Shown piece after piece: positions 1-64,000 of a stretch of 64,000 nucleotides of DNA. A program made the position numbers and the translations under genes. Origin of the DNA: Marinomonas sp. SBI8L. Lineage in GTDB: Bacteria > Pseudomonadota > Gammaproteobacteria > Pseudomonadales > Marinomonadaceae. Below the pieces are notes generated by a model, which saw nothing but the letters and a program-made list of their open reading frames with translations, was not told where the DNA came from and searched no databases. The stretch lies in contig NZ_JSEO01000004.1 in NCBI RefSeq assembly GCF_001624705.1, forward strand, positions 248,001-312,000. Direction: 5' to 3'. Numbering within the stretch: the first letter of the stretch is position 1; the number at the start of each line of letters is the position of its first letter.

Positions 1-56
1 CCGCATTAGAGCTGATTGACATAGGCTCGAAAAAGAGAGTTACCAAAACCCTGAAA

Positions 57-92
57 AGAGGCTGGCTACCATAAGTCCAGCCTCTTTTTTTT
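57..92 (+). terminator. Rho-independent terminator of a gene left of the window
   Basis: A perfect 9-bp stem (AGAGGCTGG at 57-65, CCAGCCTCT at 77-85) is followed by a run of T residues. It should end transcription of a plus-strand gene whose 3' end lies in the first bases or beyond the left edge. The coding tail is too short to identify: the three plus frames stop at 7-9, 17-19 and 72-74. Confidence 0.85.
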
Positions 93-163
93 GGCTTTTA
101 ATCTCTAATAAAAAGACAAATCTTAATCTGAGAAACTTATCCTAGATAAACTCAATAAGGTTA

Positions 164-568
164 TCAGTCACTCGCTAAAGCATCCCACCAGTCGTAAACA
201 TACAAAGCAAGATAGATAGGCAAAAGCGCCCAAATAAGAGGGTCGTCCCAAAAGGAAAAAGTGGTTCCAATTGCCGCGATGGCAAGCACCATAAGTTCGG
301 TGACACCAACAAATAAAAGAAACTTAGTGATATGAACAAAATAACGCTGAACGGTATGAGCTAACTTAGTCTTTTGGTAGGTTGCTTCAAATACACCAAT
401 GATACCTGCGGCCATTAACAAACCTATCACAGTCAAGATAGATGACTGATTCGATTTATCCATTTCAGCCATACTCTCAAAGGTATTCAAAAACAAAATA
501 GGAGCTACCAGCCCCAACAAAATACCTTGTTTAATCGCTACTTCTAAATAGAACTTAGGTTTTTCCAT
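164..568 (-). CDS. Small inner-membrane protein of unknown function
   Basis: This 134-aa protein is not assigned to a family. It has about four hydrophobic stretches (roughly residues 13-30, 43-60, 76-100 and 108-125), separated by short charged loops, which suggests a four-helix integral membrane protein. The start is supported by an AGGAGAT ribosome site about 11 bases upstream. It stands alone, ending near the left-edge terminator and starting about 90 bp from the stop of the amidohydrolase gene, which lies on the same strand upstream of it. Nothing in the sequence indicates a substrate or partner. Confidence 0.7.
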   Translation of the reverse strand: MEKPKFYLEVAIKQGILLGLVAPILFLNTFESMAEMDKSNQSSILTVIGLLMAAGIIGVFEATYQKTKLAHTVQRYFVHITKFLLFVGVTELMVLAIAAIGTTFSFWDDPLIWALLPIYLALYVYDWWDALASD

Positions 569-655
569 TTATAGCCAATCTCCTGGGCTTTTTAGCTTTC
601 GTTTAAGAGAAAGGCTGGGCTCAATTTATGCAAAACTGAAAACAGCCTTAAACGA

Positions 656-2329
656 TTAATTCTCAGAATCAAAGACAACTTTGCCTTGTAACATTGTCAT
701 CAGGATTTCAGTGTCAGCAATCTTATTAACACGCATTTGTCTTATGTCCTTTTCTAAGATCGCAAAGTCAGCGGATTTCCCCACTTCAATAGAGCCTGTC
801 ACCGCTTCCAAACCCAAGCTGTGAGCAGAATTAATCGTATAAGCCTCTATCGCACTTTCAACATCAGGAAGGCCAGTCTTCCCCATGATGACACTGTTAG
901 CGATACCCACTAATGGATTAATATCATGCACATTCCAATCACTGCTTAGCGTGACGTTTGCCTTGGTGTCATAAATAGCTCTTAAATTCATCAAGGCTTT
1001 AGTACGTTTTGCCCCTAAAAAAGCCTCTGCCCATTGATGCTCATGATAAGCGACGTAATCTGAACCTACCTGGAAATCGGCAGTAATATCAAGCATTTCA
1101 AAGCGTGGTACATCTTCTTTATCCACCAGCTCTATGTGCGTTAAGGTATAAGGTTTGCTGGAACCTAGGTCTCGCATGGCAGCAATAGCATTTAGAGACT
1201 CCTGCACTGCGCCATCACCAATGGCATGGATATGCGCACTGAAGCCAATTTTATCTAGTTCACTCAACCAAGTTTTCATTTTTTGAGGCGGTATATAGTT
1301 GATACCACGGGGCTCATCAGGAATATAAGTATCAAAATAAGGTGTTAGCATTTTAGCTGTGCCATTAATAAAAATACCATCACTGTACATCTTCACCTGA
1401 TCGACCAATAACAGATTCTTCTCATTTCGAGATTGAATAGTCGATAGATAGGTCAATTGCTCTGCCATAGGATCTGTTGGGTAAATCCAAGGCCTTAAAG
1501 ATACGCGCGCGGTGAGATCACCTAACTTTTGTGCTTCTTGCCACACTTCATACCAACCCCGTTTCCAATATAAACGGCCATCGCCAATCGTAGTAATACC
1601 ATGAGCTGCAGCCTGCTCAAGGCCAGCCATCAAACCGTCATAACTTTGATCAAATTGGTTACTTAGACTATTCCAAGCCATCTCCATCACAATATCACCG
1701 GCGTTATCCATCAGAATGCCATTCAGCTCGCCTGTTTCTTCATCCTTTAGAATCTTCCCGCCTTGAGGCTCTGGAGAGTATTTAGTAATGCCAGCTTGTT
1801 TTAATGCCACAGAGTTAACCCACATAGAATGAGAAGTCTGCTCCATCAAGACTACAGGCTGATCAGGGAAAATCTTATCTATCACTTCTAACGGCGTATA
1901 AGGCCCTCTTTCTAATAACAAGGCATCAATTGAAAACCCATAACCCGTTAACCATTCATTTGGATTCGCATTTCGACGACAAGCTTTTAAATAACGAACC
2001 TGCTCTTTCAAGTTGCCATCCATGCTTAATTCACAGCTACCACCCGCTTCAGATGCGGCTTCAAACACGTGGTTGTGGTTATCAATAAAACCAGGCATCA
2101 CAAATGCGTCTTGCAAATCCACAAGCTTGGTTGCAGATGATTGGTAGCCCAAAGCATCAGCTTGATTACCTATATAGAGAATCTCACCATTCGACACTAC
2201 GATTGCATCTGCCGTATCGTGACCATAAATAATCCCATTGGTAAGGATCATATCCGCTTGCGCAAAAGCAACAGTGCTTGCACTTATTGCCAAGCCTGAT
2301 AATAGTGCTTTAGATAAAACCGCTTTCAT
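656..2329 (-). CDS. Exported YtcJ/NfdA-type amidohydrolase
   Basis: This is a metal-dependent amidohydrolase of the YtcJ-like branch (amidohydrolase_3), which hydrolyses amide or related bonds; the substrate is not known. I start at the ATG at 2329 because AGGAAG precedes it and it begins a clean signal peptide ending near AFAQA (557 aa). The metal-binding features are visible: DNHNH shortly after the N-terminal beta domain, HIHAIGDGA in the middle, THIELV, and SDWNV near the C-terminus. The length is normal for the family. The signal peptide points to a periplasmic enzyme. It is transcribed alone, with the LysR gene on the same strand upstream. Confidence 0.85.
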   Translation of the reverse strand: MKAVLSKALLSGLAISASTVAFAQADMILTNGIIYGHDTADAIVVSNGEILYIGNQADALGYQSSATKLVDLQDAFVMPGFIDNHNHVFEAASEAGGSCELSMDGNLKEQVRYLKACRRNANPNEWLTGYGFSIDALLLERGPYTPLEVIDKIFPDQPVVLMEQTSHSMWVNSVALKQAGITKYSPEPQGGKILKDEETGELNGILMDNAGDIVMEMAWNSLSNQFDQSYDGLMAGLEQAAAHGITTIGDGRLYWKRGWYEVWQEAQKLGDLTARVSLRPWIYPTDPMAEQLTYLSTIQSRNEKNLLLVDQVKMYSDGIFINGTAKMLTPYFDTYIPDEPRGINYIPPQKMKTWLSELDKIGFSAHIHAIGDGAVQESLNAIAAMRDLGSSKPYTLTHIELVDKEDVPRFEMLDITADFQVGSDYVAYHEHQWAEAFLGAKRTKALMNLRAIYDTKANVTLSSDWNVHDINPLVGIANSVIMGKTGLPDVESAIEAYTINSAHSLGLEAVTGSIEVGKSADFAILEKDIRQMRVNKIADTEILMTMLQGKVVFDSEN

Positions 2330-2474
2330 CACGTCTTCCTTCACATATCTTAAGATGAATATCAAAATCCATTAATTTTTTACTGACCTATATTCCCGCA
2401 ATATTGAATGATAAAGAGGCTAGATTCAATTTTTTAACCACACTGTAAACAGTTCGCCTTTATTATTTTTCAAC

Positions 2475-3359
2475 TTATTGATGAGCATTAAACTCAGTAA
2501 TGAGCCAGTGACGAAAGGCGGTCACTTTTTTACTTGGCGCAGAGAGCTCATTTACAAGAATATAATAACTTAAGCCTTCTAAACTTGAGCCTTGGGGATG
2601 CCTTTTTAACCAAGCTTGTTGCAATGGGGTTTGGATAAGTAAATTACTCACAAATGCGATACCTTGCCCAGCAAGTGCGGCCTGAATCGTATGCTGTTCT
2701 TGATCATAGGAACGAATCATTAACTTGCTACTCACTTCATTTTCCAACTCAAGAACGCGCTGCCAAGTCATAGGCTTTAAGCCAGCGTTTTTCCATTTTG
2801 TCTCTATTAGCTGCGCCTTTCTAAAATCAGGAAATGCCTGTATATAAGCCTCTGTGGCATACATGCCAAACTCTTCGGTCACAAGCTTAGTGGCAGCCCT
2901 ATCTTGAGGGTCAAACTCACCATAACGGATCGCTAAATCTATACGCCTATCTTTAGCGAGATCCTCTAATGCGTCTTCGGTTTTTATCACCACTTCAATG
3001 TCAGGATGAGACTGATAAAAACGCTCTAGGTTTGGCACTAACCACTGGGAAGCAAAAGAGCTGGTCGTGCTCACACAAAGGCGTGCCTTTTGGTTCGAGA
3101 TTTCCTCAAGCACGGCCGAAATTTGTGCAAGAGATTGATGAGCCACCTGCGCTAGCTTCTCACCATCTTGGGTTAGAAGAATATGGCGAGTTTTTCGCTC
3201 GAACAATAAAGTGCCTAGCCTTTCTTCGAGCGCTCTTATTTGATGAGAAACAGCCGTTGGCGTCACATTCAACTCAAGAGCAGCTTCTTTAAAACTTTTC
3301 AATCTTGCTGCCGAGTCAAACACACGAATACTGTTTAGTTGGGGTAAATGAGAAAACAT
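2475..3359 (-). CDS. LysR-family transcriptional regulator (GcvA-like)
   Basis: This is a LysR-type DNA-binding regulator. The N-terminal winged helix-turn-helix (about residues 5-65) carries the usual AALELNVTPTAVSHQIRALE pattern, followed by the substrate-binding-like effector domain. The TAVSHQI helix places it in the GcvA subgroup. The start at 3359 matches the usual family N-terminus; a longer version from 3389 would add ten residues. It is divergent from the azoreductase gene with about 150 bp between starts, so that enzyme is its most likely target, though this is positional inference only. Confidence 0.85.
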   Translation of the reverse strand: MFSHLPQLNSIRVFDSAARLKSFKEAALELNVTPTAVSHQIRALEERLGTLLFERKTRHILLTQDGEKLAQVAHQSLAQISAVLEEISNQKARLCVSTTSSFASQWLVPNLERFYQSHPDIEVVIKTEDALEDLAKDRRIDLAIRYGEFDPQDRAATKLVTEEFGMYATEAYIQAFPDFRKAQLIETKWKNAGLKPMTWQRVLELENEVSSKLMIRSYDQEQHTIQAALAGQGIAFVSNLLIQTPLQQAWLKRHPQGSSLEGLSYYILVNELSAPSKKVTAFRHWLITEFNAHQ

Positions 3360-3512
3360 AAAACACTTATATGGATGAGTTAATCTCATCTATAAGAAAA
3401 AATTCATCTTTTGTCAAAGCAAACCTTTCACCCCATGATAACCACAAATCAATCAGGCCTAAAAAAGCCAGATGACACTCTAAACAGAGAAAAGCAAAAA
3501 GGAGACAAAAGC

Positions 3513-4196
3513 ATGCAAACAGATAGCCCAAAGATACTTCATATAGATACCAGTGCGAGACAATTCGATGAATCCAGAGAGAAACATAATTCACTTTCAA
3601 AGAAGCTTGCTAACCGCTTTAAAAAACAATGGTTAGCCATACAACCAGAAACAGAATTCATCTATCGAGACTTAGCATTGAGCCCACCAGACTTTATTGA
3701 TCAAGCTTGGATAGAAGCCGTCTTCACCCCAGAAGCACAAAGAACAGAAGCACAAAATGCGAAAGTATCCCTATCAAACACCTTGATAGAGGAGTTAATT
3801 GCGGCAGATATCATTTTGCTTTCAACGCCCATGTATAACTACGGCATGCCAGCGGTATTAAAAGCCTGGTTCGATCAGGTGATTCGAGTAAACAAAACCT
3901 TCTCATTCGATCTTAAGCGAGGTGACTATCCGTTAGAGCCCTGCTTATCAGGAAAAACCATGGTGCTTCTCACCTCTTCTGGCGAGTTTGGTTTTGAAGC
4001 AGGCGGCATAAGAGAAAGCATGAACCACCTAGGCCCTCATATCAAAACCCTGAGCCACTATTTAGGTGTCGAAAGCTTCTATGAAATTGGTTCAGAGTAT
4101 CAGGAGTTCGGAGATGAGAGACATGCTGAATCATTTTACAAGGCAGAAGAAGCCACTTCAAAACTTGCCACTAAATTGGTGAAGCAGTATTCGTAA
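3513..4196 (+). CDS. azoR: FMN-dependent NADH-azoreductase (AzoR family)
   Basis: This flavodoxin-fold quinone/azo reductase uses NADH and FMN to reduce azo dyes and quinones in the cytoplasm. It was recognised from the N-terminal ILHIDTSAR segment, the MYNYGMPAVLKAWFDQV motif that contacts FMN, and the downstream LLTSSGEFG loop. The ATG at 3513 is chosen because AAGGAG lies at 3498-3503; a reading frame extending further upstream has no ribosome site and is not conserved in the family. The resulting 227 aa fits AzoR. It is divergent from a LysR gene and its 3' end faces a shared bidirectional terminator. Confidence 0.87.
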   Translation: MQTDSPKILHIDTSARQFDESREKHNSLSKKLANRFKKQWLAIQPETEFIYRDLALSPPDFIDQAWIEAVFTPEAQRTEAQNAKVSLSNTLIEELIAADIILLSTPMYNYGMPAVLKAWFDQVIRVNKTFSFDLKRGDYPLEPCLSGKTMVLLTSSGEFGFEAGGIRESMNHLGPHIKTLSHYLGVESFYEIGSEYQEFGDERHAESFYKAEEATSKLATKLVKQYS

Positions 4197-4252
4197 AACA
4201 ATATTGGTAGATAATAATGTTCGCTAAATAGTTTTACAGAGGATTAAACAAA

Positions 4253-4297
4253 AAAGCCAAACTGATTAAGTAAAAGTAATCTAATCAGCTTGGCTTT
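4253..4297. terminator. Bidirectional hairpin terminator between azoR and the LysE gene
   Basis: A 16-bp stem with one mismatch (4253-4268 pairs with 4282-4297) lies between convergent genes, with A-rich sequence on the left and T-rich on the right. It can serve both the plus-strand azoreductase gene and the minus-strand exporter gene. Confidence 0.8.
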
Positions 4298-4315
4298 AAT
4301 ACATTAAAACGGCTC

Positions 4316-4948
4316 TCAGTTTTTAACTTGTAAAAGCGCTAAACCAAAACCAATAAAAATGCCGCCTGTCACACGGTGGAAAATTTTAACGAGACTCACA
4401 TTTTTAAACCAATGACGAACGGACTTCGCTAGGTAACCAAAGCTTGCTAGGCTGATAAAAGACAGCGCCATAAAGGTAAGTGTCATTATCATAAACTGTG
4501 GGAATGCCGCTAAGCTGGTATCCAAAAACATAGGAAAGAAAGCAACAAAAAAGAGAATTGCTTTTGGATTAGTCATGGCGATCATGAAGGCTTCTTTGAA
4601 CTTAGCAAAGTAGTTTATTTTAACGCTAGCTATCTGTTCATCTTCAGATTCAACAAAGAAGGTATCCTTACTTCTAAACTTTTTAATCCCAAGGTAGACA
4701 AGGTAGCAGGCACCTAAAACTTTAAGAATAGTAAAAAGAAGCGCTGAGGTTTTTAGCACTAAGCCCAAACCCAACATTGAGATAGAAGAGAGTATAAATA
4801 TCCCCATGATATTACCCAGCGCAGCTGCAAGGACAGATTTATAACCCCAAGACACTCCGTTCGAAATTGCCAGTATGATAGCAGGCCCAGGACTCACTAC
4901 ATTTAAAAATGCTGCTGCGGTGAACATTAACCAAACTTCAAATGCCAT
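4316..4948 (-). CDS. LysE/RhtB-family amino-acid exporter
   Basis: This 210-aa inner-membrane protein of the LysE/RhtB superfamily exports amino acids or their derivatives; the substrate cannot be read from sequence. The N-terminus AFLNVVSPGPAIILAISNG is the family signature (SPGPA). Six hydrophobic segments and the mid-protein AMTNPKAILFFVAFFP motif agree with this. The ATG at 4948 is chosen because AGAGGG precedes it and the family signature starts immediately after; an upstream extension to 4984 is unlikely. It is monocistronic, with no regulator beside it. Confidence 0.88.
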   Translation of the reverse strand: MAFEVWLMFTAAAFLNVVSPGPAIILAISNGVSWGYKSVLAAALGNIMGIFILSSISMLGLGLVLKTSALLFTILKVLGACYLVYLGIKKFRSKDTFFVESEDEQIASVKINYFAKFKEAFMIAMTNPKAILFFVAFFPMFLDTSLAAFPQFMIMTLTFMALSFISLASFGYLAKSVRHWFKNVSLVKIFHRVTGGIFIGFGLALLQVKN

Positions 4949-5100
4949 GTTTATCCCTCTTTGTTGACTAAGGTTTAATCCCATTCAATAGCCCAAAGAT
5001 TCTACGCTTTTTGTATAAGAAGGATACAAGTGAGCGGAAAAACACTTTTTATTTTCATTATTTTTTATCAATAACCTAATACAGAAGCGACTACTTCAAG

Positions 5101-5529
5101 TCACTCTCTAGATTTTGCCATTGTGTACTCAAGGTGACCTGTAAACTCGTCTTTTTGCTCACTTTTAATACTAAAACCTTGCCCTAAATAAAATTGAATA
5201 CTTGCCTGATTCTCTTGATACACAGACAAACTCAAGCTATCTCTTTGCTTTAATGCATGGACAATAAGCTGCTTCCCGATACCTTTACCTTGAGACGCTG
5301 TTGCCACAAAAATTGCAGCCAGCTGATCATCATTGAGAGAGTAAAAAGCAACTACTTTAGCATTCTCTTCATAAACATAAGTTTCTGAGTTAGGAAGATA
5401 AATATCTCGCATCGCCTCGACTTGAGACTGCCATACTTGCTCGTCAACAAAGTTGTGAGCCTTGATAGAAGCCAAAAGCCATATATCAACTAGTTCTGGG
5501 ATATCATTTGGAGTTGCAGGTCTAATCAT
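5101..5529 (-). CDS. GNAT-family N-acetyltransferase
   Basis: This is a GCN5-related N-acetyltransferase of about 142 aa, transferring acetyl from acetyl-CoA to an unknown amine. It starts with the typical IRPATPNDIPELVDIW, has the acetyl-CoA pyrophosphate loop in VATASQGKGIGKQLI (Q/RxxGxG/A) and ends with NQASIQFYLGQGFSI, the usual final strand-helix. I chose the ATG at 5529 because conservation begins there; a GTG at 5550 is possible, and neither has a strong ribosome site. The length and the YLGQGF motif resemble YiaC/YjaB-like enzymes. Confidence 0.8.
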   Translation of the reverse strand: MIRPATPNDIPELVDIWLLASIKAHNFVDEQVWQSQVEAMRDIYLPNSETYVYEENAKVVAFYSLNDDQLAAIFVATASQGKGIGKQLIVHALKQRDSLSLSVYQENQASIQFYLGQGFSIKSEQKDEFTGHLEYTMAKSRE

Positions 5530-5704
5530 TTTATTCACTATTTTCTTCACCGGTTTTCGTTAAAGCCATTTGAGTCAGGCCATAGTGACAAGATTAAGTG
5601 AGATATGATTGAAGATTTGCGGCAGTTTCGATTTAAAAAGAAGCTATATAAATAAGATAAGAAAATACTTAGAAAGCCTTGTCGCCTTTAAAGTTGAAGC
5701 ACAA

Positions 5705-6064
5705 CTAAAAGGGATCATTTTTTGTTGGTAGATCTAACTTTATAATTTCTTTATTACATTGATTGCAGACTGTTTTATAAGTTAATTTAAAATCAATAAA
5801 GAAACTTAAAAGCTTAAAAAAGTAAGGTAGCGACTTAATAATCAAGGCAATAAAAAGCAAATAAGCGGCTATAGCCCTTACATCAAATGAGTCTTTTCCA
5901 TAATCATTTATTTCACTAGCCATGGCCGAAAAAAATGCCCAACCAATTAAAAACAAGATAGTGCCAAAAAAGCCACCTAAGAACAGTATACCAATCATAT
6001 CGCCGATACTGGCTCTAAAAAACAGTTTAGATCTTCTAATTTTATTACAGCATTTATACGGCAT
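5705..6064 (-). CDS. Small two-helix membrane protein with Cys pairs, unknown
   Basis: This 119-aa protein is of no family I recognise. It has two strong hydrophobic segments (about residues 22-48 and 66-88) and cysteines at both ends: a CC pair at residues 5-6, and CNQC near residue 100 resembling half of a zinc ribbon. A zinc-ribbon formed between the two cytoplasmic tails would be possible, but that is inference. AAGGGA precedes the ATG. It stands alone between the acetyltransferase and the ohr terminator. Confidence 0.6.
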   Translation of the reverse strand: MPYKCCNKIRRSKLFFRASIGDMIGILFLGGFFGTILFLIGWAFFSAMASEINDYGKDSFDVRAIAAYLLFIALIIKSLPYFFKLLSFFIDFKLTYKTVCNQCNKEIIKLDLPTKNDPF

Positions 6065-6368
6065 AATTCCCTTTGCTTCTCAATAAATGTTAATACTTAA
6101 GTAAATACAAAATACCATAAATAAGATAGCTGAAGAAGCCGATCACTCTTTTACAAAAAATCGATAAAATCCCACCTTTATAATTAGTAAAGTATTTTTG
6201 GCGATAGTTCCAGTAACCCATAAAGTAAAGACAGATACTTCTAACTAGATGCGTTCAGATATCTTCAATAACTCACAATCTACAACCCTCTGAATACCAA
6301 AAAACCCCAGACAAGCTGAGGTTTTATTAAACTTTCTACAGGCTCGAAATGAACCCAGAGAGTTCACT
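6065..6368. other. Intergenic stretch holding the ohr terminator
   Basis: This 304-bp AT-rich gap has no convincing coding frame. Its right part contains the ohr terminator hairpin (6302-6324), and its left edge must contain the promoter of the small Cys-pair membrane protein gene. Nothing else was seen. Confidence 0.6.
6302..6324 (-). terminator. Rho-independent terminator of ohr
   Basis: A 9-bp stem with one mismatch (6302-6310 with 6316-6324) and a 5-nt loop lies about 45 bp past the ohr stop. On the minus strand it runs into TTTTTTGG. Confidence 0.8.
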
Positions 6369-6794
6369 TTAAGCCACACTTACATCAACATTGATGTTAC
6401 CGCGAGTGGCGTTTGAGTAAGGGCAAACCACGTGTGCTTTTTCCACTAGGCTAGTGGCAGTTTCTTTATCAAGGCCTGGGATAGAAACACTGATTGCCGC
6501 TTCAATACCAAACCCTGTTGGAATAGGGCCAATACCTACACTTGCAGAAACTTTGGTGTCATCAGGAATCGCGACTTTTTCTAGGCCTGCAACATACTTA
6601 AGCGCACCTAGGAAACATGCAGAATAACCTGCAGCGAACATTTGCTCTGGGTTAGTCCCTTCGCCACCAGCACCACCGAGCTCTTTTGGCGTAGATAATA
6701 CAACATCCAGTTTGCCGTCATCAGATTGAGCCTGACCTTCACGACCACCTGTTGCACTTGCGTATGCTGTATAAACTGCTTTTTCTAATTTCAT
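6369..6794 (-). CDS. ohr: Organic hydroperoxide resistance protein Ohr
   Basis: Ohr is a thiol peroxidase of the OsmC/Ohr superfamily that reduces organic and lipid hydroperoxides in the cytoplasm. The 141-aa length is typical. The peroxidatic cysteine is C60 in [12 protein letters not shown], the resolving cysteine is C124 in [12 protein letters not shown], and the R18/E19 region (GGREG) supplies the conserved arginine. GAGGAT precedes the ATG. It lies downstream of ohrR on the same strand, but with its own promoter region containing two copies of the TAG-N4-CTA palindrome also seen at ohrR. Peroxide-inducible repression by OhrR is therefore expected. Confidence 0.95.
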
Positions 6795-6817
6795 GGTTTT
6801 ATCCTCTATTTTGATTA

Positions 6818-6848
6818 ATTATCTTCATTTATATTTTAAAGTAGTCAA
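6818..6848 (-). promoter_or_regulatory. Likely ohr promoter
   Basis: On the minus strand TTGACT (6843-6848) is followed, 19 bp on, by GATAAT (6818-6823). The spacer is long, so the exact -10 is uncertain. The -35 hexamer lies inside the operator-like palindrome at 6842-6851. Confidence 0.5.
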
Positions 6849-6851
6849 CTA
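6842..6851. promoter_or_regulatory. Second, weaker OhrR operator-like site at ohr
   Basis: TAGTCAACTA keeps the TAG-N4-CTA architecture of the stronger sites and overlaps the candidate -35 of ohr. Its centre is about 15 bp from the centre of the 6854-6869 palindrome. Confidence 0.5.
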
Positions 6852-6853
6852 TT

Positions 6854-6869
6854 AAGTAGCGCACTACTT
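6854..6869. promoter_or_regulatory. OhrR operator at ohr
   Basis: AAGTAG-CGCA-CTACTT is a palindrome with 6-bp arms. Its core TAGCGCACTA recurs exactly upstream of ohrR (7453-7464) and was not noticed elsewhere in the window. This supports binding by the same MarR-family dimer. Confidence 0.7.
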
Positions 6870-6925
6870 TTATGTTTTTAAAAAAAGAAGTTTTCACTTC
6901 TTCCTTAGCCTTCATTCAAAAAGTA

Positions 6926-7381
6926 TTACATGTTCTTCAATAAGTTATCTCTTAATTTCTCTAACTTATCTTTGATTTCTTTAAACTCTGTCATATCCAT
7001 ATTAGCGGCACATTTAGCCTTTTCCATAATACTAGCTACCTTGGCTTCCATCTCTTTTGCATTTTGCGTTAGAGAAACAATGACACTTCGCTCATCTTGC
7101 AAGGCACGCTTTCTTGTTACTAAATCACTGGCTTCCATTCGCTTTAATAAGGGAGTCAGTGTGGCAGAATCTAAATACAAGCGCTCGCCAATGGCATTTA
7201 CCGCCTGCTCATCTTGCTCCCATAAGGTCACTAGGACCAAATACTGAGAGTAAGTTATGTCTAATGGCTTAAGCAGCTTTCGGTATAACTTGTTCATTGC
7301 TAATGAGGTTGAATAAAGTGAGAAGCACAATAAATCATCAAGCTCAGGGGCGGACGTTTTTATTGAAGTTTTATCTGACAC
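6926..7381 (-). CDS. ohrR: OhrR, organic-peroxide-sensing MarR-family repressor
   Basis: This 151-aa MarR-family winged-helix repressor controls ohr. The N-terminal DDLLCFSLYS contains the single reactive cysteine (C19) whose oxidation releases OhrR from DNA, and two tyrosines characteristic of OhrR follow (LYRKLL, DITYSQYLVL). The recognition helix region LDSATLTPLLKRME and the wing KRALQDERSVIVSLT are intact. The start codon is GTG at 7381, preceded by GAGAGAG. It is upstream of ohr on the same strand with 131 bp between the two, and its own promoter contains the shared operator, so autoregulation is expected. Confidence 0.92.
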   Translation of the reverse strand: MSDKTSIKTSAPELDDLLCFSLYSTSLAMNKLYRKLLKPLDITYSQYLVLVTLWEQDEQAVNAIGERLYLDSATLTPLLKRMEASDLVTRKRALQDERSVIVSLTQNAKEMEAKVASIMEKAKCAANMDMTEFKEIKDKLEKLRDNLLKNM

Positions 7382-7445
7382 TTAAGCTCTCTCATTAACT
7401 GTAAATTATTTTCTAAAATCAGCTTATTTATCAAGCTTGTTATGC

Positions 7446-7474
7446 AATATACATAGCGCACTATTTAAAATCAA
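7446..7474 (-). promoter_or_regulatory. ohrR promoter with embedded OhrR operator
   Basis: On the minus strand TTGATT (7469-7474) and TATATT (7446-7451) are separated by exactly 17 bp. The palindrome ATAG-CGCA-CTAT (7453-7464) fills most of the spacer, an ideal position for autorepression. Confidence 0.75.
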
Positions 7475-7532
7475 GCTTTGCGTTACACCTTTTTAATAAA
7501 GTGCCTCAAGTAGGCTGAATGACGAAGATCTC

Positions 7533-7982
7533 TCACTTATCATGATGAGCCTCTGATTGCTCCCATAATACGGGGCCACTGGCCTCTTCTCCCAGTTTGT
7601 CATCTGGGTTACGTAATTTGCACTGTGTCATAGAAAGACAACCACATCCGATACAGGTATCTAGTTCATTTCTTAGGGCTTGTAACTTAGCAATCTTAGT
7701 ATCTAGCGCTTCTTGCCAAGCATTTGCCATTTCCTGCCATTCAGCTTTACTTGGGGCATGATCAGAAGGTAAATGATCCATGGCTTCTTTAATTTCAGAT
7801 AAACTCATACCCAGCATTTGCGCGGTTTTAATCACTGCAATGCGACGTAAAACATTTCTATCGTAGCGCCTTTGATTACCCGCATTACGCCAGCTTTGAA
7901 TCAGGCCTTTCTCTTCATAAAAGTGCAATGTCGATACTTTTACATCAGCACGTTTTGCCACTTCTCCGACACTTAATGCCAT
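7533..7982 (-). CDS. soxR: SoxR, redox-sensitive [2Fe-2S] MerR-family activator
   Basis: SoxR is a MerR-family activator that senses redox-cycling compounds through a [2Fe-2S] cluster. From the ATG at 7982 the protein is 149 aa. Residues 1-70 form the MerR helix-turn-helix (SVGEVAKRADVKVSTLHFYE), then comes a dimerisation helix, then the cluster cysteines C110, C113, C115 and C121 in the exact CX2CXCX5C spacing. An upstream extension to 8078 is rejected because it overlaps the BCCT gene's terminator hairpin and is not part of the family. No soxS is adjacent; outside enterics SoxR usually acts directly on efflux and oxidoreductase genes. Confidence 0.93.
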   Translation of the reverse strand: MALSVGEVAKRADVKVSTLHFYEEKGLIQSWRNAGNQRRYDRNVLRRIAVIKTAQMLGMSLSEIKEAMDHLPSDHAPSKAEWQEMANAWQEALDTKIAKLQALRNELDTCIGCGCLSMTQCKLRNPDDKLGEEASGPVLWEQSEAHHDK

Positions 7983-8017
7983 AAAGCTTCCCTTTTTATT
8001 TTTACTTAAAAAGCAAA

Positions 8018-8045
8018 GCACCTGCCCAGGATAGGAAACAGGTGC
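8018..8045 (-). terminator. Hairpin terminator of the BCCT transporter gene
   Basis: GCACCTG (8018-8024) pairs perfectly with CAGGTGC (8039-8045). On the minus strand the stem is followed by TTTGCTTTTT. It lies between the BCCT stop and the soxR start, so the two genes are probably separate transcripts. Confidence 0.65.
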
Positions 8046-8123
8046 CAACTTTAACTTTTGAGCAACTTTATTAAGCACTTTTTCTGATAAAGCTTAGAAA
8101 GAGGTAACTTAATTACAGTTTTT

Positions 8124-9746
8124 CTAAGCAGATTTTACCAGATTTTCATCTGTATCTTGCGCTTCGCCTTTGTGACTTAACAAAGCTTTAATCAAGGAGA
8201 TTGTCATTAATACCATGATCACAGAAAAAGGTAGAGCTCCGATAATCATGGCCGTTTTGATCACTCCTAGACCACCTGCAATTAACAGAGCGCCAATCAG
8301 AGCCGTTAAGAAAATACCCCAAACGATAATATGAGAACGTGGTGTTTGTGCTGTGCTACCACCCGCATTAATAGTGTTTACCACCAAAATAGCTGAGTCA
8401 GCTGACGTCACCAAGAAAGTCATTAGCAAGACAACAATCACTGCGGACATCAATTTCGCCCCTGTATCAGACATCAAGACATTCAAAGTCTCATAGATTT
8501 GCGCCGAGATGTTCGCCCCTAGAATCTTACCTTCGGCAAGACCTGAAAGCTCAAGATCTAAAGCGGTACCACCAACAAAGGTAAACCAAATAAAGCAAAC
8601 AAATGAAGGTATCAAAGTGGCACTTAAGACAAACTCTCTGATGCTACGACCTTTAGAAATACGTGCAAAGAAGATCCCCACAGCAGGCGCATAGGCTATC
8701 CACCAAGCCCAATAGAAGATAGTCCAACCTGACTGCCAATCGCCTAAAGCTGTGCCTTTTTCTTCAACGTTAACCGCCATAGAAACAAAGTTAATTAGAT
8801 AATCAAATGTGCCTTTTGCGAGTAATTCGATCGCTAAAAAGGTTGAGCCAAAAATTAAGAAAAAGACTAATAGAACACCAGATAAAGACATGTTGACATT
8901 ACTTAGCCATTTTACGCCTTTACCTACACCACTCACGGCAGACAAGGTTGAAAGCGCCATCACAAAGACTAGCGCCACTATCATGGCAGTCATGGTAGGA
9001 GCGCCATCCACCATAATCCAATCAGCACCTGTAATATTGTAAACACCTGAAGCAAATTGGCTCACACCATAACCTATGGTCACAGCTATCCCTAAAATAG
9101 TCGCTAACACTGCCGTAATATCGACAACATGCCCAAATGTACCATTTAGCTTATTGCCAAATAGAGGTGTTAATACAGAGCGAATAGTAAGTGGTAAGCC
9201 CTTGTTAAAGCCAAAATAAGCTAACGCTAGGCCCACTAGTGCGTATATCCCCCAAGCGGAAAAACCCCAATGTAAAAAGCTGTAGCGATAAACTGACTCT
9301 AGGGTTTCGCTTTGCTTAGCAGGTACCAAACCTTGAATGATATCAGGGTTATTGGCGAAGTGATAAATCGGTTCGCCGGTTGAATAGGTCAACATGCCCA
9401 CACCAATACTGGCACCAAACATCATTGAGACCCAAGAGAAGCGCGAGAACTCTGGCTTTGACTCAGCACCACCTAGAACGATATTCCCCACTTTAGGTAT
9501 CATAGCCAAAGCAATGGCGGTCAAGGCAAAAAATGCCATGACATAAATATAATAGGTACCGAAGTTCCCTAAAACCAAAGCATTCACTTTTGACAGTACC
9601 GCTTTTGCTTGATCAGGAAAGACCAAGGCCCATAATACCAGCACCATGATTAACATCTTAGACGAAAGGGTAACCGCATGGTTAAACCCCTTATAAAAGC
9701 CATCTTGGGCTGTGTCTATGACAACCTCGTTTGATTGATTTTTCAT
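8124..9746 (-). CDS. BCCT-family betaine/carnitine/choline-type transporter
   Basis: This 540-aa secondary transporter of the BCCT family takes up quaternary-ammonium or sulfonium zwitterions such as glycine betaine, carnitine, choline or DMSP. About twelve membrane segments are visible. Signatures include FGASIGVGMLTYSTGEPIYH in the first core helix and the aromatic stretch IFYWAWWIAYAPAVGIFFAR followed by ISKGRSIREF, which is diagnostic for BCCT. The C-terminal tail is short, so it is probably not the strongly osmo-regulated BetP type. It lies 182 bp downstream of the acyl-CoA synthetase gene on the same strand. This suggests it imports the substrate of that catabolic cluster (inference). 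Confidence 0.9.
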   Translation of the reverse strand: MKNQSNEVVIDTAQDGFYKGFNHAVTLSSKMLIMVLVLWALVFPDQAKAVLSKVNALVLGNFGTYYIYVMAFFALTAIALAMIPKVGNIVLGGAESKPEFSRFSWVSMMFGASIGVGMLTYSTGEPIYHFANNPDIIQGLVPAKQSETLESVYRYSFLHWGFSAWGIYALVGLALAYFGFNKGLPLTIRSVLTPLFGNKLNGTFGHVVDITAVLATILGIAVTIGYGVSQFASGVYNITGADWIMVDGAPTMTAMIVALVFVMALSTLSAVSGVGKGVKWLSNVNMSLSGVLLVFFLIFGSTFLAIELLAKGTFDYLINFVSMAVNVEEKGTALGDWQSGWTIFYWAWWIAYAPAVGIFFARISKGRSIREFVLSATLIPSFVCFIWFTFVGGTALDLELSGLAEGKILGANISAQIYETLNVLMSDTGAKLMSAVIVVLLMTFLVTSADSAILVVNTINAGGSTAQTPRSHIIVWGIFLTALIGALLIAGGLGVIKTAMIIGALPFSVIMVLMTISLIKALLSHKGEAQDTDENLVKSA

Positions 9747-9844
9747 ACAGATACCTTGTTTTTATTATGTTTGTGGTAAGCAGCGCACTCTCCCTAGTGC
9801 AATAAAAATCCGTTTTAAACTGCTCGTTTAATCACTCACATCAG

Positions 9845-9879
9845 AGGTTTCAGGCAAGAGTTGATCCGCCTGAAAACCT
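9845..9879 (-). terminator. Hairpin between the acyl-CoA synthetase and BCCT genes
   Basis: AGGTTTCAGGC (9845-9855) pairs with GCCTGAAAACCT (9868-9879) with one bulged base, and ATCACT/AGTGAT extend the fold outside it. No T-run follows on the minus strand, so it may be an attenuator or a transcript stabiliser and not a complete terminator. Confidence 0.45.
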
Positions 9880-9928
9880 AGGGTAATCAGTGATAACTTA
9901 TTAAATTGATTAATGAATGACGTGAGTT

Positions 9929-12043
9929 TTAAGCGGCGCTAAGCTCAGCACCTGTGTCTTTAGCAATAACAAGGGCGTCTACAGCAATGCTTCCCTTGTC
10001 ATTGACTATGATGGGGTTAACGTCGATTTCGTTAATCACATCAGCCAAATCAGCCGCTAAATGAGAGAAGTTAGCCAGTTGCTGGGCAAGTTGATTAAGG
10101 TCTGCTGCTTTCGCGCCTCGAACACCAGCTAACAAAGGACGAGTTCTTAAGCTGTCTATCATTGTCATGGCTTCTACTTCATCAAATGGTGCTAAAGAGA
10201 AAACCCTATCTTTCAAGACTTCGATATAAATGCCGCCACTACCGACCATGACCATAGGGCCAAACTGCGGGTCGTTTACCATACCAAAGGCAAGCTCTGT
10301 ACCTTGACCCACCATAGGCTCAATCGTCACTCGGTAACCCAAACGATTCGCAAGATCATCATAGGCTTCACTCACTTCAGTCACAGAATTAAGATTAAGC
10401 TTTACCCCACCTACATCTGACTTATGGTGAATATGAGGCTCGGCGGTTTTAAGCACCACAGGGAAAGTCATGCTCTCAACAGCTTTTAATGTGTCAATTT
10501 GGGTGTGCGCTTCTTGTGGATTCGCAATACCAATACCGTAATCAGCTAATAGGTTTAAGCTGTCGGTCTCACTCATAGGTACGCCATTTGCTAATCGGGT
10601 ATGCCATTTATCTTTGCGAGCTGGGTTACTGATGTTCTCGACAGTGGCATGTGCTTTGGCTTGTTGGTCACGATTAGCGAATAGGTTTGCAATCGCCTTA
10701 ACCGCATTCTCGACACCGTTTACTAATGGAATATCATGATCCATCAAGTCTTCAGCAATGCCTGCATTTAGCGCTAATGAGAAGGTATTCAATACAATGA
10801 AGGGTTTGCTTGAATACTGTTTTACTTCTTTTGCTATTTCGATAAATTCTGGCATATAGATGAATTCATCACGGGCTTCAAATTCGAATACACCCACAGC
10901 CACATTTGGATCTTCCATAATGTAACGCACACTATCACGGAAAACTTCCGCATAATCGGGTGTGAAAGGCCCTGCTGCATCCAATGGATTAACCGCCTCT
11001 AAACCTAGAGGCAACCTTTGTTTAAGCTTATTCATGGTGTCGTCAGTCAAGTTAGCAAAGGTCAAATCATGCTCTTCTGCTGTATCAACAAATAACTCAC
11101 GCAAACCACCTGAATCACCAATATAGCCAAGATCACCAGCGCCTAAATTGCCTCCTTGAGAAAGAATCTGAGCACAGGTCATAAGGTCATCAAGTGAGTC
11201 TGTGGCTATCACACCGTATTTCTTAAACAAGGCATCATAGGCGGTATTATTGCCAGCGATGGCACCTGAGTGAGTCGCCGCTAGTTGCGCACTAACTTCA
11301 GTACGGCCAACTTTCGTTACCACAACAGGAATGCCTTTACGTTTGGCTTTCTCTAATACTTTGACGAAGTTTTCAGGGTTACGAATGGCTTCCATAAAGA
11401 TGGCAAGAACACGGGTACTTTCTTGCTCTAGGGCGAAGTCCATATATTCATCAAGAGAGGTCGCAATTTCTTGCCCTGCAGATACCACAAGGTTAAAGCG
11501 GAAACGCCTATCGTTTGATGTTGGTAAAACAAAAATAGAACCCGAATGTGCAATCAAAGATATGTGGCCCGCTTTTCGCTCACCTGGTGATTGAAAGCTA
11601 ATATAGGCTTCGTTATCAAAATTGTAATACCCCATGCAGTTACCACCGCAAATCGGCATATTGGCTTGTTTAGCTTTATAAGAAAGTCGTTCCAATAGGG
11701 TTGGGCTGGCTTCTTCTTCAAGTTTGCAATAATCGAAGATTGTCACCCCGCCGATATTCAAACTGATGGCTTCATCAAAAAGCGGTTCCATTCTATGACT
11801 CGCCACACTTAACACAGCCATATCAATCGCTACTGGGATATCAGATAAGCTTGCGAAACATTTGTGCCCTTCTATCTCATCGTATCTTGGGTTAACAAGA
11901 AAAACCTGCCCTTTATAACCGCCACTTAGCAGTACCTTTAACATGTCATGGCCTACCGTACCTTCCCTTGGAGAAACACCAACAAGGGCAATGGTTTGAG
12001 GCTTTAGTAGTCGATCTAGGTAATGTGTATTTGAAAGTGTCAT
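9929..12043 (-). CDS. NDP-forming acyl-CoA synthetase (acetate-CoA ligase family)
   Basis: This 704-aa enzyme of the ADP/NDP-forming acyl-CoA synthetase superfamily couples acid + CoA + ATP to acyl-CoA through a phosphohistidine. The order is CoA-binding Rossmann domain (about 1-130, IALVGVSPREGTVG), ligase domains with the catalytic histidine H258 in AATHSGAIAG, and a C-terminal ATP-grasp domain (about 480-700). The downstream crotonase-type gene order and a BCCT transporter suggest activation of a short zwitterionic or unsaturated acid. DddX, an ATP-dependent DMSP lyase, and feruloyl-CoA synthetase belong to the same superfamily, but I cannot assign either. The upstream crotonase stop is 3 bp from this start, so the two form an operon. 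Confidence 0.85.
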   Translation of the reverse strand: MTLSNTHYLDRLLKPQTIALVGVSPREGTVGHDMLKVLLSGGYKGQVFLVNPRYDEIEGHKCFASLSDIPVAIDMAVLSVASHRMEPLFDEAISLNIGGVTIFDYCKLEEEASPTLLERLSYKAKQANMPICGGNCMGYYNFDNEAYISFQSPGERKAGHISLIAHSGSIFVLPTSNDRRFRFNLVVSAGQEIATSLDEYMDFALEQESTRVLAIFMEAIRNPENFVKVLEKAKRKGIPVVVTKVGRTEVSAQLAATHSGAIAGNNTAYDALFKKYGVIATDSLDDLMTCAQILSQGGNLGAGDLGYIGDSGGLRELFVDTAEEHDLTFANLTDDTMNKLKQRLPLGLEAVNPLDAAGPFTPDYAEVFRDSVRYIMEDPNVAVGVFEFEARDEFIYMPEFIEIAKEVKQYSSKPFIVLNTFSLALNAGIAEDLMDHDIPLVNGVENAVKAIANLFANRDQQAKAHATVENISNPARKDKWHTRLANGVPMSETDSLNLLADYGIGIANPQEAHTQIDTLKAVESMTFPVVLKTAEPHIHHKSDVGGVKLNLNSVTEVSEAYDDLANRLGYRVTIEPMVGQGTELAFGMVNDPQFGPMVMVGSGGIYIEVLKDRVFSLAPFDEVEAMTMIDSLRTRPLLAGVRGAKAADLNQLAQQLANFSHLAADLADVINEIDVNPIIVNDKGSIAVDALVIAKDTGAELSAA

Positions 12044-12046
12044 AAG

Positions 12047-12862
12047 TTAGCGTCCTTTATATTCAGGTGGGCGTTTTTCTGAGAAAGCACGGGAGCCTTC
12101 GAGGTAGTCTTCTGAGTGCAGCATTTTTTCGAAAAGAGGCAGATCACTTTCCTTTTTCCATGCTTTTCGTGTCTGCACAAAGGTTTCTTCAACAGAAAGA
12201 GATACAGATAAGGCCATAATTTCTTTCATGGCTTGTAACGGTAGTGGTGCGGCTTCGGCGATTTGTGCCGCCATTTCATGCGCTTTTGCAAGCACTTGAT
12301 CCGCCTCTAACACTTGGGAAACTAGACCATGATGTTTCGCTTCTTCCATGCCCAGTTTGCGGCCTGTTAGAATTAATTCAGAGGCTAGGTTGTAAGGTAG
12401 GCGCTTAGGTAATTGCTGAATACCGCCGCCATCAGGTAAGAAGCCTAATTTGGCCTCTGGCAACCAAAACTCAACCTCTTTTGCGGCGATAATGACATCA
12501 GCACTCAGTAGCATTTCAAAGCCACCGCCTATAGCACTGCCTGTGACTGCCGCGATGACAGGCTTCTTTAGCCCCCAGAATTCACTCATACCACCTAGTC
12601 CACCTGGGCCTAAATCGTAATCTGCCGATTCCATTAACTCATCGCCTTTATCGGCGAATTCCTTTAAGTCCCAACCGGCACTGAAATAGCGACAATCGGC
12701 ATTGGTGATAATACCGACATATAAATCATCATCTTCTTGTAGGCGTTTAAATGCCTGATAAAGGTCTGTGCTTGTAGCAAGATTGATGGCATTTACCGGA
12801 GGGCGGTTGAGGGTTATTTCTAACACTCTTCCAATTTTTTGACAGCTCACTGATTGGGACAT
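12047..12862 (-). CDS. Crotonase-family enoyl-CoA hydratase (CaiD-like)
   Basis: This 271-aa enoyl-CoA hydratase/isomerase adds water to an enoyl-CoA in the cytoplasm. The oxyanion-hole segments are VNAINLATSTDLYQAF near the N-terminus and AVTGSAIGGGFEMLLSADVI; the catalytic glutamate region is EAKLGFLPDGGGIQQLPKRL. The overall pattern, including the C-terminal SRAFSEKRPPEYKGR, resembles CaiD (crotonobetainyl-CoA hydratase) and related carnitine-type crotonases, in agreement with the neighbouring BCCT transporter. It is the first gene of a two-gene operon with the acyl-CoA synthetase. The exact substrate is not established. Confidence 0.83.
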   Translation of the reverse strand: MSQSVSCQKIGRVLEITLNRPPVNAINLATSTDLYQAFKRLQEDDDLYVGIITNADCRYFSAGWDLKEFADKGDELMESADYDLGPGGLGGMSEFWGLKKPVIAAVTGSAIGGGFEMLLSADVIIAAKEVEFWLPEAKLGFLPDGGGIQQLPKRLPYNLASELILTGRKLGMEEAKHHGLVSQVLEADQVLAKAHEMAAQIAEAAPLPLQAMKEIMALSVSLSVEETFVQTRKAWKKESDLPLFEKMLHSEDYLEGSRAFSEKRPPEYKGR

Positions 12863-13163
12863 AGTGATTTCCTAAGCTGGTTAACTTTACGCATTTGCTC
12901 AAGATGATTTGAGTATGCTTCTTTTTATGCCCCGATTCTGCGCTCATGCTTGAGCCAGTGTAAATTGATTAAAATATGAAAAAAGGTTAAAAAAACTAAC
13001 CATTAAAAAGAAATATAAAGATATCTAAAACACCTCTTTTCAGAAAATAAAGGCGCTAAAAGAAGGGTTAAAGAAGAGCAAAGAGTGAGATAAAAGACAG
13101 GTAGAAAGGTATGGAAGTGATGATAAATAAGAGGCTAAATTCTGATTTTAGCCTCTTAATTTT
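12863..13163. other. Intergenic region between the crotonase operon and its LysR gene
   Basis: This 301-bp stretch must carry the promoter of the minus-strand crotonase-synthetase operon. It also carries the LysR terminator at its right end (13130-13158). It is A-rich and has no credible coding frame; a frame running out of the crotonase start is a shadow. Confidence 0.6.
13130..13158 (-). terminator. Terminator hairpin of the LysR gene
   Basis: A perfect 11-bp stem (13130-13140 with 13148-13158) with a 7-nt loop lies immediately past the LysR stop. T-rich sequence flanks it, more clearly on the plus side (AATTTTTT), so it could act in both directions. Confidence 0.75.
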
Positions 13164-14072
13164 TTATTTTTTGACAATAAAACTTGAGTCTTCACGTATT
13201 TTTTGAGCTAACCAATCGTTAAAAAGCTGTATTTCAGGCTTAGGGTTTTGCTGCTTAGGGTGCACGCTATACCAGCTCCCAACCTCCATAACAGAGAAAT
13301 CAAAAGGCCTAATAATTCGTCCTGTTTCTAAATCTCGCTTGGCAAAAGATTCCCTCGCCATGACCACAGACTTACCTTCATAAATCATTTCTAAGGCTTG
13401 CAAATAGTTATCAACCACAGGCCCTGAGTCGATAATATGAGGATCAACACCCGCTTTATCTAACCAAGTTGGCCAATCATCTGGTGCTAGCTCTACGGTA
13501 ATTAAATCTAACTTAGCAAGGTCTTCTGGTTTTTTTAATTTACCTTCGGCGACGAGTTTAGGAGAACAAACAGGGAAGATCTCCATATCAAACAAATAGG
13601 TGTAATCTAGATGGGACCATGACTTATCACCCATTATGATGCCCACATCCACGTCATCCTTATCAAAGTCCACATCCACGAATGAGATGGATATCCGCAC
13701 TCTTATATCAGGATACTTCGCTTGGAAGTCATTGAGCTTAGGGATAAGCCACACAGTGCCAAAAGTGACATAGGTCTGAATGGTGAGGGTTTTTGTCTTG
13801 TTAGCGGACTTAAGACTGGCAACAGCCTCTGCAATATTATCAAAGCTATCATTAATCACTGGGTATAAAAACTCACCCTGTTTAGTCAGGCTTATAGTGC
13901 GTCCATTTCGTTGGAATAAGAAGACATCCAACTCCTGCTCTAACTGCTTAATTTGATGGCTGACAGCAGAGTGTGTCACACAAAGTTCATCCGCTGCTTT
14001 ACGAAAGCTTTTGTTTCGAGCCACGGACTCGAAAACACGTAGGGATTTAAGTGAAGGTAATTTTCTATTCAT
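13164..14072 (-). CDS. LysR-family regulator of the acyl-CoA cluster (GcvA-like)
   Basis: This is a 302-aa LysR-type regulator. The winged helix covers about residues 5-65 with KAADELCVTHSAVSHQIKQLE, and the effector domain is full length. It sits between the minus-strand crotonase-synthetase operon and the divergent plus-strand dehydrogenase-hydratase operon, the usual place for a local activator. The shared 181-bp control region toward the dehydrogenase contains a 12-bp inverted repeat (14166-14177 and 14224-14235). Regulation of the catabolic genes on both sides is inferred from position. Confidence 0.87.
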   Translation of the reverse strand: MNRKLPSLKSLRVFESVARNKSFRKAADELCVTHSAVSHQIKQLEQELDVFLFQRNGRTISLTKQGEFLYPVINDSFDNIAEAVASLKSANKTKTLTIQTYVTFGTVWLIPKLNDFQAKYPDIRVRISISFVDVDFDKDDVDVGIIMGDKSWSHLDYTYLFDMEIFPVCSPKLVAEGKLKKPEDLAKLDLITVELAPDDWPTWLDKAGVDPHIIDSGPVVDNYLQALEMIYEGKSVVMARESFAKRDLETGRIIRPFDFSVMEVGSWYSVHPKQQNPKPEIQLFNDWLAQKIREDSSFIVKK

Positions 14073-14165
14073 ACTTAATTCACATGCCTAAAAAGATTTT
14101 AAATTAAGCTAAAACTAGACGAATTAAAGAAAAAAATAAACTGGTTAGTTTTTTAGACCATTCAG

Positions 14166-14235
14166 AAAATTATTTTCAATTTACTCCCACCCTGAAGATG
14201 ACCACACTCAGCAAAAATAATTAGAAAATAATTTT
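14166..14235. promoter_or_regulatory. 12-bp inverted repeat in the LysR / dehydrogenase control region
   Basis: AAAATTATTTTC (14166-14177) is repeated exactly in inverted orientation as GAAAATAATTTT (14224-14235), 46 bp apart, in front of the dehydrogenase start. Two dimer sites spaced over about 60 bp are the usual architecture of LysR-type control regions. The A/T richness lowers confidence. Confidence 0.45.
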
Positions 14236-14253
14236 TATCTATTGGAGGTATAA

Positions 14254-15123
14254 ATGCAGATCATAGTGGTTGGCGTCATAGGTGCAGGACAAATGGGAAA
14301 TGGCATTGCCCAAGTGATTGCTCAAGCAGGCTACAAGGTTAAACTATGTGACTTAAATGCAGCAGCATTAGAAACCGCTCTTTTCACTATCAATAAAAAC
14401 CTAGATTTTCTGGTGAATAAAGAGAAAATATCTCAGGATCAGAAAGACGCAACCCTAACACGTATCGAGTGTCATCAAGACTTATCAGCCATTGCAAATT
14501 CAGATCTAGTAATAGAAGCCATTATTGAGAATGAAAAGATCAAATCTGATTTATTCAAACAACTTGATGGAATCTGTAAAGATACCTGTATTCTTGCCTC
14601 AAATACCTCTTCAATCTCCATTAGCAAGTTAGCCAGTGCGACCCATAGGCCAGAGCGTGTTATTGGTTTGCACTTTATGAACCCTGTACCTCAGATGAAA
14701 CTCGTTGAGGTGATCCCAGCATTGCAAACTCAGCCTGACATTTTCAATCTTTGTTTTGCCCTAATGGAAAAGTTAGAGAAAACTCCTGTAAGAGTTGAAG
14801 ATATCCCAGGTTTTGCTGCTAACCGTATTTTGATCCCCATGATAAATGAAGCCATCTTTTGTCTTTATGAAGGGGTCGCCAGCGCCAATGAAATAGACAC
14901 CATTAGCCAGCTTGGCATGAGCCATAAAATGGGCCCTTTAGCACTGGCTGACCTTATCGGTTTAGACACTTGTTTGAGCATTATGGAAGTCTTGTACGAC
15001 GGCTTTAAAGACAGCAAATATCGCCCTTGCCCACTGCTTGTGAAGATGGTGAATGCTGGTCAACTTGGCCGTAAATCAGGCCAAGGTTTTTACTCTTACC
15101 TAGATAAAAAAGTGCAGGCCTAA
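14254..15123 (+). CDS. 3-hydroxybutyryl-CoA-type dehydrogenase
   Basis: This 289-aa NAD-dependent 3-hydroxyacyl-CoA dehydrogenase oxidises an L-3-hydroxyacyl-CoA to the 3-oxo form. The Rossmann motif GAGQMGNGIAQVIAQAG begins near residue 10. The active-site serine-asparagine region ASNTSSISI, the catalytic histidine in RVIGLHFMNPVP and the C-terminal GRKSGQGFYSY are all intact. A TTGGAGG ribosome site precedes the ATG. It overlaps functionally with the enoyl-CoA hydratase gene 3 bp downstream, forming a beta-oxidation-type pair. The monofunctional form suggests a short-chain or special substrate in place of bulk fatty acids. Confidence 0.9.
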   Translation: MQIIVVGVIGAGQMGNGIAQVIAQAGYKVKLCDLNAAALETALFTINKNLDFLVNKEKISQDQKDATLTRIECHQDLSAIANSDLVIEAIIENEKIKSDLFKQLDGICKDTCILASNTSSISISKLASATHRPERVIGLHFMNPVPQMKLVEVIPALQTQPDIFNLCFALMEKLEKTPVRVEDIPGFAANRILIPMINEAIFCLYEGVASANEIDTISQLGMSHKMGPLALADLIGLDTCLSIMEVLYDGFKDSKYRPCPLLVKMVNAGQLGRKSGQGFYSYLDKKVQA

Positions 15124-15126
15124 CCT

Positions 15127-15984
15127 ATGCAAACACCTCTAGCTAATAAAGAGTTTGATCACACTAACACTATAAATGCCTTGGCTGACACGTTTGAAAA
15201 CATTCGCCTAGCATGCCTTGAAACTGGCGTTTATCAGATCTGTATTAATAGACCTAAGGTTTTAAATGCACTCAACCTGCAATGTCTTGAAGAATTAAAT
15301 GCTTGCTTAGATCTAATAGAAAGAAACTCTGATGTACGTGTACTTCTTGTCACTGGAGCGGGTGAAAAAGCCTTTGTTGCCGGGGCAGATATTGCTTATA
15401 TGAAGCAACTAAGCGCCCAGGAAGCAGAAGATTTTTCTGCCTATGGTAATCAAACCTTTAGTCGTTTTAGTCAACTTAAAGTACCTGTTATTGCCTTGGT
15501 AAAGGGTTATGCCTTAGGAGGTGGTTGTGAACTCGCCCTCAGCTGCGACTTCATTTTAGCGTCAGACAAAGCCTGTTTCGCTCAGCCTGAACTTAACCTT
15601 GCTATTTTGCCTGGTTTTGGTGGCAGCCAGAGACTAACCAGAAGGCTTGGTCTAAGCCTCGCCTTAGAACTTGTTATGACAGGTCGCAACATCAAGAGTG
15701 ATGAGGCATTAAAACTAGGCCTTGTGAACCATGTTTATCCTGCTGATAGCTTAAACGAGGCAGGACTTGAACTCGCTAAAGGTTTAACTCATAAAAGCCC
15801 TTATGCTTTGGCAGCAATAAAGCAACTTATGCATCAAGGGGAAAACATCCCCCTTGATCAGGCACTGAAATTAGAGAGTCAGTCCTTCGCTCTTACCTTT
15901 GCAGGTAATGACAGAGAGGTGGCTATGCAAGCCTTTCTTGATAAAAGCCAAGCTAGCTTTCGTTCCCTCCAGAAAACGAGCTAA
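15127..15984 (+). CDS. Enoyl-CoA hydratase/isomerase (crotonase family)
   Basis: This 285-aa crotonase-fold enzyme hydrates a 2-enoyl-CoA. It has the first oxyanion segment with AGADIAYMKQL, the second in ALGGGCELALSCDFILAS, and the two catalytic glutamates in the positions typical of mitochondrial-type hydratase (the ELALS helix and QPELNLAILPGFGGSQRL). An N-terminal extension of about 25 residues precedes the fold. It follows the dehydrogenase by 3 bp and is closed by a strong terminator at 16021. The cluster thus holds two different crotonases, one on each side of the regulator. Confidence 0.88.
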   Translation: MQTPLANKEFDHTNTINALADTFENIRLACLETGVYQICINRPKVLNALNLQCLEELNACLDLIERNSDVRVLLVTGAGEKAFVAGADIAYMKQLSAQEAEDFSAYGNQTFSRFSQLKVPVIALVKGYALGGGCELALSCDFILASDKACFAQPELNLAILPGFGGSQRLTRRLGLSLALELVMTGRNIKSDEALKLGLVNHVYPADSLNEAGLELAKGLTHKSPYALAAIKQLMHQGENIPLDQALKLESQSFALTFAGNDREVAMQAFLDKSQASFRSLQKTS

Positions 15985-16020
15985 TTAGCTTTCAAAATCC
16001 TGTAAAAGAGAGTGACTTTG

Positions 16021-16053
16021 GAGTATCAAGCCCAGCTTGGTACTCATTTTTTT
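16021..16053 (+). terminator. Rho-independent terminator of the dehydrogenase-hydratase operon
   Basis: An 11-bp stem with one wobble pair (16021-16031 with 16035-16045) and a tight 3-nt loop is followed by ATTTTTTT. Confidence 0.9.
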
Positions 16054-16225
16054 GCCTTGCTTTGATTCAAGTACAAACTCTAATCTAATAACGTTTCCTA
16101 CCTTATTAAAGCTAGCTATCAAGCTGATAGAAAAACTTAATCAAAAATTTGGCCCTCACCTCTTTACCTCAAGTTAACTTGAGCTTTTATGCTTGGCACA
16201 CTTTTATCAATTCGAGGGACGCCCT

Positions 16226-17425
16226 ATGCCATTCAAGTATGTTAGCTTTTTATCAGGACGATTTTTTGATGGTATTTCTTCCGGCATGTTTATGTTGGCT
16301 TTACCTTGGATCATGCTAGAAGAAACACAAAGTGGCAGTATAGTGGCGCTGAGCACCTTGGCCTGTACCTTGGCCTCGTTTAGCTTAAGCCCTCTCTTAT
16401 CCACTTTAATCGATAGACACTCTCGCAAGGCCATTCTATTTATCACGCAAGTTATTCAGGCTCTGACCGCATTTATTGTTTTGACTGCTTTCTTTTATCA
16501 AGTCGGTAACCTCACCACTCTGATCTTTGCTCAGCTGATTTTTTGGTGTTCAAGTGATTTAGCTTGGAAAGCAAATAACGCCTTTGTACAAGAAAATTTT
16601 GCAGCCGATGAGTACCCAAAAATTACCAGTTACCAAGAAATTATCATGCAGATAACCACTCTTGGTGCGGGTGCTACTGGCATAGTATTACTAGCACAAT
16701 GGGGTATGCAGGAGTTTGCAGCCATTGCTTTTATCGCTTCTTTTATTGGCGCTATTAGCTATGGCGTTATGCCCTATCAAAGAAAATTACGTCTTCAACA
16801 TGAAGCGAGCTTTTTAAAGCAGGTCATTGAAATAAAGGAGATTTTTTTAAAACAAAAGCAACTAATGGTTTTTCTAGCCCTTTCATGTCTCTCTTACCCT
16901 GTACTCACATTTTTAGTGAAGCTGGTTCCTATTTATTTTTACGAGCAAGGTTATAGCGCCAATTGGTTTGCCGCATGGAAGCTAAGCTTTGGTATAGGAG
17001 CACTTATCTCAGGGCTAATTATTCGCCAACTACTCATCAAGTATTTACCTGAGAAGCTAATGATAGCCTGTGTCTCTCTAATTGCTTTAACCCTCTTTGC
17101 CTCATCCTTATTTAGTGCAAGCTGGATTATTGTTGGCTTTGCACTTTTATTTGGCCTATTTAATTCGGTAAATCGCATTAGCCGTATGAATAAAATGCAT
17201 CACGAAATCGACCTAAACGAGAGAGGCCGCATTGAAGGTGGATTGCACATGTTTAGTACCTTTATTCAAAGTATGAGTTATATGCTGATTGCCCTTCTCA
17301 GCCATTATGATGCCACCCAACTTGGCTTTAGTATTGCGAGTCTAGTCATGCTACTCGCCGCTGTTTTTATGCTAAATCTTTATCAAGGAACACAAAAATT
17401 AATCGATGTGAGCGAAAAGCTTTAA
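16226..17425 (+). CDS. MFS transporter (multidrug/exporter-like), substrate unknown
   Basis: This 399-aa major-facilitator protein has about twelve membrane segments. The loop between helices 2 and 3 reads STLIDRHSRKAIL, a recognisable version of the MFS GxxxDRxGRR motif. Charged cytoplasmic linkers in the middle separate the two six-helix halves. The ATG at 16226 is preceded by GAGGGA; a start 33 bp upstream is less likely. It stands alone between a terminator and the GGDEF-EAL gene. No adjacent regulator suggests the substrate. Confidence 0.82.
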   Translation: MPFKYVSFLSGRFFDGISSGMFMLALPWIMLEETQSGSIVALSTLACTLASFSLSPLLSTLIDRHSRKAILFITQVIQALTAFIVLTAFFYQVGNLTTLIFAQLIFWCSSDLAWKANNAFVQENFAADEYPKITSYQEIIMQITTLGAGATGIVLLAQWGMQEFAAIAFIASFIGAISYGVMPYQRKLRLQHEASFLKQVIEIKEIFLKQKQLMVFLALSCLSYPVLTFLVKLVPIYFYEQGYSANWFAAWKLSFGIGALISGLIIRQLLIKYLPEKLMIACVSLIALTLFASSLFSASWIIVGFALLFGLFNSVNRISRMNKMHHEIDLNERGRIEGGLHMFSTFIQSMSYMLIALLSHYDATQLGFSIASLVMLLAAVFMLNLYQGTQKLIDVSEKL

Positions 17426-17544
17426 GCAAAACTAATTATTGAAAACGCCTCACTTTTTGAAATTAGGGATTATACTTTTCTATGCGATCAAAAAACGACC
17501 CGTTAATTTTTAGGTCGAACGGTCTCTGAAAAAAGGATAGTCCC

Positions 17545-19986
17545 TTGAAAAACAGCGTCACAAAAGCACTCTTTATTTTGATTAGTTTCACTTTGATAAA
17601 TATACCAAGTGCTTTTGCTTTAGAGAAAGTGACCCTACAGCTTAAATGGAAACACGCATTTCAATTTGCAGGTTATTATGCAGCCAAGGAAAAAGGCTTT
17701 TATGAAGAAAAAGGCTTAGACGTCAATATTATTCCTGCTGTACCTGGACAGGATATCATTTCACCTGTCGTAAATGGTTTCGCCCAGTTTGGAGTAAGTA
17801 GTAACTCACTTCTTCAAGCCCGCGATTCGGGCAAACCTGTAGTCATGCTGGCTGTAGTTTATCAACACTCCTCTGTCGTGCTACTCACCTTAGAAAAGGA
17901 TATGACTAAAGGCATCCATAGTATTCAAGACCAAACAGCCATGCTGGAAACTAAAACAGCTGAGATCGCCGCCTTTTTAAAGCAGGCCAATATTGATATT
18001 AATAAAATGACCTTGCTTAAACACAGCTACGACCCGCAGGACTTAGTAAACGGCAAGGTAGATGTGATTTCAGGTTACAGCATTGATGAACCTTTCTTTT
18101 TGGAAAAACAAAACCTCTACTACAAAACCTTTAACCCCAGATCGCTTGGTATCGACTTTTATGGAGATAATCTATTTACCTCAGAAAAAGAAATAAGGGA
18201 TCACCCTGAAAGAGTAAAAGCCTTTAGAGAGGCGAGCCTTAAGGGTTGGCAATATGCCATGGATAATAAGGAAGAGATTATTCAAACCATCTTAAGAGAT
18301 TACCCCACCAGCTATACCTATGAGTTTTTAAGTTATCAAGCTGAAACAATGGAAGACCTTGTGCAGCCAACCTTGGTTGAGATGGGCTACTTTAGTCACG
18401 ACAGATGGCAGCACATTGTTAACATTTATCAGAATTTAGGCATGCTAAGTAAAGGCTTTGATCTAGATAAATTTTTATACGATCCAGCTCCCAGTGTTGG
18501 GCTCGCCTTCTTCTATCAGGCTCTCGCAATAGCGGCAGGTATACTTGTCTTGATAGCGGCTGGCCTGATTTATGTACTCAGTATTAACCGTCGCCTCGAT
18601 CATGCGTTACTAGAGAGCCAAGAAGCGAAGGAAATCATTTGGAAACAAGCTTATTTAGACCCTTTAACCAACCTTTCGAACCGTCGTAACTTTAAAGGCA
18701 GAATACAAAAGGCCTTGGAGAAAGCAGAAGCTAAACACACAAGAGTCGCTCTTTTATATTTAGATCTGGATGACTTTAAAGCCATAAATGACTTTCATGG
18801 CCATGATGTAGGAGATAATCTACTGATTGAGGTTGCCAATAGGCTCTCTCAAGTGATCAGTAAAAAGCGTAATATTTACCGTTTAGGCGGGGATGAATTT
18901 ACCATCATTATTGATCAATTTGAGGATAAAGCCTATTTGGAGACGCTTTCTCAAACTATTTTAGACAGGATTAGCGCGCCCTATTGTTTTGAAAAAGACA
19001 AGCTCTATATCTCGGCCAGTATAGGAATAAGCCTTTATCCAAAACACGCTAAAAACAGTGACTCTCTTTTAAGGTACGCTGATGAAGCCATGTTTTCTGC
19101 CAAGGACCATGGGCGTAATCAATACCAGTTTTTCACTCAAAAATTACACCAAGATATTCTTTACCGCATGCAGGTAATCAGTGATTTGAGGTCCTCTTTA
19201 GAAGAGCAACAATTCGAACTTCACTACCAACCCATCGTGGTACTTAATACTGGAGAAATTAAAAAAGCTGAAGCTTTGATTCGCTGGAACCATCCCGTAC
19301 ATGGGCTCACTATGCCTTTAGAGTTCATCAAGATCGCAGAGGAAACCAGCCATATTATCGACATTGGTGACTGGGTATTTAAAACAGCCAGTAAGCAATT
19401 AAAACAATGGCGTAGTGAGATAAACCCAGACCTGATCATGAGTGTGAATACTTCTCCTGCTCAGTATCAATATAAAACCAGCACGATGGATTCTTGGTTT
19501 GACCATCTTCAATCACTCGAACTAGACCCTCATGCCATCATCATAGAAATTACTGAAAGCATGATAATGAAAGAAAATAGTCATATCGAAGAGAAGCTAA
19601 TGCAGTTTGGTCATCATGGAATTCAGGTGGCTTTGGATGATTTTGGTACGGGCTACTCATCTTTATCTCACCTCAATAAGTTTGATATTGATTTTATTAA
19701 GATAGATCAAACCTTCATCAGCCATCTAAGTATGCACTCGCAACAACTGGAGCTGTGTGAAGCGATTATCATCATGGCCCATAAACTTGGCTTATCTGTG
19801 ATTGCAGAAGGCATAGAAACGGAAGAGCAAAGACGCTTATTAATGAAAATTGGTTGTGATTATGGCCAAGGTTATTTGTTCGCTACTCCTATGCCAAAAG
19901 ATGATTTTGAAGATTTGTTAAGATCAAGTAGCTCCTCTCAAGCTCAGTTTCGCATTATGTCGTCCAAAGATAAGAACAAACAATGA
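17545..19986 (+). CDS. NMT1/THI5-like sensor - GGDEF - EAL c-di-GMP enzyme
   Basis: This 813-aa cyclic-di-GMP signalling protein has a signal peptide (1-25), a periplasmic NMT1/THI5-type solute-binding domain (about 26-320, LQLKWKHAFQFAGYYAAKEKG), one membrane helix (about 325-348), a diguanylate cyclase domain with intact GGDEF at 448-452, and a phosphodiesterase domain with EAL at 576-578 and DDFGTGYSSL. Both catalytic motifs look intact, and no RxxD inhibitory site precedes GGDEF. The periplasmic domain resembles binding proteins for thiamine-precursor pyrimidines or taurine-like ligands, so it probably reads a small molecule. The start is TTG at 17545 with AAGGA 8 bp upstream. Confidence 0.9.
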   Translation: MKNSVTKALFILISFTLINIPSAFALEKVTLQLKWKHAFQFAGYYAAKEKGFYEEKGLDVNIIPAVPGQDIISPVVNGFAQFGVSSNSLLQARDSGKPVVMLAVVYQHSSVVLLTLEKDMTKGIHSIQDQTAMLETKTAEIAAFLKQANIDINKMTLLKHSYDPQDLVNGKVDVISGYSIDEPFFLEKQNLYYKTFNPRSLGIDFYGDNLFTSEKEIRDHPERVKAFREASLKGWQYAMDNKEEIIQTILRDYPTSYTYEFLSYQAETMEDLVQPTLVEMGYFSHDRWQHIVNIYQNLGMLSKGFDLDKFLYDPAPSVGLAFFYQALAIAAGILVLIAAGLIYVLSINRRLDHALLESQEAKEIIWKQAYLDPLTNLSNRRNFKGRIQKALEKAEAKHTRVALLYLDLDDFKAINDFHGHDVGDNLLIEVANRLSQVISKKRNIYRLGGDEFTIIIDQFEDKAYLETLSQTILDRISAPYCFEKDKLYISASIGISLYPKHAKNSDSLLRYADEAMFSAKDHGRNQYQFFTQKLHQDILYRMQVISDLRSSLEEQQFELHYQPIVVLNTGEIKKAEALIRWNHPVHGLTMPLEFIKIAEETSHIIDIGDWVFKTASKQLKQWRSEINPDLIMSVNTSPAQYQYKTSTMDSWFDHLQSLELDPHAIIIEITESMIMKENSHIEEKLMQFGHHGIQVALDDFGTGYSSLSHLNKFDIDFIKIDQTFISHLSMHSQQLELCEAIIIMAHKLGLSVIAEGIETEEQRRLLMKIGCDYGQGYLFATPMPKDDFEDLLRSSSSSQAQFRIMSSKDKNKQ

Positions 19987-19991
19987 ATTTG

Positions 19992-20039
19992 CTTTAGCCT
20001 CTTTTAGTAAAATAACTTTAACCTCTTTTAGTAAAATAA
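19992..20039. repeat. Tandem duplication of a 24-bp unit
   Basis: Two adjacent 24-bp copies (19992-20015 and 20016-20039) differ at one base. They lie directly after the stop of the GGDEF-EAL gene and have no obvious secondary structure. This looks like a small slippage duplication. Confidence 0.85.
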
Positions 20040-20248
20040 AGTGAGAGCAAATGATTGTAGAACAGTCAGTTACCTTAAACCCTAAAATAAAAACGAAAAC
20101 ATTCGCCCTAAGCCCTACTTATGGACTATTTTGTTAATCATATGAACTGGCTAACATAAGCTTATCTGCTTACTTTTTGAACAACACTGAATAAGGTAAA
20201 AACAATAACCACTACCTTACTCTTTAGTCTATCAATAGGAGAAATCAT

Positions 20249-20995
20249 TTGGATATTAATAATAAAGTGATTGTTATTACTGGTGCTGCCCGAGGTTTGG
20301 GCTTGGCTATGGCTGAATACCTAGCTGATAAAGGCGCCAAGATTGCCCTTGTCGATATGGATTTCGAATCAGTAAATCATGCCTCTTCCACCATTACAGA
20401 TTCAAAAGGATATGTCTGTAATGTGGCGAATGAATCAGAAGTAGAACAGGTTTTTGAGCAAATAAAAAATGACTTTTCACGCATTGATGGTCTGGTCAAT
20501 AATGCGGGGATTCTCAAGGATGGATTGTTAATCAAATACAAAGACGGCGAAATGAATAAGATGTCACTTGATCAATTCCAGTCTGTGATAGATGTGAACT
20601 TAAGTGGTGTCTTCTTATGTGGACGAGAAGCCGCCTCTCATATGGTCAAATCAGGACAAGGCGGCGTTATCGTTAATATTTCTAGTATTAGTCGCGCGGG
20701 TAACTTTGGGCAAACCAATTACAGTGCGGCCAAAGCAGGTGTTGTTGCTATGACAACCGCCTGGGCACAAGAGTTAGCCAAGTTTGATATTCGCACTGGC
20801 GCTATTGCACCTGGCTTTATCGAAACAGAAATGACAGCGCAAATGCCACAAAAAGCCTATGATATGGCCGCGCAAATGTCTCCGCTTAAGCGTATGGGTA
20901 CGCCGCAAGAGATTGCTCAAGCTGTATCCTTTATTTTTGAAAACGACTTCATCAGTGGCCGAGTTATTGAAGTGGATGGCGGTACTCGTATCTAA
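20249..20995 (+). CDS. SDR-family oxidoreductase (3-oxoacyl reductase / hydroxyacyl dehydrogenase type)
   Basis: This 248-aa classical short-chain dehydrogenase has the cofactor motif TGAARGLG near residue 12, D-type acidic residue at the end of strand 2 (LVDMD, favouring NAD), NNAG, the catalytic serine region NISSISRAG, YSAAK for Tyr-Lys, and the C-terminal SGRVIEVDGGTRI. The start is TTG at 20249 with AGGAGA 7 bp upstream; no ATG is available at the conserved N-terminus. It is convergent with the TRAP genes and shares their terminator. Oxidation of a 3-hydroxyacyl-CoA or hydroxy acid delivered by the TRAP system is a plausible role. Confidence 0.87.
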   Translation: MDINNKVIVITGAARGLGLAMAEYLADKGAKIALVDMDFESVNHASSTITDSKGYVCNVANESEVEQVFEQIKNDFSRIDGLVNNAGILKDGLLIKYKDGEMNKMSLDQFQSVIDVNLSGVFLCGREAASHMVKSGQGGVIVNISSISRAGNFGQTNYSAAKAGVVAMTTAWAQELAKFDIRTGAIAPGFIETEMTAQMPQKAYDMAAQMSPLKRMGTPQEIAQAVSFIFENDFISGRVIEVDGGTRI

Positions 20996-21043
20996 TCTCA
21001 TACCAAAGTTGTTATAAGAGTTAATTTAAAAGCGAATAAAGAC

Positions 21044-21078
21044 AAAGGCCGTTATTCATATAAGTAACGGCCTTTTTT
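21044..21078. terminator. Bidirectional terminator between the SDR and TRAP genes
   Basis: A perfect 11-bp stem (21044-21054 with 21065-21075) has TTTTTT on the plus side and A-rich sequence on the left. It serves both convergent units. Confidence 0.9.
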
Positions 21079-21108
21079 ATCTCTCGACTTAGCTAAACAG
21101 AATCAGCT

Positions 21109-22494
21109 TTAACGATAAACCGTGGCTGGAAACCAGTTAACTAAAGCTGGGAACAAGAGAATGATAGCCAGACCTATCAGCTGCAACACAATAAAAGGAA
21201 AGACCCCTTTATAGATGGTTGAAAGTTTAATATCGGGTGGGCAAACCCCTTTCAAATAAAATAAAGCAAACCCAACAGGTGGTGTTAAAAAGGAGGTCTG
21301 TAAGGTCACAGCCACCAGCATAACAAACCAAACAAGTTCTGGATTATCCAATACTCCATAACCCTCAATGGAAATATCTAACGCACTGATCACTGGCGCA
21401 ATCAAAGGTAGTACGATCAGGGTAATTTCGATCCAATCAAGGATGAAACCAAGTAGAAATATGATTGCCAATATAAATAGGACGATGCCGTAAGGACCAA
21501 AAGGTAAAGAAGTTAGAAAGGACTCAATAAATTCATCCCCACCAAGCTCTCTTAATACCAAGGCAAATAAGGATGCCCCTATGAAAATCGCAAAAATATA
21601 ACCACTGACATTAAAGGTGTTATGTAGGCATTCTTTAAACACAGACCAAGACAAACGCTTATTAATAAAAGCCAGTAAGGTCGCCGCAGCTGCACCGACA
21701 CCAGATGCTTCTGTCGGTGTGGCAAAGCCTGCAAATATGCTACCTAAGACTAGTAACACCAGCATCATGGTAGGCAAGGTTGCTTTAATCACCTTAATCC
21801 AAATGGCTAAGGTAACAAGCTCGGTCTCTTTCGGTAATGGAAATGCTTTAGGGTTAAAGTATCCACTTATCAGAATATAGCTTATGTATAGTGCTCCAAG
21901 TAAAAGGCCCGGAAAAACAGCGCCCATAAATAGATCACCTACTGAAAGTCCGATTTGATCTGCCATAATCACTAACATGATACTGGGTGGTATCAAGATA
22001 CCTAAAGTACCTGAACTGGCGATAGTGCCTAGAGCAACTTGATCTGAATAGCCTTGTTTGCGCATAGCTGGCAAAGAGATAACCGCCAACAATACAACCG
22101 ACGCGCCGATAATACCTGTCGATGCCGCCAAGATAATGCCTATTAAGATGACGGTAATGGCAAGACCACCTCGTACTCGGCCAAATAACTCTTGAAAAGA
22201 TTTCATCAAGTTTTCAGCGGCGCCCGATTTATCCAGCATATTGCCCATAAAAATAAACATGGGTAAGGCCACCAAAATCCAGTTATCCATGATTTTGAAA
22301 ATCCGGTTTACGACTAGGCCTAAGGTTAAAAAATCAATGCCGGTAAAGGTGTCTAGATATAGATCTGAGTAGTAACCTGCAACAGCAAATAGCACCCCCA
22401 CACCACCTAGAACCCATGCAACAGGGAAACCTGTCATTAACAGAGCAATGAAGCTTGCAAACATTAATAAGATTAAAATTTCATTAACTGGCAT
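21109..22494 (-). CDS. dctM: TRAP transporter large permease (DctM)
   Basis: This 461-aa large membrane subunit of a tripartite ATP-independent periplasmic transporter belongs to the DctM ion-transporter family and carries the Na+-coupled transport path. Twelve or more hydrophobic helices are present. Typical motifs are GFPVAWVLGGVGVLFA at the N-terminus, GTIASSGTLGILIPPSIMLV in the first re-entrant hairpin and LQTSFLTPPVGFALFYLKGV near the C-terminus. The length slightly exceeds the usual 425-430 aa owing to inserted loops, as in the mannitol/chloroaromatic (COG4664) group. The dctQ stop is 4 bp upstream. Confidence 0.93.
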   Translation of the reverse strand: MPVNEILILLMFASFIALLMTGFPVAWVLGGVGVLFAVAGYYSDLYLDTFTGIDFLTLGLVVNRIFKIMDNWILVALPMFIFMGNMLDKSGAAENLMKSFQELFGRVRGGLAITVILIGIILAASTGIIGASVVLLAVISLPAMRKQGYSDQVALGTIASSGTLGILIPPSIMLVIMADQIGLSVGDLFMGAVFPGLLLGALYISYILISGYFNPKAFPLPKETELVTLAIWIKVIKATLPTMMLVLLVLGSIFAGFATPTEASGVGAAAATLLAFINKRLSWSVFKECLHNTFNVSGYIFAIFIGASLFALVLRELGGDEFIESFLTSLPFGPYGIVLFILAIIFLLGFILDWIEITLIVLPLIAPVISALDISIEGYGVLDNPELVWFVMLVAVTLQTSFLTPPVGFALFYLKGVCPPDIKLSTIYKGVFPFIVLQLIGLAIILLFPALVNWFPATVYR

Positions 22495-22498
22495 TTGC

Positions 22499-23017
22499 TT
22501 ACTCCCCTCTAATTAATAAAATGAGTTCACGATAAAAGCGGTTAACAACAGCGATAACCAGTAAACCAATACTCAGGGGAATAACGGCTTTTATGACCCA
22601 ACGGTAAGGTAAACCCGCCGGTGCAGCTGAGCTTTCCATAGTTCGATAAGAGTCGTAAACAAAATCTAAACTGTGATAAAAAATGAGACTTAAGAAAGGA
22701 AGCAAGAGGATTAATATACCAGTCATCTCAATCAAGTGGCGCGTTCTCGCACCAAAGTTATTATAAAAAAGGTCAACACGAACATGAGAGTCTTTTGCTT
22801 GGGCATAGGACATACCAAACATAACCCCAGTGCCATAGAGATACCATTGCAACTCTTCTAAGGAAATCAGACCAGCATGAAAGCCTTTTCTAAGAACGAC
22901 TTGAAGGATAATGGTTAGGATTAAAACCGCGTAACAAGTTGAGATCCACTTGCCTAACGTTAATATCCAGTTATCGATATGATCAGCAACAACAAGGGCT
23001 TTAACATTTTGATTCAT
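22499..23017 (-). CDS. dctQ: TRAP transporter small permease (DctQ)
   Basis: This 172-aa small membrane subunit of the same TRAP transporter has four hydrophobic helices and the family pattern SLEELQWYLYGTGVMFGMSYA followed by DSHVRVDLFYNNF. It is translated just ahead of dctM (4-bp gap) and lies 108 bp after the binding-protein stop. A long hairpin in that gap probably lowers readthrough into the permease genes. The form resembles the COG4665 subgroup found with TakP/FcbT-type binding proteins. Confidence 0.9.
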   Translation of the reverse strand: MNQNVKALVVADHIDNWILTLGKWISTCYAVLILTIILQVVLRKGFHAGLISLEELQWYLYGTGVMFGMSYAQAKDSHVRVDLFYNNFGARTRHLIEMTGILILLLPFLSLIFYHSLDFVYDSYRTMESSAAPAGLPYRWVIKAVIPLSIGLLVIAVVNRFYRELILLIRGE

Positions 23018-23047
23018 TAAAAACGCTCCTTATGCAGATAAAAAAAA

Positions 23048-23093
23048 GCCACTTTAACTTCTATGCGACCAGCATAAAGAAGGAGAAAGTGGC
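23048..23093 (-). terminator. Intra-operon attenuator between dctP and dctQ
   Basis: GCCACTTT (23048-23055) pairs with AAAGTGGC (23086-23093), with an inner TATGC/GCATA stem (23062-23066 with 23072-23076). On the minus strand the hairpin is followed by TTTTTTT. It should end most transcripts after dctP, so the binding protein is made in excess. Confidence 0.75.
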
Positions 23094-23125
23094 GCAAATG
23101 GAGAGGTTACTTAATCACAGGCTCC

Positions 23126-24193
23126 CTAATTTCTAGGGATAAATGCCCTTTGTGCCCATACCGCATAGTTCTCGCGGAATTGAGAAAGGTCTTTGTAGAC
23201 AGTATCAAAGGTGGCATCTTGAGATTGCTCGACAACCACTTCATCCCAAGCCTGATTAAAGCTCTTTAACATGTCATCAGACCAAGTGTGTATTTCGACA
23301 CCACGCTCATTTTGGTTTTTGATCATGGCTTCAAACTGAATAAATTCAGACTCAGCAATAGAGTTAGTGATGGAGGCTTTACAAGTAGCAGAGACCTGAG
23401 CTTGCTGACTTTCAGTCATCTTATTCCAAGTTTTATTATTGATGAGTAGCTCAAATAAAGTAGCTTGTTGATGCCAACCTGGGAAGTAGTTATGTTTTGC
23501 AATTTTATAGAAACCAAGTAGTTGGTCGATGGCAGGTTGAGAGAACTCAGTGGCATCAATTGCACCTTTTTCTAAAGCACCAAAGATTTCACCGCCGGCA
23601 ATTAACGAGGTAGATACACCCAGTTTTTGCATCACTTCACCACCCAATCCAAAGAAGCGCATATTCAGCCCTTGAAGATCAGATACATCATTAATTTCTT
23701 CTTTAAACCAACCAGAGGTTTCTGGTGAAATAAGGGCACAAGGCTCAACATGGACGTTGTAACCTGCGTCATCATACATTTTTTGATAAAGATTTAGACC
23801 GTTTCCATAGTAGAGCCAAGCCATAAATTCTGGCGCTTCTGGCCCAAATGGAATCGCGGAGAAGAGACTCGCTGCTGGCATTTTACCAGCCCAATAACCA
23901 GCGGTTGCATAACCTGAATTGATTTTGCCACTAGAGACTGCATCTAAGATTTCCAGTGGCGCAACAAGTTTACCAGGCTCATAAATTTTCATTCGTACAC
24001 TGCCAGCTGAGATGAGAGGCAATTGCTCTTCTACCCATTTAATCGGTGTCCCTAGTGCTGGTAAGTGTGACCCAAACGCTATCGGCGTTTTCAATAAAAC
24101 AGGTCTCACCTTATCGGCTGCATATACACTTGCTGAGGTGGCGGCTAAGGTAAATCCTGTGGCAAGCGCCATGGTACGAATATACTTCTTCAT
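23126..24193 (-). CDS. dctP: TRAP transporter solute-binding protein (TakP/FcbT1-like DctP)
   Basis: This 355-aa periplasmic binding subunit has a signal peptide ending near SVYAA. The segments GGEVMQKLGVSTSLIAGGEI, ALEKGAIDATEFSQPAIDQ and YFPGWHQQATLFELLIN are characteristic of the TakP / FcbT1 group (COG4663), which binds 2-oxo acids or other carboxylates. The start at 24193 gives a normal signal peptide; an upstream ATG at 24250 would put 19 hydrophilic residues in front of it. It is first in dctPQM and divergent from an acyl-CoA ligase gene. Together these suggest uptake and CoA activation of the same carboxylic acid (inference). Confidence 0.92.
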   Translation of the reverse strand: MKKYIRTMALATGFTLAATSASVYAADKVRPVLLKTPIAFGSHLPALGTPIKWVEEQLPLISAGSVRMKIYEPGKLVAPLEILDAVSSGKINSGYATAGYWAGKMPAASLFSAIPFGPEAPEFMAWLYYGNGLNLYQKMYDDAGYNVHVEPCALISPETSGWFKEEINDVSDLQGLNMRFFGLGGEVMQKLGVSTSLIAGGEIFGALEKGAIDATEFSQPAIDQLLGFYKIAKHNYFPGWHQQATLFELLINNKTWNKMTESQQAQVSATCKASITNSIAESEFIQFEAMIKNQNERGVEIHTWSDDMLKSFNQAWDEVVVEQSQDATFDTVYKDLSQFRENYAVWAQRAFIPRN

Positions 24194-24444
24194 AGTATTT
24201 AGCTCCGGTATTTTTATTCTTGTTTTATGCCTCAAGCACAAGTTAATCATGTGCTAACTAGGCTATTTTGTACCCAGCCACTATGATTCCAACGCTAAAA
24301 AAAAACTATCCATCATTAGTAGGAGAAAAGGTGGCGGTGATTATCATTCATAGCTCCACCTAAAGTAGGATATTGAGGAAAGAGAGAAACAGGTTAACTT
24401 GTTGGCAAGATCACAAACAATAAATATAAGAGAGTGAATAGATT

Positions 24445-26106
24445 ATGCCTGAACATCAAAGCGCTATGATGCCTACCCCATTACTCACCAGCGATATCAT
24501 TGAGAATGCTATTTTGCGCTATCCCGAGCAAAGGATAGTAAGTCTGATGCCAGATGGTCATAAGCACGAATATTCTTATATTGAGGCCCATACACGTATT
24601 AAAAAACTTGCTAATGCCCTAAGCAAACTTGGTTTTAATAAGGGTGATAGGATAGGCACTTTAGCCAATAACCATTATCGACATTTTGAGCTTTATTACG
24701 CCATTGGTGGCTCTGGCGCTGTGATCCACACACTTAATCCTAGACTCTTTGAAGAGCAGCTAGAGTACATAATTAAGCATGCAGAAGATGAGTATATCTT
24801 TGTCGATCCTTGCTTTATTCCTCTTTTAGAAAATATTCAATCTCGTATTCCCAAGGTCAAAGCCTTTATTATTAATTGCTTTGAATCAGAGATGCAAAGC
24901 ACTCAGCTAGCACCAGTTTACTGCTATGAAACCTTATTAGATAAAGAAACGAGTGACTTTGATTGGCCTAAGCTCAAGGGCACTGATAACTGTGGTTTAT
25001 GCTATACCTCAGGAACAACAGGTAATCCTAAAGGTGTCATTTACGACCATCAATCCAGTATTTTGCATGCTATGATGAGTGGCTCTAGCCAATTTCTAAG
25101 CTTTAATGAGTGGGATATTATTATGCCAGCTGTGCCCATGTATCATGTGGTGGCATGGGGCATACCCTACTCTGCACCTCTCTTTGGCAGCAAGTTAGTT
25201 TTTTGTGGCGATAAATTAGATGGTGAGTCCCTTTATCATTTAATAGATTCAGAACAGGTTAACAAAGGTTTCGGCGTTCCCACTATCTGGCTGGGTTTAC
25301 ATAACTATTTAGATAGCCTTAAGCAGAATACCGACCTTGAGCCCATCAGCCCTATACCTAGTTTAAAGATGGTGGGAGTGGGTGGTGCGGCCTCACCAAC
25401 AAATTTAGTAAAAGCCTATTCCGAGAAATACGATGTTTATTGGATGGGGTTATGGGGCATGACAGAAACTAGCCCTTTGATGAGTGCCTCAGTTAACTCC
25501 CCCAGCATTCAAAAACTAGACCCTGAGAGCCGTTACCACTTACAATCTTCTGCTGGCAAAGCCATGTTTGGTACGCAAATTGAAATTTTCGATCAAGATA
25601 ATCAAACTCTCGCTCACGATGGAATACAGCAAGGTATTTTAAAAGTAAAAGGGCCTTGGGTACTAAAAGAGTACTTTAAGGGCGAAGGCCAAGAGAACTT
25701 TGAAGATGGCTGGTTTAATACAGGCGATATTGCGGTTATCAATCCTGAAGGTTATTTACGCATAGTCGATAGAGCGAAAGATGTCATAAAGTCTGGTGGA
25801 GAATGGATAAGCTCAGTTCAACTGGAAGATGCCGCATTAGAGTACGCAAGTATTAATGAAGCGTGCGTAATAGGCGTGACTCACCCTAAATGGGATGAAA
25901 GGCCAATCCTCTTGGTAACAATAAAACCAGGCAAGGTATTTGAGCAAGAAGCCTTGATTACCATATTAAAACAAAAGGTGGCTAAATGGTGGTTACCCGA
26001 TGCCATTTTGCAGCTTGAATCATTACCCCACACAGGGACAGGTAAGTTAAAGAAAATAGACTTACGTAATGAATATAAAGACTATTTAATCGACAAAATA
26101 CAATAA
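24445..26106 (+). CDS. AMP-forming acyl-CoA ligase (DmdB/AlkK-like)
   Basis: This 553-aa acyl-adenylate-forming CoA ligase activates a carboxylic acid with ATP and CoA. The P-loop is YTSGTTGNPKGV, the A5 motif is GLWGMTETSP, the A8 hinge follows WFNTGDIAVINPEGYL then RAKDVIKSGGEWIS, and the A10 lysine is in GTGKLKKIDLR. The opening MMPTPLLTSDII and the NPRLFEEQL segment are as seen in medium-chain and DmdB-type ligases (3-methylmercaptopropionate-CoA ligase). I cannot decide the substrate. It is divergent from the TRAP binding-protein gene and followed by the CrbS-like kinase. Confidence 0.88.
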   Translation: MPEHQSAMMPTPLLTSDIIENAILRYPEQRIVSLMPDGHKHEYSYIEAHTRIKKLANALSKLGFNKGDRIGTLANNHYRHFELYYAIGGSGAVIHTLNPRLFEEQLEYIIKHAEDEYIFVDPCFIPLLENIQSRIPKVKAFIINCFESEMQSTQLAPVYCYETLLDKETSDFDWPKLKGTDNCGLCYTSGTTGNPKGVIYDHQSSILHAMMSGSSQFLSFNEWDIIMPAVPMYHVVAWGIPYSAPLFGSKLVFCGDKLDGESLYHLIDSEQVNKGFGVPTIWLGLHNYLDSLKQNTDLEPISPIPSLKMVGVGGAASPTNLVKAYSEKYDVYWMGLWGMTETSPLMSASVNSPSIQKLDPESRYHLQSSAGKAMFGTQIEIFDQDNQTLAHDGIQQGILKVKGPWVLKEYFKGEGQENFEDGWFNTGDIAVINPEGYLRIVDRAKDVIKSGGEWISSVQLEDAALEYASINEACVIGVTHPKWDERPILLVTIKPGKVFEQEALITILKQKVAKWWLPDAILQLESLPHTGTGKLKKIDLRNEYKDYLIDKIQ

Positions 26107-26192
26107 CAATAGAGAGGTAAAATACATTGCCTCTAGCACAAAAGTTTGAACATGAGGTTCAAGGAAAGCGAGTTAACAAACAAGTTAATTTG

Positions 26193-26230
26193 CTTTCAGC
26201 TTTTCTGCCAAATGCTAATAAAGCTGAAAG
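26193..26230 (+). terminator. Hairpin after the acyl-CoA ligase gene
   Basis: CTTTCAGCTTT (26193-26203) pairs perfectly with AAAGCTGAAAG (26220-26230) across a 16-nt loop. No T-run follows, so this may be a factor-dependent terminator, or an element of the kinase-gene leader. Confidence 0.5.
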
Positions 26231-26337
26231 GAAGCAGTTATGTGTTTAATGAAAGCGGCCTTAGGGACGTTTCTATCTGTTCATCAAAAAACTCGTCAAA
26301 AGGCGAGCAGACATTCCATTGTTAGCAGGTTTGATTC

Positions 26338-29300
26338 ATGATCAATGCTTGGTGGATTTCTATTTGTTCAATTCTCTACATAGGTTTGCTATTTTTAATT
26401 GCGCTTAAGGGCGACAAAAACCAATCGAACCGCTTACAACCTTATGTTTATAGCCTGACTTTAGCCATATTTTGTACCTCTTGGGCCTTTTATGGCACTG
26501 TGCAGCAATCTATCAACCATGGTTGGTTAATGGCACCGACTTACTTTGGCGCCATTATTCTTATGCTGTTAGGCTGGCGCCTAATGGCTCGCATTATCTT
26601 AATTGCCAAAAAAGAAAACACTCACACAATAGCCGACTTTATCGCCACCCGTTATGGCCACTCTCGTACCATTGCTGTCATGGTTTCCGTTTTTAGTTTA
26701 ATTGGCATAGTGCCTTATATTGCACTGCAACTTAAGGGGGTGTCTGAATCCTTCCAATTGATATCAGGCTCTAGCCATAAGGCGCTTCATTGGTATACAG
26801 ACCCAACCATATGCATTGCACTCTTAATGGCGATCTTTAGTATTTTGTTCGGTACTCGAAACCTAGATGCGAGTGAACACCATAAAGGTCTTATGCTAGC
26901 GGTTAGCTTTGAATCTTTAGTTAAGCTTTTTGCTTTCATGTGTATTGGAATTTACGCCATCTTTTTTATCCGTGATGGGATATTTGATGTTTATTATGCT
27001 GCCATGTCTGATGAGCAACTCAATGCTAATCTCACTCAATATCATCAACCTATGACATACTTGGTACATGCTCTGATTGGCGCAATTGCTATCTTTGCTT
27101 TACCTCGTCAATTCCACGCTGCAGTTGTTGAATATACAGGCCCAAAAGACTTAACAACCGCCCGCTGGCTATTCCCCTTTTATCTATTTTTAACCAACCT
27201 ATTTATCTTACCCATTGGCCTAGTCGGCTTTTTAAACTTTGATACCACAGGTTTTCAACAGCAATACCTGACACTCTGGATTCCTATGGCAAGTGATGCC
27301 AAAGGCCTAGCCTTACTTGCTTATATTGGTGGTTTATCCGCTGGCACCAGCATGGTGATCGTCGCTTCTATTGCCTTATCTACCATGCTTTCTAACGAAA
27401 TTTTATTACCTTTAATTATTCGTTCAAAAGTCATCGCCTTAGAACAAATTCAGGACCTTGGACAGTTTGTTATTCGACTAAGACGCTTCTCTATTGGTGC
27501 GGTGCTTTTATTCGCATTTTTCTATTATCGACTACTGACTGAGTTCAATGTTTTATCCGAAATCGGCCTACTTTCATTTGTTGCGGTAGCTCAATTTGCA
27601 CCACCACTTTTGCTTGGTTTGATTTGGCGAGGAGGCAATAAACAAGGTGCTATTTTAGGTATGCTAGCAGGCTTTAGCATTTGGTTTTATTGCCTTGTCA
27701 TCCCTCTGTTAGTACAAGCTTATTGGCTAGACAAAACTTGGATGCATGGGCCATTTGAACTCAGTTTTTTACAGCCACATGCTTTACTGGGTATTGCAGG
27801 CCTAGATCCTATCGTACACGGCACCATATGGAGTTTATTTCTTAATTCTTTGGTTTATGTCATCTCTTCTCTTTATTACAAAGAAAGCTTTGCTGATATT
27901 AGCCAAGCGAGAAAGTTTGTACATGAAGCAAGTTTAGACAACCTAATACAAGACAAAAGCAAGAAGATAGCCCCATCAGAACAAGGTAAAGAGGTGTCTT
28001 TAGGGGACGTAAAATCTCTATTGTTAAGGTTCATTAATAAAGACAAAATCAATGCATTACTCGAAAGCCATACAAACCCTATTACTGGCCGCCTTATTGA
28101 TTCTTCTCCCGCGACTTCCGACGTTCTCATTGCGTCGGAACGCTTATTAAGCTCTGTATTAGGCGCTCCCGCTGCCACCTTATTAATTGAACGTTTGCAA
28201 CAAGGCCAAGCAGATAGCTACCAAAGCTTTAACGTCATGCTAGATGAAGCTTATGAAGTACTTCATCATAATCGTTCTGTACTAAGTTCTGCACTACAGA
28301 GTATTAGTCAAGGTGTATGTATTCTCGACAAAGAGCATATGGTGATTGCTTGGAATGATAAATTCAAAAAACTCTATCAATTTCCAGATACTTGTCTGTA
28401 CATGGGTGCAGCGGCGCAGCAAATCATTAGCCATATTGCAAAACAAGGGGGATATGGTTGTGGTGTAGTGGATGCCTTAGTAACAGAGAAATTAGTGTTA
28501 TATAAGCAAGCTAAACATCATATTTCTGTTCATGAGAACCAAGAGAATCGATTTATTGAAATAGAAACAAACCCTATGCCAGCTGGACAAATCATTACCA
28601 CTTATACCGATGTCACTGACCAAAGACACCACGAGACAATGTTAAGACAAAGTAATGAGAAGTTAGAGCAAAGGGTATTGGAAAGAACCAATAAACTCTC
28701 TCAGTTAAACCAAGAGCTAAAGCGTGCGAATAACAGCAAAACCCACTTTTTAGCGGCTGCAGGCCATGACCTAGTCCAACCTCTTAATTCAGCCAGCTTA
28801 TTTGCCTCTTCTCTTATTCATAGGTTGTCAAAACAACAAGAAACGCAAACAAATCATGAAACAGGTGAACTCATTATCCTAGCTTCTAGTCTTGAGCGAT
28901 CCCTTGATAATGCCGAGCTTTTACTCAGTGAACTACTCGAAATATCAAAGTTAGATGCAGACATAGTAAAACCAGATATTTGTGATTTTGAACTAGAGCA
29001 AATTATGGCTCCTCTAGTATCTGAGTTTTTCTTAATTGCCAAAGAGAAAGGGTTAAAGCTGCATTGGATCACAAGTAAATTAAGTATTCATAGTGACCCC
29101 AGACTCTTACGCCGTATCTTACAAAACTTGCTGAGCAACGCGATTCGTTACACCCCAAATGGTAAAGTTTTATTAGGTATTAAACGCTACCAAGGCAATA
29201 TCAGAATACAGGTTTGGGATACAGGCATAGGAATAGATGCCCTGCAATTAGACAATATTTTTGATGAGTTTCATCGTCTTGATAACAAAGACAGTTCCTT

Positions 29301-29874
29301 TGAGAAGGGCCTAGGGCTGGGGCTCTCAATTGTACAAAGACTGTGTCGCCTATTAAACCACCCTATCAAGGTAGAATCCGTTCCTGGAAAAGGCAGTGTC
29401 TTTTCAATTGATATCCCATTGGCGAAAAAACAGGTCATGAAGCTTAATGTCACAACCCCTAGCCTAACGTCAGAGCAAGAGACAGCAAGTTTAATTGCTT
29501 GTATCGATAATGAAGTGCAAATTATGCAAGGTATGCAGTCTTTAATCAGTGATTGGGGTTATCAGGTTATAACTGCTCAGAGCGCTGAATCGTTAATTCT
29601 CAAGCTTAATGGAAAGGTGCCAGACGTACTGATTATTGATTATCACCTTGATCACAATAAAACAGGGTTAGCCGCTTACCAGGAACTCTCCAAACTCTGG
29701 CAAATTCGCATTCCCTGTATGGTGATTACTGCGGACTATACCCAAGAAGTAGAAGAAAGAATTGCACACGCGGGATTAACCTTGTTGAAAAAGCCCGTTA
29801 AAGCCATGGCCTTAAGATCTCAACTTAATCACCTAATCACACTCAGCCCTCATCAAGAAAAGCAGCACGAATAA
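26338..29874 (+). CDS. crbS: CrbS/MxtR-like transporter-fused hybrid sensor histidine kinase
   Basis: This 1178-aa hybrid kinase has an N-terminal sodium:solute-symporter-like domain of about 13 helices (1-510), a STAC-like linker (about 560-635), a PAS domain (about 650-760), a coiled stretch, HisKA with the phosphoacceptor H810 in AAAGHDLVQPLN, HATPase with NLLSNAIRY, DTGIGI and GLGLGLSIV, and a C-terminal receiver with D1101 in VLIIDYHLD and the lysine in LKKPVK. The architecture matches CrbS of Vibrio and MxtR of Pseudomonas, which control acetyl-CoA synthetase and acetate use with a LuxR-type partner. The LuxR-type regulator is convergent immediately downstream. Confidence 0.9.
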   Translation: MINAWWISICSILYIGLLFLIALKGDKNQSNRLQPYVYSLTLAIFCTSWAFYGTVQQSINHGWLMAPTYFGAIILMLLGWRLMARIILIAKKENTHTIADFIATRYGHSRTIAVMVSVFSLIGIVPYIALQLKGVSESFQLISGSSHKALHWYTDPTICIALLMAIFSILFGTRNLDASEHHKGLMLAVSFESLVKLFAFMCIGIYAIFFIRDGIFDVYYAAMSDEQLNANLTQYHQPMTYLVHALIGAIAIFALPRQFHAAVVEYTGPKDLTTARWLFPFYLFLTNLFILPIGLVGFLNFDTTGFQQQYLTLWIPMASDAKGLALLAYIGGLSAGTSMVIVASIALSTMLSNEILLPLIIRSKVIALEQIQDLGQFVIRLRRFSIGAVLLFAFFYYRLLTEFNVLSEIGLLSFVAVAQFAPPLLLGLIWRGGNKQGAILGMLAGFSIWFYCLVIPLLVQAYWLDKTWMHGPFELSFLQPHALLGIAGLDPIVHGTIWSLFLNSLVYVISSLYYKESFADISQARKFVHEASLDNLIQDKSKKIAPSEQGKEVSLGDVKSLLLRFINKDKINALLESHTNPITGRLIDSSPATSDVLIASERLLSSVLGAPAATLLIERLQQGQADSYQSFNVMLDEAYEVLHHNRSVLSSALQSISQGVCILDKEHMVIAWNDKFKKLYQFPDTCLYMGAAAQQIISHIAKQGGYGCGVVDALVTEKLVLYKQAKHHISVHENQENRFIEIETNPMPAGQIITTYTDVTDQRHHETMLRQSNEKLEQRVLERTNKLSQLNQELKRANNSKTHFLAAAGHDLVQPLNSASLFASSLIHRLSKQQETQTNHETGELIILASSLERSLDNAELLLSELLEISKLDADIVKPDICDFELEQIMAPLVSEFFLIAKEKGLKLHWITSKLSIHSDPRLLRRILQNLLSNAIRYTPNGKVLLGIKRYQGNIRIQVWDTGIGIDALQLDNIFDEFHRLDNKDSSFEKGLGLGLSIVQRLCRLLNHPIKVESVPGKGSVFSIDIPLAKKQVMKLNVTTPSLTSEQETASLIACIDNEVQIMQGMQSLISDWGYQVITAQSAESLILKLNGKVPDVLIIDYHLDHNKTGLAAYQELSKLWQIRIPCMVITADYTQEVEERIAHAGLTLLKKPVKAMALRSQLNHLITLSPHQEKQHE

Positions 29875-29885
29875 GGCTGCTTATT

Positions 29886-30509
29886 TTAGATTTCATTATT
29901 TAACTCTAAAGGTTGGATAAAAAGCGCGGCTTGTGTGCGATTAATAATGCCAAGTTTTTTAAATATCTCTGAAATATGCGTTTTAATCGTGCTCTCTTTG
30001 ACATTCAATTGATAAGCAATTTGTTTGTTTAAATCCCCTTTAGCTATCATGGTTAAAACTCTTAGCTGTTGAGGGGTTAATTGCGCTATTTTTTCACTCA
30101 CAGTTTGGGCATCTGTAAGACCTGTCATATCAGGAAAATGGCTATGACCATTTAATACGGATGAAATGATGGTTTGAATCTTTTCCAATGGCGTATTTTT
30201 AATAATATAAGCTAATGCTCCTGCCGCTTTTACTTCATTAATAATATGCAGGTCTTCATTGGCGCTAATAACCACGATAGCCAATTGAGGAAAACGTGTT
30301 CGCAATTTAATCAGACCTAATAAGCCTTCACTGTCTGGCATTTTTAAATCTAACAATAAGAGGTCAACGTCACTAGACGCCAGCTGCTGCTGGGTTTCAG
30401 CAAAATCACAGGTCTCAGACAAAGCTATATCCTCAGCAATGCCGTTTAAAGTGACCCTTAATGCAGAGCGAAACAAAGGATGATCATCTGCAATTAATAC
30501 CTTATACAT
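29886..30509 (-). CDS. crbR: CrbR/ErdR-like LuxR-family response regulator
   Basis: This 207-aa response regulator has a receiver (about 1-120) with acidic pocket IADDHP, phosphoacceptor aspartate in LLLLDLKMPDSEG and lysine in IIKNTPLEK. A NarL/LuxR helix-turn-helix (about 145-205) follows, with LTPQQLRVLTMIAKGDLNKQ and ESTIKTHISEIFKKLG. The ATG at 30509 is preceded by AAAGGAAG; a frame extending upstream to 30578 is not conserved. Its stop is 12 bp from the stop of the convergent kinase gene. The pairing matches the CrbS/CrbR and MxtR/ErdR systems that switch cells to acetate assimilation. Targets probably lie elsewhere, perhaps including the adjacent ligase. Confidence 0.88.
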   Translation of the reverse strand: MYKVLIADDHPLFRSALRVTLNGIAEDIALSETCDFAETQQQLASSDVDLLLLDLKMPDSEGLLGLIKLRTRFPQLAIVVISANEDLHIINEVKAAGALAYIIKNTPLEKIQTIISSVLNGHSHFPDMTGLTDAQTVSEKIAQLTPQQLRVLTMIAKGDLNKQIAYQLNVKESTIKTHISEIFKKLGIINRTQAALFIQPLELNNEI

Positions 30510-30795
30510 ATGGATACTTCCTTTATCTAAATCATGAATAAGTATGCAGATACTAAAGAGCAAATCTATGTAAAGCAAATTCTAGCCCCAACAACAAAAT
30601 TAGATATCACTAATTTAAAGAGATCAATTTAGTTTAATTTAGAAATATTTATTCGATCCGATAACCTTTTAGAGGTTAATAAGAAAAAGGCTTTTTATGC
30701 GGCTTAATGACTACAAAATTACACTCAGAATCTGTGTTATCGGACTATACTTATTTCATGTAAATAAATTGCTCTTTAACTGGTTGGAGAAATAG

Positions 30796-31221
30796 ATGAG
30801 GCGTTTTTTTAGACACCCAACTGATATTCCAATTTGTGTCAAAACAGCGGTCGTGAGCAAGGAAGAACAATGTGACATGAAGGACTTAAGTGAAGGTGGA
30901 TTGTCTTGCTTTTTATATTCACTTATCGAAGTTGGCATGATTGTCGATATTACCATTACCTCAATTGACCCACCTTATTATGGTCAAGGGAAAATCGTTT
31001 GGGCGAAATTATGTGATGACGATAGCGCCACTCATCGTTATGAAGTCGGTATTAAATTCACTGATAATGATGAGATGTACAAGGTCAGAATGGTGCAGCA
31101 AATTTGCCATATAGAACAGTACAGACGACGCATTCTAGAAGAAGAAGGCCGAGAGCTAGACAGCAATACAGCAGCGCAGGAATGGATTCAATTATATGCC
31201 GCAGACTTTGGCCGCCACTAA
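30796..31221 (+). CDS. PilZ-domain protein
   Basis: This is a 141-aa PilZ-domain protein, a predicted c-di-GMP receptor. The N-terminal RRFFRHPTD supplies an RxxxR-type arginine cluster, and DLSEGGLSC the second binding motif (D/NxSxxG). The beta-barrel covers about residues 3-105, followed by a charged helical tail. TTGGAGA precedes the ATG. It is divergent from the response-regulator gene and convergent with a DMT exporter gene. What it controls is unknown. The GGDEF-EAL protein at 17.5 kb is the nearest possible source of the signal, with no evidence of a direct link. Confidence 0.85.
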   Translation: MRRFFRHPTDIPICVKTAVVSKEEQCDMKDLSEGGLSCFLYSLIEVGMIVDITITSIDPPYYGQGKIVWAKLCDDDSATHRYEVGIKFTDNDEMYKVRMVQQICHIEQYRRRILEEEGRELDSNTAAQEWIQLYAADFGRH

Positions 31222-31243
31222 GGTAAATAACTCAACCAAGATA

Positions 31244-31292
31244 GAACTCTATTCTCTTATGAGTATATAGCACTTATAAAGAAATAGAGTTC
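31244..31292. terminator. Hairpin between the PilZ and DMT genes
   Basis: GAACTCTATT (31244-31253) pairs with AATAGAGTTC (31283-31292) between two convergent stops. There is no T-run on either side, so the terminator assignment rests mainly on position. Confidence 0.45.
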
Positions 31293-31321
31293 ATCCTTAT
31301 CCTCTGATAAGCAAAACAGTC

Positions 31322-32257
31322 CTAACTATCTTGTTTAGAAGAAAAGCTTGGCGCTTTAATCAAACGCTTTGGCATACGGAAAACCTCAAAGGCAAACAAC
31401 ATTCCAAGACACACTAGAATTAAACCTCCAGCCTCAACCCAAGTAAGTACTTCTTCTAACAAGAATGAACCTAATAATAATGACAAAGGTGGAAGCAAAA
31501 CGGAAAAAATTGCCCCTTTTGATGCACCTAACAAACTGATCGCTTTCGAATATAAATAAAGCGCGCCAATTGAAGCAAACACCCCTTGATACAAGCCTTG
31601 AACAATTAAGGTATCAGTATCAACAGCTAAAATTTGTCCACCAAATTGGTAAAGGTAAAACGGCATATAGAGCACAATAGACACCATAGAAACTAGCACA
31701 GTGGCATCCCATGGATTGATCTTCCAGTATCTTGCGAGAACAGTATAAATTGACCATAAAAAACCACACATAAGGAACATAAAGTCACCAATAAGTGTGT
31801 CTTCTAGGGCCAAACTACCTAAACTATTACCTCCCACAAACACCACGCCAGCAATAATAAAGCTAATGCCTAGAATACGTGCCAGGGTGAGCTTCTCTCC
31901 TAGCCAAAGCACGCTTGCTATGGTGGTAAACAGCAACATAGAGGTAGGCATAATAATGCTAAAGTGTGAGGTAGGCGCATAAGCCATACCAGAGGTACCA
32001 ACCAATACATAAGGTGCGCCTGCACCAAATGCGAGTATTACGCCTTTCCCTGCAATGGCTTTTAATTTAGCAAATCGCACAATAAATAACGGCAACAAAA
32101 CTAGCCCAGAGATGCTGAACCTAAGCATAGTAATATCATAAGGCGCTAACTGACTATTCGTCGCTATTTTAGAAAGCACAGGCCAACCGGCCCAAATGAC
32201 AGTGGCGCTAATGCCCAAAACAATGCCTAGAATTTGATTACGATCTAACTGCCCCAT
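31322..32257 (-). CDS. EamA/DMT-superfamily transporter
   Basis: This 311-aa drug/metabolite-transporter family protein is built of two EamA repeats with ten hydrophobic helices. The first repeat starts with ILGIVLGISATVIWAGWPVLSK and the second with GDFMFLMCGFLWSIYTVLAR. The ATG is preceded by GAGGTGAG. It is divergent from an Lrp/AsnC-type regulator at 32441, which may control it; Lrp-linked DMT proteins are often amino-acid exporters. The substrate is not visible in the sequence. Confidence 0.85.
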   Translation of the reverse strand: MGQLDRNQILGIVLGISATVIWAGWPVLSKIATNSQLAPYDITMLRFSISGLVLLPLFIVRFAKLKAIAGKGVILAFGAGAPYVLVGTSGMAYAPTSHFSIIMPTSMLLFTTIASVLWLGEKLTLARILGISFIIAGVVFVGGNSLGSLALEDTLIGDFMFLMCGFLWSIYTVLARYWKINPWDATVLVSMVSIVLYMPFYLYQFGGQILAVDTDTLIVQGLYQGVFASIGALYLYSKAISLLGASKGAIFSVLLPPLSLLLGSFLLEEVLTWVEAGGLILVCLGMLFAFEVFRMPKRLIKAPSFSSKQDS

Positions 32258-32440
32258 TACTCACCTCACTCTTTTCGCCTAATGCAAAAAAACGCTTCAA
32301 ATCACGCTAAATCGCTTTAACCCGCTTTAACTAATTAAGGTGATAAGCTTAAAAGATAGATGCCGACGTTGCGCACTAAAGAACACTCATATACGCTCTT
32401 TTTATGCGTTAATTTTATTTTTAAGAGGAATAAAGACTCA

Positions 32441-32896
32441 ATGGATAACTTTGATCATCAAATACTCAAAATTATGCAAGAGAACTGTCGAACCAGTACA
32501 GAGCAAATAGGCGCTCAAATTGGCCTTTCAGCAACCGCTTGCCAAAGGCGTATTAAGCGTTTGCGTGAAACGGGTACTATCAAAAAAGAAGTCGCTATCT
32601 TAGATAGCAAAACACTAGCAAATCATGTCACTGTCTTAGTTGAGATTATTGTGAAATATGGAGGCAGTGAAGAGATTGAAAAATTCAAACAAGCTATGCT
32701 GAGTCATGAAGAAGTTCAGCAATGTTACTATGTCACAGGTAATGCGGACTTTATTTTAATTATTACCGTTGAAAATATGCATAAATACGAAGCGCTGACT
32801 CAAAAGCTATTTTTTAGTAATAATAACATCCAGCGTTTTCATACCAATGTGGTCATGGACAATGTCAAAACAGGGCTCAACATCCCCATTAATTAA
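32441..32896 (+). CDS. Lrp/AsnC-family transcriptional regulator
   Basis: This 151-aa feast/famine regulator has an N-terminal helix-turn-helix (about 5-60; LKIMQENCRTSTEQIGAQIG then SATACQRRIKRLRETG) and a C-terminal RAM effector-binding domain (about 70-145, with VQQCYYVTGNADFILIITV). The ATG at 32441 follows AAGAGGAA; an in-frame upstream extension from 32360 is not family-like. It lies between two DMT exporter genes, divergent from one and convergent with the other. It probably responds to an amino acid and controls at least the divergent exporter (inference). Confidence 0.88.
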   Translation: MDNFDHQILKIMQENCRTSTEQIGAQIGLSATACQRRIKRLRETGTIKKEVAILDSKTLANHVTVLVEIIVKYGGSEEIEKFKQAMLSHEEVQQCYYVTGNADFILIITVENMHKYEALTQKLFFSNNNIQRFHTNVVMDNVKTGLNIPIN

Positions 32897-32931
32897 AGCA
32901 ATTAATAAAACCAAATTAATAATCTGACTCT

Positions 32932-33810
32932 TTATTTAGAGCGCCCTTTTGAAGTCACTAAATAGACTCCTAATACCGTCAGCCCCATAGCAAATAAGGC
33001 AGCGGGGACTAAGCGTTCGTCAAAAAGGACCCAAGCATTGAGACTTGCTGTCGGTGGCACCAAATAAAAATAGCTAGCCACTTGTGAAGCTTCCCCTTCA
33101 CGTATCAAATAAAGTAGTAAAAATGTGGCCATGAAAGACAATACTAAAATCAACCAGGTGAGTGACAAAATTAAGGTTAGCGACCATTCAATTTCTTGCG
33201 TTTCAAAGGTAAAAGACAAAATAGTGACTAGCACTAAACTACTTGCATATTGCCAAAAATTAGCCGCTAATAACTCTACTTTGGCACCAAAGTGCTTTTG
33301 ATAAAGACTACCAAGTGTAATCGCTAATAGTGCCAGTAAGGCATATAAAACGGCCGTAAATGAGAAGCTAAAATCAGCTACTCCCTGAGTAAATAAGACA
33401 GTAGCAATCACACCAATTAAACCAAACCCAAAACCAAAGCTTTGCCTTAAGGTGAGCCTGGCTTTATAAAGATACCAACTCAAAACGACGGTTAAGATAG
33501 GCTGTCCACCAACAATAATGGCGGTGATACCAGCAGGAAGTCCGGCTTTAATGGCAGCAAACACACCAGATAAGTACACGCCATGAATTAATAAACCAGC
33601 TACCATCTGGTGTCCAATTTCGTTTTTTGTTGGCCACTTTTTGACCCAATACCAGCACATAGTCCCTAAAAGCACTAAGGTAATAAACATACGCACCATG
33701 AGCAGCGTAAAAGGTTCGATATAAACCAGTGCGTACTTGGCACCAATAAAACCGGTACTCCATAGGAACACAAAGAAAAAGGGAGCTAAGGTGATAAGTC
33801 GTGAGAACAA
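32932..33810 (-). CDS. EamA/DMT-superfamily transporter
   Basis: This 292-aa protein of two EamA repeats has ten hydrophobic helices (FFFVFLWSTGFIGAKYALVY at the start, GEASQVASYFYLVPPTASLN in the second half). It has the features of a metabolite exporter of the RhaT/EamA group. The start codon is TTG at 33810 with AAGGA about 7 bp upstream; the next in-frame ATG would remove the first membrane helix. It is read toward, and ends 35 bp from, the Lrp-type gene. It is not obviously related to the phosphonate genes on its other side, which are insulated by a terminator. Confidence 0.82.
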   Translation of the reverse strand: MFSRLITLAPFFFVFLWSTGFIGAKYALVYIEPFTLLMVRMFITLVLLGTMCWYWVKKWPTKNEIGHQMVAGLLIHGVYLSGVFAAIKAGLPAGITAIIVGGQPILTVVLSWYLYKARLTLRQSFGFGFGLIGVIATVLFTQGVADFSFSFTAVLYALLALLAITLGSLYQKHFGAKVELLAANFWQYASSLVLVTILSFTFETQEIEWSLTLILSLTWLILVLSFMATFLLLYLIREGEASQVASYFYLVPPTASLNAWVLFDERLVPAALFAMGLTVLGVYLVTSKGRSK

Positions 33811-33916
33811 AACTGAGTCCTTGTTATGTAAAACTTAATAGCTGATATACATTCAGTTTTGCAGTGTGACTGGCTTTTACTCTAAGTGAAAGCATCAAAG
33901 AAGATAAAGTAGAGAA

Positions 33917-33936
33917 AAGCCGCCCGAAGGCGGCTT
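33917..33936 (-). terminator. Rho-independent terminator of the phnW-pbfA-phnX operon
   Basis: AAGCCGCC (33917-33924) and GGCGGCTT (33929-33936) close on a 4-nt loop that reads TTCG on the minus strand, an extra-stable tetraloop, followed by TTCTC. A second perfect 9-bp inverted repeat (33943-33951 with 33969-33977) precedes it. Confidence 0.85.
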
Positions 33937-34016
33937 AAAATCAATTTAGATCTGCTTTCAATTTGCCTATCTAAATTAGTGGAAGGCTGATATTTGTTTT
34001 ATAAACAAGTTAGCGA

Positions 34017-34826
34017 CTATGGCTTTTCACCCGCTGTCATTCTCTTATCAATGTCTTCAAGCACAGCAGGCAGATCAGCAATGGTATCTATTTGATAATG
34101 TGCTCCTGAATCTTTAAAAGCCAGCCTTGCCTTAGCTCTTGCTTGAGCTAATGTCTCTTCATCAGCCGCTTCATACTCAGCTTGGGTTAAACCAGCTTCA
34201 TTACCTGATAATAAAAGGGCTACTGTCCACATGCTGGCATTCAGTCCTTCTGTAATACCTGGCACTGAGTCATCAACTTTAACGCAAGCATTAACATCAG
34301 TAACCGCCAAATCAATGACGTTTTTAAGCACCATATAAGGTGCTGGTCGGCCACCAGAGGCAAGATCATCCGTCGCCACCACATTATCAGGTGCGATACC
34401 ATTTGCCTTAGCAGCAGGCAATAATTCGTCAATGACACAACGAGGGTAACCCGTACAAGAACCAATTTTTAAGCCTTGCTCTCTTAACTGATCCAATACT
34501 TGTGGGGCACCTGGGATCGGGTCAGCATGCTGTGCTACCTTAGCAATTTGCAAAGGCATAAAAACTTCATAAATATCATCGATATTCTTATTTGTCATTG
34601 GCTCGCCAAACTGAGTTAACCAACGCTCTGCAACCTCTGGAATTCGCCCAACGGCCTGAATATGATCCCATTTACCTAGCCCCATAGGAACACGTGCCTC
34701 AGCCAAGGAAACATCAAAGTCATAACCTCGTTTAAAGGCTTCCACAAAAATGGTTGTTGGCGCAAAGGATCCAAAATCAACCAAGGTGCCTGCCCAATCA
34801 AAAATAACAGCTTGTAACTTTTGCAT
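34017..34826 (-). CDS. phnX: Phosphonoacetaldehyde hydrolase (phosphonatase)
   Basis: PhnX cleaves the C-P bond of phosphonoacetaldehyde to acetaldehyde and phosphate. It is a 269-aa HAD-superfamily enzyme: the nucleophile D10 lies in VIFDWAGTLVDFG (the DWAGT form is diagnostic for phosphonatase), the Schiff-base lysine is K52 in MGLGKWDH, and the acidic motif is in VKVDDSVPGI. GAGAGGAT precedes the ATG. It is last in the phnW-pbfA-phnX unit, 89 bp after pbfA. PhnW and PbfA both produce its substrate. Confidence 0.95.
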   Translation of the reverse strand: MQKLQAVIFDWAGTLVDFGSFAPTTIFVEAFKRGYDFDVSLAEARVPMGLGKWDHIQAVGRIPEVAERWLTQFGEPMTNKNIDDIYEVFMPLQIAKVAQHADPIPGAPQVLDQLREQGLKIGSCTGYPRCVIDELLPAAKANGIAPDNVVATDDLASGGRPAPYMVLKNVIDLAVTDVNACVKVDDSVPGITEGLNASMWTVALLLSGNEAGLTQAEYEAADEETLAQARAKARLAFKDSGAHYQIDTIADLPAVLEDIDKRMTAGEKP

Positions 34827-34915
34827 TTTAAATCCTCTCGTTTATTTGCTATCGGGCTGAGCCCTAGCATCTATAAAATTCTAATGTCAATTAACAATGG
34901 CATATTAAAAACGTT

Positions 34916-36295
34916 CTATTTAAGAGCCGTGAATTCAAGCTCTGACAAGGCTTGCTCTAAAATGGCTAGCGCTTCGCTTAATTCAGAACGAGTAATAATG
35001 AGTGGTGGACTAAGTTGCAGCACATTACCCTGACTCACCTTAAAACTTAGGCCTAATGCCAAACAGCGATACATCACTTGCTCAGCTTGCACTAGAGCGC
35101 GGGTTTTCTTTATAGGGTCTGTTACTAACTCGATCCCCCATAGCATGCCAACGCCTCTAACATCGCCAATAATGGGAAATCTAGCCGCTAAGGCAGCTAA
35201 TCTTGCTTTGACAAATTCATGATCTTGCCGTGTTTTTTCTAACAAATTATCCCTTTCAATCACCTCTATCATTGCCAATGCAGCAGCACAGCCTATGGGG
35301 CTTTTCTCATGGGTATAGTGACCTAAAGACACTTGCTCAGCCGTGTTGTACTCATCTCTCGTCAGCATGGCGGCGAAAGGCACGACGCCTGCGCCTAAAC
35401 CTTTACCTATACAGAGAATGTCTGGCTCTATGTCATAGTATTGATGGCTAAACCAATGTCCTGTTCGCCCCATGCCATTAGGAATATCATCTAATATCAA
35501 GAGCACATTATGGCGATCGCAGATTTCTCTTACTCGCTTCCAATAAGCCTTACTTGGCACTTGAACATCGGTATTACGCACAGCTTCTGCGATAAAAGCA
35601 CCAACGCCCCCTTCTTTTTCAATCACATACTCTAAGTAGTCTGCATAATGAAGGTCACTACCATCGGGGGAAGGTAAAGCGCCACGATAACTTACCGCTG
35701 GTGGAATACGCTCAACACCAGCCATCAATGGTCCCATGTTTTCTCTAAAACAGGCTTCACCACCGACTGAAATTGCATCCATGGAAGCGCCATGGAAACT
35801 GTCCCACAGTGAAATCACCTTGGCATTTCCTGTCGCATGCCGTGCAAGTTTGAGCGCCATACCAACAACTGAAGTACCACCTGGAGCAAAAAGCACACGA
35901 TTAAGAGACTCTCCAGCAATGCTAGTGAGCTTAGCTGCGCAATCAACAGCGACTTGATGAGTAAAGCGCCTTGGAGCGAAAGGTAAATCAGCTAATTGAG
36001 TTTGTATTTTCACTATCACATGGGGGTGTCCATGACCTAACTGATGAACATTATTGCCATGAAAGTCCATGTATTTATGGCCAGCTAGGTCTTCTAAATA
36101 AATCCCTTTGGCAGCAACTAAGGCATCCAAGCAAGGTGTAGACATAGCCTGATGCAAAAAATGGCGGCTATCTTGTGATAGCAGATCCTTAGTTTTTTGA
36201 TCGTGACTTTGTTCTATCCAGTCTTGTCTTGCAGCACTGGTATTTGTATCCCCTTCGCTGCAAGCACTTTGCGGATTAAGCGGTGAGATTTTCAT
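34916..36295 (-). CDS. pbfA: PbfA-like PLP enzyme: (R)-1-hydroxy-2-aminoethylphosphonate ammonia-lyase
   Basis: This 459-aa PLP-dependent enzyme has the class-III aminotransferase fold. The PLP lysine is K298 in DILCIGKGLGAG, and the pyridine-N aspartate region is LILDDIPNGMGRTG. In phosphonate clusters with phnW and phnX, this type is usually PbfA, which eliminates ammonia from (R)-1-hydroxy-2-aminoethylphosphonate to give phosphonoacetaldehyde and so feeds PhnX. The assignment rests on fold plus context; a true transaminase is the alternative. The start is 3 bp after the phnW stop, so it is translationally coupled. No PbfB/C/D-type oxidase is nearby. Confidence 0.8.
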   Translation of the reverse strand: MKISPLNPQSACSEGDTNTSAARQDWIEQSHDQKTKDLLSQDSRHFLHQAMSTPCLDALVAAKGIYLEDLAGHKYMDFHGNNVHQLGHGHPHVIVKIQTQLADLPFAPRRFTHQVAVDCAAKLTSIAGESLNRVLFAPGGTSVVGMALKLARHATGNAKVISLWDSFHGASMDAISVGGEACFRENMGPLMAGVERIPPAVSYRGALPSPDGSDLHYADYLEYVIEKEGGVGAFIAEAVRNTDVQVPSKAYWKRVREICDRHNVLLILDDIPNGMGRTGHWFSHQYYDIEPDILCIGKGLGAGVVPFAAMLTRDEYNTAEQVSLGHYTHEKSPIGCAAALAMIEVIERDNLLEKTRQDHEFVKARLAALAARFPIIGDVRGVGMLWGIELVTDPIKKTRALVQAEQVMYRCLALGLSFKVSQGNVLQLSPPLIITRSELSEALAILEQALSELEFTALK

Positions 36296-36298
36296 ATT

Positions 36299-37417
36299 CT
36301 ATTTCAACCAGTACATAGCATTGCTGATGGCTAAAATAAGACGCTCAATATCCTTAGGATACACATCCCCGATATTGCCAATTCTAAAACAGTCCGCATC
36401 AGATACCTTGCCTGGATAAATAACAAAGCCTTGTTTTTTCAATGCATTATAAAAATCTTTGAACTTGTAACCTTGCTCTTTTGGTGAGTAAAAAGAGGTA
36501 ATAATCGGCGAATGATGGCTTTCGTCTAATAGACACTTAAAGCCCAATCCTTGCATACCTTCAACCAAGATTTTTTGGTTTTGTGAATAACGTTGATATC
36601 TGGCTTCTATACCACCTTCTTCCTCTAGTTCTAGCATGGCTTGAGCAAAGGCCCTTACCGTGTGAGTAGGAGAAGTAAAGCGCCACTTACCCTTGTTCGC
36701 TTCCATACATAACCATTGCTGATAAAGGTCTAATGAGAGCGATCTTGCTTGACCTTGGCAGACTTCTAATCGCTTTTTATTAGCAATCACAAAACCAAAA
36801 CCTGGTACACCTTGGATACATTTATTCGCAGAACTAATGAGAAAATCTATGCCTAATTCAGGCATATCAAGCGGTATACCACCAAAGCTAGACATGGCGT
36901 CTAAAATCATAACCTTGTCATGCTTTTTAACTGTCTCACAAACGGTTTTAACGGGATTCAGCATGCCAGTGGTTGTTTCACAATGTACCATGGCAACATG
37001 GGTAATCTGAGCATCTTGTTGCAAAACTTCATCTATCATGGCAGCACTTGGCATGGCCATTTCCCCCAGCTCAAGGACATGACAATCTAGTTCTAAATAG
37101 CTCGCAATTTCTGCCATACGTGCCCCATAAGCACCGTTATTAACCACCAGCAATTTACCGCCTTTTGGTATCACAGTCCCAATCGTTGCTTCCACTGAAG
37201 CGGTACCACTTCCTTGCATCAAGGTCGCTGTATATTGTTCTGCATTTGATGCTGATACGGCTAATGAAACCAGCTTAGATCGTATGACCTGCACTATGTC
37301 TAAATTGTATTCATCATCCCAAGTACACCAATCTTGTAGCATGGCTTCACGTACTGTTTTTGTCGTTGTTAAAGGACCTGGGGTGAGTAGTAAGTATTGA
37401 TTTTCAAGGTTTCGCAT
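36299..37417 (-). CDS. phnW: 2-aminoethylphosphonate-pyruvate transaminase
   Basis: PhnW transfers the amino group of 2-aminoethylphosphonate to pyruvate, giving phosphonoacetaldehyde and alanine. It is a 372-aa class-V aminotransferase: [17 protein letters not shown] opens the protein, the conserved D173 lies in [13 protein letters not shown], the PLP lysine is K199 in [13 protein letters not shown], and SSFGG and PGFGF are typical of PhnW. It heads the minus-strand phnW-pbfA-phnX unit. A perfect TGGTATATACCA palindrome, matching PhnF/PhnR-type operators, lies 15 bp upstream of its start. Confidence 0.95.
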
Positions 37418-37431
37418 TCAAAAACTCCATT

Positions 37432-37443
37432 TGGTATATACCA
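37432..37443. promoter_or_regulatory. PhnR operator in front of phnW
   Basis: TGGTATATACCA is a perfect 12-bp palindrome, differing at one base from the PhnF operator TGGTATAGACCA known for the same GntR/HutC regulator subfamily. It is 15 bp upstream of the phnW start codon. Confidence 0.8.
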
Positions 37444-37656
37444 GCTTGAAGAGACTATACTGACTCTTTCACTTTCTTGTAAAGCCATAAATGAAAATTT
37501 CATAAGAGAAGCATTTTAAAAACTGTGTCTTTAAATGGATTTTGACACGATAAACTCATGATATATGCAATATCTCATTGTCATCAAAACTTAATATAAT
37601 GACTTATCTTTGAAACATGAGTGTCATATTCCTTTTTTAGTATGAAACAAACAATC

Positions 37657-37668
37657 TGGTAAATACCA
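37657..37668. promoter_or_regulatory. PhnR operator in front of the phosphonate binding-protein gene
   Basis: TGGTAAATACCA differs from the phnW-side site at one base and ends 12 bp before the ATG at 37681, next to the AAGGAAAA ribosome site. A repressor bound here would block transcription close to the start. Confidence 0.8.
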
Positions 37669-37680
37669 AAAGGAAAACTT

Positions 37681-38709
37681 ATGAAAACCTTCTCTAAGCT
37701 TCACACGTCTTTATGTTTTGGTGTCACTTCTCTATGTGCTGCCATGTTCACTAGCTCACTTGCAAGTGCAGAAGAGCTAACTGTTTATACGGCTTTTGAA
37801 ACAGAGCAACTTGCACCTTACAAAGCAGGTTTTGAAGCTGAAAACCCAGATATCACTATCCGTTGGGTGAGAGACTCTACTGGCATAATGACGGCAAAAC
37901 TCTTAGCTGAAAAAAATAACCCTCAAGCAGAAGTCATTTGGGGGCTAGCTGGCTCTTCTATGGCTCTACTTAAAAATGAAGGCATAGTAAAACATTATGT
38001 ACCACAGGGTTTGGCCGAAACTCGCTCCTATCTAAATGACCCTGAAACACAACAAGCTTGGTTCGGTAATGATGCTTTTTTCAATGCCGTATGCTTTAAC
38101 GAAAGAGTTGCTAAGGCAAACAACTTACCTAAGCCAAACAGCTGGAAGGACTTAACTAAGTCGGTTTATCAAGGGCATATTGCCATGCCAAACCCAGCCT
38201 CTTCAGGCACGGGTTATATGCAAGTCTCAACTTGGCTACAAACCATGGGAGAGCAAAAAGCATGGCAATTTATGCAAGAGCTTGATCAAAACATTGCTCA
38301 CTACACCCACTCCGGCTCTAAACCTTGCGTACAGGCAGCTATGGGGGAAGTGGCAATTGGTATTTCTATGGCAAGCCGTGGTGCCAAACTAAAGTCACAA
38401 GGTGCACCCATTGATATTCTTATGCCAAGTGAAGGCATAGGTTGGGAAGCGGAAGCGGTTGGTTTAGTAAACACTCAATCAGAAGCGGCTAAACGCCTTG
38501 TCGAGTGGTCTTTGTCTCGAAAAGCCAATGAACTTTATAGCCAATTCTATCCTATTGTGTCTCACAAACAGGTTAATAAAAAAGTGGCGAACTATCCTGA
38601 CGTTGAAAAAGCCATGGTGAAATTGGACTTTAGCGCTATGGCACAAGGTAGAAGCTCCACTCTGGCAATCTGGTCTCAAAAATTTGATGCCAAGTCTGAA
38701 CCAAAATAA
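37681..38709 (+). CDS. 2-aminoethylphosphonate ABC transporter binding protein (PhnS/AepX-like)
   Basis: This 342-aa periplasmic binding protein of the iron/AEP-type group captures 2-aminoethylphosphonate for the ABC transporter encoded downstream. The signal peptide covers about residues 1-30 (ending SLASAEE). The segment VRDSTGIMTAKLLAEKNNPQ followed by AEVIWGLAGSSMALL is typical of phosphonate-linked members. AAAGGAAAA precedes the ATG. It is divergent from phnW across a 263-bp region with two PhnR-like operators. A strong hairpin follows the gene, suggesting it is expressed above the ATPase and permease. Confidence 0.88.
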   Translation: MKTFSKLHTSLCFGVTSLCAAMFTSSLASAEELTVYTAFETEQLAPYKAGFEAENPDITIRWVRDSTGIMTAKLLAEKNNPQAEVIWGLAGSSMALLKNEGIVKHYVPQGLAETRSYLNDPETQQAWFGNDAFFNAVCFNERVAKANNLPKPNSWKDLTKSVYQGHIAMPNPASSGTGYMQVSTWLQTMGEQKAWQFMQELDQNIAHYTHSGSKPCVQAAMGEVAIGISMASRGAKLKSQGAPIDILMPSEGIGWEAEAVGLVNTQSEAAKRLVEWSLSRKANELYSQFYPIVSHKQVNKKVANYPDVEKAMVKLDFSAMAQGRSSTLAIWSQKFDAKSEPK

Positions 38710-38720
38710 GGCTTTACATT

Positions 38721-38756
38721 TTTTGTGGTAAGCCACCTTTTGGGCTTACCACAAAA
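38721..38756 (+). promoter_or_regulatory. Strong intra-operon hairpin between binding-protein and ATPase genes
   Basis: A perfect 14-bp stem (38721-38734 with 38743-38756) with an 8-nt loop lies just after the binding-protein stop. No U-tract follows, so it is more likely a 3'-end stabiliser for the binding-protein message or a partial attenuator than a full terminator. Confidence 0.7.
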
Positions 38757-38840
38757 TTAAAAATCTCTTAGCTAACGTCATCATGCGGTCACACAGCTAG
38801 CGTAAAACTCATCACATACTAGACAAGAATAGGGACGCCC

Positions 38841-39989
38841 ATGTCAGCCTACTTAAACATACATAAGCTCAATAAATCCTTTGCAAACTTTAAAGCCTTG
38901 GAAGATATCTCTCTTAGTGTTGAAGAAGGAGAGTTTATTTGTTTTTTAGGACCATCAGGTTGTGGTAAGACCACCCTATTACGCTGTATTGCAGGTTTAG
39001 AAATAGCAGACCAAGGTTATATTACTCAAGCGAGTAAAGATATCACCCGATTACCTGCAAGCCACAGAGACTTTGGTATTGTCTTTCAATCCTATGCACT
39101 TTTTCCCAATTTGACCGTTGCTGACAACCTTGCTTTGGCTCTCAAACAGCAAGGACATAATAAAAAAGAAGTGCAAAAGAAAGTTAATCACTGGCTGTCT
39201 GTTATTGACCTCGCGGGTTCTGGCGATAAGTTTCCAAGCCAACTATCCGGTGGGCAGCAACAAAGAGTCGCGCTTGCAAGAGCGCTAGCTTTATCGCCAG
39301 GGCTACTTTTACTAGATGAGCCTTTATCCGCGCTTGATGCCAAGGTTAGACATCACTTGCGTACTGAAATTTGCCAATTACAAAAGCAACTTGGCATCAC
39401 CACTATAATGGTGACTCACGACCAAGAAGAAGCCATGGTAATGGCGGATAAAATTGTGGTGATGAATCACGGCAAGATAGAGCAGGTAGGCACTCCCAGT
39501 GAAATTTACCTAGAACCGGCCTCCCATTTTGTCGCTAATTTTGTCGGTAGTATGAACTTTCTCCCAGCACAACTTGGACAAGACAATGAATTTAGATTGG
39601 CAGGCCAAAGTTTTTCTCCACTTTGGCCTGAGTTTATTAGTGACTACATAGAGAATACAGAATCGGATGTTCAGCAATCTCTTATTTTAGGCGTTCGTCC
39701 CGAAGATATTCAGTTCTCGAACATTGAAGAGAACAGCCAAAACCTTGCCTCTAACATCAGTTTTCCTATTAATATTCAATCGCTTACCTTTCAGGGTGCA
39801 AGTATTAAAGTTGACTGCCAACTTTTAAAAGATAAAGAAAAAAGAACTAGTGAAACAATAGAGCAGGAAATACAGGTCGAAATCCCTTTGCAAGAAAGCC
39901 TGAATTTAGATTTAAAAATTGGTGATCACAAGCAAATCCAGTTCCCCCACAACAAGCTTCACTACTTTCGTACTGAGATAAGCCAATGA
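38841..39989 (+). CDS. 2-aminoethylphosphonate ABC transporter ATPase (PhnT-like)
   Basis: This 382-aa ABC ATPase energises phosphonate import. Walker A is GPSGCGKTT near residue 40, the Q-loop is FQSYALFPNLTV, the signature is LSGGQQQRVALARALA, Walker B is LLLLDEPLSALDA, and the switch histidine is in TIMVTHDQEEAM. A C-terminal TOBE-like domain (about 250-380) includes LGVRPEDIQFS; it is longer than usual. AGGGAC precedes the ATG. Its stop overlaps the permease start by four bases (ATGA), so the two are translationally coupled. Confidence 0.9.
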   Translation: MSAYLNIHKLNKSFANFKALEDISLSVEEGEFICFLGPSGCGKTTLLRCIAGLEIADQGYITQASKDITRLPASHRDFGIVFQSYALFPNLTVADNLALALKQQGHNKKEVQKKVNHWLSVIDLAGSGDKFPSQLSGGQQQRVALARALALSPGLLLLDEPLSALDAKVRHHLRTEICQLQKQLGITTIMVTHDQEEAMVMADKIVVMNHGKIEQVGTPSEIYLEPASHFVANFVGSMNFLPAQLGQDNEFRLAGQSFSPLWPEFISDYIENTESDVQQSLILGVRPEDIQFSNIEENSQNLASNISFPINIQSLTFQGASIKVDCQLLKDKEKRTSETIEQEIQVEIPLQESLNLDLKIGDHKQIQFPHNKLHYFRTEISQ

Positions 39990-41968
39990 TAACAACTAAA
40001 ATGAAAACAACAGGTGCTCAGGTACTGGGTTATCATCTTGGTTATCAAGAGCAATCCACTACTCAAGAAACGACACTTGCTTCCAAGGAAGACACTCCTA
40101 GAAATATGCCCAGTAAAGATTTTCTTGACGCCTTTGTAACGATTGAAGAGAAAAGAGAACCGACAAAAACAAGCACCAGACAAAAAGTATTTGCTCTTGA
40201 AACGAATCCAGCAACCAATCAAACGAGTTGGCTCTCGTTTCTTAACACTGATGCCTTAATTAAGTTCACCTTAATTAGTCTATTGAGCCTAATGCTTTTC
40301 ATCTTTACGGCTGCGCCACTTTTTAGCATGTTGCAAAAAAGTGTACTGGATAGCCAAGGAAGTTTTGTCGCACTAAGCAATTTTATCCATTACCTACAAA
40401 GCCCAGCCCTTAGGCAATCCTTTATCACAACATTAACACTCGGGTTTTCGGTTAGTGGCATAGTTTCAGTTCTAGCCTTTGTTTATGCCTATGCGATTAA
40501 TCGCTCTTGTATGCCGGGCAAAAACATTTTTGCCAATATTGCTTTAGGCCCTATTTTCGCCCCTTCGCTGCTCCCTGCTATTAGCTTGATTTACTTATTT
40601 GGCAATCAAGGTTTAATTAAAGAGGTGCTATTAGGTCATTCGATTTACGGCATGATAGGCATAATGATAGGGCTTGTGTTTTGGTGTTTCCCCCACGCAT
40701 TTATGATTATCAATACCGCATTAAAGACGACAGATGCAAGGTTATATGAAGCCGCATCGGCACTAAAATTGTCACCGATTAAAACCTTTTTTACCGTCAC
40801 TCTTGCCACAGCAAAATATGGTCTAATTAGTGCGTTTATGGTGGTTTTTACCTTAGCTGTTTGTGATTTTGGTGTTGCTAAAGTAATAGGTGGAAATGTG
40901 AATGTGATGGCCACAGACATATTTAAGCAAGTGGTCGGTCAGCAGAATTTTTCAATGGCAGCGGTTACCAGTGTGTTATTACTCTTACCCGCACTTATTA
41001 CCTTCATCTTGGACAATAGAGTACAAAAGAAACAACAGCAGCTCTTTAGCTCTAACTCAATTGTTTATAAGCCTAAACCAAATATGAAGAAAGACCTCGC
41101 CTGCTTCGCTTTTTGCAGCACCATTGCTTTACTGATTCTTTGTATCTTGGGGATGGCGTTATATGCTTCCTTGGTCAAGTTCTGGCCCTGGAATATGAGT
41201 ATTAGCCTAGATAACTACCAATTTAGCCAATTCAGTGTATACGGCTGGCAGCCTTACTTCACTTCGCTCAAACTAGCTAGTTTAGTTGCTATTATTGGCG
41301 CTTTGCTTATCTTTGTTGGTGCTTATTTACTAGACAAGGGACAGTTAAACAAAGGCCTAAAACAAGTATTACAAATGCTTTGCTTACTGCCTATGGCCGT
41401 ACCTGGCATGGTACTTGGTTTGGGTTATATCTTCTTTTTTAATCACCCAAGTAATCCTCTTAATTTACTGTATGGCACCTTAGCCATTTTAGTCATCAAT
41501 ACGCTGGTTCATTACTACACAGTGGGACATCTCACGGCATTAAGCGCATTAAAACAACTGCCACAAGAGGTTGAATCTGTTGCAGCCTCTCTCAAGGTTC
41601 CTCAATATAAGATTTTCTTTAAAGTCACCTTGCCTGTGTGCTTTCCTGCGATTTTAGACATTGGTATTTATCTGTTTATCAATGCCATGACGACCACCTC
41701 TGCCATCATCTTCTTATATTCAAGTAATACGCTCCCTGCTGCTGTTGCTGTATTGAATATCAGTGATACAGGTAACTTGGGGGCAGCGGCGGCCATGGCC
41801 AGTCTTATCATGCTCACTTGTGTACTCGTAAAAATAGTCCATGGGCTGTTACAACAGACCTTTTATTCTAAGTTTCAAGCTTGGCGGCAACCTAGGGAAC
41901 CTGCGATTAAGTCACCTCTTCTCAGTCTTTTCAGAAAACGTATCACACAAGGCGTTACTTTGACGTAA
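39986..41968 (+). CDS. Fused two-domain permease of the 2-aminoethylphosphonate ABC transporter
   Basis: This 660-aa permease has two six-helix binding-protein-dependent transport domains in one chain, as in PhnU-PhnV fusions of phosphonate clusters. EAA-type loops are present in both halves (YEAASALKLSPIKTFFTVTL and VESVAASLKVPQYKIFFKVT). It has an unusual hydrophilic N-terminal extension of about 85 residues. The last 24 codons come from a MITE: the gene originally read ...RQPS followed by TAA and was 637 aa. The start is fixed by ATGA overlap with the ATPase gene. Residues 1-636 are intact, so the transporter is probably still functional. Confidence 0.88.
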   Translation: MITTKMKTTGAQVLGYHLGYQEQSTTQETTLASKEDTPRNMPSKDFLDAFVTIEEKREPTKTSTRQKVFALETNPATNQTSWLSFLNTDALIKFTLISLLSLMLFIFTAAPLFSMLQKSVLDSQGSFVALSNFIHYLQSPALRQSFITTLTLGFSVSGIVSVLAFVYAYAINRSCMPGKNIFANIALGPIFAPSLLPAISLIYLFGNQGLIKEVLLGHSIYGMIGIMIGLVFWCFPHAFMIINTALKTTDARLYEAASALKLSPIKTFFTVTLATAKYGLISAFMVVFTLAVCDFGVAKVIGGNVNVMATDIFKQVVGQQNFSMAAVTSVLLLLPALITFILDNRVQKKQQQLFSSNSIVYKPKPNMKKDLACFAFCSTIALLILCILGMALYASLVKFWPWNMSISLDNYQFSQFSVYGWQPYFTSLKLASLVAIIGALLIFVGAYLLDKGQLNKGLKQVLQMLCLLPMAVPGMVLGLGYIFFFNHPSNPLNLLYGTLAILVINTLVHYYTVGHLTALSALKQLPQEVESVAASLKVPQYKIFFKVTLPVCFPAILDIGIYLFINAMTTTSAIIFLYSSNTLPAAVAVLNISDTGNLGAAAAMASLIMLTCVLVKIVHGLLQQTFYSKFQAWRQPREPAIKSPLLSLFRKRITQGVTLT

Positions 41969-42162
41969 TGTAGGCACCTTTCGAGAAGTGACAACACAGG
42001 GTGTTACTTTTTCTGAAAGACCCGAAGGGCGTGGCCTAAAAGCCTTATCTTTATGTTGAGAACCTTATCAATAGAATCACTATTAAGTTGCGCTCCTCGC
42101 CATAAATCTAGAGGCTTTTATCCACACGCTGAGGCGGGAGGACTTATTCGCAGGTTCCCTAG
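41892..42162. mobile_element. 263-bp IS5-type MITE with CTAG target duplication
   Basis: The element runs 41896-42158. Its ends are inverted repeats: GGAACCTGCGATTAAGTC on the left and the inverse of GGAACCTGCGAATAAGTC on the right (17 of 18 bases match; 24 of 30 over a longer span). It is flanked by CTAG on both sides (41892-41895 and 42159-42162), the YTAR-type duplication made by IS5-group transposases, whose ends also begin GGAA with TGCGAATAAG inside. It has no transposase gene. It has split the 3' end of the permease gene. Confidence 0.85.
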
Positions 42163-42171
42163 TTAACTTTC

Positions 42172-42203
42172 AGGCACCTACTTTAGTAAAGAAGGTGCCT
42201 TTG
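42172..42203 (+). terminator. Terminator of the phosphonate transport operon, displaced by the MITE
   Basis: AGGCACCT (42172-42179) pairs with AGGTGCCT (42193-42200), with an inner CTTT/AAAG stem, followed by TTTGTT. It lies just past the permease gene's ancestral stop codon (TAA at 42164-42166) and is now about 200 bp from the present stop at 41966-41968. Confidence 0.85.
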
Positions 42204-42254
42204 TTATGATTCCCCAAATACCCCACTCGCTTTTAATGATAGGAAACGCTTTTT

Positions 42255-42962
42255 TTGCAGTATCTAAAAATAATGGAATCCATCAATGAACAAATTGAAG
42301 CTGGATTACTCGCCCCTGGAAGTAAGTTTCCCGCTGAAAGAAAACTAGCAGAGACCTTTAATACTAGCCGAGTAACATTAAGAGAAGCCCTCTCCTTATT
42401 AGAGTCTGATGGAAAAATCTTCCGTGAAGATAGGCGTGGTTGGTTTGTATCACCTACAGCACTTGCCTATGACCCAACAAATACCGACAACTTTAAAACT
42501 ATGGCAATTAAAGCCAAACGTGAACCTAGGTCTGAGTTGCTGAATGCTGAGTTATTACCTTGCCCAAGGGATGCTGCCAAGCTATTAGGAGTAGAAGCCT
42601 TTACCCAGGTGTATAAGTTAGAAAGGTTGCGTTTTTTAGATAATAGGCCCGTTGCTGTCACAATAAATTATGTGATCGCTGAATATTTCCCGGAGTTACA
42701 AGAAAAAGATTTTATAGCGTCTCTTACCCATACCTATAAGGAAGATTACGACATTCTTTATAGCCAAACCCGATATCATATTCGAACTAGTTCATTACAG
42801 GGGGAGATTGCGCAAGCACTTAGAGCAACATCAGGAAGCCCAGCCATGCTAGTAGAAAGAGTCAATCATGACCAAAATGGCCGCTTAATCGATTGCGATC
42901 TAGAATATTGGCGCCACGATGCCATTAATATTCAGTCCGTGGCGACCTTAATAAAAGAATAG
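42255..42962 (+). CDS. phnR: PhnR, GntR/UTRA-family regulator of phosphonate use
   Basis: This 235-aa GntR-family HutC-subfamily regulator has an N-terminal winged helix (about 1-68, FPAERKLAETFNTSRVTLREAL) and a C-terminal UTRA ligand-binding domain (about 85-230, KLERLRFLDNRPVAVTINYV). It is placed next to the AEP genes as PhnR usually is. The start must be TTG at 42255: a stop lies in frame at 42240, AGGAAA is at 42241-42246, and the next ATG at 42273 would cut the first helix. It probably binds the TGGTAnATACCA sites at 37432 and 37657. No such site precedes phnR itself. Confidence 0.87.
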   Translation: MQYLKIMESINEQIEAGLLAPGSKFPAERKLAETFNTSRVTLREALSLLESDGKIFREDRRGWFVSPTALAYDPTNTDNFKTMAIKAKREPRSELLNAELLPCPRDAAKLLGVEAFTQVYKLERLRFLDNRPVAVTINYVIAEYFPELQEKDFIASLTHTYKEDYDILYSQTRYHIRTSSLQGEIAQALRATSGSPAMLVERVNHDQNGRLIDCDLEYWRHDAINIQSVATLIKE

Positions 42963-42983
42963 ATAAAAAATACTGACACAAAA

Positions 42984-43017
42984 AAAGAAGGCATTTCTTT
43001 AGCAAAACACCTTCTTT
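42984..43017. terminator. Hairpin between phnR and the DUF1439 gene
   Basis: AAAGAAGG (42984-42991) pairs with CCTTCTTT (43010-43017), between two convergent stops and with A-rich sequence on the left. The loop is long (18 nt), so efficiency is uncertain. Confidence 0.5.
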
Positions 43018-43058
43018 CTAAAACTTCCATTTGAGCCTTATACCAAGCTTATTGCGAA

Positions 43059-43583
43059 TTAAAGAATACCAAAGGTAATTTCTAACTCTTGGTTTTTCAC
43101 AATGATGGATTGCAAGGTAGCTTTAGCAATCTTCTGTTTTACATCCTGATCATTTAGTACATAAACAGGACGCTGAGATAAAGTTCTAGTCAGGCTAGAC
43201 TGGGCAATTTTTTTCAGTTCTGGCTGAATTTCTGGTGGAACGCCATTAAGGCTCAATTCAATTAAACGAGCATTTTTGAAATACAGTGCTCCTTCAGCCT
43301 GATTGTAATCAAGTTGACCTACCACATGAACTATCCCATCCCCTTGCAAGCCGCCCGGAGCACTCACATTAATATGAGATTTAAGGCCTAGCTCATCAGA
43401 ACCTTCTATCAAGTCAATTTTTGGATCAGATAAGGTGATTGTCATAAAGTATTTCTTTTTAACAATCGGCATTACTTTCTCAACTTCTTGTTGCAGCTCT
43501 GCTTGAGTAAAATTTTGCGTATAAGAAAAAGCATTTGCAAAGCTAGTCATTGCGATAAAAAGGCAGGTAATTAGTAGTTTCAT
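43059..43583 (-). CDS. YceB-like (DUF1439) exported protein
   Basis: This 174-aa exported protein resembles the DUF1439/YceB family, whose function is not known. The signal peptide is residues 1-18 (ending FANA). There is no lipobox cysteine, unlike the YceB lipoprotein of enterics, so it is probably soluble in the periplasm. The body alternates strands and helices (FTQAELQQEVEKVMPIVKKK, then YFKNARLIELSLNG), a two-layer fold like lipid-binding BPI/TULIP-type modules; that comparison is inference. It is monocistronic, convergent with phnR. Confidence 0.72.
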   Translation of the reverse strand: MKLLITCLFIAMTSFANAFSYTQNFTQAELQQEVEKVMPIVKKKYFMTITLSDPKIDLIEGSDELGLKSHINVSAPGGLQGDGIVHVVGQLDYNQAEGALYFKNARLIELSLNGVPPEIQPELKKIAQSSLTRTLSQRPVYVLNDQDVKQKIAKATLQSIIVKNQELEITFGIL

Positions 43584-44138
43584 TTCATTCTCTCAAATAT
43601 TAATTAATAACAAGGTAACCTACGAATAAGTTCCTCGATTTTCTTGCCTGCTCAAAATCCTTTACATAAAACGAGAATCTAAACTCGAATGCTAATAGCA
43701 GCTTACTCGCACCTTTTACATTAAAAGGTGATTAATTTCAGGTTATCTAGCCTAACCATCAAAGCTTAAGGAAGCCTTAAGGATTTATAAAAAGAAAGCT
43801 GTTATTCATCCCTACCTAAGGGCTTCTTTAGGGTTAAAGCAAAGCTACCTGTCTCATTATAAATTTGTACTTTACCCTTAAAAAGCGCTTTTTTGCCTCT
43901 AAAAGAGTGGAAAAAGTGAACATAATTGAAGAAATAAAGACCTTCAAAAAACCACTCATTTGGCCTTCGTCTGACCCATATCATTTTTAAAACACAAGTT
44001 TACACTAAAATGAAATTGCCATTATTTCAGTAAACTTTTCACTACAAATAAGCGCTTTCAAGGCATATACACTGTTCGTGAACTAGTGAAAACTTTACCG
44101 ACATTTGTATTAGCTTTAGAGTATTTACTGAGAAAACT
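43584..44138. other. 555-bp stretch without a well-supported gene
   Basis: The region between the DUF1439 gene and the chemoreceptor gene contains a hairpin (CACCTTTT at 43710-43717 with AAAAGGTG at 43723-43730) and one doubtful 60-codon frame at 43802-43984. The right part must hold the chemoreceptor promoter. No sigma-28-type promoter was found. Confidence 0.55.
43802..43984 (-). CDS. Doubtful small ORF, 60 codons
   Basis: This is an ATG-initiated 60-codon frame with a basic, aromatic-rich product (starts MIWVRRRPNEWFFEG). It fills part of a long gap and its composition is not absurd for a protein. It lacks a ribosome site and has no recognised relatives. It may be spurious. Confidence 0.25.
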   Translation of the reverse strand: MIWVRRRPNEWFFEGLYFFNYVHFFHSFRGKKALFKGKVQIYNETGSFALTLKKPLGRDE

Positions 44139-45698
44139 ATGAGAATAAACAACCCAGTCACAGGCAAAGAACAAAGCTACCCCGAAGATTTTAACATCCT
44201 ATCTATTGTCTCCCCTTCTAGTCATATTACCCATGTCAGTAAGGACTTTGTTAGCCTTTCTGGGTTCAGTGAATCTGAGCTATTGGGGCAGCCTCACAAT
44301 ATTGTTCGACACCCAGACATGCCAGAAGCGGCTTTTGAAAATTTATGGGATAACCTCAAGCAGCAAAAATCTTGGATGGGGCTGGTAAAAAACCGCTGTA
44401 AAAACGGAGATCATTATTGGGTTGATGCCTTCGCTTCCCCCATTATTCAGAATGGTAAAACAACCGAGTATCAATCAGTACGTTTAACGCCAAAAAGAAA
44501 ACATGTGGAAAATGCAGAAAGGATTTATGCAAAAATCCGTTCTGGTAAGAGCCCTCTCGCATTTAAGCTTCCTCGTACACGACTCTGGCAAAGAGCCTGC
44601 CTCAGTTTCTTACCTTGCTTAGTTATTTCCTATTTTATCCAAAGTGTGTCGCCAATTGGCGCTTTGGCATTTTTATTCTTAACTAGCTCATTAGCAACCT
44701 ATTGGCTTACCAGACCATTAGAAGCCTTAAGTAAAGAGTCGAGGAAGATCTTTGATAATCCACTTATGGAACTGATTTATAACGACAAAATCAACGATAT
44801 TTCTGAAATAAAGTTAGCCTTAAAAATGCGCCAATTCGAAGTAAATGCCATAGTAGGTAGAATTCAAGATTCGAATATCCAGCTAGGCTCCTCTGCCCAA
44901 ATATCCAGTAATAATGGCTCGATGACAGCAGATAACTTGGATAAACAAACCCAAGAAACAGAGCTGGTTGCTACTGCTGTTGGCCAAATGAATGCCACTG
45001 CCAATGAAATTCTTGAAAATGCAGTCAATACGTCTGATGCTGCAAAGCAAGCTAATGATGCCGCCACAGATGGATTACAAGCAGTAAGTGAAACCGTTAA
45101 CTCAATTCATAGTCTTGCGGGCCAACTCAATAATGCATCACATGTGATAGGCCAATTAGAAGAGCACGGCAAAACAATTAATGATGTATTAGGTGTTATC
45201 GAAGGCGTTGCAGAACAAACTAACTTACTGGCACTTAACGCTGCAATTGAAGCGGCTAGAGCGGGAGAACAAGGCCGCGGCTTTGCGGTAGTTGCTGATG
45301 AAGTCAGGGCTTTGGCTAAACGCAGTCAAGATTCGACCAAGGAGATTCAGGAGGTTATTACTCAAATTCAGGGAGCGACTTTAGATGCAGTATCAGCCAT
45401 GAAAGAAGGTAATATCCAAGCGGATATCTGTGTAGAAAGCGCAGAGCGTACTGGTGAAAAGTTACGAGCATCCTCTAATCAGGTAAAAGACATTTCAAAT
45501 AAAAACGATCAAATTGCCAGCGCTATTCATGAGCTGGCCCAAGTCTCAAGTGAAATGAATGCCAATATTCAATCTATCAGCGACGTTTGTAACAGCACTT
45601 CATCGCTAGCAAATGAAACCGTGAAAGAGTGCTCTAGTTTAAGTCAGCAGCTAGGAGATCAAGACTCCCTGGTTAAGCAATTCCGACGTCTGGCCTAA
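44139..45698 (+). CDS. PAS-domain methyl-accepting chemotaxis protein (Aer-like)
   Basis: This 519-aa chemoreceptor has a cytoplasmic N-terminal PAS domain (about 20-115; [20 protein letters not shown] and [17 protein letters not shown], the Aer-type pattern), a membrane hairpin (about 150-190), and a long coiled-coil signalling domain. The conserved tip [20 protein letters not shown] followed by [19 protein letters not shown] contacts CheA/CheW. There is no CheR-binding pentapeptide at the C-terminus. The HPDMP motif is common to PAS receptors that sense redox state or oxygen through FAD or heme; which cofactor is used here is not known. It stands alone. Confidence 0.92.
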
Positions 45699-45704
45699 CA
45701 AAAC

Positions 45705-45742
45705 CAGCTAACCGTAAAGCAGTTTAGCTTTATGGTTAGCTG
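45705..45742. terminator. Bidirectional hairpin between the chemoreceptor and AraC genes
   Basis: A 16-bp stem with one wobble pair (45705-45720 with 45727-45742) and a 6-nt loop lies between convergent genes. U-runs are short on both strands. Confidence 0.7.
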
Positions 45743-45771
45743 CTATATTCCATTTAACAAGCACCTGATCG

Positions 45772-46671
45772 CTATTTAAGTGGCATATAAATGTCAGTGA
45801 GTAATTCACTTGGAGGAACTTGCCTAGGGTCATTCAAGTACTCTTCAAAAGGCGGTTTATCCGCAACTTCATGGCCTGATTCAGGTAACCAAGTACCGAA
45901 AAACCAACGATAAGCGCTGTGCATATCCGCATAAGGGCCTTTAAAATGCAAAACAGCGTATTTACCGGCATCTATTTGATACTGCTTTAAAGGCGCATCT
46001 AAACTAGGCTGCTTTTCTAACGCTAACGTTAACCCAGCAAGAGAACGCAAATCTTGTTCTGGCGTATTATCAGGGTCATGAAAATATACCCCCATCATTC
46101 GGCTATCTTGATCAAATAATTGACGCATTCCCGCCCAACCTAAGAGTTTTTCAAATGCCTGCCCTATGTTCATATAAGAACCTTGATGTGGATAAGCCAC
46201 TAAGGCTAGATCTTGCTCGACTTGCTCTAGTGTGACCGAAAACTCATTATTCAATTTGGCATCTTGCATACTCATTTTCTCCCTCGCCACTTCATGTGGC
46301 GTTAATAAATGGCTTTGATGATTGGTTTTAACCTGCCTTTGCTGTCGAAAACCGACTGGAGGAAGACCAAATTCAGCACTGAAAGCACGAGAGAAGGATT
46401 GAAGATGACGATAACCCGATTGTTTTGCCACTTCTTCAATTGCTAAATCAGTATTCACCAACAAGCCAGCTGATTTATGCAACCGTAGGCGTTTGATCAT
46501 ACTAGAGAGGCTTTCTCCATAAATACTGGTATAAATTCGATGCAGGTGATATTGGGAAATACCCGCTACCTCAGCCATTGAGATTAAATCCAAACTCTCA
46601 TTTAAGTGTGAGTAAATATAATCAATAAGCTTTTGCAATCGTGATTCATAACGTACTTTAGATACCGCCAT
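45772..46671 (-). CDS. AraC-family regulator with GyrI-like effector domain
   Basis: This 299-aa regulator has the AraC DNA-binding domain at the N-terminus (about 8-115, two helix-turn-helix units: AEVAGISQYHLHRIYTSIYG and IEEVAKQSGYRHLQSFSRAF). A GyrI/SbmC-like small-molecule-binding domain occupies the C-terminal half (about 145-298, with YAVLHFKGPYADMHSAYRWF). This Rob/TetD-like arrangement is common among regulators of drug response. AAGGGAAAG precedes the ATG. Its target is unknown; the nearest transporter gene at 47.7 kb already has its own divergent LysR regulator. Confidence 0.87.
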   Translation of the reverse strand: MAVSKVRYESRLQKLIDYIYSHLNESLDLISMAEVAGISQYHLHRIYTSIYGESLSSMIKRLRLHKSAGLLVNTDLAIEEVAKQSGYRHLQSFSRAFSAEFGLPPVGFRQQRQVKTNHQSHLLTPHEVAREKMSMQDAKLNNEFSVTLEQVEQDLALVAYPHQGSYMNIGQAFEKLLGWAGMRQLFDQDSRMMGVYFHDPDNTPEQDLRSLAGLTLALEKQPSLDAPLKQYQIDAGKYAVLHFKGPYADMHSAYRWFFGTWLPESGHEVADKPPFEEYLNDPRQVPPSELLTDIYMPLK

Positions 46672-46748
46672 TCAAACTTTCCCTTCATGGTTTCAGTAAA
46701 ATCAGTTTAACAAGTGCCCATTTAGCAAATCTTGCTCAATTTACGCCA

Positions 46749-47639
46749 TTACAAATCTTTCTTTTGAGTAAGCGTATAGGCTAATAAAAAGTCCAAGAAT
46801 GCCTTATTAGCATGGGATAAATAACCATGCTTTCGCCACGCTATATTTAGATCTAAAAAAATAGGAGGATCAAAAGGTCGAGTAATCAAAGCCTCATCAT
46901 CTTGGGTTACCATAGCAAGCAAGGTGGAGATACCAAACCCTTGTTTAATAATAGATTTTATAAGAGGAAGTAGGTTTGTTTCAAAACCAATGTTAAGACT
47001 TGCTCCCGTCTCTTTTGCTAATCTATCAACCGCTTTTCGATGAAAATAACCTTGCTTAAACATCACTAATTCTTGTGAAAAAAACTGCTCTGGGGTGATT
47101 TTTTCAAGTTCAGTGAAGGCGTGTGTTTCATCCACTGTGACTAGCATTTCTTCGGTTAAAATAGAACGCATTTCCAAGCTGTCTGGCACATCTTCTGCGA
47201 CAACAACACCAAGGTCAATTTCTCCCTTTTCTATCTTATGTTGAAGGTCTGAGGTTCCACCCTCTATGACTTCAAGGTTGAGCATTGGGTATTGATGCTT
47301 AAATGCCATCAGAATAGGCGGAAAATAATATGAACCCAGCATGCTAGAAATACCGATTCTCACATCGCCTTTTACTAAGCCCCTGCGCTCATTCATCTCC
47401 AATTCCGCATCATCATGTGTCTGAATAATTCTTTGAGCATATTGATAAAGCGCTCTGCCCTCATCAGTCAGGCTGACTTTACGATCAGCGCGATGAAGTA
47501 AGGTTAATTCAAGATCTTGCTCAAGTTTTTGGATAGACATGCTCACAGCAGGCTGAGCCACACCTAGTCTTGATGCGGCTTTGGTAAAACTTAAATCATC
47601 TGAAACGGCTAAAAAATATCTAAGCTGCTTAATTTCCAT
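46749..47639 (-). CDS. LysR-family regulator divergent from an MFS transporter
   Basis: This is a 296-aa LysR-type regulator. The DNA-binding domain covers about residues 1-60 (EIKQLRYFLAVSDDLSFTKA then AASRLGVAQPAVSMSIQKLE), followed by a complete effector domain. The ATG at 47639 is preceded by AAGGAT. The divergent MFS gene starts 91 bp away and is its most likely target; LysR/MFS pairs of this form (YnfL/YnfM-like) usually control drug or small-molecule export. Confidence 0.87.
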   Translation of the reverse strand: MEIKQLRYFLAVSDDLSFTKAASRLGVAQPAVSMSIQKLEQDLELTLLHRADRKVSLTDEGRALYQYAQRIIQTHDDAELEMNERRGLVKGDVRIGISSMLGSYYFPPILMAFKHQYPMLNLEVIEGGTSDLQHKIEKGEIDLGVVVAEDVPDSLEMRSILTEEMLVTVDETHAFTELEKITPEQFFSQELVMFKQGYFHRKAVDRLAKETGASLNIGFETNLLPLIKSIIKQGFGISTLLAMVTQDDEALITRPFDPPIFLDLNIAWRKHGYLSHANKAFLDFLLAYTLTQKKDL

Positions 47640-47729
47640 CAACAATCCTTATAGATTTGATCATTAATATGAATTTTATTGATTTTAAATGTCTGCGTAT
47701 AGTCAATTTATCTTAAGCACAATAGAGTA

Positions 47730-48944
47730 ATGACAGTGATACAGACAGGCAGTAAAATTTTTTGGCGAGCGAACCTAGCCCTACTTATTGGTTCTTTTAT
47801 GGTATTTGCCAATGTTTATGTGACCCAACCTTTGTTGCCAATGATAGCCAGCCAATTTGGCATCTCTAGTCTAGAAGCAAATGCGAGCTTTACTATAACA
47901 ACCTTTGTTTTAGGTTTGTCTTTGCTGATATTCGGCCCTCTTTCAGATGCACTCGGTAGAAAGTGGCTAATGCTAGCGGCCATGCTGGGTATTATTATCA
48001 CCACCCTTGCTCTGGCTTTTGCCTCCCAATATCAAGACTTATTAATATTGAGAGGTGTACAGGGGTTCTTTTTAGCCGGTCTGCCTGCCATGGCAATAGC
48101 CTATCTTGCAGAAGAATATCAATCTGATGCTATGACAATTGCTGTGGGTCTATACATTGCAGGAAACTCTTTAGGAGGCATTGGAGGCCGTCTGTTAGGA
48201 GGCTTTCTAGGAGAATGGCAAGGCTTAAGCAATACCTTTCTTATCATGGCTGGTATCTCAAGTTTCTGCCTAATTAGCTTCGCTTATTTACTGCCTAATT
48301 CTCAGCACTTTTCTGCAAAAACCTTAAGTTTAAGTACTATTTTAGGCAACTTTAGACAGCATCTAGCAAATAAGTACCTCATCATCGCCTATCTCATTGG
48401 AGGTTTAAGCTTTTTTATTTTTATTAATCAATATAGCTATATTACTTTTGTTCTTGAGTCAGCCCCATATTCACTCTCTAGTAAATTAATAGGCATGCTG
48501 TTTTTAACCTATTTAGCAGGCACATGTGCTTCTTCTTTATCAGGAAAACTAGCCCTTAAATACTCTCAGCCTACTTGTATGATGCTGGGTACAAGTTTTT
48601 TAATACTTGGCTCTCTAATCACGCTAGAATTAAGTCTCTTTGCCATCATTTTTGGCTTAACAATAAACAGCTTTGGCTTTTTTCTGACTCACTCCACTGC
48701 AAGTGCTTGGGTCAGTAAACAAGCAAGTCGCTCCAAAGTAAAAGCCAATGCGAGTGCAAGTGCCCTCTATCTGACCTTCTATTATATGGGTGCAAGTTTT
48801 GGCAGTTTTTACCTTGATCCATTCTGGCAAGCCTATGGCTGGAACGGGGTTGTAATGGCATCACTCTTTGCATTAATTGTTATATTTTTACTGGGCTTAT
48901 CCTTATTCAAAACAAGATCGGAGATAAACCCACAAATCATATAA
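47730..48944 (+). CDS. MFS transporter (YnfM-like)
   Basis: This 404-aa major-facilitator protein has twelve hydrophobic helices. It shows FANVYVTQPLLPMIASQFG in helix 1, which is typical of the YnfM group, and FGPLSDALGRKWLM, a clear MFS loop-2/3 motif. YnfM-type proteins are inner-membrane exporters (arabinose or drug efflux has been suggested for some); no substrate is evident here. The start at 47730 has only weak ribosome-site support, but fits the family N-terminus. It is divergent from its likely LysR regulator. Confidence 0.87.
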   Translation: MTVIQTGSKIFWRANLALLIGSFMVFANVYVTQPLLPMIASQFGISSLEANASFTITTFVLGLSLLIFGPLSDALGRKWLMLAAMLGIIITTLALAFASQYQDLLILRGVQGFFLAGLPAMAIAYLAEEYQSDAMTIAVGLYIAGNSLGGIGGRLLGGFLGEWQGLSNTFLIMAGISSFCLISFAYLLPNSQHFSAKTLSLSTILGNFRQHLANKYLIIAYLIGGLSFFIFINQYSYITFVLESAPYSLSSKLIGMLFLTYLAGTCASSLSGKLALKYSQPTCMMLGTSFLILGSLITLELSLFAIIFGLTINSFGFFLTHSTASAWVSKQASRSKVKANASASALYLTFYYMGASFGSFYLDPFWQAYGWNGVVMASLFALIVIFLLGLSLFKTRSEINPQII

Positions 48945-48982
48945 ATTCAATTTGAGATGTCTATAAACATACAGGATCACAG

Positions 48983-49906
48983 CTATGATGGTGACCTTTT
49001 CCAATCATCCCAATAAGGTAAATTCTGATCAAACTGCTCTTCTAGAAAACTCAAAAATACACTGACTTTTTTAGCAAGGTATTGCCTCTGGGGATAAAGC
49101 GCAACGAGGTTTTTATACGGCATTTGATAGCCTGTTAATAAAGGGATTAAATTCCCTTTTTTAATTTCCTCACCTGCAATAAAACTAGGTAAGCGCCCCA
49201 CTCCTAAACCCGTTAACAGGGCTTCTTTCAATGCGTCACTGTTGTTTACCTGATAATTGCCTTTTACTTCGACCCTAACGTCTTCATCATTGCGGTTAAA
49301 AAACCACTCATTTGAAGTCGAGTGATATGAGTATAAAAGGCAGTTATGTTGCACTAAGTCAGCAGGTTCCTTGGGGGAACCAAACTCTTCTAGATAATTT
49401 GGGGCAGCACAAATCACACTGTGTAATGGCGCTAGAGGCTTAGCAACCAAACTGGAATCTGGAAGGTCTCCCGCCCTTAACGCAAGATCATATCCCTCTG
49501 ATATCACATCAGACCAGGTATCGCTTAATTCCAGTTGGATACTGATCTTAGGGTAAGCTTTTAAAAACTTAGGGATAATAGGGGCAATATGACTACGCGA
49601 AAAAGACATAGGCGCACTGATTCTTAATACACCTTGCGCTTCTTGCTGCAAACCCGTTGCCGCACTTTCAGCCTCCTTTGCCGCTTCAAAGGCTCTTTGA
49701 GCGTGTTGATAATAGCGCTCACCCGCCTCAGTTAAGCTCAGTTTTCTGGTAGATCGGTATAAAAGCTTTACACCTAACTGAGCCTCTAAAGCACTAATCC
49801 GCTTGCTCACACCAGAGTTAGAAAAACCTAACACTTCTGCGGCTTTTGAGAAGCTACCTTGCTCAACTACTGAAATAAAGACAGGAATACTGTTAATTTC
49901 AAACAT
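48983..49906 (-). CDS. LysR-family regulator
   Basis: This 307-aa LysR-type regulator is of the large group with NSIPVFISVVEQGSFSKAAE and LGFSNSGVSKRISALEAQLG in the DNA-binding domain (about 1-62) and a full effector domain. The ATG at 49906 matches the family start; an upstream extension to 49969 adds 21 unrelated residues. It is divergent from the VOC-protein gene (111 bp between starts), which with the SnoaL-like gene is its likely target. Confidence 0.85.
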   Translation of the reverse strand: MFEINSIPVFISVVEQGSFSKAAEVLGFSNSGVSKRISALEAQLGVKLLYRSTRKLSLTEAGERYYQHAQRAFEAAKEAESAATGLQQEAQGVLRISAPMSFSRSHIAPIIPKFLKAYPKISIQLELSDTWSDVISEGYDLALRAGDLPDSSLVAKPLAPLHSVICAAPNYLEEFGSPKEPADLVQHNCLLYSYHSTSNEWFFNRNDEDVRVEVKGNYQVNNSDALKEALLTGLGVGRLPSFIAGEEIKKGNLIPLLTGYQMPYKNLVALYPQRQYLAKKVSVFLSFLEEQFDQNLPYWDDWKRSPS

Positions 49907-50017
49907 AAAACCACCAATTATTAACTTTTTTTCATTAATCATCTTCCCATAAGCGGGCTTATCAAACAATCACCCTAGCACTAAGCTTTACCTACTAACT
50001 CATGTAAGGAGAGAAAT

Positions 50018-50473
50018 ATGATCCGTTTAGAACATGTAAATTTAGTGGTAAAGGACATAGAAGCTAGTTGCTCTTTTCTTCTAACAGCCTTTCCTGAATG
50101 GGAAATTAGAGGAGAAGGTAAAAGTGAATGGTATGGCGTTTTTCGTCGTTGGTGCCATGTGGGTACCCAGGAAAACTACATCACCCTAAATGATGGTGGC
50201 ACATCAGAAAACCGTAATTTAAAAAGCCATGATATGGGCCTAGCTCACATAGGTTTTGAGGTAACAGAACTTGAAGAAATTGCTCAGCGTCTGAAGGATA
50301 AGGGCTATGAAATTGCGACGATTGGCGCCGACCATCCCTATCGTAAAACTTTATATTTTATTGACCCAGCGGGGTTTGAATTTGAGTTCATCGAGTACTT
50401 GTCAGATCAAGACGCACAGAGAAATTTATACGGTGGTGAAACGTCTGGCATTACTCGAGTAGCAAGCGCTTAA
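50018..50473 (+). CDS. VOC (glyoxalase/dioxygenase) superfamily protein
   Basis: This 151-aa vicinal-oxygen-chelate protein has two beta-alpha-beta-beta-beta modules. The metal-ligand positions are visible as H5 in LEHVNLVVKD, H in LAHIGFEV and the final FEFEFIEYL glutamate, so a metal-dependent lyase, dioxygenase or isomerase activity is possible; resistance proteins share the fold. AAGGAGAG precedes the ATG. It is followed 50 bp later by a SnoaL-like gene, probably one transcript, and is divergent from a LysR regulator. Confidence 0.83.
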   Translation: MIRLEHVNLVVKDIEASCSFLLTAFPEWEIRGEGKSEWYGVFRRWCHVGTQENYITLNDGGTSENRNLKSHDMGLAHIGFEVTELEEIAQRLKDKGYEIATIGADHPYRKTLYFIDPAGFEFEFIEYLSDQDAQRNLYGGETSGITRVASA

Positions 50474-50523
50474 AAAGCCATTAAGACTAACAAGGTAAAA
50501 CTTAAATATCAGGAGATACTCAC

Positions 50524-50877
50524 ATGCAAGCAAATCAGTTTATGAAGCGTCTATATCAGGCTGTCGATGAAAAAAGTCTAGAGAAACTCTCTCTTTTTCT
50601 AGCTGATCAGGTCAACTTTAAACTAGCAAACTTTCCTTGCACACAAGGCAAGGTCGCTGTACTAGAAGCAAACAAAGCCTTCTTTACTAGCATTCAAAGT
50701 ATGCAACATAGGTTAGACAATATTTGGCAGGTGGAAGGCGGACTCATCTGCCATGGTGAGGTAAGTTATATTCGATTAGATCAAACAAAGACGAGTGCGA
50801 ATTTTGCCACTATTTTAAAGCTAGAAGATGACAAGATAGTCGATTATTTAGTCTATGCAGATCTAAGCCAACTTTAA
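50524..50877 (+). CDS. SnoaL/NTF2-like small protein
   Basis: This 117-aa protein of the NTF2-like/SnoaL fold opens with a helix (ANQFMKRLYQAVDEKSLEKL) and continues with strands such as VNFKLANFPCTQGKVAV and GGLICHGEVSYIRLD. Members are often small hydrolases, isomerases or ligand carriers; no catalytic pair stands out here. CAGGAGAT precedes the ATG. It is co-oriented with the VOC gene and convergent with the cobalamin operon. Confidence 0.75.
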   Translation: MQANQFMKRLYQAVDEKSLEKLSLFLADQVNFKLANFPCTQGKVAVLEANKAFFTSIQSMQHRLDNIWQVEGGLICHGEVSYIRLDQTKTSANFATILKLEDDKIVDYLVYADLSQL

Positions 50878-50891
50878 AAGCTGGCCATAAG

Positions 50892-50928
50892 GAGAAGTAG
50901 CTGACTATCAGATAACCTGCTATTTCTC
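50892..50928 (-). terminator. Hairpin at the end of the cobalamin operon
   Basis: GAGAAGTAGC (50892-50901) pairs with GCTATTTCTC (50919-50928) with one mismatch, overlapping the stop of the DUF2164 gene. It may end the cob operon or the convergent SnoaL-like gene. No T-run is present. Confidence 0.4.
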
Positions 50929-51156
50929 TAATGCATAGATCTCTTCGTTGATGACCTCCATTCGCTCAAGGACAACCGCTTGAGCATCTTGAAGACCCTT
51001 GTTATAAAAACTAGACCCAAATTCCTTAGCAATAAAATCTAATAAAAATTCTGCTTCAAAACCGCCAAGATCTAATTCAAACTCTGCTGACATATGCTGC
51101 TTTAGCTTAGGGATTAATTTATCTTTTTCTAGTTGAGTAAAGGTAAATTTAGACAT
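50920..51156 (-). CDS. DUF2164-family small protein
   Basis: This 78-aa protein of the DUF2164 family (unknown function) is recognised from LDLGGFEAEFLLDFIAKEFG followed by SSFYNKGLQDAQAVV. It is short, acidic and helical with no membrane segment. I start at the ATG at 51156; a GTG at 51168 is the alternative. It is 23 bp after cbiG and is therefore the last gene of the cobalamin operon by position. A role in cobalamin synthesis is not established and the link may be accidental. Confidence 0.75.
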   Translation of the reverse strand: MSKFTFTQLEKDKLIPKLKQHMSAEFELDLGGFEAEFLLDFIAKEFGSSFYNKGLQDAQAVVLERMEVINEEIYALEK

Positions 51157-51179
51157 ATTCGTTTTCACTCTTTATTAAA

Positions 51180-51953
51180 TTAGGCGTCTTTAGCGGGAAA
51201 GCTTCTTGCGATAGCACAGGTTGCCTTTGCATTTTTATGCTTAGGTAAGACTAACTCTGGCTCAGTCTCAGTAATTTTTTGACAACCAACGAGGCACGCA
51301 GACTCAGCCACACCATAGACTCCAACTGTATTAAAAATATAATCTGAATGTGTGCTTAGTAAGCGCTTCATTGGGCTTAACTCGTCAATACTCCAAGTTC
51401 TAAAAGGCTTATTATACTTTTGCGCTAAAGCAATTAAATTCACTTCATCCGCTTTAATATCAATACTATGGAAGCTATCTATTTGCTCGATAGAAAGGCC
51501 AGCTTTTAGCAGGCTCTCATGCATTAACTCTTCTAGATACACCAGAGCACAATCCCTTTCACATCCCATACCGATACTATATACAGGCCTTAAATAAGGA
51601 GATGCAGTAGTAATAACTAACTGTGCCTTGATCAGCGAAGATACTTGATAGGCCCAATCATTTGCTCCCCCTTCATGACCAGACAGAAGTGGTATAACAA
51701 AGTCACCCATTTCATCAAGAACAAGCACTGGTGGGTCTTGATATTTGTTTTCTAACACAGGTGCTAAAGTGCGCATAACAATGCCAGTAGCACAAATAAA
51801 GATCAGCTTATCACCTTGTTTAAAAGCTTCTTGTACCTGCTCTGCAAAAGGGCTTGGCTTATAGTTCACCTTAATTTCATCACTAGGCAAGACTTGTTCT
51901 AATTTTTTGGCTAGGCATAAACCTAGTTCAGTCAAAGCAAAAATTTGAATCAT
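51180..51953 (-). CDS. cbiG: CbiG-like cobalamin biosynthesis protein, compact form
   Basis: CbiG opens the delta-lactone ring during corrin ring contraction in the anaerobic route; its C-terminal domain is related to CobE. This 257-aa version has the N-terminal domain (about 45-125, KLIFICATGIVMRTLAPVLE, then LSGHEGGAN) joined directly to the C-terminal domain (about 128-240, YSIGMGCERDCALVYLEEL). It lacks most of the middle segment of longer CbiG proteins. Its start overlaps the cobI stop (ATGA). Its presence beside aerobic-type genes is unusual. Confidence 0.87.
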   Translation of the reverse strand: MIQIFALTELGLCLAKKLEQVLPSDEIKVNYKPSPFAEQVQEAFKQGDKLIFICATGIVMRTLAPVLENKYQDPPVLVLDEMGDFVIPLLSGHEGGANDWAYQVSSLIKAQLVITTASPYLRPVYSIGMGCERDCALVYLEELMHESLLKAGLSIEQIDSFHSIDIKADEVNLIALAQKYNKPFRTWSIDELSPMKRLLSTHSDYIFNTVGVYGVAESACLVGCQKITETEPELVLPKHKNAKATCAIARSFPAKDA

Positions 51954-52732
51954 GAATAGCTATCCTTATGCCTTTTTTCATCACTTCTTGTCACCAGGAA
52001 TAATGAAAAATAAGGCCCTGACTCATCCTTTAAGTTAGTAATATCTGTAACTATTTTTTGATTATCACGTCCAATATATTCTAAATATTGGGCCTCTTTC
52101 ACACGCTTTGTTTGCTCTAATGCAGCTAGAATCTTTGATCTGGCACGGCCTGCCTTCATAATCACTACCGTGTCATTCTGAGTAAGAGCCGATTCTAATT
52201 GCCCCTGAGTATGACGCCCGCTAACTATCGTAAAGGATTCTTTAAGCATGGTTAAAGGGTGGACTAAAGCAGAGGATGCAGCATGTACAGACGAAATACC
52301 GGGTACAGACAAACAGTCAAACTCAGTATTTAATCTATCTAGCAGGTATGCAAAAGAACCAAAAAACAGAGGGTCACCTTCACATAAAAAAGCCACATCT
52401 AAGCCCATTTTTAACTGAGCCTTAATAGAGATCGCCGCCTCATCATAAGCCTGATTAGCCAAGCCTCTATCAATCGACATGGGCATCTGAATGCCGATAT
52501 GCACTTGCTCACGAGAACATGAACCAAACGCTTCACTGGCAATCGTTAATGCCTGAGATTGCCCTTTATCATTGGCTAAATAGCAAACCACAGGCGCCGC
52601 TTGAATTAGTCTTAGTGCCTTTAACGTAATAAGTTCTGGATCACCTGGCCCTACGCCCACCCCAATAAAACGGCCTTTAATTAGGTCTGTCCGAGAGTTT
52701 TGAATACTTGCAGAAGTAAACACAGAAGGCAT
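51950..52732 (-). CDS. cobI: Precorrin-2 C20-methyltransferase
   Basis: CobI/CbiL methylates C20 of (cobalt-)precorrin-2 with SAM. It is a 260-aa tetrapyrrole methylase: GVGVGPGDPELITLKALRLI near the N-terminus, FLCEGDPLFFGSFAYLLDRL as the second motif (the CobI form), and VPGISSVHAASSAL for SAM binding. No clear ribosome site is visible at the start. It is preceded by cobL with a 75-bp gap and overlaps cbiG downstream. Whether it acts on the metal-free or cobalt form cannot be read from the sequence. Confidence 0.9.
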   Translation of the reverse strand: MPSVFTSASIQNSRTDLIKGRFIGVGVGPGDPELITLKALRLIQAAPVVCYLANDKGQSQALTIASEAFGSCSREQVHIGIQMPMSIDRGLANQAYDEAAISIKAQLKMGLDVAFLCEGDPLFFGSFAYLLDRLNTEFDCLSVPGISSVHAASSALVHPLTMLKESFTIVSGRHTQGQLESALTQNDTVVIMKAGRARSKILAALEQTKRVKEAQYLEYIGRDNQKIVTDITNLKDESGPYFSLFLVTRSDEKRHKDSYS

Positions 52733-52807
52733 AAGGCACCACAGAGAATTGTTTGCCCCATACCTTGAATAAAACAGCTAGGGGCAATGGATTAATAGAG
52801 AATAAGA

Positions 52808-54139
52808 CTAGTTTAGTTTTCTAAATCTAAACAGAGTGACAGGCAAACTTGGGCGATAGACTTGCTGGCCAGCAAGCAAATCTAATTTAGATTGAGAGAC
52901 TTGCTTCGATTCCGTTTCTGCATCGCCCGCCTCTAACCTAGCTTGGAAAAACTGCTGTAACGCTAACTTAGTATTCTCAGTCACGGCACTTGCTACTAAT
53001 ACACCATTCGTATCAAGTGTTTGCCAAGCATGTGAAAGTATCGAATCTAAATTACCGTCACTACCGCCGATGAATACCTTATTTGGCTTAGGCAAGGTTA
53101 ATAAGGATTCAGGGGCTCTGCCAGAAACAAGAGAAAGGTTATTCATTACACCAAAACGAGTACGATTAGCAGAGAGACACTCTTGTCTGCCTAGATGATG
53201 TTCTACTGCATAGATATGGGCTTTTTCGTGCCAGTAACTCATCTCAATCGCAACACCACCACAACCTGCGCCAACATCCCAAACCACATCTGTATCACAA
53301 ATCTGCAGTAACGAAAGGATAGATAAGCGAACATCACGCTTAGTAATCATGCCTTTGCCATCACCTTTATCCGTGATGTACTTCTCATCTTCAATACCTG
53401 GAAACTCAGGAAAAAAGCTCGTCTGATTTGAGGTTTCTATCACCACAACATTTAGCGAATCAAAAACCAGTGACTTAAGCTCAACAAGATCCGCAGCAAT
53501 AAAGTGGCTGAGTTTTTCTTGTTGGTAACCAATTGCTTCACAAATATGCAATTTGGATTGAGAAAGGCCAGCATCAATACATTCTTTTGCGAGCACTTGA
53601 GGCGTGCTGTTAGAATCAGTTAATAGAACAAGGGTTTTATTCGCTTGTAAATGACGACGTATGGCTTCAACAGGTCTTCCATGAACACTGACAACCTGAG
53701 CATCTTGTAGTGAAATACCTAGTTTATGGCACGCTGCCTGCACGCTCGAAACGGCAGGAGTAAAACGTAATTGTTTAGCGTCAAAATGGCGACTTAACCA
53801 ACCGCCGATTCCAAAAAATAATGGGTCTCCGGAGGCTAAAACAACAATATTGTTTTTGCCATCTTGTTTAAAGCTTTCAAACCTTGCTTTAAGCTCCTTA
53901 ATAGGCGGTAAAACCTGACGATAGCCACTCACTTGGCCATTATCACTTGCATCTAGATAGTCTGCGACAGTTTCTAGTTGACGTACTGACCCCATAACAT
54001 AATCAGCTTGGTTCAAAATATCTTGTGTTTCTTGATCGAGTTTAACGTTTTCTTTTACGCCTAATCCAACCACATGTATCAGCAGTTCATTCACTGTTGA
54101 ACCTGTAGAATCTAACTCAGATAAGGTTAATTCTGGCAC
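52808..54139 (-). CDS. cobL: Precorrin-6Y C5,15-methyltransferase (decarboxylating), CbiE-CbiT fusion
   Basis: CobL methylates C5 and C15 of precorrin-6B and decarboxylates the C12 acetate. This 443-aa protein fuses a CbiE-type tetrapyrrole methylase (about 15-235; LASGDPLFFGIGGWLSRHF) to a CbiT-type SAM methyltransferase (about 260-440; VWDVGAGCGGVAIEMS, then FIGGSDGNLDSIL). The start codon is GTG at 54139. It lies 51 bp downstream of cobH. The fused form is that of aerobic-type organisms, whereas the anaerobic route usually has separate CbiE and CbiT. Confidence 0.92.
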   Translation of the reverse strand: MPELTLSELDSTGSTVNELLIHVVGLGVKENVKLDQETQDILNQADYVMGSVRQLETVADYLDASDNGQVSGYRQVLPPIKELKARFESFKQDGKNNIVVLASGDPLFFGIGGWLSRHFDAKQLRFTPAVSSVQAACHKLGISLQDAQVVSVHGRPVEAIRRHLQANKTLVLLTDSNSTPQVLAKECIDAGLSQSKLHICEAIGYQQEKLSHFIAADLVELKSLVFDSLNVVVIETSNQTSFFPEFPGIEDEKYITDKGDGKGMITKRDVRLSILSLLQICDTDVVWDVGAGCGGVAIEMSYWHEKAHIYAVEHHLGRQECLSANRTRFGVMNNLSLVSGRAPESLLTLPKPNKVFIGGSDGNLDSILSHAWQTLDTNGVLVASAVTENTKLALQQFFQARLEAGDAETESKQVSQSKLDLLAGQQVYRPSLPVTLFRFRKLN

Positions 54140-54189
54140 TTTCCACTCCGTTGCAAATACGCACTAACATTAAATTTCGATACAAGAGG

Positions 54190-54855
54190 CTAGTAGTACT
54201 CACCAATATTACATCTTAATAAAGCATTACAACTGGCTGACGATACCGCACTGCCTCCTATTCGAGACAGCAAGGTAATACATTCAACCCCTAATTCTTG
54301 GTGGCAATCCCACAAAGCCTGCTTGGACTCCGCCGCTCCCACAAAACCTACTGGCATAGCTATGATAAGGGCTGGCTTTTCAGCCCCCTTTTTAATCATT
54401 TCCATTAATCTAAATAAGGCAGTAGGTGCATTTCCAATAACAACAACACTACCAGCTAAATAAGGACGCCATAGCTCTAGTGCAGCCATAGAACGCGTTT
54501 CACCTTTTTGCCTAGCTAGAGCGGGGGTTTGTTCATGGTTTAAAAAGCACATAGGCTCTTTATTCACCATTCGCTTAGTAATCCCCTGCTTCACCATTTC
54601 TACATCACATAGAATGTTGGCATTGAGAGCTAATGCATCTCTACCAGCAGTACAGGCATTCAAACTAAACCTAACCTGAGATGCTGCTTCTGGTAACCCC
54701 ATACTATGTACAATTCGCATAACAACTTGTTGCTCATCTAGACTAAAGCTATCTAGTTGAGTCAGTTCTCTAATTTGTAGGAAGCTGTTTTTTTCGATAG
54801 TTTGGGGGTTTAACTCGTATTCAAATTTCAAAAGTTTATCCGTATTTAGCAGCAA
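54190..54855 (-). CDS. cobH: Precorrin-8X methylmutase
   Basis: CobH/CbiC moves the methyl from C11 to C12 of precorrin-8X to give hydrogenobyrinate. It is 221 aa. The catalytic histidine is in VVMRIVHSMG, followed by VRFSLNACTAGRDAL, VIGNAPTALFRLMEM and RIGGSAVSSASCNALL, all family hallmarks. The annotated start is TTG at 54855, right beside the cobK stop; no ribosome site is visible and a slightly later start is possible. It is part of the contiguous cob operon. Confidence 0.92.
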   Translation of the reverse strand: MLLNTDKLLKFEYELNPQTIEKNSFLQIRELTQLDSFSLDEQQVVMRIVHSMGLPEAASQVRFSLNACTAGRDALALNANILCDVEMVKQGITKRMVNKEPMCFLNHEQTPALARQKGETRSMAALELWRPYLAGSVVVIGNAPTALFRLMEMIKKGAEKPALIIAMPVGFVGAAESKQALWDCHQELGVECITLLSRIGGSAVSSASCNALLRCNIGEYY

Positions 54856-54857
54856 TG

Positions 54858-55616
54858 TTAGCGAGGTTTTATTCGACTCTGCATAATAGCATCAGCACAT
54901 TCAATTAATGAGTCAAACTCTCGATTTGGCTCTAATAATATTGGCCGTTCCAAGATTAAAACTTTTAGTCCCATATCCTGAGCAACTTGTAGTTTTGCTG
55001 ATGTTGAGCTACCACCACTATTTTTACTTACAATAACATCAATATCTTGCGTTTGAATCAATATTTTTTCATCTTGATACAAAAAGGGTCCAATTGCCTT
55101 TACCCAATGCAGTTTTGTCAGTTTTTCGTAACAGAATTTGGGTGGTACAGCCGTTCTCCATACAAGTTTTTTCAAATTATCTTGCTCATGCAAGCACATT
55201 AGCGCCTCTAAGCTCAATTGCCCTGCGCTTAATAAAGGACAAGAATACTTCTCTAGAAGTGCAACCAATTCGTCAAAGTTTCGATAAAATTGCCAGTCAT
55301 CTTTATCTGTCGCTACCCAAGCAGGTCGATGAAAGCGCCATACTGGCACCTCAGTTTCTTTAGCAGTAACCACAGCTTGATCACTCATTTTTTGAGCATA
55401 AGGGTGAGTAACATCTAAGATTAGTTCTATTCCATTTTCTTTAACATACTGAGTTAGCCCACCGAACTGAGTAAAACCTCCGACTAGTATTTCGCAATCA
55501 AGATCAGGGGTTCTCACAAGACCTGCAATACTATAAATCACGTCTAAATTCTGCGTAATTAAACGATCACATAGTCGACGGGCATCCGCTGTGCCACCTA
55601 ACAAAAGTATTTTCAT
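54858..55616 (-). CDS. cobK: Precorrin-6A reductase
   Basis: CobK/CbiJ reduces the C18-C19 bond of precorrin-6A with NADPH. It is 252 aa. The N-terminal [17 protein letters not shown] is the family signature, followed by [27 protein letters not shown] and a C-terminal [20 protein letters not shown] in which KNSGG is typical. The ATG overlaps the cbiD stop by four bases. The position between cbiD and cobH matches pathway order. Confidence 0.92.
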
Positions 55617-56737
55617 CGTGTTGCGGCCTCTTTCGCACTAGCAATAAACTCTCCTTTACGATTAATCGCCCATACCTCAAGTTCAATATGATAAGGAATA
55701 TAATGTCGACAAAAAGTAAGCGCTTTTTCACACACAAAAGCCGCTAAATCGATATCACTCTCATTACAATGCTTTAAGGCCTCAATACTGGTATTGGCAC
55801 TTCTAATCTTTGTCAGTAAAGTTTCAGTCGCCCCTTGCTCTGCTGCTATTTGCGCTAACTGCTCAAAATCAATACTTGAAACTCTGCTATTCAGGTCCAT
55901 ATGACCATTAGCTAATTTGGTCAACTTACCAAAACCACCACAAATGCTCAGCTTAGTTAAACCTTTTTTCGTTTTTTCCAACTTACGAGTATGCTTTAAA
56001 AGTGCACCAACAAAATCCCCCATTTCGATTAATGCGGTTTCATCTAACTGATAATGCGCTTTAATCGCCGCTTCACTGGCATTACCTGTTGTCGCGGCAA
56101 GGTGAGTAAAACCATTAGCTCTTGCTACATCAATCCCTTGATGGATAGAAGCAATATAGGCAGCACAAGAAAAAGGCCTAACAATCCCAGTCGTGCCCAA
56201 AATGGATAAGCCGCCCAATATGCCTAACCTAGGGTTCATGGTTTTAAGCGCAATTTGCTCACCATTTTCAACCCCTACTTTTACTTGGAAACCACCTTGA
56301 TAGCCCAGCTCTTCAGCCAAGGTTTGTAGATGCTCCTGCATCATTTTTCTTGGTACAGGGTTTATAGCGGGTTCCCCTATCGCCAATACCAGACCCGTTT
56401 TGGTAACAGTTCCAACCCCTTCTCCAGCTAAAAAAGTAATGCCTTTTTTAGCTGTTAGCGTAAGTTCGACAAAAATAGTTGCACCATGGGTGGCATCAGG
56501 GTCATCTCCAGCATCTTTAATTGTGCTAACTCTGATACCTTCATTGAGCACTTGGTATGCAAGTATATCTAGGCTAACTAACTGCCCTTTAGGCAAGTTC
56601 ACTTCAACTTTTCGAGCTAGGTTATCTGGTTTTACTAATAGAGCTTGAGCTGCAGCGACACAACAAGCAGTAGCACAACAGCCAGTTGTCAGCCCTGTTC
56701 GTAAGGTTTGTACCTTTTCGCTGCTTTCAGGCCACAT
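55613..56737 (-). CDS. cbiD: Cobalt-precorrin-5B C1-methyltransferase
   Basis: CbiD methylates C1 of (cobalt-)precorrin-5B. It is a 374-aa protein unrelated to the other SAM methylases: [20 protein letters not shown] at the N-terminus, [20 protein letters not shown], and [20 protein letters not shown] are diagnostic. In Pseudomonas-type genomes CbiD replaces CobF in an otherwise aerobic pathway, which fits this operon. It starts 6 bp after the cobB stop and overlaps cobK. Confidence 0.94.
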
Positions 56738-56743
56738 ATAACA

Positions 56744-58075
56744 TTAAGCTCGATTAAAAATCGCAGCGACGGCTACAGGGTTGGATGGGAAGAATAAATG
56801 TAAATAGCTAGCAACTAAGCCTTGTTCTTTATAGACAGCTTCACCCGGTGCTGGGTGCCTTTGTCGACGGCCAAAGCTAATAGGCTCTGGTGTATTTTCA
56901 CTACGAGACCTATGGTGTGCATGAGCTCTCACCTCGCCGCTTGGCAAAATGGCTGTTTGCATTCCTTGGCAGCCTCGTTTACCTCTCATGGCACCATCTC
57001 CCGTTAAAATGCCTAGCATAGGATAAGTATTATTATTTAAGTCAGTCAGGGTTTCTAGGCTATAAAGCAAGCCACCACATTCAGCTAAAATACCTTTTCC
57101 TTGAGCAAAGAAATTTTGAATTTCTTGTTTGATTTCCTGATTTTCTGCCAAGGCTTGAGTATGTAATTCAGGATAGCCTCCTGGTAACCAAAGCGCATCA
57201 GCGTCTGGCAAAACCTTATCTTTTAATGGCGAGAAAAAGCATATTTCAGCTCCCATCTCAGTTAAGCATTTAAGGTTAGCATCATAGATAAAACTAAATG
57301 CAGCATCTGAAGCCACTGCAATGGTTTTCCCTTTTAATAATCCTAGGTGCTCTTCATTCTTTTCTAACTCAGCAGGGAAGAAGGTCACGGGCTCAGGCAA
57401 ATCTAAAAGCTGATTATCATTTGACTGCATCAGCCAATCTACAGCGGCCTCAAACTTTTGCTCAAGCTCATCCTGCACTTCATTGGCTTGCACTAAACCT
57501 AAATGACGCTCAGGCAAAACAATATCCTCATCCCGCTTTAAGCTGGCAAGTAATGGGAGGTTTTCTGGTAAAGCATCTCTTATCAGCTGAGCATGGCGTT
57601 CACTACCGCAACGGTTAGCAATTAAACCTGCTATTTTTATATCATCGCGGAAGTTTGCCATACCTGAGGCAAGTGCCGCTGCAGTTTGAGCCATGCCCTT
57701 TACATCCATCACGATAGCAAGCGGTATATTAAAGCGAGCGGCAAGATCGGCGCTTGATGGTTCGCCATCAAACATGCCCATGGCTCCTTCTACTAGAATA
57801 AGATCAGCCTCTTGCGCTGCTTCATAAAACTTTTGCTGGCAATAAGCATCACCTGCCATCCAGATATCAAGTTGCTCAACCGCTATCCCAGATGCCTGAG
57901 CTAAGATTTGAGGGTCTAGGTAATCTGGTCCAGTTTTAAACACATGAACGCGCTTGCCCTGTTTAGTAAAATACCTTGCAAGTGCAGCTGTAATGGTAGT
58001 TTTACCTTGGTTGGATGCAGGTGCAGATAAAAATAATGCTGGACAAGAAATACTTGCTTTAACTTGATTACTCAC
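56744..58075 (-). CDS. cobB: Cobyrinate a,c-diamide synthase
   Basis: CobB/CbiA amidates the a- and c-side chains of cobyrinate or hydrogenobyrinate with glutamine and ATP. It is 443 aa. The N-terminal dethiobiotin-synthetase-like domain has the P-loop SAPASNQGKTTITAAL and VEGAMGMFDGEP. The C-terminal glutaminase domain (about 240-440) has the catalytic cysteine in LAECGGLLYSLE and a histidine-rich VRAHAHHRSR. The start codon is GTG at 58075. It follows chlID by 65 bp. Confidence 0.93.
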   Translation of the reverse strand: MSNQVKASISCPALFLSAPASNQGKTTITAALARYFTKQGKRVHVFKTGPDYLDPQILAQASGIAVEQLDIWMAGDAYCQQKFYEAAQEADLILVEGAMGMFDGEPSSADLAARFNIPLAIVMDVKGMAQTAAALASGMANFRDDIKIAGLIANRCGSERHAQLIRDALPENLPLLASLKRDEDIVLPERHLGLVQANEVQDELEQKFEAAVDWLMQSNDNQLLDLPEPVTFFPAELEKNEEHLGLLKGKTIAVASDAAFSFIYDANLKCLTEMGAEICFFSPLKDKVLPDADALWLPGGYPELHTQALAENQEIKQEIQNFFAQGKGILAECGGLLYSLETLTDLNNNTYPMLGILTGDGAMRGKRGCQGMQTAILPSGEVRAHAHHRSRSENTPEPISFGRRQRHPAPGEAVYKEQGLVASYLHLFFPSNPVAVAAIFNRA

Positions 58076-58140
58076 TTAGAACCGTCCCCAAATATGGTTA
58101 ATACTTAATATAAGCCTGCTGTTATAAAATGGCTTATCAT

Positions 58141-59937
58141 TTAAATTGTAAAATATTCAGCTTTAATCGCATGGGCGAGCTGCTGCGCTCGGCCCCTTTT
58201 GATGGCGCTAGCTTCAATATCTATCAGACTACAACTACCCTTTAGCTCAATATCAGCAACATCTGCTTGAGTGCGCCCATCAGTAAAAATATAAGTATGA
58301 CTGACGCTCATTGGAGATTGCTTATAATAACGCTTTAACCAAGATGCGACTTCTAATAGTCCATCACGAAAGGGCGTCCCACCTCCTGCTTCAATTTTAT
58401 TGAGGAATTCACTCATATCTTTAGGTGCTCTTACTTTCGCCTGTACTTGCTTAACTTCATTATTACCAAAGATAAACATGGCGATTTGTTCACGCTTTAT
58501 ATAGGCCTGATGTGCAATATCTAAAATAGCGCCCTTAGCTTTTCCAAAGACGGTTTGTCCTAACATGGAAGCAGAGCAATCAAGTAAAATCAGATGTAAC
58601 ATTCCCTGACTCGTCCGTGCTTTTTGTCTATGAAGCTTTGTCGGAGGCCATTGAAAACCCTCACTATCAGCCGATTGCGAAATTGTTTGATGCCAATCCA
58701 CTGCCTTACCAGGCAAGCTGTTATTAAGGCCTTTTCCTTGAGCACTATCGCCTTTACTTAAAAAAAAACTTTGCTCTTCAATAGAGGTTTTAAATTCATT
58801 ATTTCGTTTAGATTCTAGCTTTGTATCAAAACGAATATTGTTATCTAAAGTTTGAGATTGGGCAGGCATGCTCCCCCAATCATCCTCAGTTTGATTTGGC
58901 TGGCTCTCATCCTCATCTTGTTTATCAACTTGTCCTTGCTGATTTTGCTCAACAGGATTATGAGAGTCTTTCAATCTTGAGGTATCTGGTCGCCTAGTCT
59001 TATTCTGCGATGAGTTTGGCTTTTGAGTCATGTCTTGATGAGTTGAGCTGCCAGCACTTGGCGGTGAAGATGATCCTACTTGCCTTCTATGGGCTAATAC
59101 TAGCTCTGCAACCATATCTAAATCTGCTCGAGTGACAGATTTTCCACCTCGCCAAGCGGTATATGCCGTTGCTGCTCTTAACCAAACAATATCCGCTCTT
59201 ACTCCATCAACATTCGCTTGGAAACAAGCTTTAGCGATTAATAGGCGCATCTCATCACTACACTCAATATGTGGTAATTTTTGCTGTGCTATTTCAATAC
59301 TTTGCCTAAGGTTTTTCTGTTTGACTCTATATTTTTCGCAAAAGGCTTGAGGGTTCTGATCAAATTCATCTCTCAATTTAACAATCTGAACCCTCTCTTC
59401 CAAAGTATAGTTATTAGCCAACTCAACCATGAGACCAAATCTATCTTGTAACTGAGGCCTCAACTCCCCTTCATCAGGATTCATGGTACCAACAAGTATA
59501 AATTTAGCGGCATGTTCATGACTAATACCATCACGTTCAACTCTATTTACACCACTTGCGGCAACGTCTAAAAGTTGATCGACAAGATTATCAGCTAATA
59601 AATTGACCTCATCTACATATAACACACCACCATGAGCCTTACTTAATAGGCCTGGGTGAAAAGCGACTTCTTTGTTTTTTAGCACTTTATCTAGATCAAG
59701 CGTTCCTAATAGTCTCTCCTCGCTTGCTCCTAAAGGTAAAGTTGCAAAAGGGGCTTCTAAATCAGGTAATACATGAGCTAAGCCACGTGCTAGCGTCGAC
59801 TTTGCACTCCCTCTTGGCCCACTAACCAATACGCCACCTAATAAGGGGTTTATCGCAGCAAGCGTAAGGGCAAGTTTAAAATTTTCTTGGCCGGCAACAG
59901 CGGTAAAGGGGAACTCAAAGTGAGGAAGAGACGTCAT
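58141..59937 (-). CDS. ChlI-ChlD fused chelatase AAA+/VWA subunit, probably for CobN
   Basis: This 598-aa protein joins an AAA+ ATPase domain of the BchI/ChlI type (about 1-295; Walker A GPRGSAKSTLA, Walker B GVLYVDEVNLL) to a ChlD-type von Willebrand A domain (about 410-598; MIDAS motif DCSAS, then GGGTPFRDGL). A hydrophilic Q/S/D/E-rich linker of about 110 residues separates them. Fused ChlID proteins near cobalamin genes serve as the motor of the CobN cobaltochelatase; no cobN is in this window. The ATG at 59937 is preferred over 59949. It heads the operon. A small hairpin (59964-59968 with 59975-59979) lies 27 bp upstream. Confidence 0.88.
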   Translation of the reverse strand: MTSLPHFEFPFTAVAGQENFKLALTLAAINPLLGGVLVSGPRGSAKSTLARGLAHVLPDLEAPFATLPLGASEERLLGTLDLDKVLKNKEVAFHPGLLSKAHGGVLYVDEVNLLADNLVDQLLDVAASGVNRVERDGISHEHAAKFILVGTMNPDEGELRPQLQDRFGLMVELANNYTLEERVQIVKLRDEFDQNPQAFCEKYRVKQKNLRQSIEIAQQKLPHIECSDEMRLLIAKACFQANVDGVRADIVWLRAATAYTAWRGGKSVTRADLDMVAELVLAHRRQVGSSSPPSAGSSTHQDMTQKPNSSQNKTRRPDTSRLKDSHNPVEQNQQGQVDKQDEDESQPNQTEDDWGSMPAQSQTLDNNIRFDTKLESKRNNEFKTSIEEQSFFLSKGDSAQGKGLNNSLPGKAVDWHQTISQSADSEGFQWPPTKLHRQKARTSQGMLHLILLDCSASMLGQTVFGKAKGAILDIAHQAYIKREQIAMFIFGNNEVKQVQAKVRAPKDMSEFLNKIEAGGGTPFRDGLLEVASWLKRYYKQSPMSVSHTYIFTDGRTQADVADIELKGSCSLIDIEASAIKRGRAQQLAHAIKAEYFTI

Positions 59938-60247
59938 AAAACAAACCAAAAAGTAATTATTCTCACGGCCTAAACCGTGTCTTAACTGTGACCTTATCTA
60001 GGCCATGTTAGCTTGTCAATTTCAGCTTTTCACGATTCTTAAAATTCAATACAAATAGCCTTAATTAACCACATAATTCAAGACAAAGTGAAAAAATAAC
60101 AACTTCTCAGCATTAAATTAAACATCTCGAATACTGCATTGCTGAGTACTATATAGGGAACCTTTCATATTTCATTTAAAGCCTTGACCTTAGATCTTAG
60201 TCTAGGGTTTATACTCAATGCATTATCGCAATTATGGAGTCATCACT
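59938..60247. other. Divergent control region of the cob operon and the zntR operon
   Basis: This 310-bp AT-rich region has no coding frame. The right end carries the zntR promoter. The left end must carry the cob operon promoter and contains the short CACGG/CCGTG hairpin. I looked for the conserved cobalamin-riboswitch core in the minus-strand leader and did not see it. Confidence 0.6.
60184..60215 (+). promoter_or_regulatory. zntR-type promoter with 20-bp spacer and MerR-family operator
   Basis: TTGACC (60184-60189) and TATACT (60210-60215) are separated by 20 bp, the over-long spacer used by MerR-family activators of the ZntR/CadR branch. The dyad ACCTTAGA-N6-TCTAGGGT (60187-60208) fills the spacer. 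Metal-bound regulator is expected to untwist this DNA and activate the operon. Confidence 0.88.
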
Positions 60248-60670
60248 ATGTTTAAAATTGGTGAACTTGCTGAGTTATGTCAAATCAGTACAGATACTTT
60301 AAGGTTCTATGAAAAGAATGGCTTATTCCAAGCCTCTAAAAGATCCAATGCAGGTTATCGTCTTTACACAGAATCGGATAAAAGCCGCCTTGAGTTTATC
60401 TTAACCTCAAAGTCTGTTGGCTTTAGTTTGAAAGAAATAGCCGACTTATTATCTATTAATTTGGATAAGTCTAATCGAACCTGTGGTGATGCAAAACAGC
60501 TTGTCGATGACAAGTTAACCCAAGTAAGGGAAAAACTCGCTGAGCTAGAGCGTCTTGAAAACTCATTACAAAGCTTATCGGATGCCTGTTGTGGCGGAGC
60601 CGAAAGTGCTCTTCATTGCACAATATTAGAAGCGTTAGCAAACAATCAAACTTCAGCAAGCAAGCTTTGA
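60248..60670 (+). CDS. zntR: ZntR-like zinc-responsive MerR-family regulator
   Basis: This 140-aa MerR-family metal sensor has the helix-turn-helix at 1-70 (FKIGELAELCQISTDTLRFY), the dimerisation helix at about 80-112, and metal ligands C79, C114, C115, H123 and C124. The C-terminal DACCGGAESALHCTILEAL is the ZntR pattern for two Zn ions. The ATG at 60248 is preferred over 60218, which would sit only a few bases past the -10. It is first in an operon with the SO_0444-like efflux permease 41 bp downstream. Cadmium or lead response is a possible alternative. Confidence 0.9.
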   Translation: MFKIGELAELCQISTDTLRFYEKNGLFQASKRSNAGYRLYTESDKSRLEFILTSKSVGFSLKEIADLLSINLDKSNRTCGDAKQLVDDKLTQVREKLAELERLENSLQSLSDACCGGAESALHCTILEALANNQTSASKL

Positions 60671-60711
60671 ACTGGATGTCATTGCTTAATCAAACATAAA
60701 AAGGATATAGC

Positions 60712-61887
60712 ATGTTATTCGCAGAAAACTTCTTAGAACTTTTTTTAGACTCTGCCCCTTGGTTATTACTTGGTCTTATTTTAGCTGGCATACTAAATAG
60801 TTTTGTCCCCATGAACTGGATGCAAAAACAACTTGGTGGTACTGGCACTAAGCCTATACTAAAAGCCGCTCTCTTTGGCGCGCCTTTACCTTTATGTTCA
60901 TGTGGCGTTATTCCTGCTGCTGTTGGCTTAAGACGTGCAGGAGCATCAAAATCAGCCACCACATCATTCTTAGTCTCGACACCTGAAACCGGTATCGACT
61001 CTATTTCTGTTTCCTATGCCATGTTAGGGCCATTTATGGCTGTGATCAGACCCATAGCAGCTATTTCCAGTGCGATAGTCGCTGGGCTATTAGTTGGTAA
61101 TGACAAAAAAGAAATTAAAATAGAAAGCAGTAATATTAAGACTGATACAAATACTGACTCATGTTGCGCCTCTAAGAAAAGCAATAAGGAAGTATCTTCT
61201 AGCACCAAGAAGACACCCTGCTCTAAAGAGGAAAATATAACAAGATCAAGTTGTGGCAATAAGAAAAAAAATGAGCAAGAGAGCTCTTGCTGTGAAAGCG
61301 AGCATGGGGAAACTCAATCAGAATTCAAGCAAAAACTTATTACAGGCTTAACATTTGCCAGTACGAATCTAATAAAAGATATCAGTATCTGGTTGATGGT
61401 AGGATTATTCTTCGCTGCTGCCATTCAGACCTATTTACCAGCAAGCTTTTTGGAAACTTGGGGGAGTGGCATTCTAGCTATGTTAGTCATGGTAGTAATT
61501 TCTATTCCCATGTACATATGTGCAACAGCATCCACTCCTATTGCAGCTGCATTATTGCTTAGTGGTATTTCCCCTGGTGCAGTTTTAGTTTTCATGATGG
61601 CAGGACCTGCGACAAATATAGCCACTTTAGGAGTTGTCTATAAGGAACTGGGATCTAGATCTCTAATTGGTTATTTAACAGGTGTATTAGGAGGCGCTTT
61701 ATTCTTTGGAACAGTCGTTGACTATCTAGTACAGAACTATGGTTTTAGTGTTGTCCCACTTGTAGGCATGGAACATCAGTTACTACCTGAAACACTAACT
61801 TATATGCCTGCTATCCTACTCGCAATACTCATGCTAAATGAGTTAAGAAAAAAGTTCGCATTCTTATCTGTGAATTACGCTAACTAA
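60712..61887 (+). CDS. SO_0444-like Cu/Zn efflux permease (DUF318 family)
   Basis: This 391-aa inner-membrane permease has two blocks of four or five helices separated by a long hydrophilic, Cys-rich loop (about residues 138-205, with CC pairs and single cysteines among Lys, Ser and Glu) that can bind soft metals. PLPLCSCGVIPAAVGLRRAG in the first half and YICATASTPIAAALLLSG then MAGPATNIATLGVVYKELG in the second are typical of the family. AAGGAT precedes the ATG. Co-transcription with a ZntR-like sensor indicates zinc-inducible export. Confidence 0.9.
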   Translation: MLFAENFLELFLDSAPWLLLGLILAGILNSFVPMNWMQKQLGGTGTKPILKAALFGAPLPLCSCGVIPAAVGLRRAGASKSATTSFLVSTPETGIDSISVSYAMLGPFMAVIRPIAAISSAIVAGLLVGNDKKEIKIESSNIKTDTNTDSCCASKKSNKEVSSSTKKTPCSKEENITRSSCGNKKKNEQESSCCESEHGETQSEFKQKLITGLTFASTNLIKDISIWLMVGLFFAAAIQTYLPASFLETWGSGILAMLVMVVISIPMYICATASTPIAAALLLSGISPGAVLVFMMAGPATNIATLGVVYKELGSRSLIGYLTGVLGGALFFGTVVDYLVQNYGFSVVPLVGMEHQLLPETLTYMPAILLAILMLNELRKKFAFLSVNYAN

Positions 61888-62022
61888 ATGATTTCAATAA
61901 AGTATAAAGCTGTATTCAATTAATATGGCTTTATTCAATATAATTAAACAAGGCACTTTAGTAACCGCCCTAAAGGGAGTCTAAGCTCAAGCTCTCGACT
62001 AGCTTTAATAAACAAGCTTTTT

Positions 62023-62280
62023 CTAATCAAATTGCTCCATCATTTTCTGAAGCTTTGTATACTGAGACCTTAACGCTTGATCTTGCAAGTATTGCGAACC
62101 ATAGTTAGGTACTTCATTAATATTTACATCAACACCTAATGTATGTAATTTTTTCTCCATAACACTAATATCAACCCTAAGATCATACATCTCTTTATCT
62201 GGGTTTGATTTTGCCTGCACATTACTAGACATAAAAGTCACAAGTGCAAGACTTATAAAACCTAGCTTGTAAAACTTCAT
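62023..62280 (-). CDS. Small secreted helical protein, diverged fifth member of the array
   Basis: This 85-aa protein of unknown function has a signal peptide (1-22, ending VQAKS) and a mature helical body of about 63 residues. It keeps the plan of the four upstream paralogues: DLRVDISVMEKKLHTLGVDV corresponds to their D-I-K-I-S-V-S-A-L-E segment, and ALRSQYTKLQKMM to their C-terminal ALE-Y-LQ helix. The middle linker differs (NEVPNYGSQYLQDQ). GGAGAAA precedes the ATG. It is separated from the array by a terminator, so it is transcribed on its own. Confidence 0.75.
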   Translation of the reverse strand: MKFYKLGFISLALVTFMSSNVQAKSNPDKEMYDLRVDISVMEKKLHTLGVDVNINEVPNYGSQYLQDQALRSQYTKLQKMMEQFD

Positions 62281-62527
62281 TTCTATTTTCTCCGATAAGT
62301 TCAATATTTAAGTTAATTATATATGTAAAACATTACTAAATATGTAGTTAAAACCCTTTTCCACTGTATTTACAGATTTCAAAAGATTGTGTAAAAAAAC
62401 TTTGAAATTGAAAGAAAAATTCAAAATGAATGTAGAGAAAAAAACAAAAGAAATAAAACAATGCAGAGGTGGTAATATGTAAAAAAGATAAGTGAAGAGG
62501 AATAAACTGAGGTAATAAAAACTAAAG

Positions 62528-62556
62528 AAGCTAAGTTTAATGAATAAACTTAGCTT
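62528..62556 (-). terminator. Rho-independent terminator of the four-gene paralogue array
   Basis: A perfect 12-bp stem (62528-62539 with 62545-62556) with a 5-nt loop lies 17 bp past the last array stop. On the minus strand it leads into TTTAGTTTTTATT. Confidence 0.85.
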
Positions 62557-62573
62557 TCCTTAAGCAGCCCATA

Positions 62574-62837
62574 TTAGTTAGCTACATGGTTATTTTGAAA
62601 AATAGTTTGCAGTGAATCATATTTAGCTTCTAAAGCTTTAACTTGTTGAGAGCGATTTAATCCTGACTCGATATCTGATGAGTTATAGTCTACACCCATA
62701 CTATCAAGTTGGTTTTCAAGTGCAGAAACACTGATTCGAATATCTTCTACTTCGTCAGCATAATCTGTTGCTAACGCTGAAGTTGCGGCCATAGATAATG
62801 CAGTTACAGCGAATGTGGTTGCGATAAAGTTTTTCAT
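62574..62837 (-). CDS. Small secreted helical paralogue, array copy 4
   Basis: This 87-aa protein of unknown function is one of four close tandem paralogues. The signal peptide is 1-23 (ending ALATDYADE). The mature part has two predicted helices: an amphipathic one (VEDIRISVSALENQLDSMGV) and one from SGLNRSQQVKALEAKYDSLQ, joined by a short loop with D-Y-N-S-S. A heptad-like spacing of hydrophobics suggests a helical hairpin or oligomeric coiled coil. The ribosome site is AAAGGT. This copy ends in ...NNHVAN and is followed by the shared terminator. Confidence 0.8.
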   Translation of the reverse strand: MKNFIATTFAVTALSMAATSALATDYADEVEDIRISVSALENQLDSMGVDYNSSDIESGLNRSQQVKALEAKYDSLQTIFQNNHVAN

Positions 62838-62863
62838 AATAAAGTACCTTTTAAATTAATATA

Positions 62864-63127
62864 TTAGTTAGCAAAGTGTGCATTGTTAAATTGAGCTTGA
62901 AGCTCAGAGTATCTACCTTCTAGCGCTTTTACTTCCTGCGCTCTATTTAATCCAGCTTCGATGTTAGTTGTGTTATAGTCAACACCCATGCTTTCAAGCT
63001 GTCTTTCTAGAGCAGAAACACTAATCTTTATATCTTTTACTTCATCAGAGTAGTCGCTTGCCAACACTGAACTAGCAGTAGTTGATAAAGCAGTAGCAGC
63101 AAGAATTGTCGCGATTGTTTTATTCAT
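62864..63127 (-). CDS. Small secreted helical paralogue, array copy 3
   Basis: This 87-aa paralogue has a signal peptide at 1-23 (ending VLASDYSDE), an amphipathic helix VKDIKISVSALERQLESMGV, the loop DYNTTNIEAGLNR, and the C-terminal helix AQEVKALEGRYSELQAQFNN. The sequence is nearly colinear with its neighbours, without gaps. The leader TTTAAAGGTAAA before the ATG is also repeated in the other copies, so the duplication unit includes the ribosome site. The gap to copy 4 is 26 bp. Confidence 0.8.
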   Translation of the reverse strand: MNKTIATILAATALSTTASSVLASDYSDEVKDIKISVSALERQLESMGVDYNTTNIEAGLNRAQEVKALEGRYSELQAQFNNAHFAN

Positions 63128-63155
63128 AATAATTTACCTTTAAATTAAACTAGTT

Positions 63156-63413
63156 TTAGTATTGAGCATTGTTAAATTGATTTTGCAAAGAAGAGTATTT
63201 AGCTTCTAATGCTCTTACTTCTTGAGATCTATTTAAACCAGATTCGATTTCTACAGTATGATATTCAACGTCCATGCTTTTTAATTGATTTTCCAGAGCT
63301 GAAACACTTATTTTAATATCTCTTACTTGATCAGAGTAATCACTTGCAAGTGCAGAAGTTGTTACAGTAGATAACGCAGCGATTGCTAGTAGTGATGATG
63401 TGATTTTTTTCAT
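63156..63413 (-). CDS. Small secreted helical paralogue, array copy 2
   Basis: This 85-aa paralogue ends two residues earlier than the 87-aa copies (...NNAQY). The signal peptide is 1-23 (ALASDYSDQ). Helix one is VRDIKISVSALENQLKSMDV, the loop is EYHTVEIESGLNRS, and helix two is QEVRALEAKYSSLQNQFNN. The ATG at 63413 is used because it begins the conserved signal peptide behind AAAAGGTT; an upstream frame to 63473 overlaps copy 1. No cysteine or enzyme motif is present. Confidence 0.8.
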   Translation of the reverse strand: MKKITSSLLAIAALSTVTTSALASDYSDQVRDIKISVSALENQLKSMDVEYHTVEIESGLNRSQEVRALEAKYSSLQNQFNNAQY

Positions 63414-63441
63414 TTTGATTAACCTTTTAAAATTTAAAATA

Positions 63442-63705
63442 TTAGTTAGAGTAAGTTGCATTAACAAACTCATTTCTTAGAGCAGAGTATTTACCTTCTA
63501 ATGCTTTTACTTCTTGAGCTCTATTTAAACCTAATTTAATTTCGATGTTATTATATTCAACATCCATAATTTCAAGCTGTTTCTCTAATGCAGATACACT
63601 TAGTTTTAAATCTTTAACTTCATCAGAATAATCACTTGCCATACTTGTAGTAGCGGTTGTTGATAATGCTGCAATTGCTAAAAAAGAAGAGATAATAGAT
63701 TTCAT
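63442..63705 (-). CDS. Small secreted helical paralogue, array copy 1 (first of the operon)
   Basis: This 87-aa paralogue is the promoter-proximal copy. The signal peptide is 1-23 (SMASDYSDE). Helix one is VKDLKLSVSALEKQLEIMDV, the loop is EYNNIEIKLGLNRA, and helix two is QEVKALEGKYSALRNEFVN. The IKLGLNR segment replaces the IESGLNR/IEAGLNR of the other copies. The ribosome site TTTAAAGGTAAA is 7 bp before the ATG. The next 295 bp upstream have no gene but contain two inverted repeats. Confidence 0.8.
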   Translation of the reverse strand: MKSIISSFLAIAALSTTATTSMASDYSDEVKDLKLSVSALEKQLEIMDVEYNNIEIKLGLNRAQEVKALEGKYSALRNEFVNATYSN

Positions 63706-64000
63706 ATTTATTTACCTTTAAAGTTTTTAATTGGGAAGATTTGTTCCCCCCTGTTGATGAAATATATAATAGCGTTTTCAAAAATAAATAAAATAGCCAA
63801 ACGCTCTCTTCCCCTGTGTTTACAAAATTGGAAAAGCGATGTGCTAATTTGATTAAATGTGCATATATTGTGATGAATATGCACATATAGGGAGAGAAGA
63901 ATAAATTGTGAAAGAAATGTTTATAATTGGGCTGAATTTAGCCTTTATTAGGCACTTTTAGCATCATTTTTTAGTACTTAAGTTTAGTTAGTAATAGCCT
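63706..64000. other. Leader and control region of the paralogue array
   Basis: This is a very AT-rich, gene-free stretch. It contains AGCGTTT/AAACGCT as an inverted repeat about 60-110 bp upstream of the first array start, and a perfect 10-bp inverted repeat further out (63857-63886). No clean -35/-10 pair was identified, and no long reading frame from the right edge was seen. Confidence 0.55.
63857..63886. promoter_or_regulatory. Perfect 10-bp inverted repeat upstream of the paralogue array
   Basis: ATGTGCATAT (63857-63866) and ATATGCACAT (63877-63886) are separated by 10 bp, so the arms repeat on a 20-bp centre spacing, two helical turns. This is what a dimeric transcription factor site looks like. 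The inner TGTGA box does not have the correct 6-bp spacing for CRP. Confidence 0.55.

Follow-up and report, generated by a model that had tools for sequence, protein, structure and literature searches.

A tandem array of small exported helical proteins from a likely abundant orphan family of Marinomonas

A four-gene array in Marinomonas sp. SBI8L encodes small exported helical proteins of an orphan family that the genus keeps well and that is likely abundant; the proteins probably serve the cell envelope in bulk, as a component or as a helper. The array lies at the end of a stretch of 64,000 nucleotides, referred to here as the window. Sequence and calculation support several features: the paralogues are intact, they have signal-type leaders and heptads, the genus retains them broadly and under purifying selection, their codon usage is biased, and boxes upstream of them are conserved.

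Organization of the array and the predicted protein

On the minus strand at the window's end, four intact genes of 87, 85, 87, and 87 codons lie head to tail with gaps of 28, 28, and 26 bp and would form one operon. The tandem array recognized in the preliminary description (four genes of 85 to 87 codons, gaps of 26 to 28 bp) is real. The diverged fifth copy that it placed beyond a terminator is likewise a member of the family, pairing with a counterpart from Marinomonas sp. MED121 in a gene tree and having the same two predicted helices. Identity to copy 3 is 63 to 64% for copies 1, 2, and 4 and 22% for copy 5. The features of the region are as follows.

62023..62280, minus strand: copy 5 (w5), diverged paralogue with its own upstream region; 85 codons; codon adaptation index 0.574, ordinary
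62359..62373, minus strand: GTAAATACAGTGGAA, a paired box and putative activator site 93 bases 5' of copy 5
62528..62556, minus strand: terminator-like hairpin 3' of copy 4; 12 pairs and a T-rich tail; separates the array from copy 5
62574..62837, minus strand: copy 4 (w4), last gene of the array; 87 codons; codon adaptation index 0.682
62864..63127, minus strand: copy 3 (w3); 87 codons; codon adaptation index 0.626; mature protein modeled as helix 3-23, loop, helix 39-63
63156..63413, minus strand: copy 2 (w2); 85 codons; codon adaptation index 0.674
63442..63705, minus strand: copy 1 (w1), first gene of the array; 87 codons; codon adaptation index 0.706
63734..63752, minus strand: hairpin predicted for the copy 1 untranslated leader; -9.2 kcal/mol, z of -2.0 against shuffled sequences
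63766..63771, minus strand: TATTAT, a putative -10 element 5' of copy 1 whose position is conserved across the genus; no full match to the sigma-70 consensus
63809..63823, minus strand: GTAAACACAGGGGAA, a paired box and putative activator site 118 bases 5' of copy 1; layout conserved in the genus

An upstream ATG gives copy 2 an alternative, longer frame. Two terminator-like sites were found in the region, compared to a mean of 0.7 in shuffled sequences, the second of them inside the copy 5 gene. The repeated leaders first described for the array hold in part: TTTAAAGGTAAA occurs in exact form only upstream of copies 1 and 3, related versions precede copies 2 and 4, and copy 5 has no such leader. 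MED121 carries six array copies and a fifth gene in the same order as the window, with the same neighboring genes for a MerR regulator, an ArsP_1-type permease and a TPMT-type methyltransferase.

Across a collected set of 128 copies from 42 genomes, every copy has a signal-type leader with a small-residue cleavage motif in residues 16 to 27 (matched by a simple pattern). This bears out the export proposed earlier. At the predicted cleavage site the five window proteins are left with 64, 62, 64, 64, and 62 residues, which the original estimate of about 63 approximates. None of the five contains cysteine, as had been reported, or tryptophan. Mature proteins are mostly acidic, with a mean net charge of -5.4 (range, -12 to +5; 128 copies). 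Structure prediction from shallow alignments of 12 sequences returned a helix-loop-helix for both mature copy 3 (pLDDT 86.3, pTM 0.72) and mature copy 5 (pLDDT 86.2, pTM 0.72), in agreement with the two-helix plan read from the window. Over the 128 copies, large hydrophobic residues recur with a coiled-coil-like period of 104 degrees in helix 1 and 102 degrees in helix 2; a hydrophobic residue almost always occupies positions 17, 21, 53, and 57 (L17, L21, L53, F57), with G25, K49, and Q54 as conserved positions. A hairpin of two helices joined by a loop, with coiled-coil heptads, is the shape predicted for the mature protein.

The family had been described as having no recognized function, and this stands: none of the five window proteins matched a Pfam or NCBIfam family above its curated cut-off, comparison with the PDB and known folds gave no convincing match, and no confident match to a characterized family emerged. 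Weak matches to PepSY_2 (PF13670) were found in 10 of 37 members (best E value, 2.9e-4), including window copies 3 and 4 (14.4 and 13.6 bits, against a cut-off of 24.3); the other three window copies were not among the matches listed. These matches begin within the signal peptide, and the family studied here is modeled as two helices with no strands. Similarly weak matches to PHROG phrog_10714 in four of the five window proteins (E = 0.0025 to 0.055) extended to only 3 of 37 wider members and were set aside as coiled-coil noise. Among the titles listed in searches of the Marinomonas literature, mostly outside subscription journals, there was no paper on the family.

Distribution, selection and spread of copies

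Profile searches place the family in most Marinomonas species and in no other sampled group. Of 144 relatives, 41 had a match to a profile built from the five window copies, and 40 of those 41 belong to the genus. A second profile, built from 36 mature sequences, matched 46 of 49 genus genomes at E ≤ 0.001, with 1 to 10 copies per species (both counts among the matches listed). When the three genomes without a match, G008 and G021 (both near complete) and G044 (77% complete), were searched again, no convincing family match was obtained (best E value, 0.0103), which leaves G008 and G021 as two full-quality Marinomonas genomes without the family. Partial matches occur at G041:C1, G025:C12, G034:C18, and G005:C34, those at G025:C12 and G005:C34 being at contig ends. 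Despite the two genomes that lack it and these few partial matches, most of the genus retains the family in intact form; the decay of sister copies raised in the preliminary description as evidence against it was not what we found. In a sample of 293 genomes from the order, at least 13 of which belong to Marinomonas, 13 were matched; 12 of these are Marinomonas, and the other reached E = 0.005 in a frame of 373 aa. Among 369 genomes from the class, the 8 matched were the window's own and seven at E = 0.002 to 0.008 in frames of 320 to 984 aa. Matches outside the genus in these samples are marginal and lie in long, unrelated frames. No relative was found on plasmids (tblastn, two queries), in phages (tblastn, one query), or in viral contigs (two scans).

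Ratios of dN/dS for the mature part were 0.12 to 0.31 over the six pairs of copies 1 to 4 and 0.09 between copy 5 and the fifth gene of MED121; several other copy pairs were saturated at synonymous sites. This purifying selection between copies speaks for one protein type having been kept, and against variation. In a quick tree from few columns, copies 1 to 4 group with the six MED121 array copies at a support of 87, which is not strong; copy 5 and the fifth gene of MED121 form a pair (support of 100). The fifth gene therefore split off before the two species parted.

Other species carry copies that are scattered instead of stacked. The stretches examined in G017, G023, and G029 hold 8, 7, and 8 scattered copies, respectively, which are alike from ~175 bases 5' of the gene to at most ~95 bases 3' of it and are 70 to 98% identical. 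Because the likeness spans promoter to terminator, whole transcription units appear to have been copied, and the comparison indicates that the family grows in two ways, by tandem doubling and by dispersal of whole units. In G007, pairs of two paralogues recur about every 1.2 kb. At L041:4221-11967 (G029), four near-identical units alternate with differing genes on the opposite strand, one of them encoding a SEFIR/TIR-domain protein; this locus looks like an insertion hot spot.

Predicted output and the promoter region

The array's codon usage is close to that of ribosomal-protein genes, and copies 1 to 4 look built for very high output. With weights taken from 24 ribosomal-protein genes of the window's genome, these copies scored 0.626 to 0.706, compared to 0.527 (sd, 0.037; maximum, 0.630) for 48 window open reading frames (ORFs) of at least 150 aa and a mean of 0.710 for the 24 ribosomal-protein genes, which themselves set the weights. 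Random stretches of 87 codons scored as high in 0.05%, 0.6%, 4.4%, and 0.5% of cases for copies 1 to 4 and in 23% for copy 5. Of 71 family genes at 20 loci in 19 other genomes, 64 scored above every local ORF of at least 150 aa, under the weights of the window's genome and with 12 of the 64 coming from one locus with two local ORFs. The preliminary description had attributed the expansion to selection for either dosage or variation; the codon bias and the dN/dS ratios among copies 1 to 4 favor the first alternative and not the second, making dosage the likelier reason on sequence evidence. If the predicted abundance is true, a genus of common marine bacteria spends a sizeable share of its exported protein on a nameless family with no fold match, and the family would be a case of a lineage-restricted gene that has become a core, high-dosage part of the envelope.

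The first genes of family units share an upstream layout across the genus, comprising paired boxes, a T-rich stretch, a TATTAT-like -10 element, and often a ATCGAAACG leader. The pattern GNAA-N7-GGAA, or its reverse order (an 11-bp period), was present in 36 of 57 family upstreams, compared to 6 of 198 upstreams of other ORFs; spacers of 3 to 14 other than 7 were found in at most 7 of the 57. These 57 are what remained of 79 once upstreams at least 70% alike had been removed, and they retain some relatedness. The upstreams of both the window array and copy 5 carry the strict pair, which is missing from 21 of the 57. A sigma-70 scan gave no promoter-like site at the proposed promoter. Boxes paired at a distance of roughly one turn of the helix typify OmpR-family response regulators, and the paired boxes of the family would be the site of a DNA-binding response regulator. 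As common elements they offer a handle on a regulon, none having been described in the searches made.

Two known regulators were compared with the boxes. CpxR was considered because the window boxes start with GTAAA, as does the published CpxR site, GTAAA-(N)4-8-GTAAA (PMC5063474). It is unsupported, given that family boxes have an 11-bp period and the cpxP promoters of three Marinomonas genomes (G027, G011, and G038) carry GTAAA-N5-GTAAA, a 10-bp repeat. No cpxRA was located in the window's own genome, where the gene that matches LTXXQ, the CpxP/Spy family, adjoins another two-component pair. The Salmonella OmpR site, TGTWACAW (PMC3586657), fits the family boxes only loosely.

A candidate signature joining the -10 element to the leader, TATTATNNNNNCATCGAAAC, matched exactly at 8 sites in 49 genomes, each of them a short way 5' of a family gene. 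It failed as a unique marker: matches with one mismatch totaled 33, against 24 for a reversed-pattern control, and the window array has no match. Two one-mismatch matches in the window's genome both fall in a repeated coding stretch. At L127:489-1541 and 2224-2484 (G000:C7), a gene and its partial duplicate lie 919 bp apart. Leader hairpins were also dropped as a general feature, the signal being weak (mean z, -0.93; 22 of 48 under -1 and 9 of 48 under -2) over the 48 of 62 leaders that were folded, from which low-scoring anchors were left out except L001 and L011. There was no Rfam match. Upstream of the array boxes, at window positions 63853-63885, lies an inverted repeat, TGTGCATAT ... ATATGCACA, with a similar repeat at MED121; it may be a second operator.

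Candidate roles in the cell envelope

For the mature protein we infer a periplasmic location, an oligomer, a response regulator behind its expression and a chaperone-like role. The four-gene operon would make a large amount of one small exported protein type, its copies kept for dosage, with expression switched on by a DNA-binding response regulator acting through paired boxes ~11 bp apart. A cleavable signal would lead each product across the inner membrane, where it would fold as an acidic hairpin of two helices and a loop, with heptads of the coiled-coil type; in the periplasm, hairpins would probably pair to give a small bundle of helices. There the product could serve as a bulk, ATP-independent protector of envelope proteins, either a holdase or a crowding agent, similar to Spy and CpxP in its working, with kinship to them unsupported. 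Taking the analysis as a whole, an abundant periplasmic, ATP-independent, chaperone-like envelope protein is the single most likely role, which we put forward tentatively. It is favored by the size, export and helical structure of the protein, by the abundance expected of it, by boxes like those of response regulators and by the TxxQK helix cap, and it is weakened by the lack of significant kinship with CpxP, by a CpxP/Spy-type gene in most genomes of the genus, and by an acidic charge unlike that of Spy. Among the roles raised in the preliminary description, an envelope coiled-coil or a chaperone fits the data better than a surface fiber.

The resemblance to the CpxP/Spy family (LTXXQ, PF07813) lies in small size, export and helical structure, and the expected abundance recalls that of Spy, a small helical periplasmic chaperone that can make up as much as 25% of periplasmic protein (PMC8144458). 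Helix 2 starts with TxxQK in 73 of 128 copies (window copies 1 to 4 have LNRxQ there), which is reminiscent of LTDTQK and LTPEQK in Marinomonas CpxP. In contrast, family proteins are half the size, have two helices instead of four and carry an LTxxQ motif at one position, compared to two in Marinomonas CpxP; they are also mostly acidic, whereas the binding face of Spy is mainly positive (PMC8144458). HMMER, whose filters drop most weak matches, listed no PF07813 match at E ≤ 10 for any of the five window proteins. Alignment to CpxP with hhalign gave a probability of 0.9% with 5 and 1.0% with 42 CpxP-like rows over 9 to 12 columns. The TxxQK stretch alone aligned; the score was 14.3, and 30 shuffles of the columns, in which helix periodicity is lost as well, reached at most 11.5. 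On these comparisons, homology of the family to CpxP/Spy is not supported. A CpxP/Spy-type gene, recognized by its LTXXQ match, is present in 47 of 49 Marinomonas genomes. The only two without one, G017 and G023, have among the highest counts of family copies (8 and 7), and these two are close kin in the gene tree, so the coincidence of LTXXQ absence with many copies represents at best one event. We think it quite unlikely that the family is a genus-restricted, half-size counterpart of CpxP/Spy, with a TxxQK-capped hairpin, bulk output from a regulon-like promoter and tandem and scattered growth, that has perhaps replaced CpxP/Spy in the G017/G023 lineage.

Next after a chaperone-like role, and possible if doubtful, is a structural part in the envelope, in which a coiled-coil without an anchor would fill the periplasm or set its spacing in place of Lpp, the abundant lipoprotein of enterobacteria. 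Like Lpp (PF04728), the family is very small, exported, built on coiled-coil heptads and likely abundant, and the high predicted output and clear heptads suit such a role. Unlike Lpp, it has no lipobox cysteine (cysteine after residue 22 occurs in 3 of 128 copies) and is modeled as a hairpin instead of one long helix. The best PF04728 match among window proteins was to one copy (E = 0.098; 13.4 bits, against a cut-off of 29.1). All 49 Marinomonas genomes were without a PF04728 match, as a structural substitute would lead one to expect, but 13 of 14 control genomes were also without one, Escherichia coli alone being matched, and the absence in Marinomonas is therefore nothing special. Moreover, the conserved loop residues G25, V28, V31, and L33, together with variable copy number, point to a role beyond spacing.

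A secreted or surface protein, released or assembled into fibers for biofilm formation, adhesion or microbial competition, is unlikely. Copy number that varies by species (1 to 10, among the matches listed) and similar copies at changing places are consistent with it, and such variation is common for surface genes. However, no partner for export, anchoring or assembly recurs by the copies, whose neighbors vary among the loci examined, and the mature parts are under purifying rather than diversifying selection.

Improbable, too, is a periplasmic buffer of a ligand or metal, or an inhibitor of one envelope enzyme, needed in high amounts. The conserved loop and the conserved polar residues Q41, K42, K49, and Q54 could suit binding, and the array in both the window and MED121 adjoins genes for a MerR regulator and an ArsP_1-type permease. 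Against this, cysteine is almost lacking, His is scarce (2.1% of mature residues), and the permease gene is absent from the other family loci looked at.

A partly selfish repeat, in which a ~550-bp unit spreads by recombining or by marking insertion sites and the protein is minor, would account for the near-identical dispersed units in three species and the genes between them in G029, one of the SEFIR/TIR type, but is very improbable given that reading frames and synonymous-biased change have long been kept, that 46 of 49 genomes keep the family (among the matches listed), and that plasmid, phage and viral contig collections had no match with the queries used. Site-specific shuffling driven by a recombinase was also considered, since a 415-aa tyrosine-recombinase-like gene adjoins the array in many species. 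That gene is present once in each of the 49 genomes and, in the window's genome, lies on another contig; it is therefore a chance neighbor, a core gene with no link to the family, and shuffling of this kind was rejected. At L056:5376-6623 and kin, it often lies between moaE and an M48 peptidase gene.
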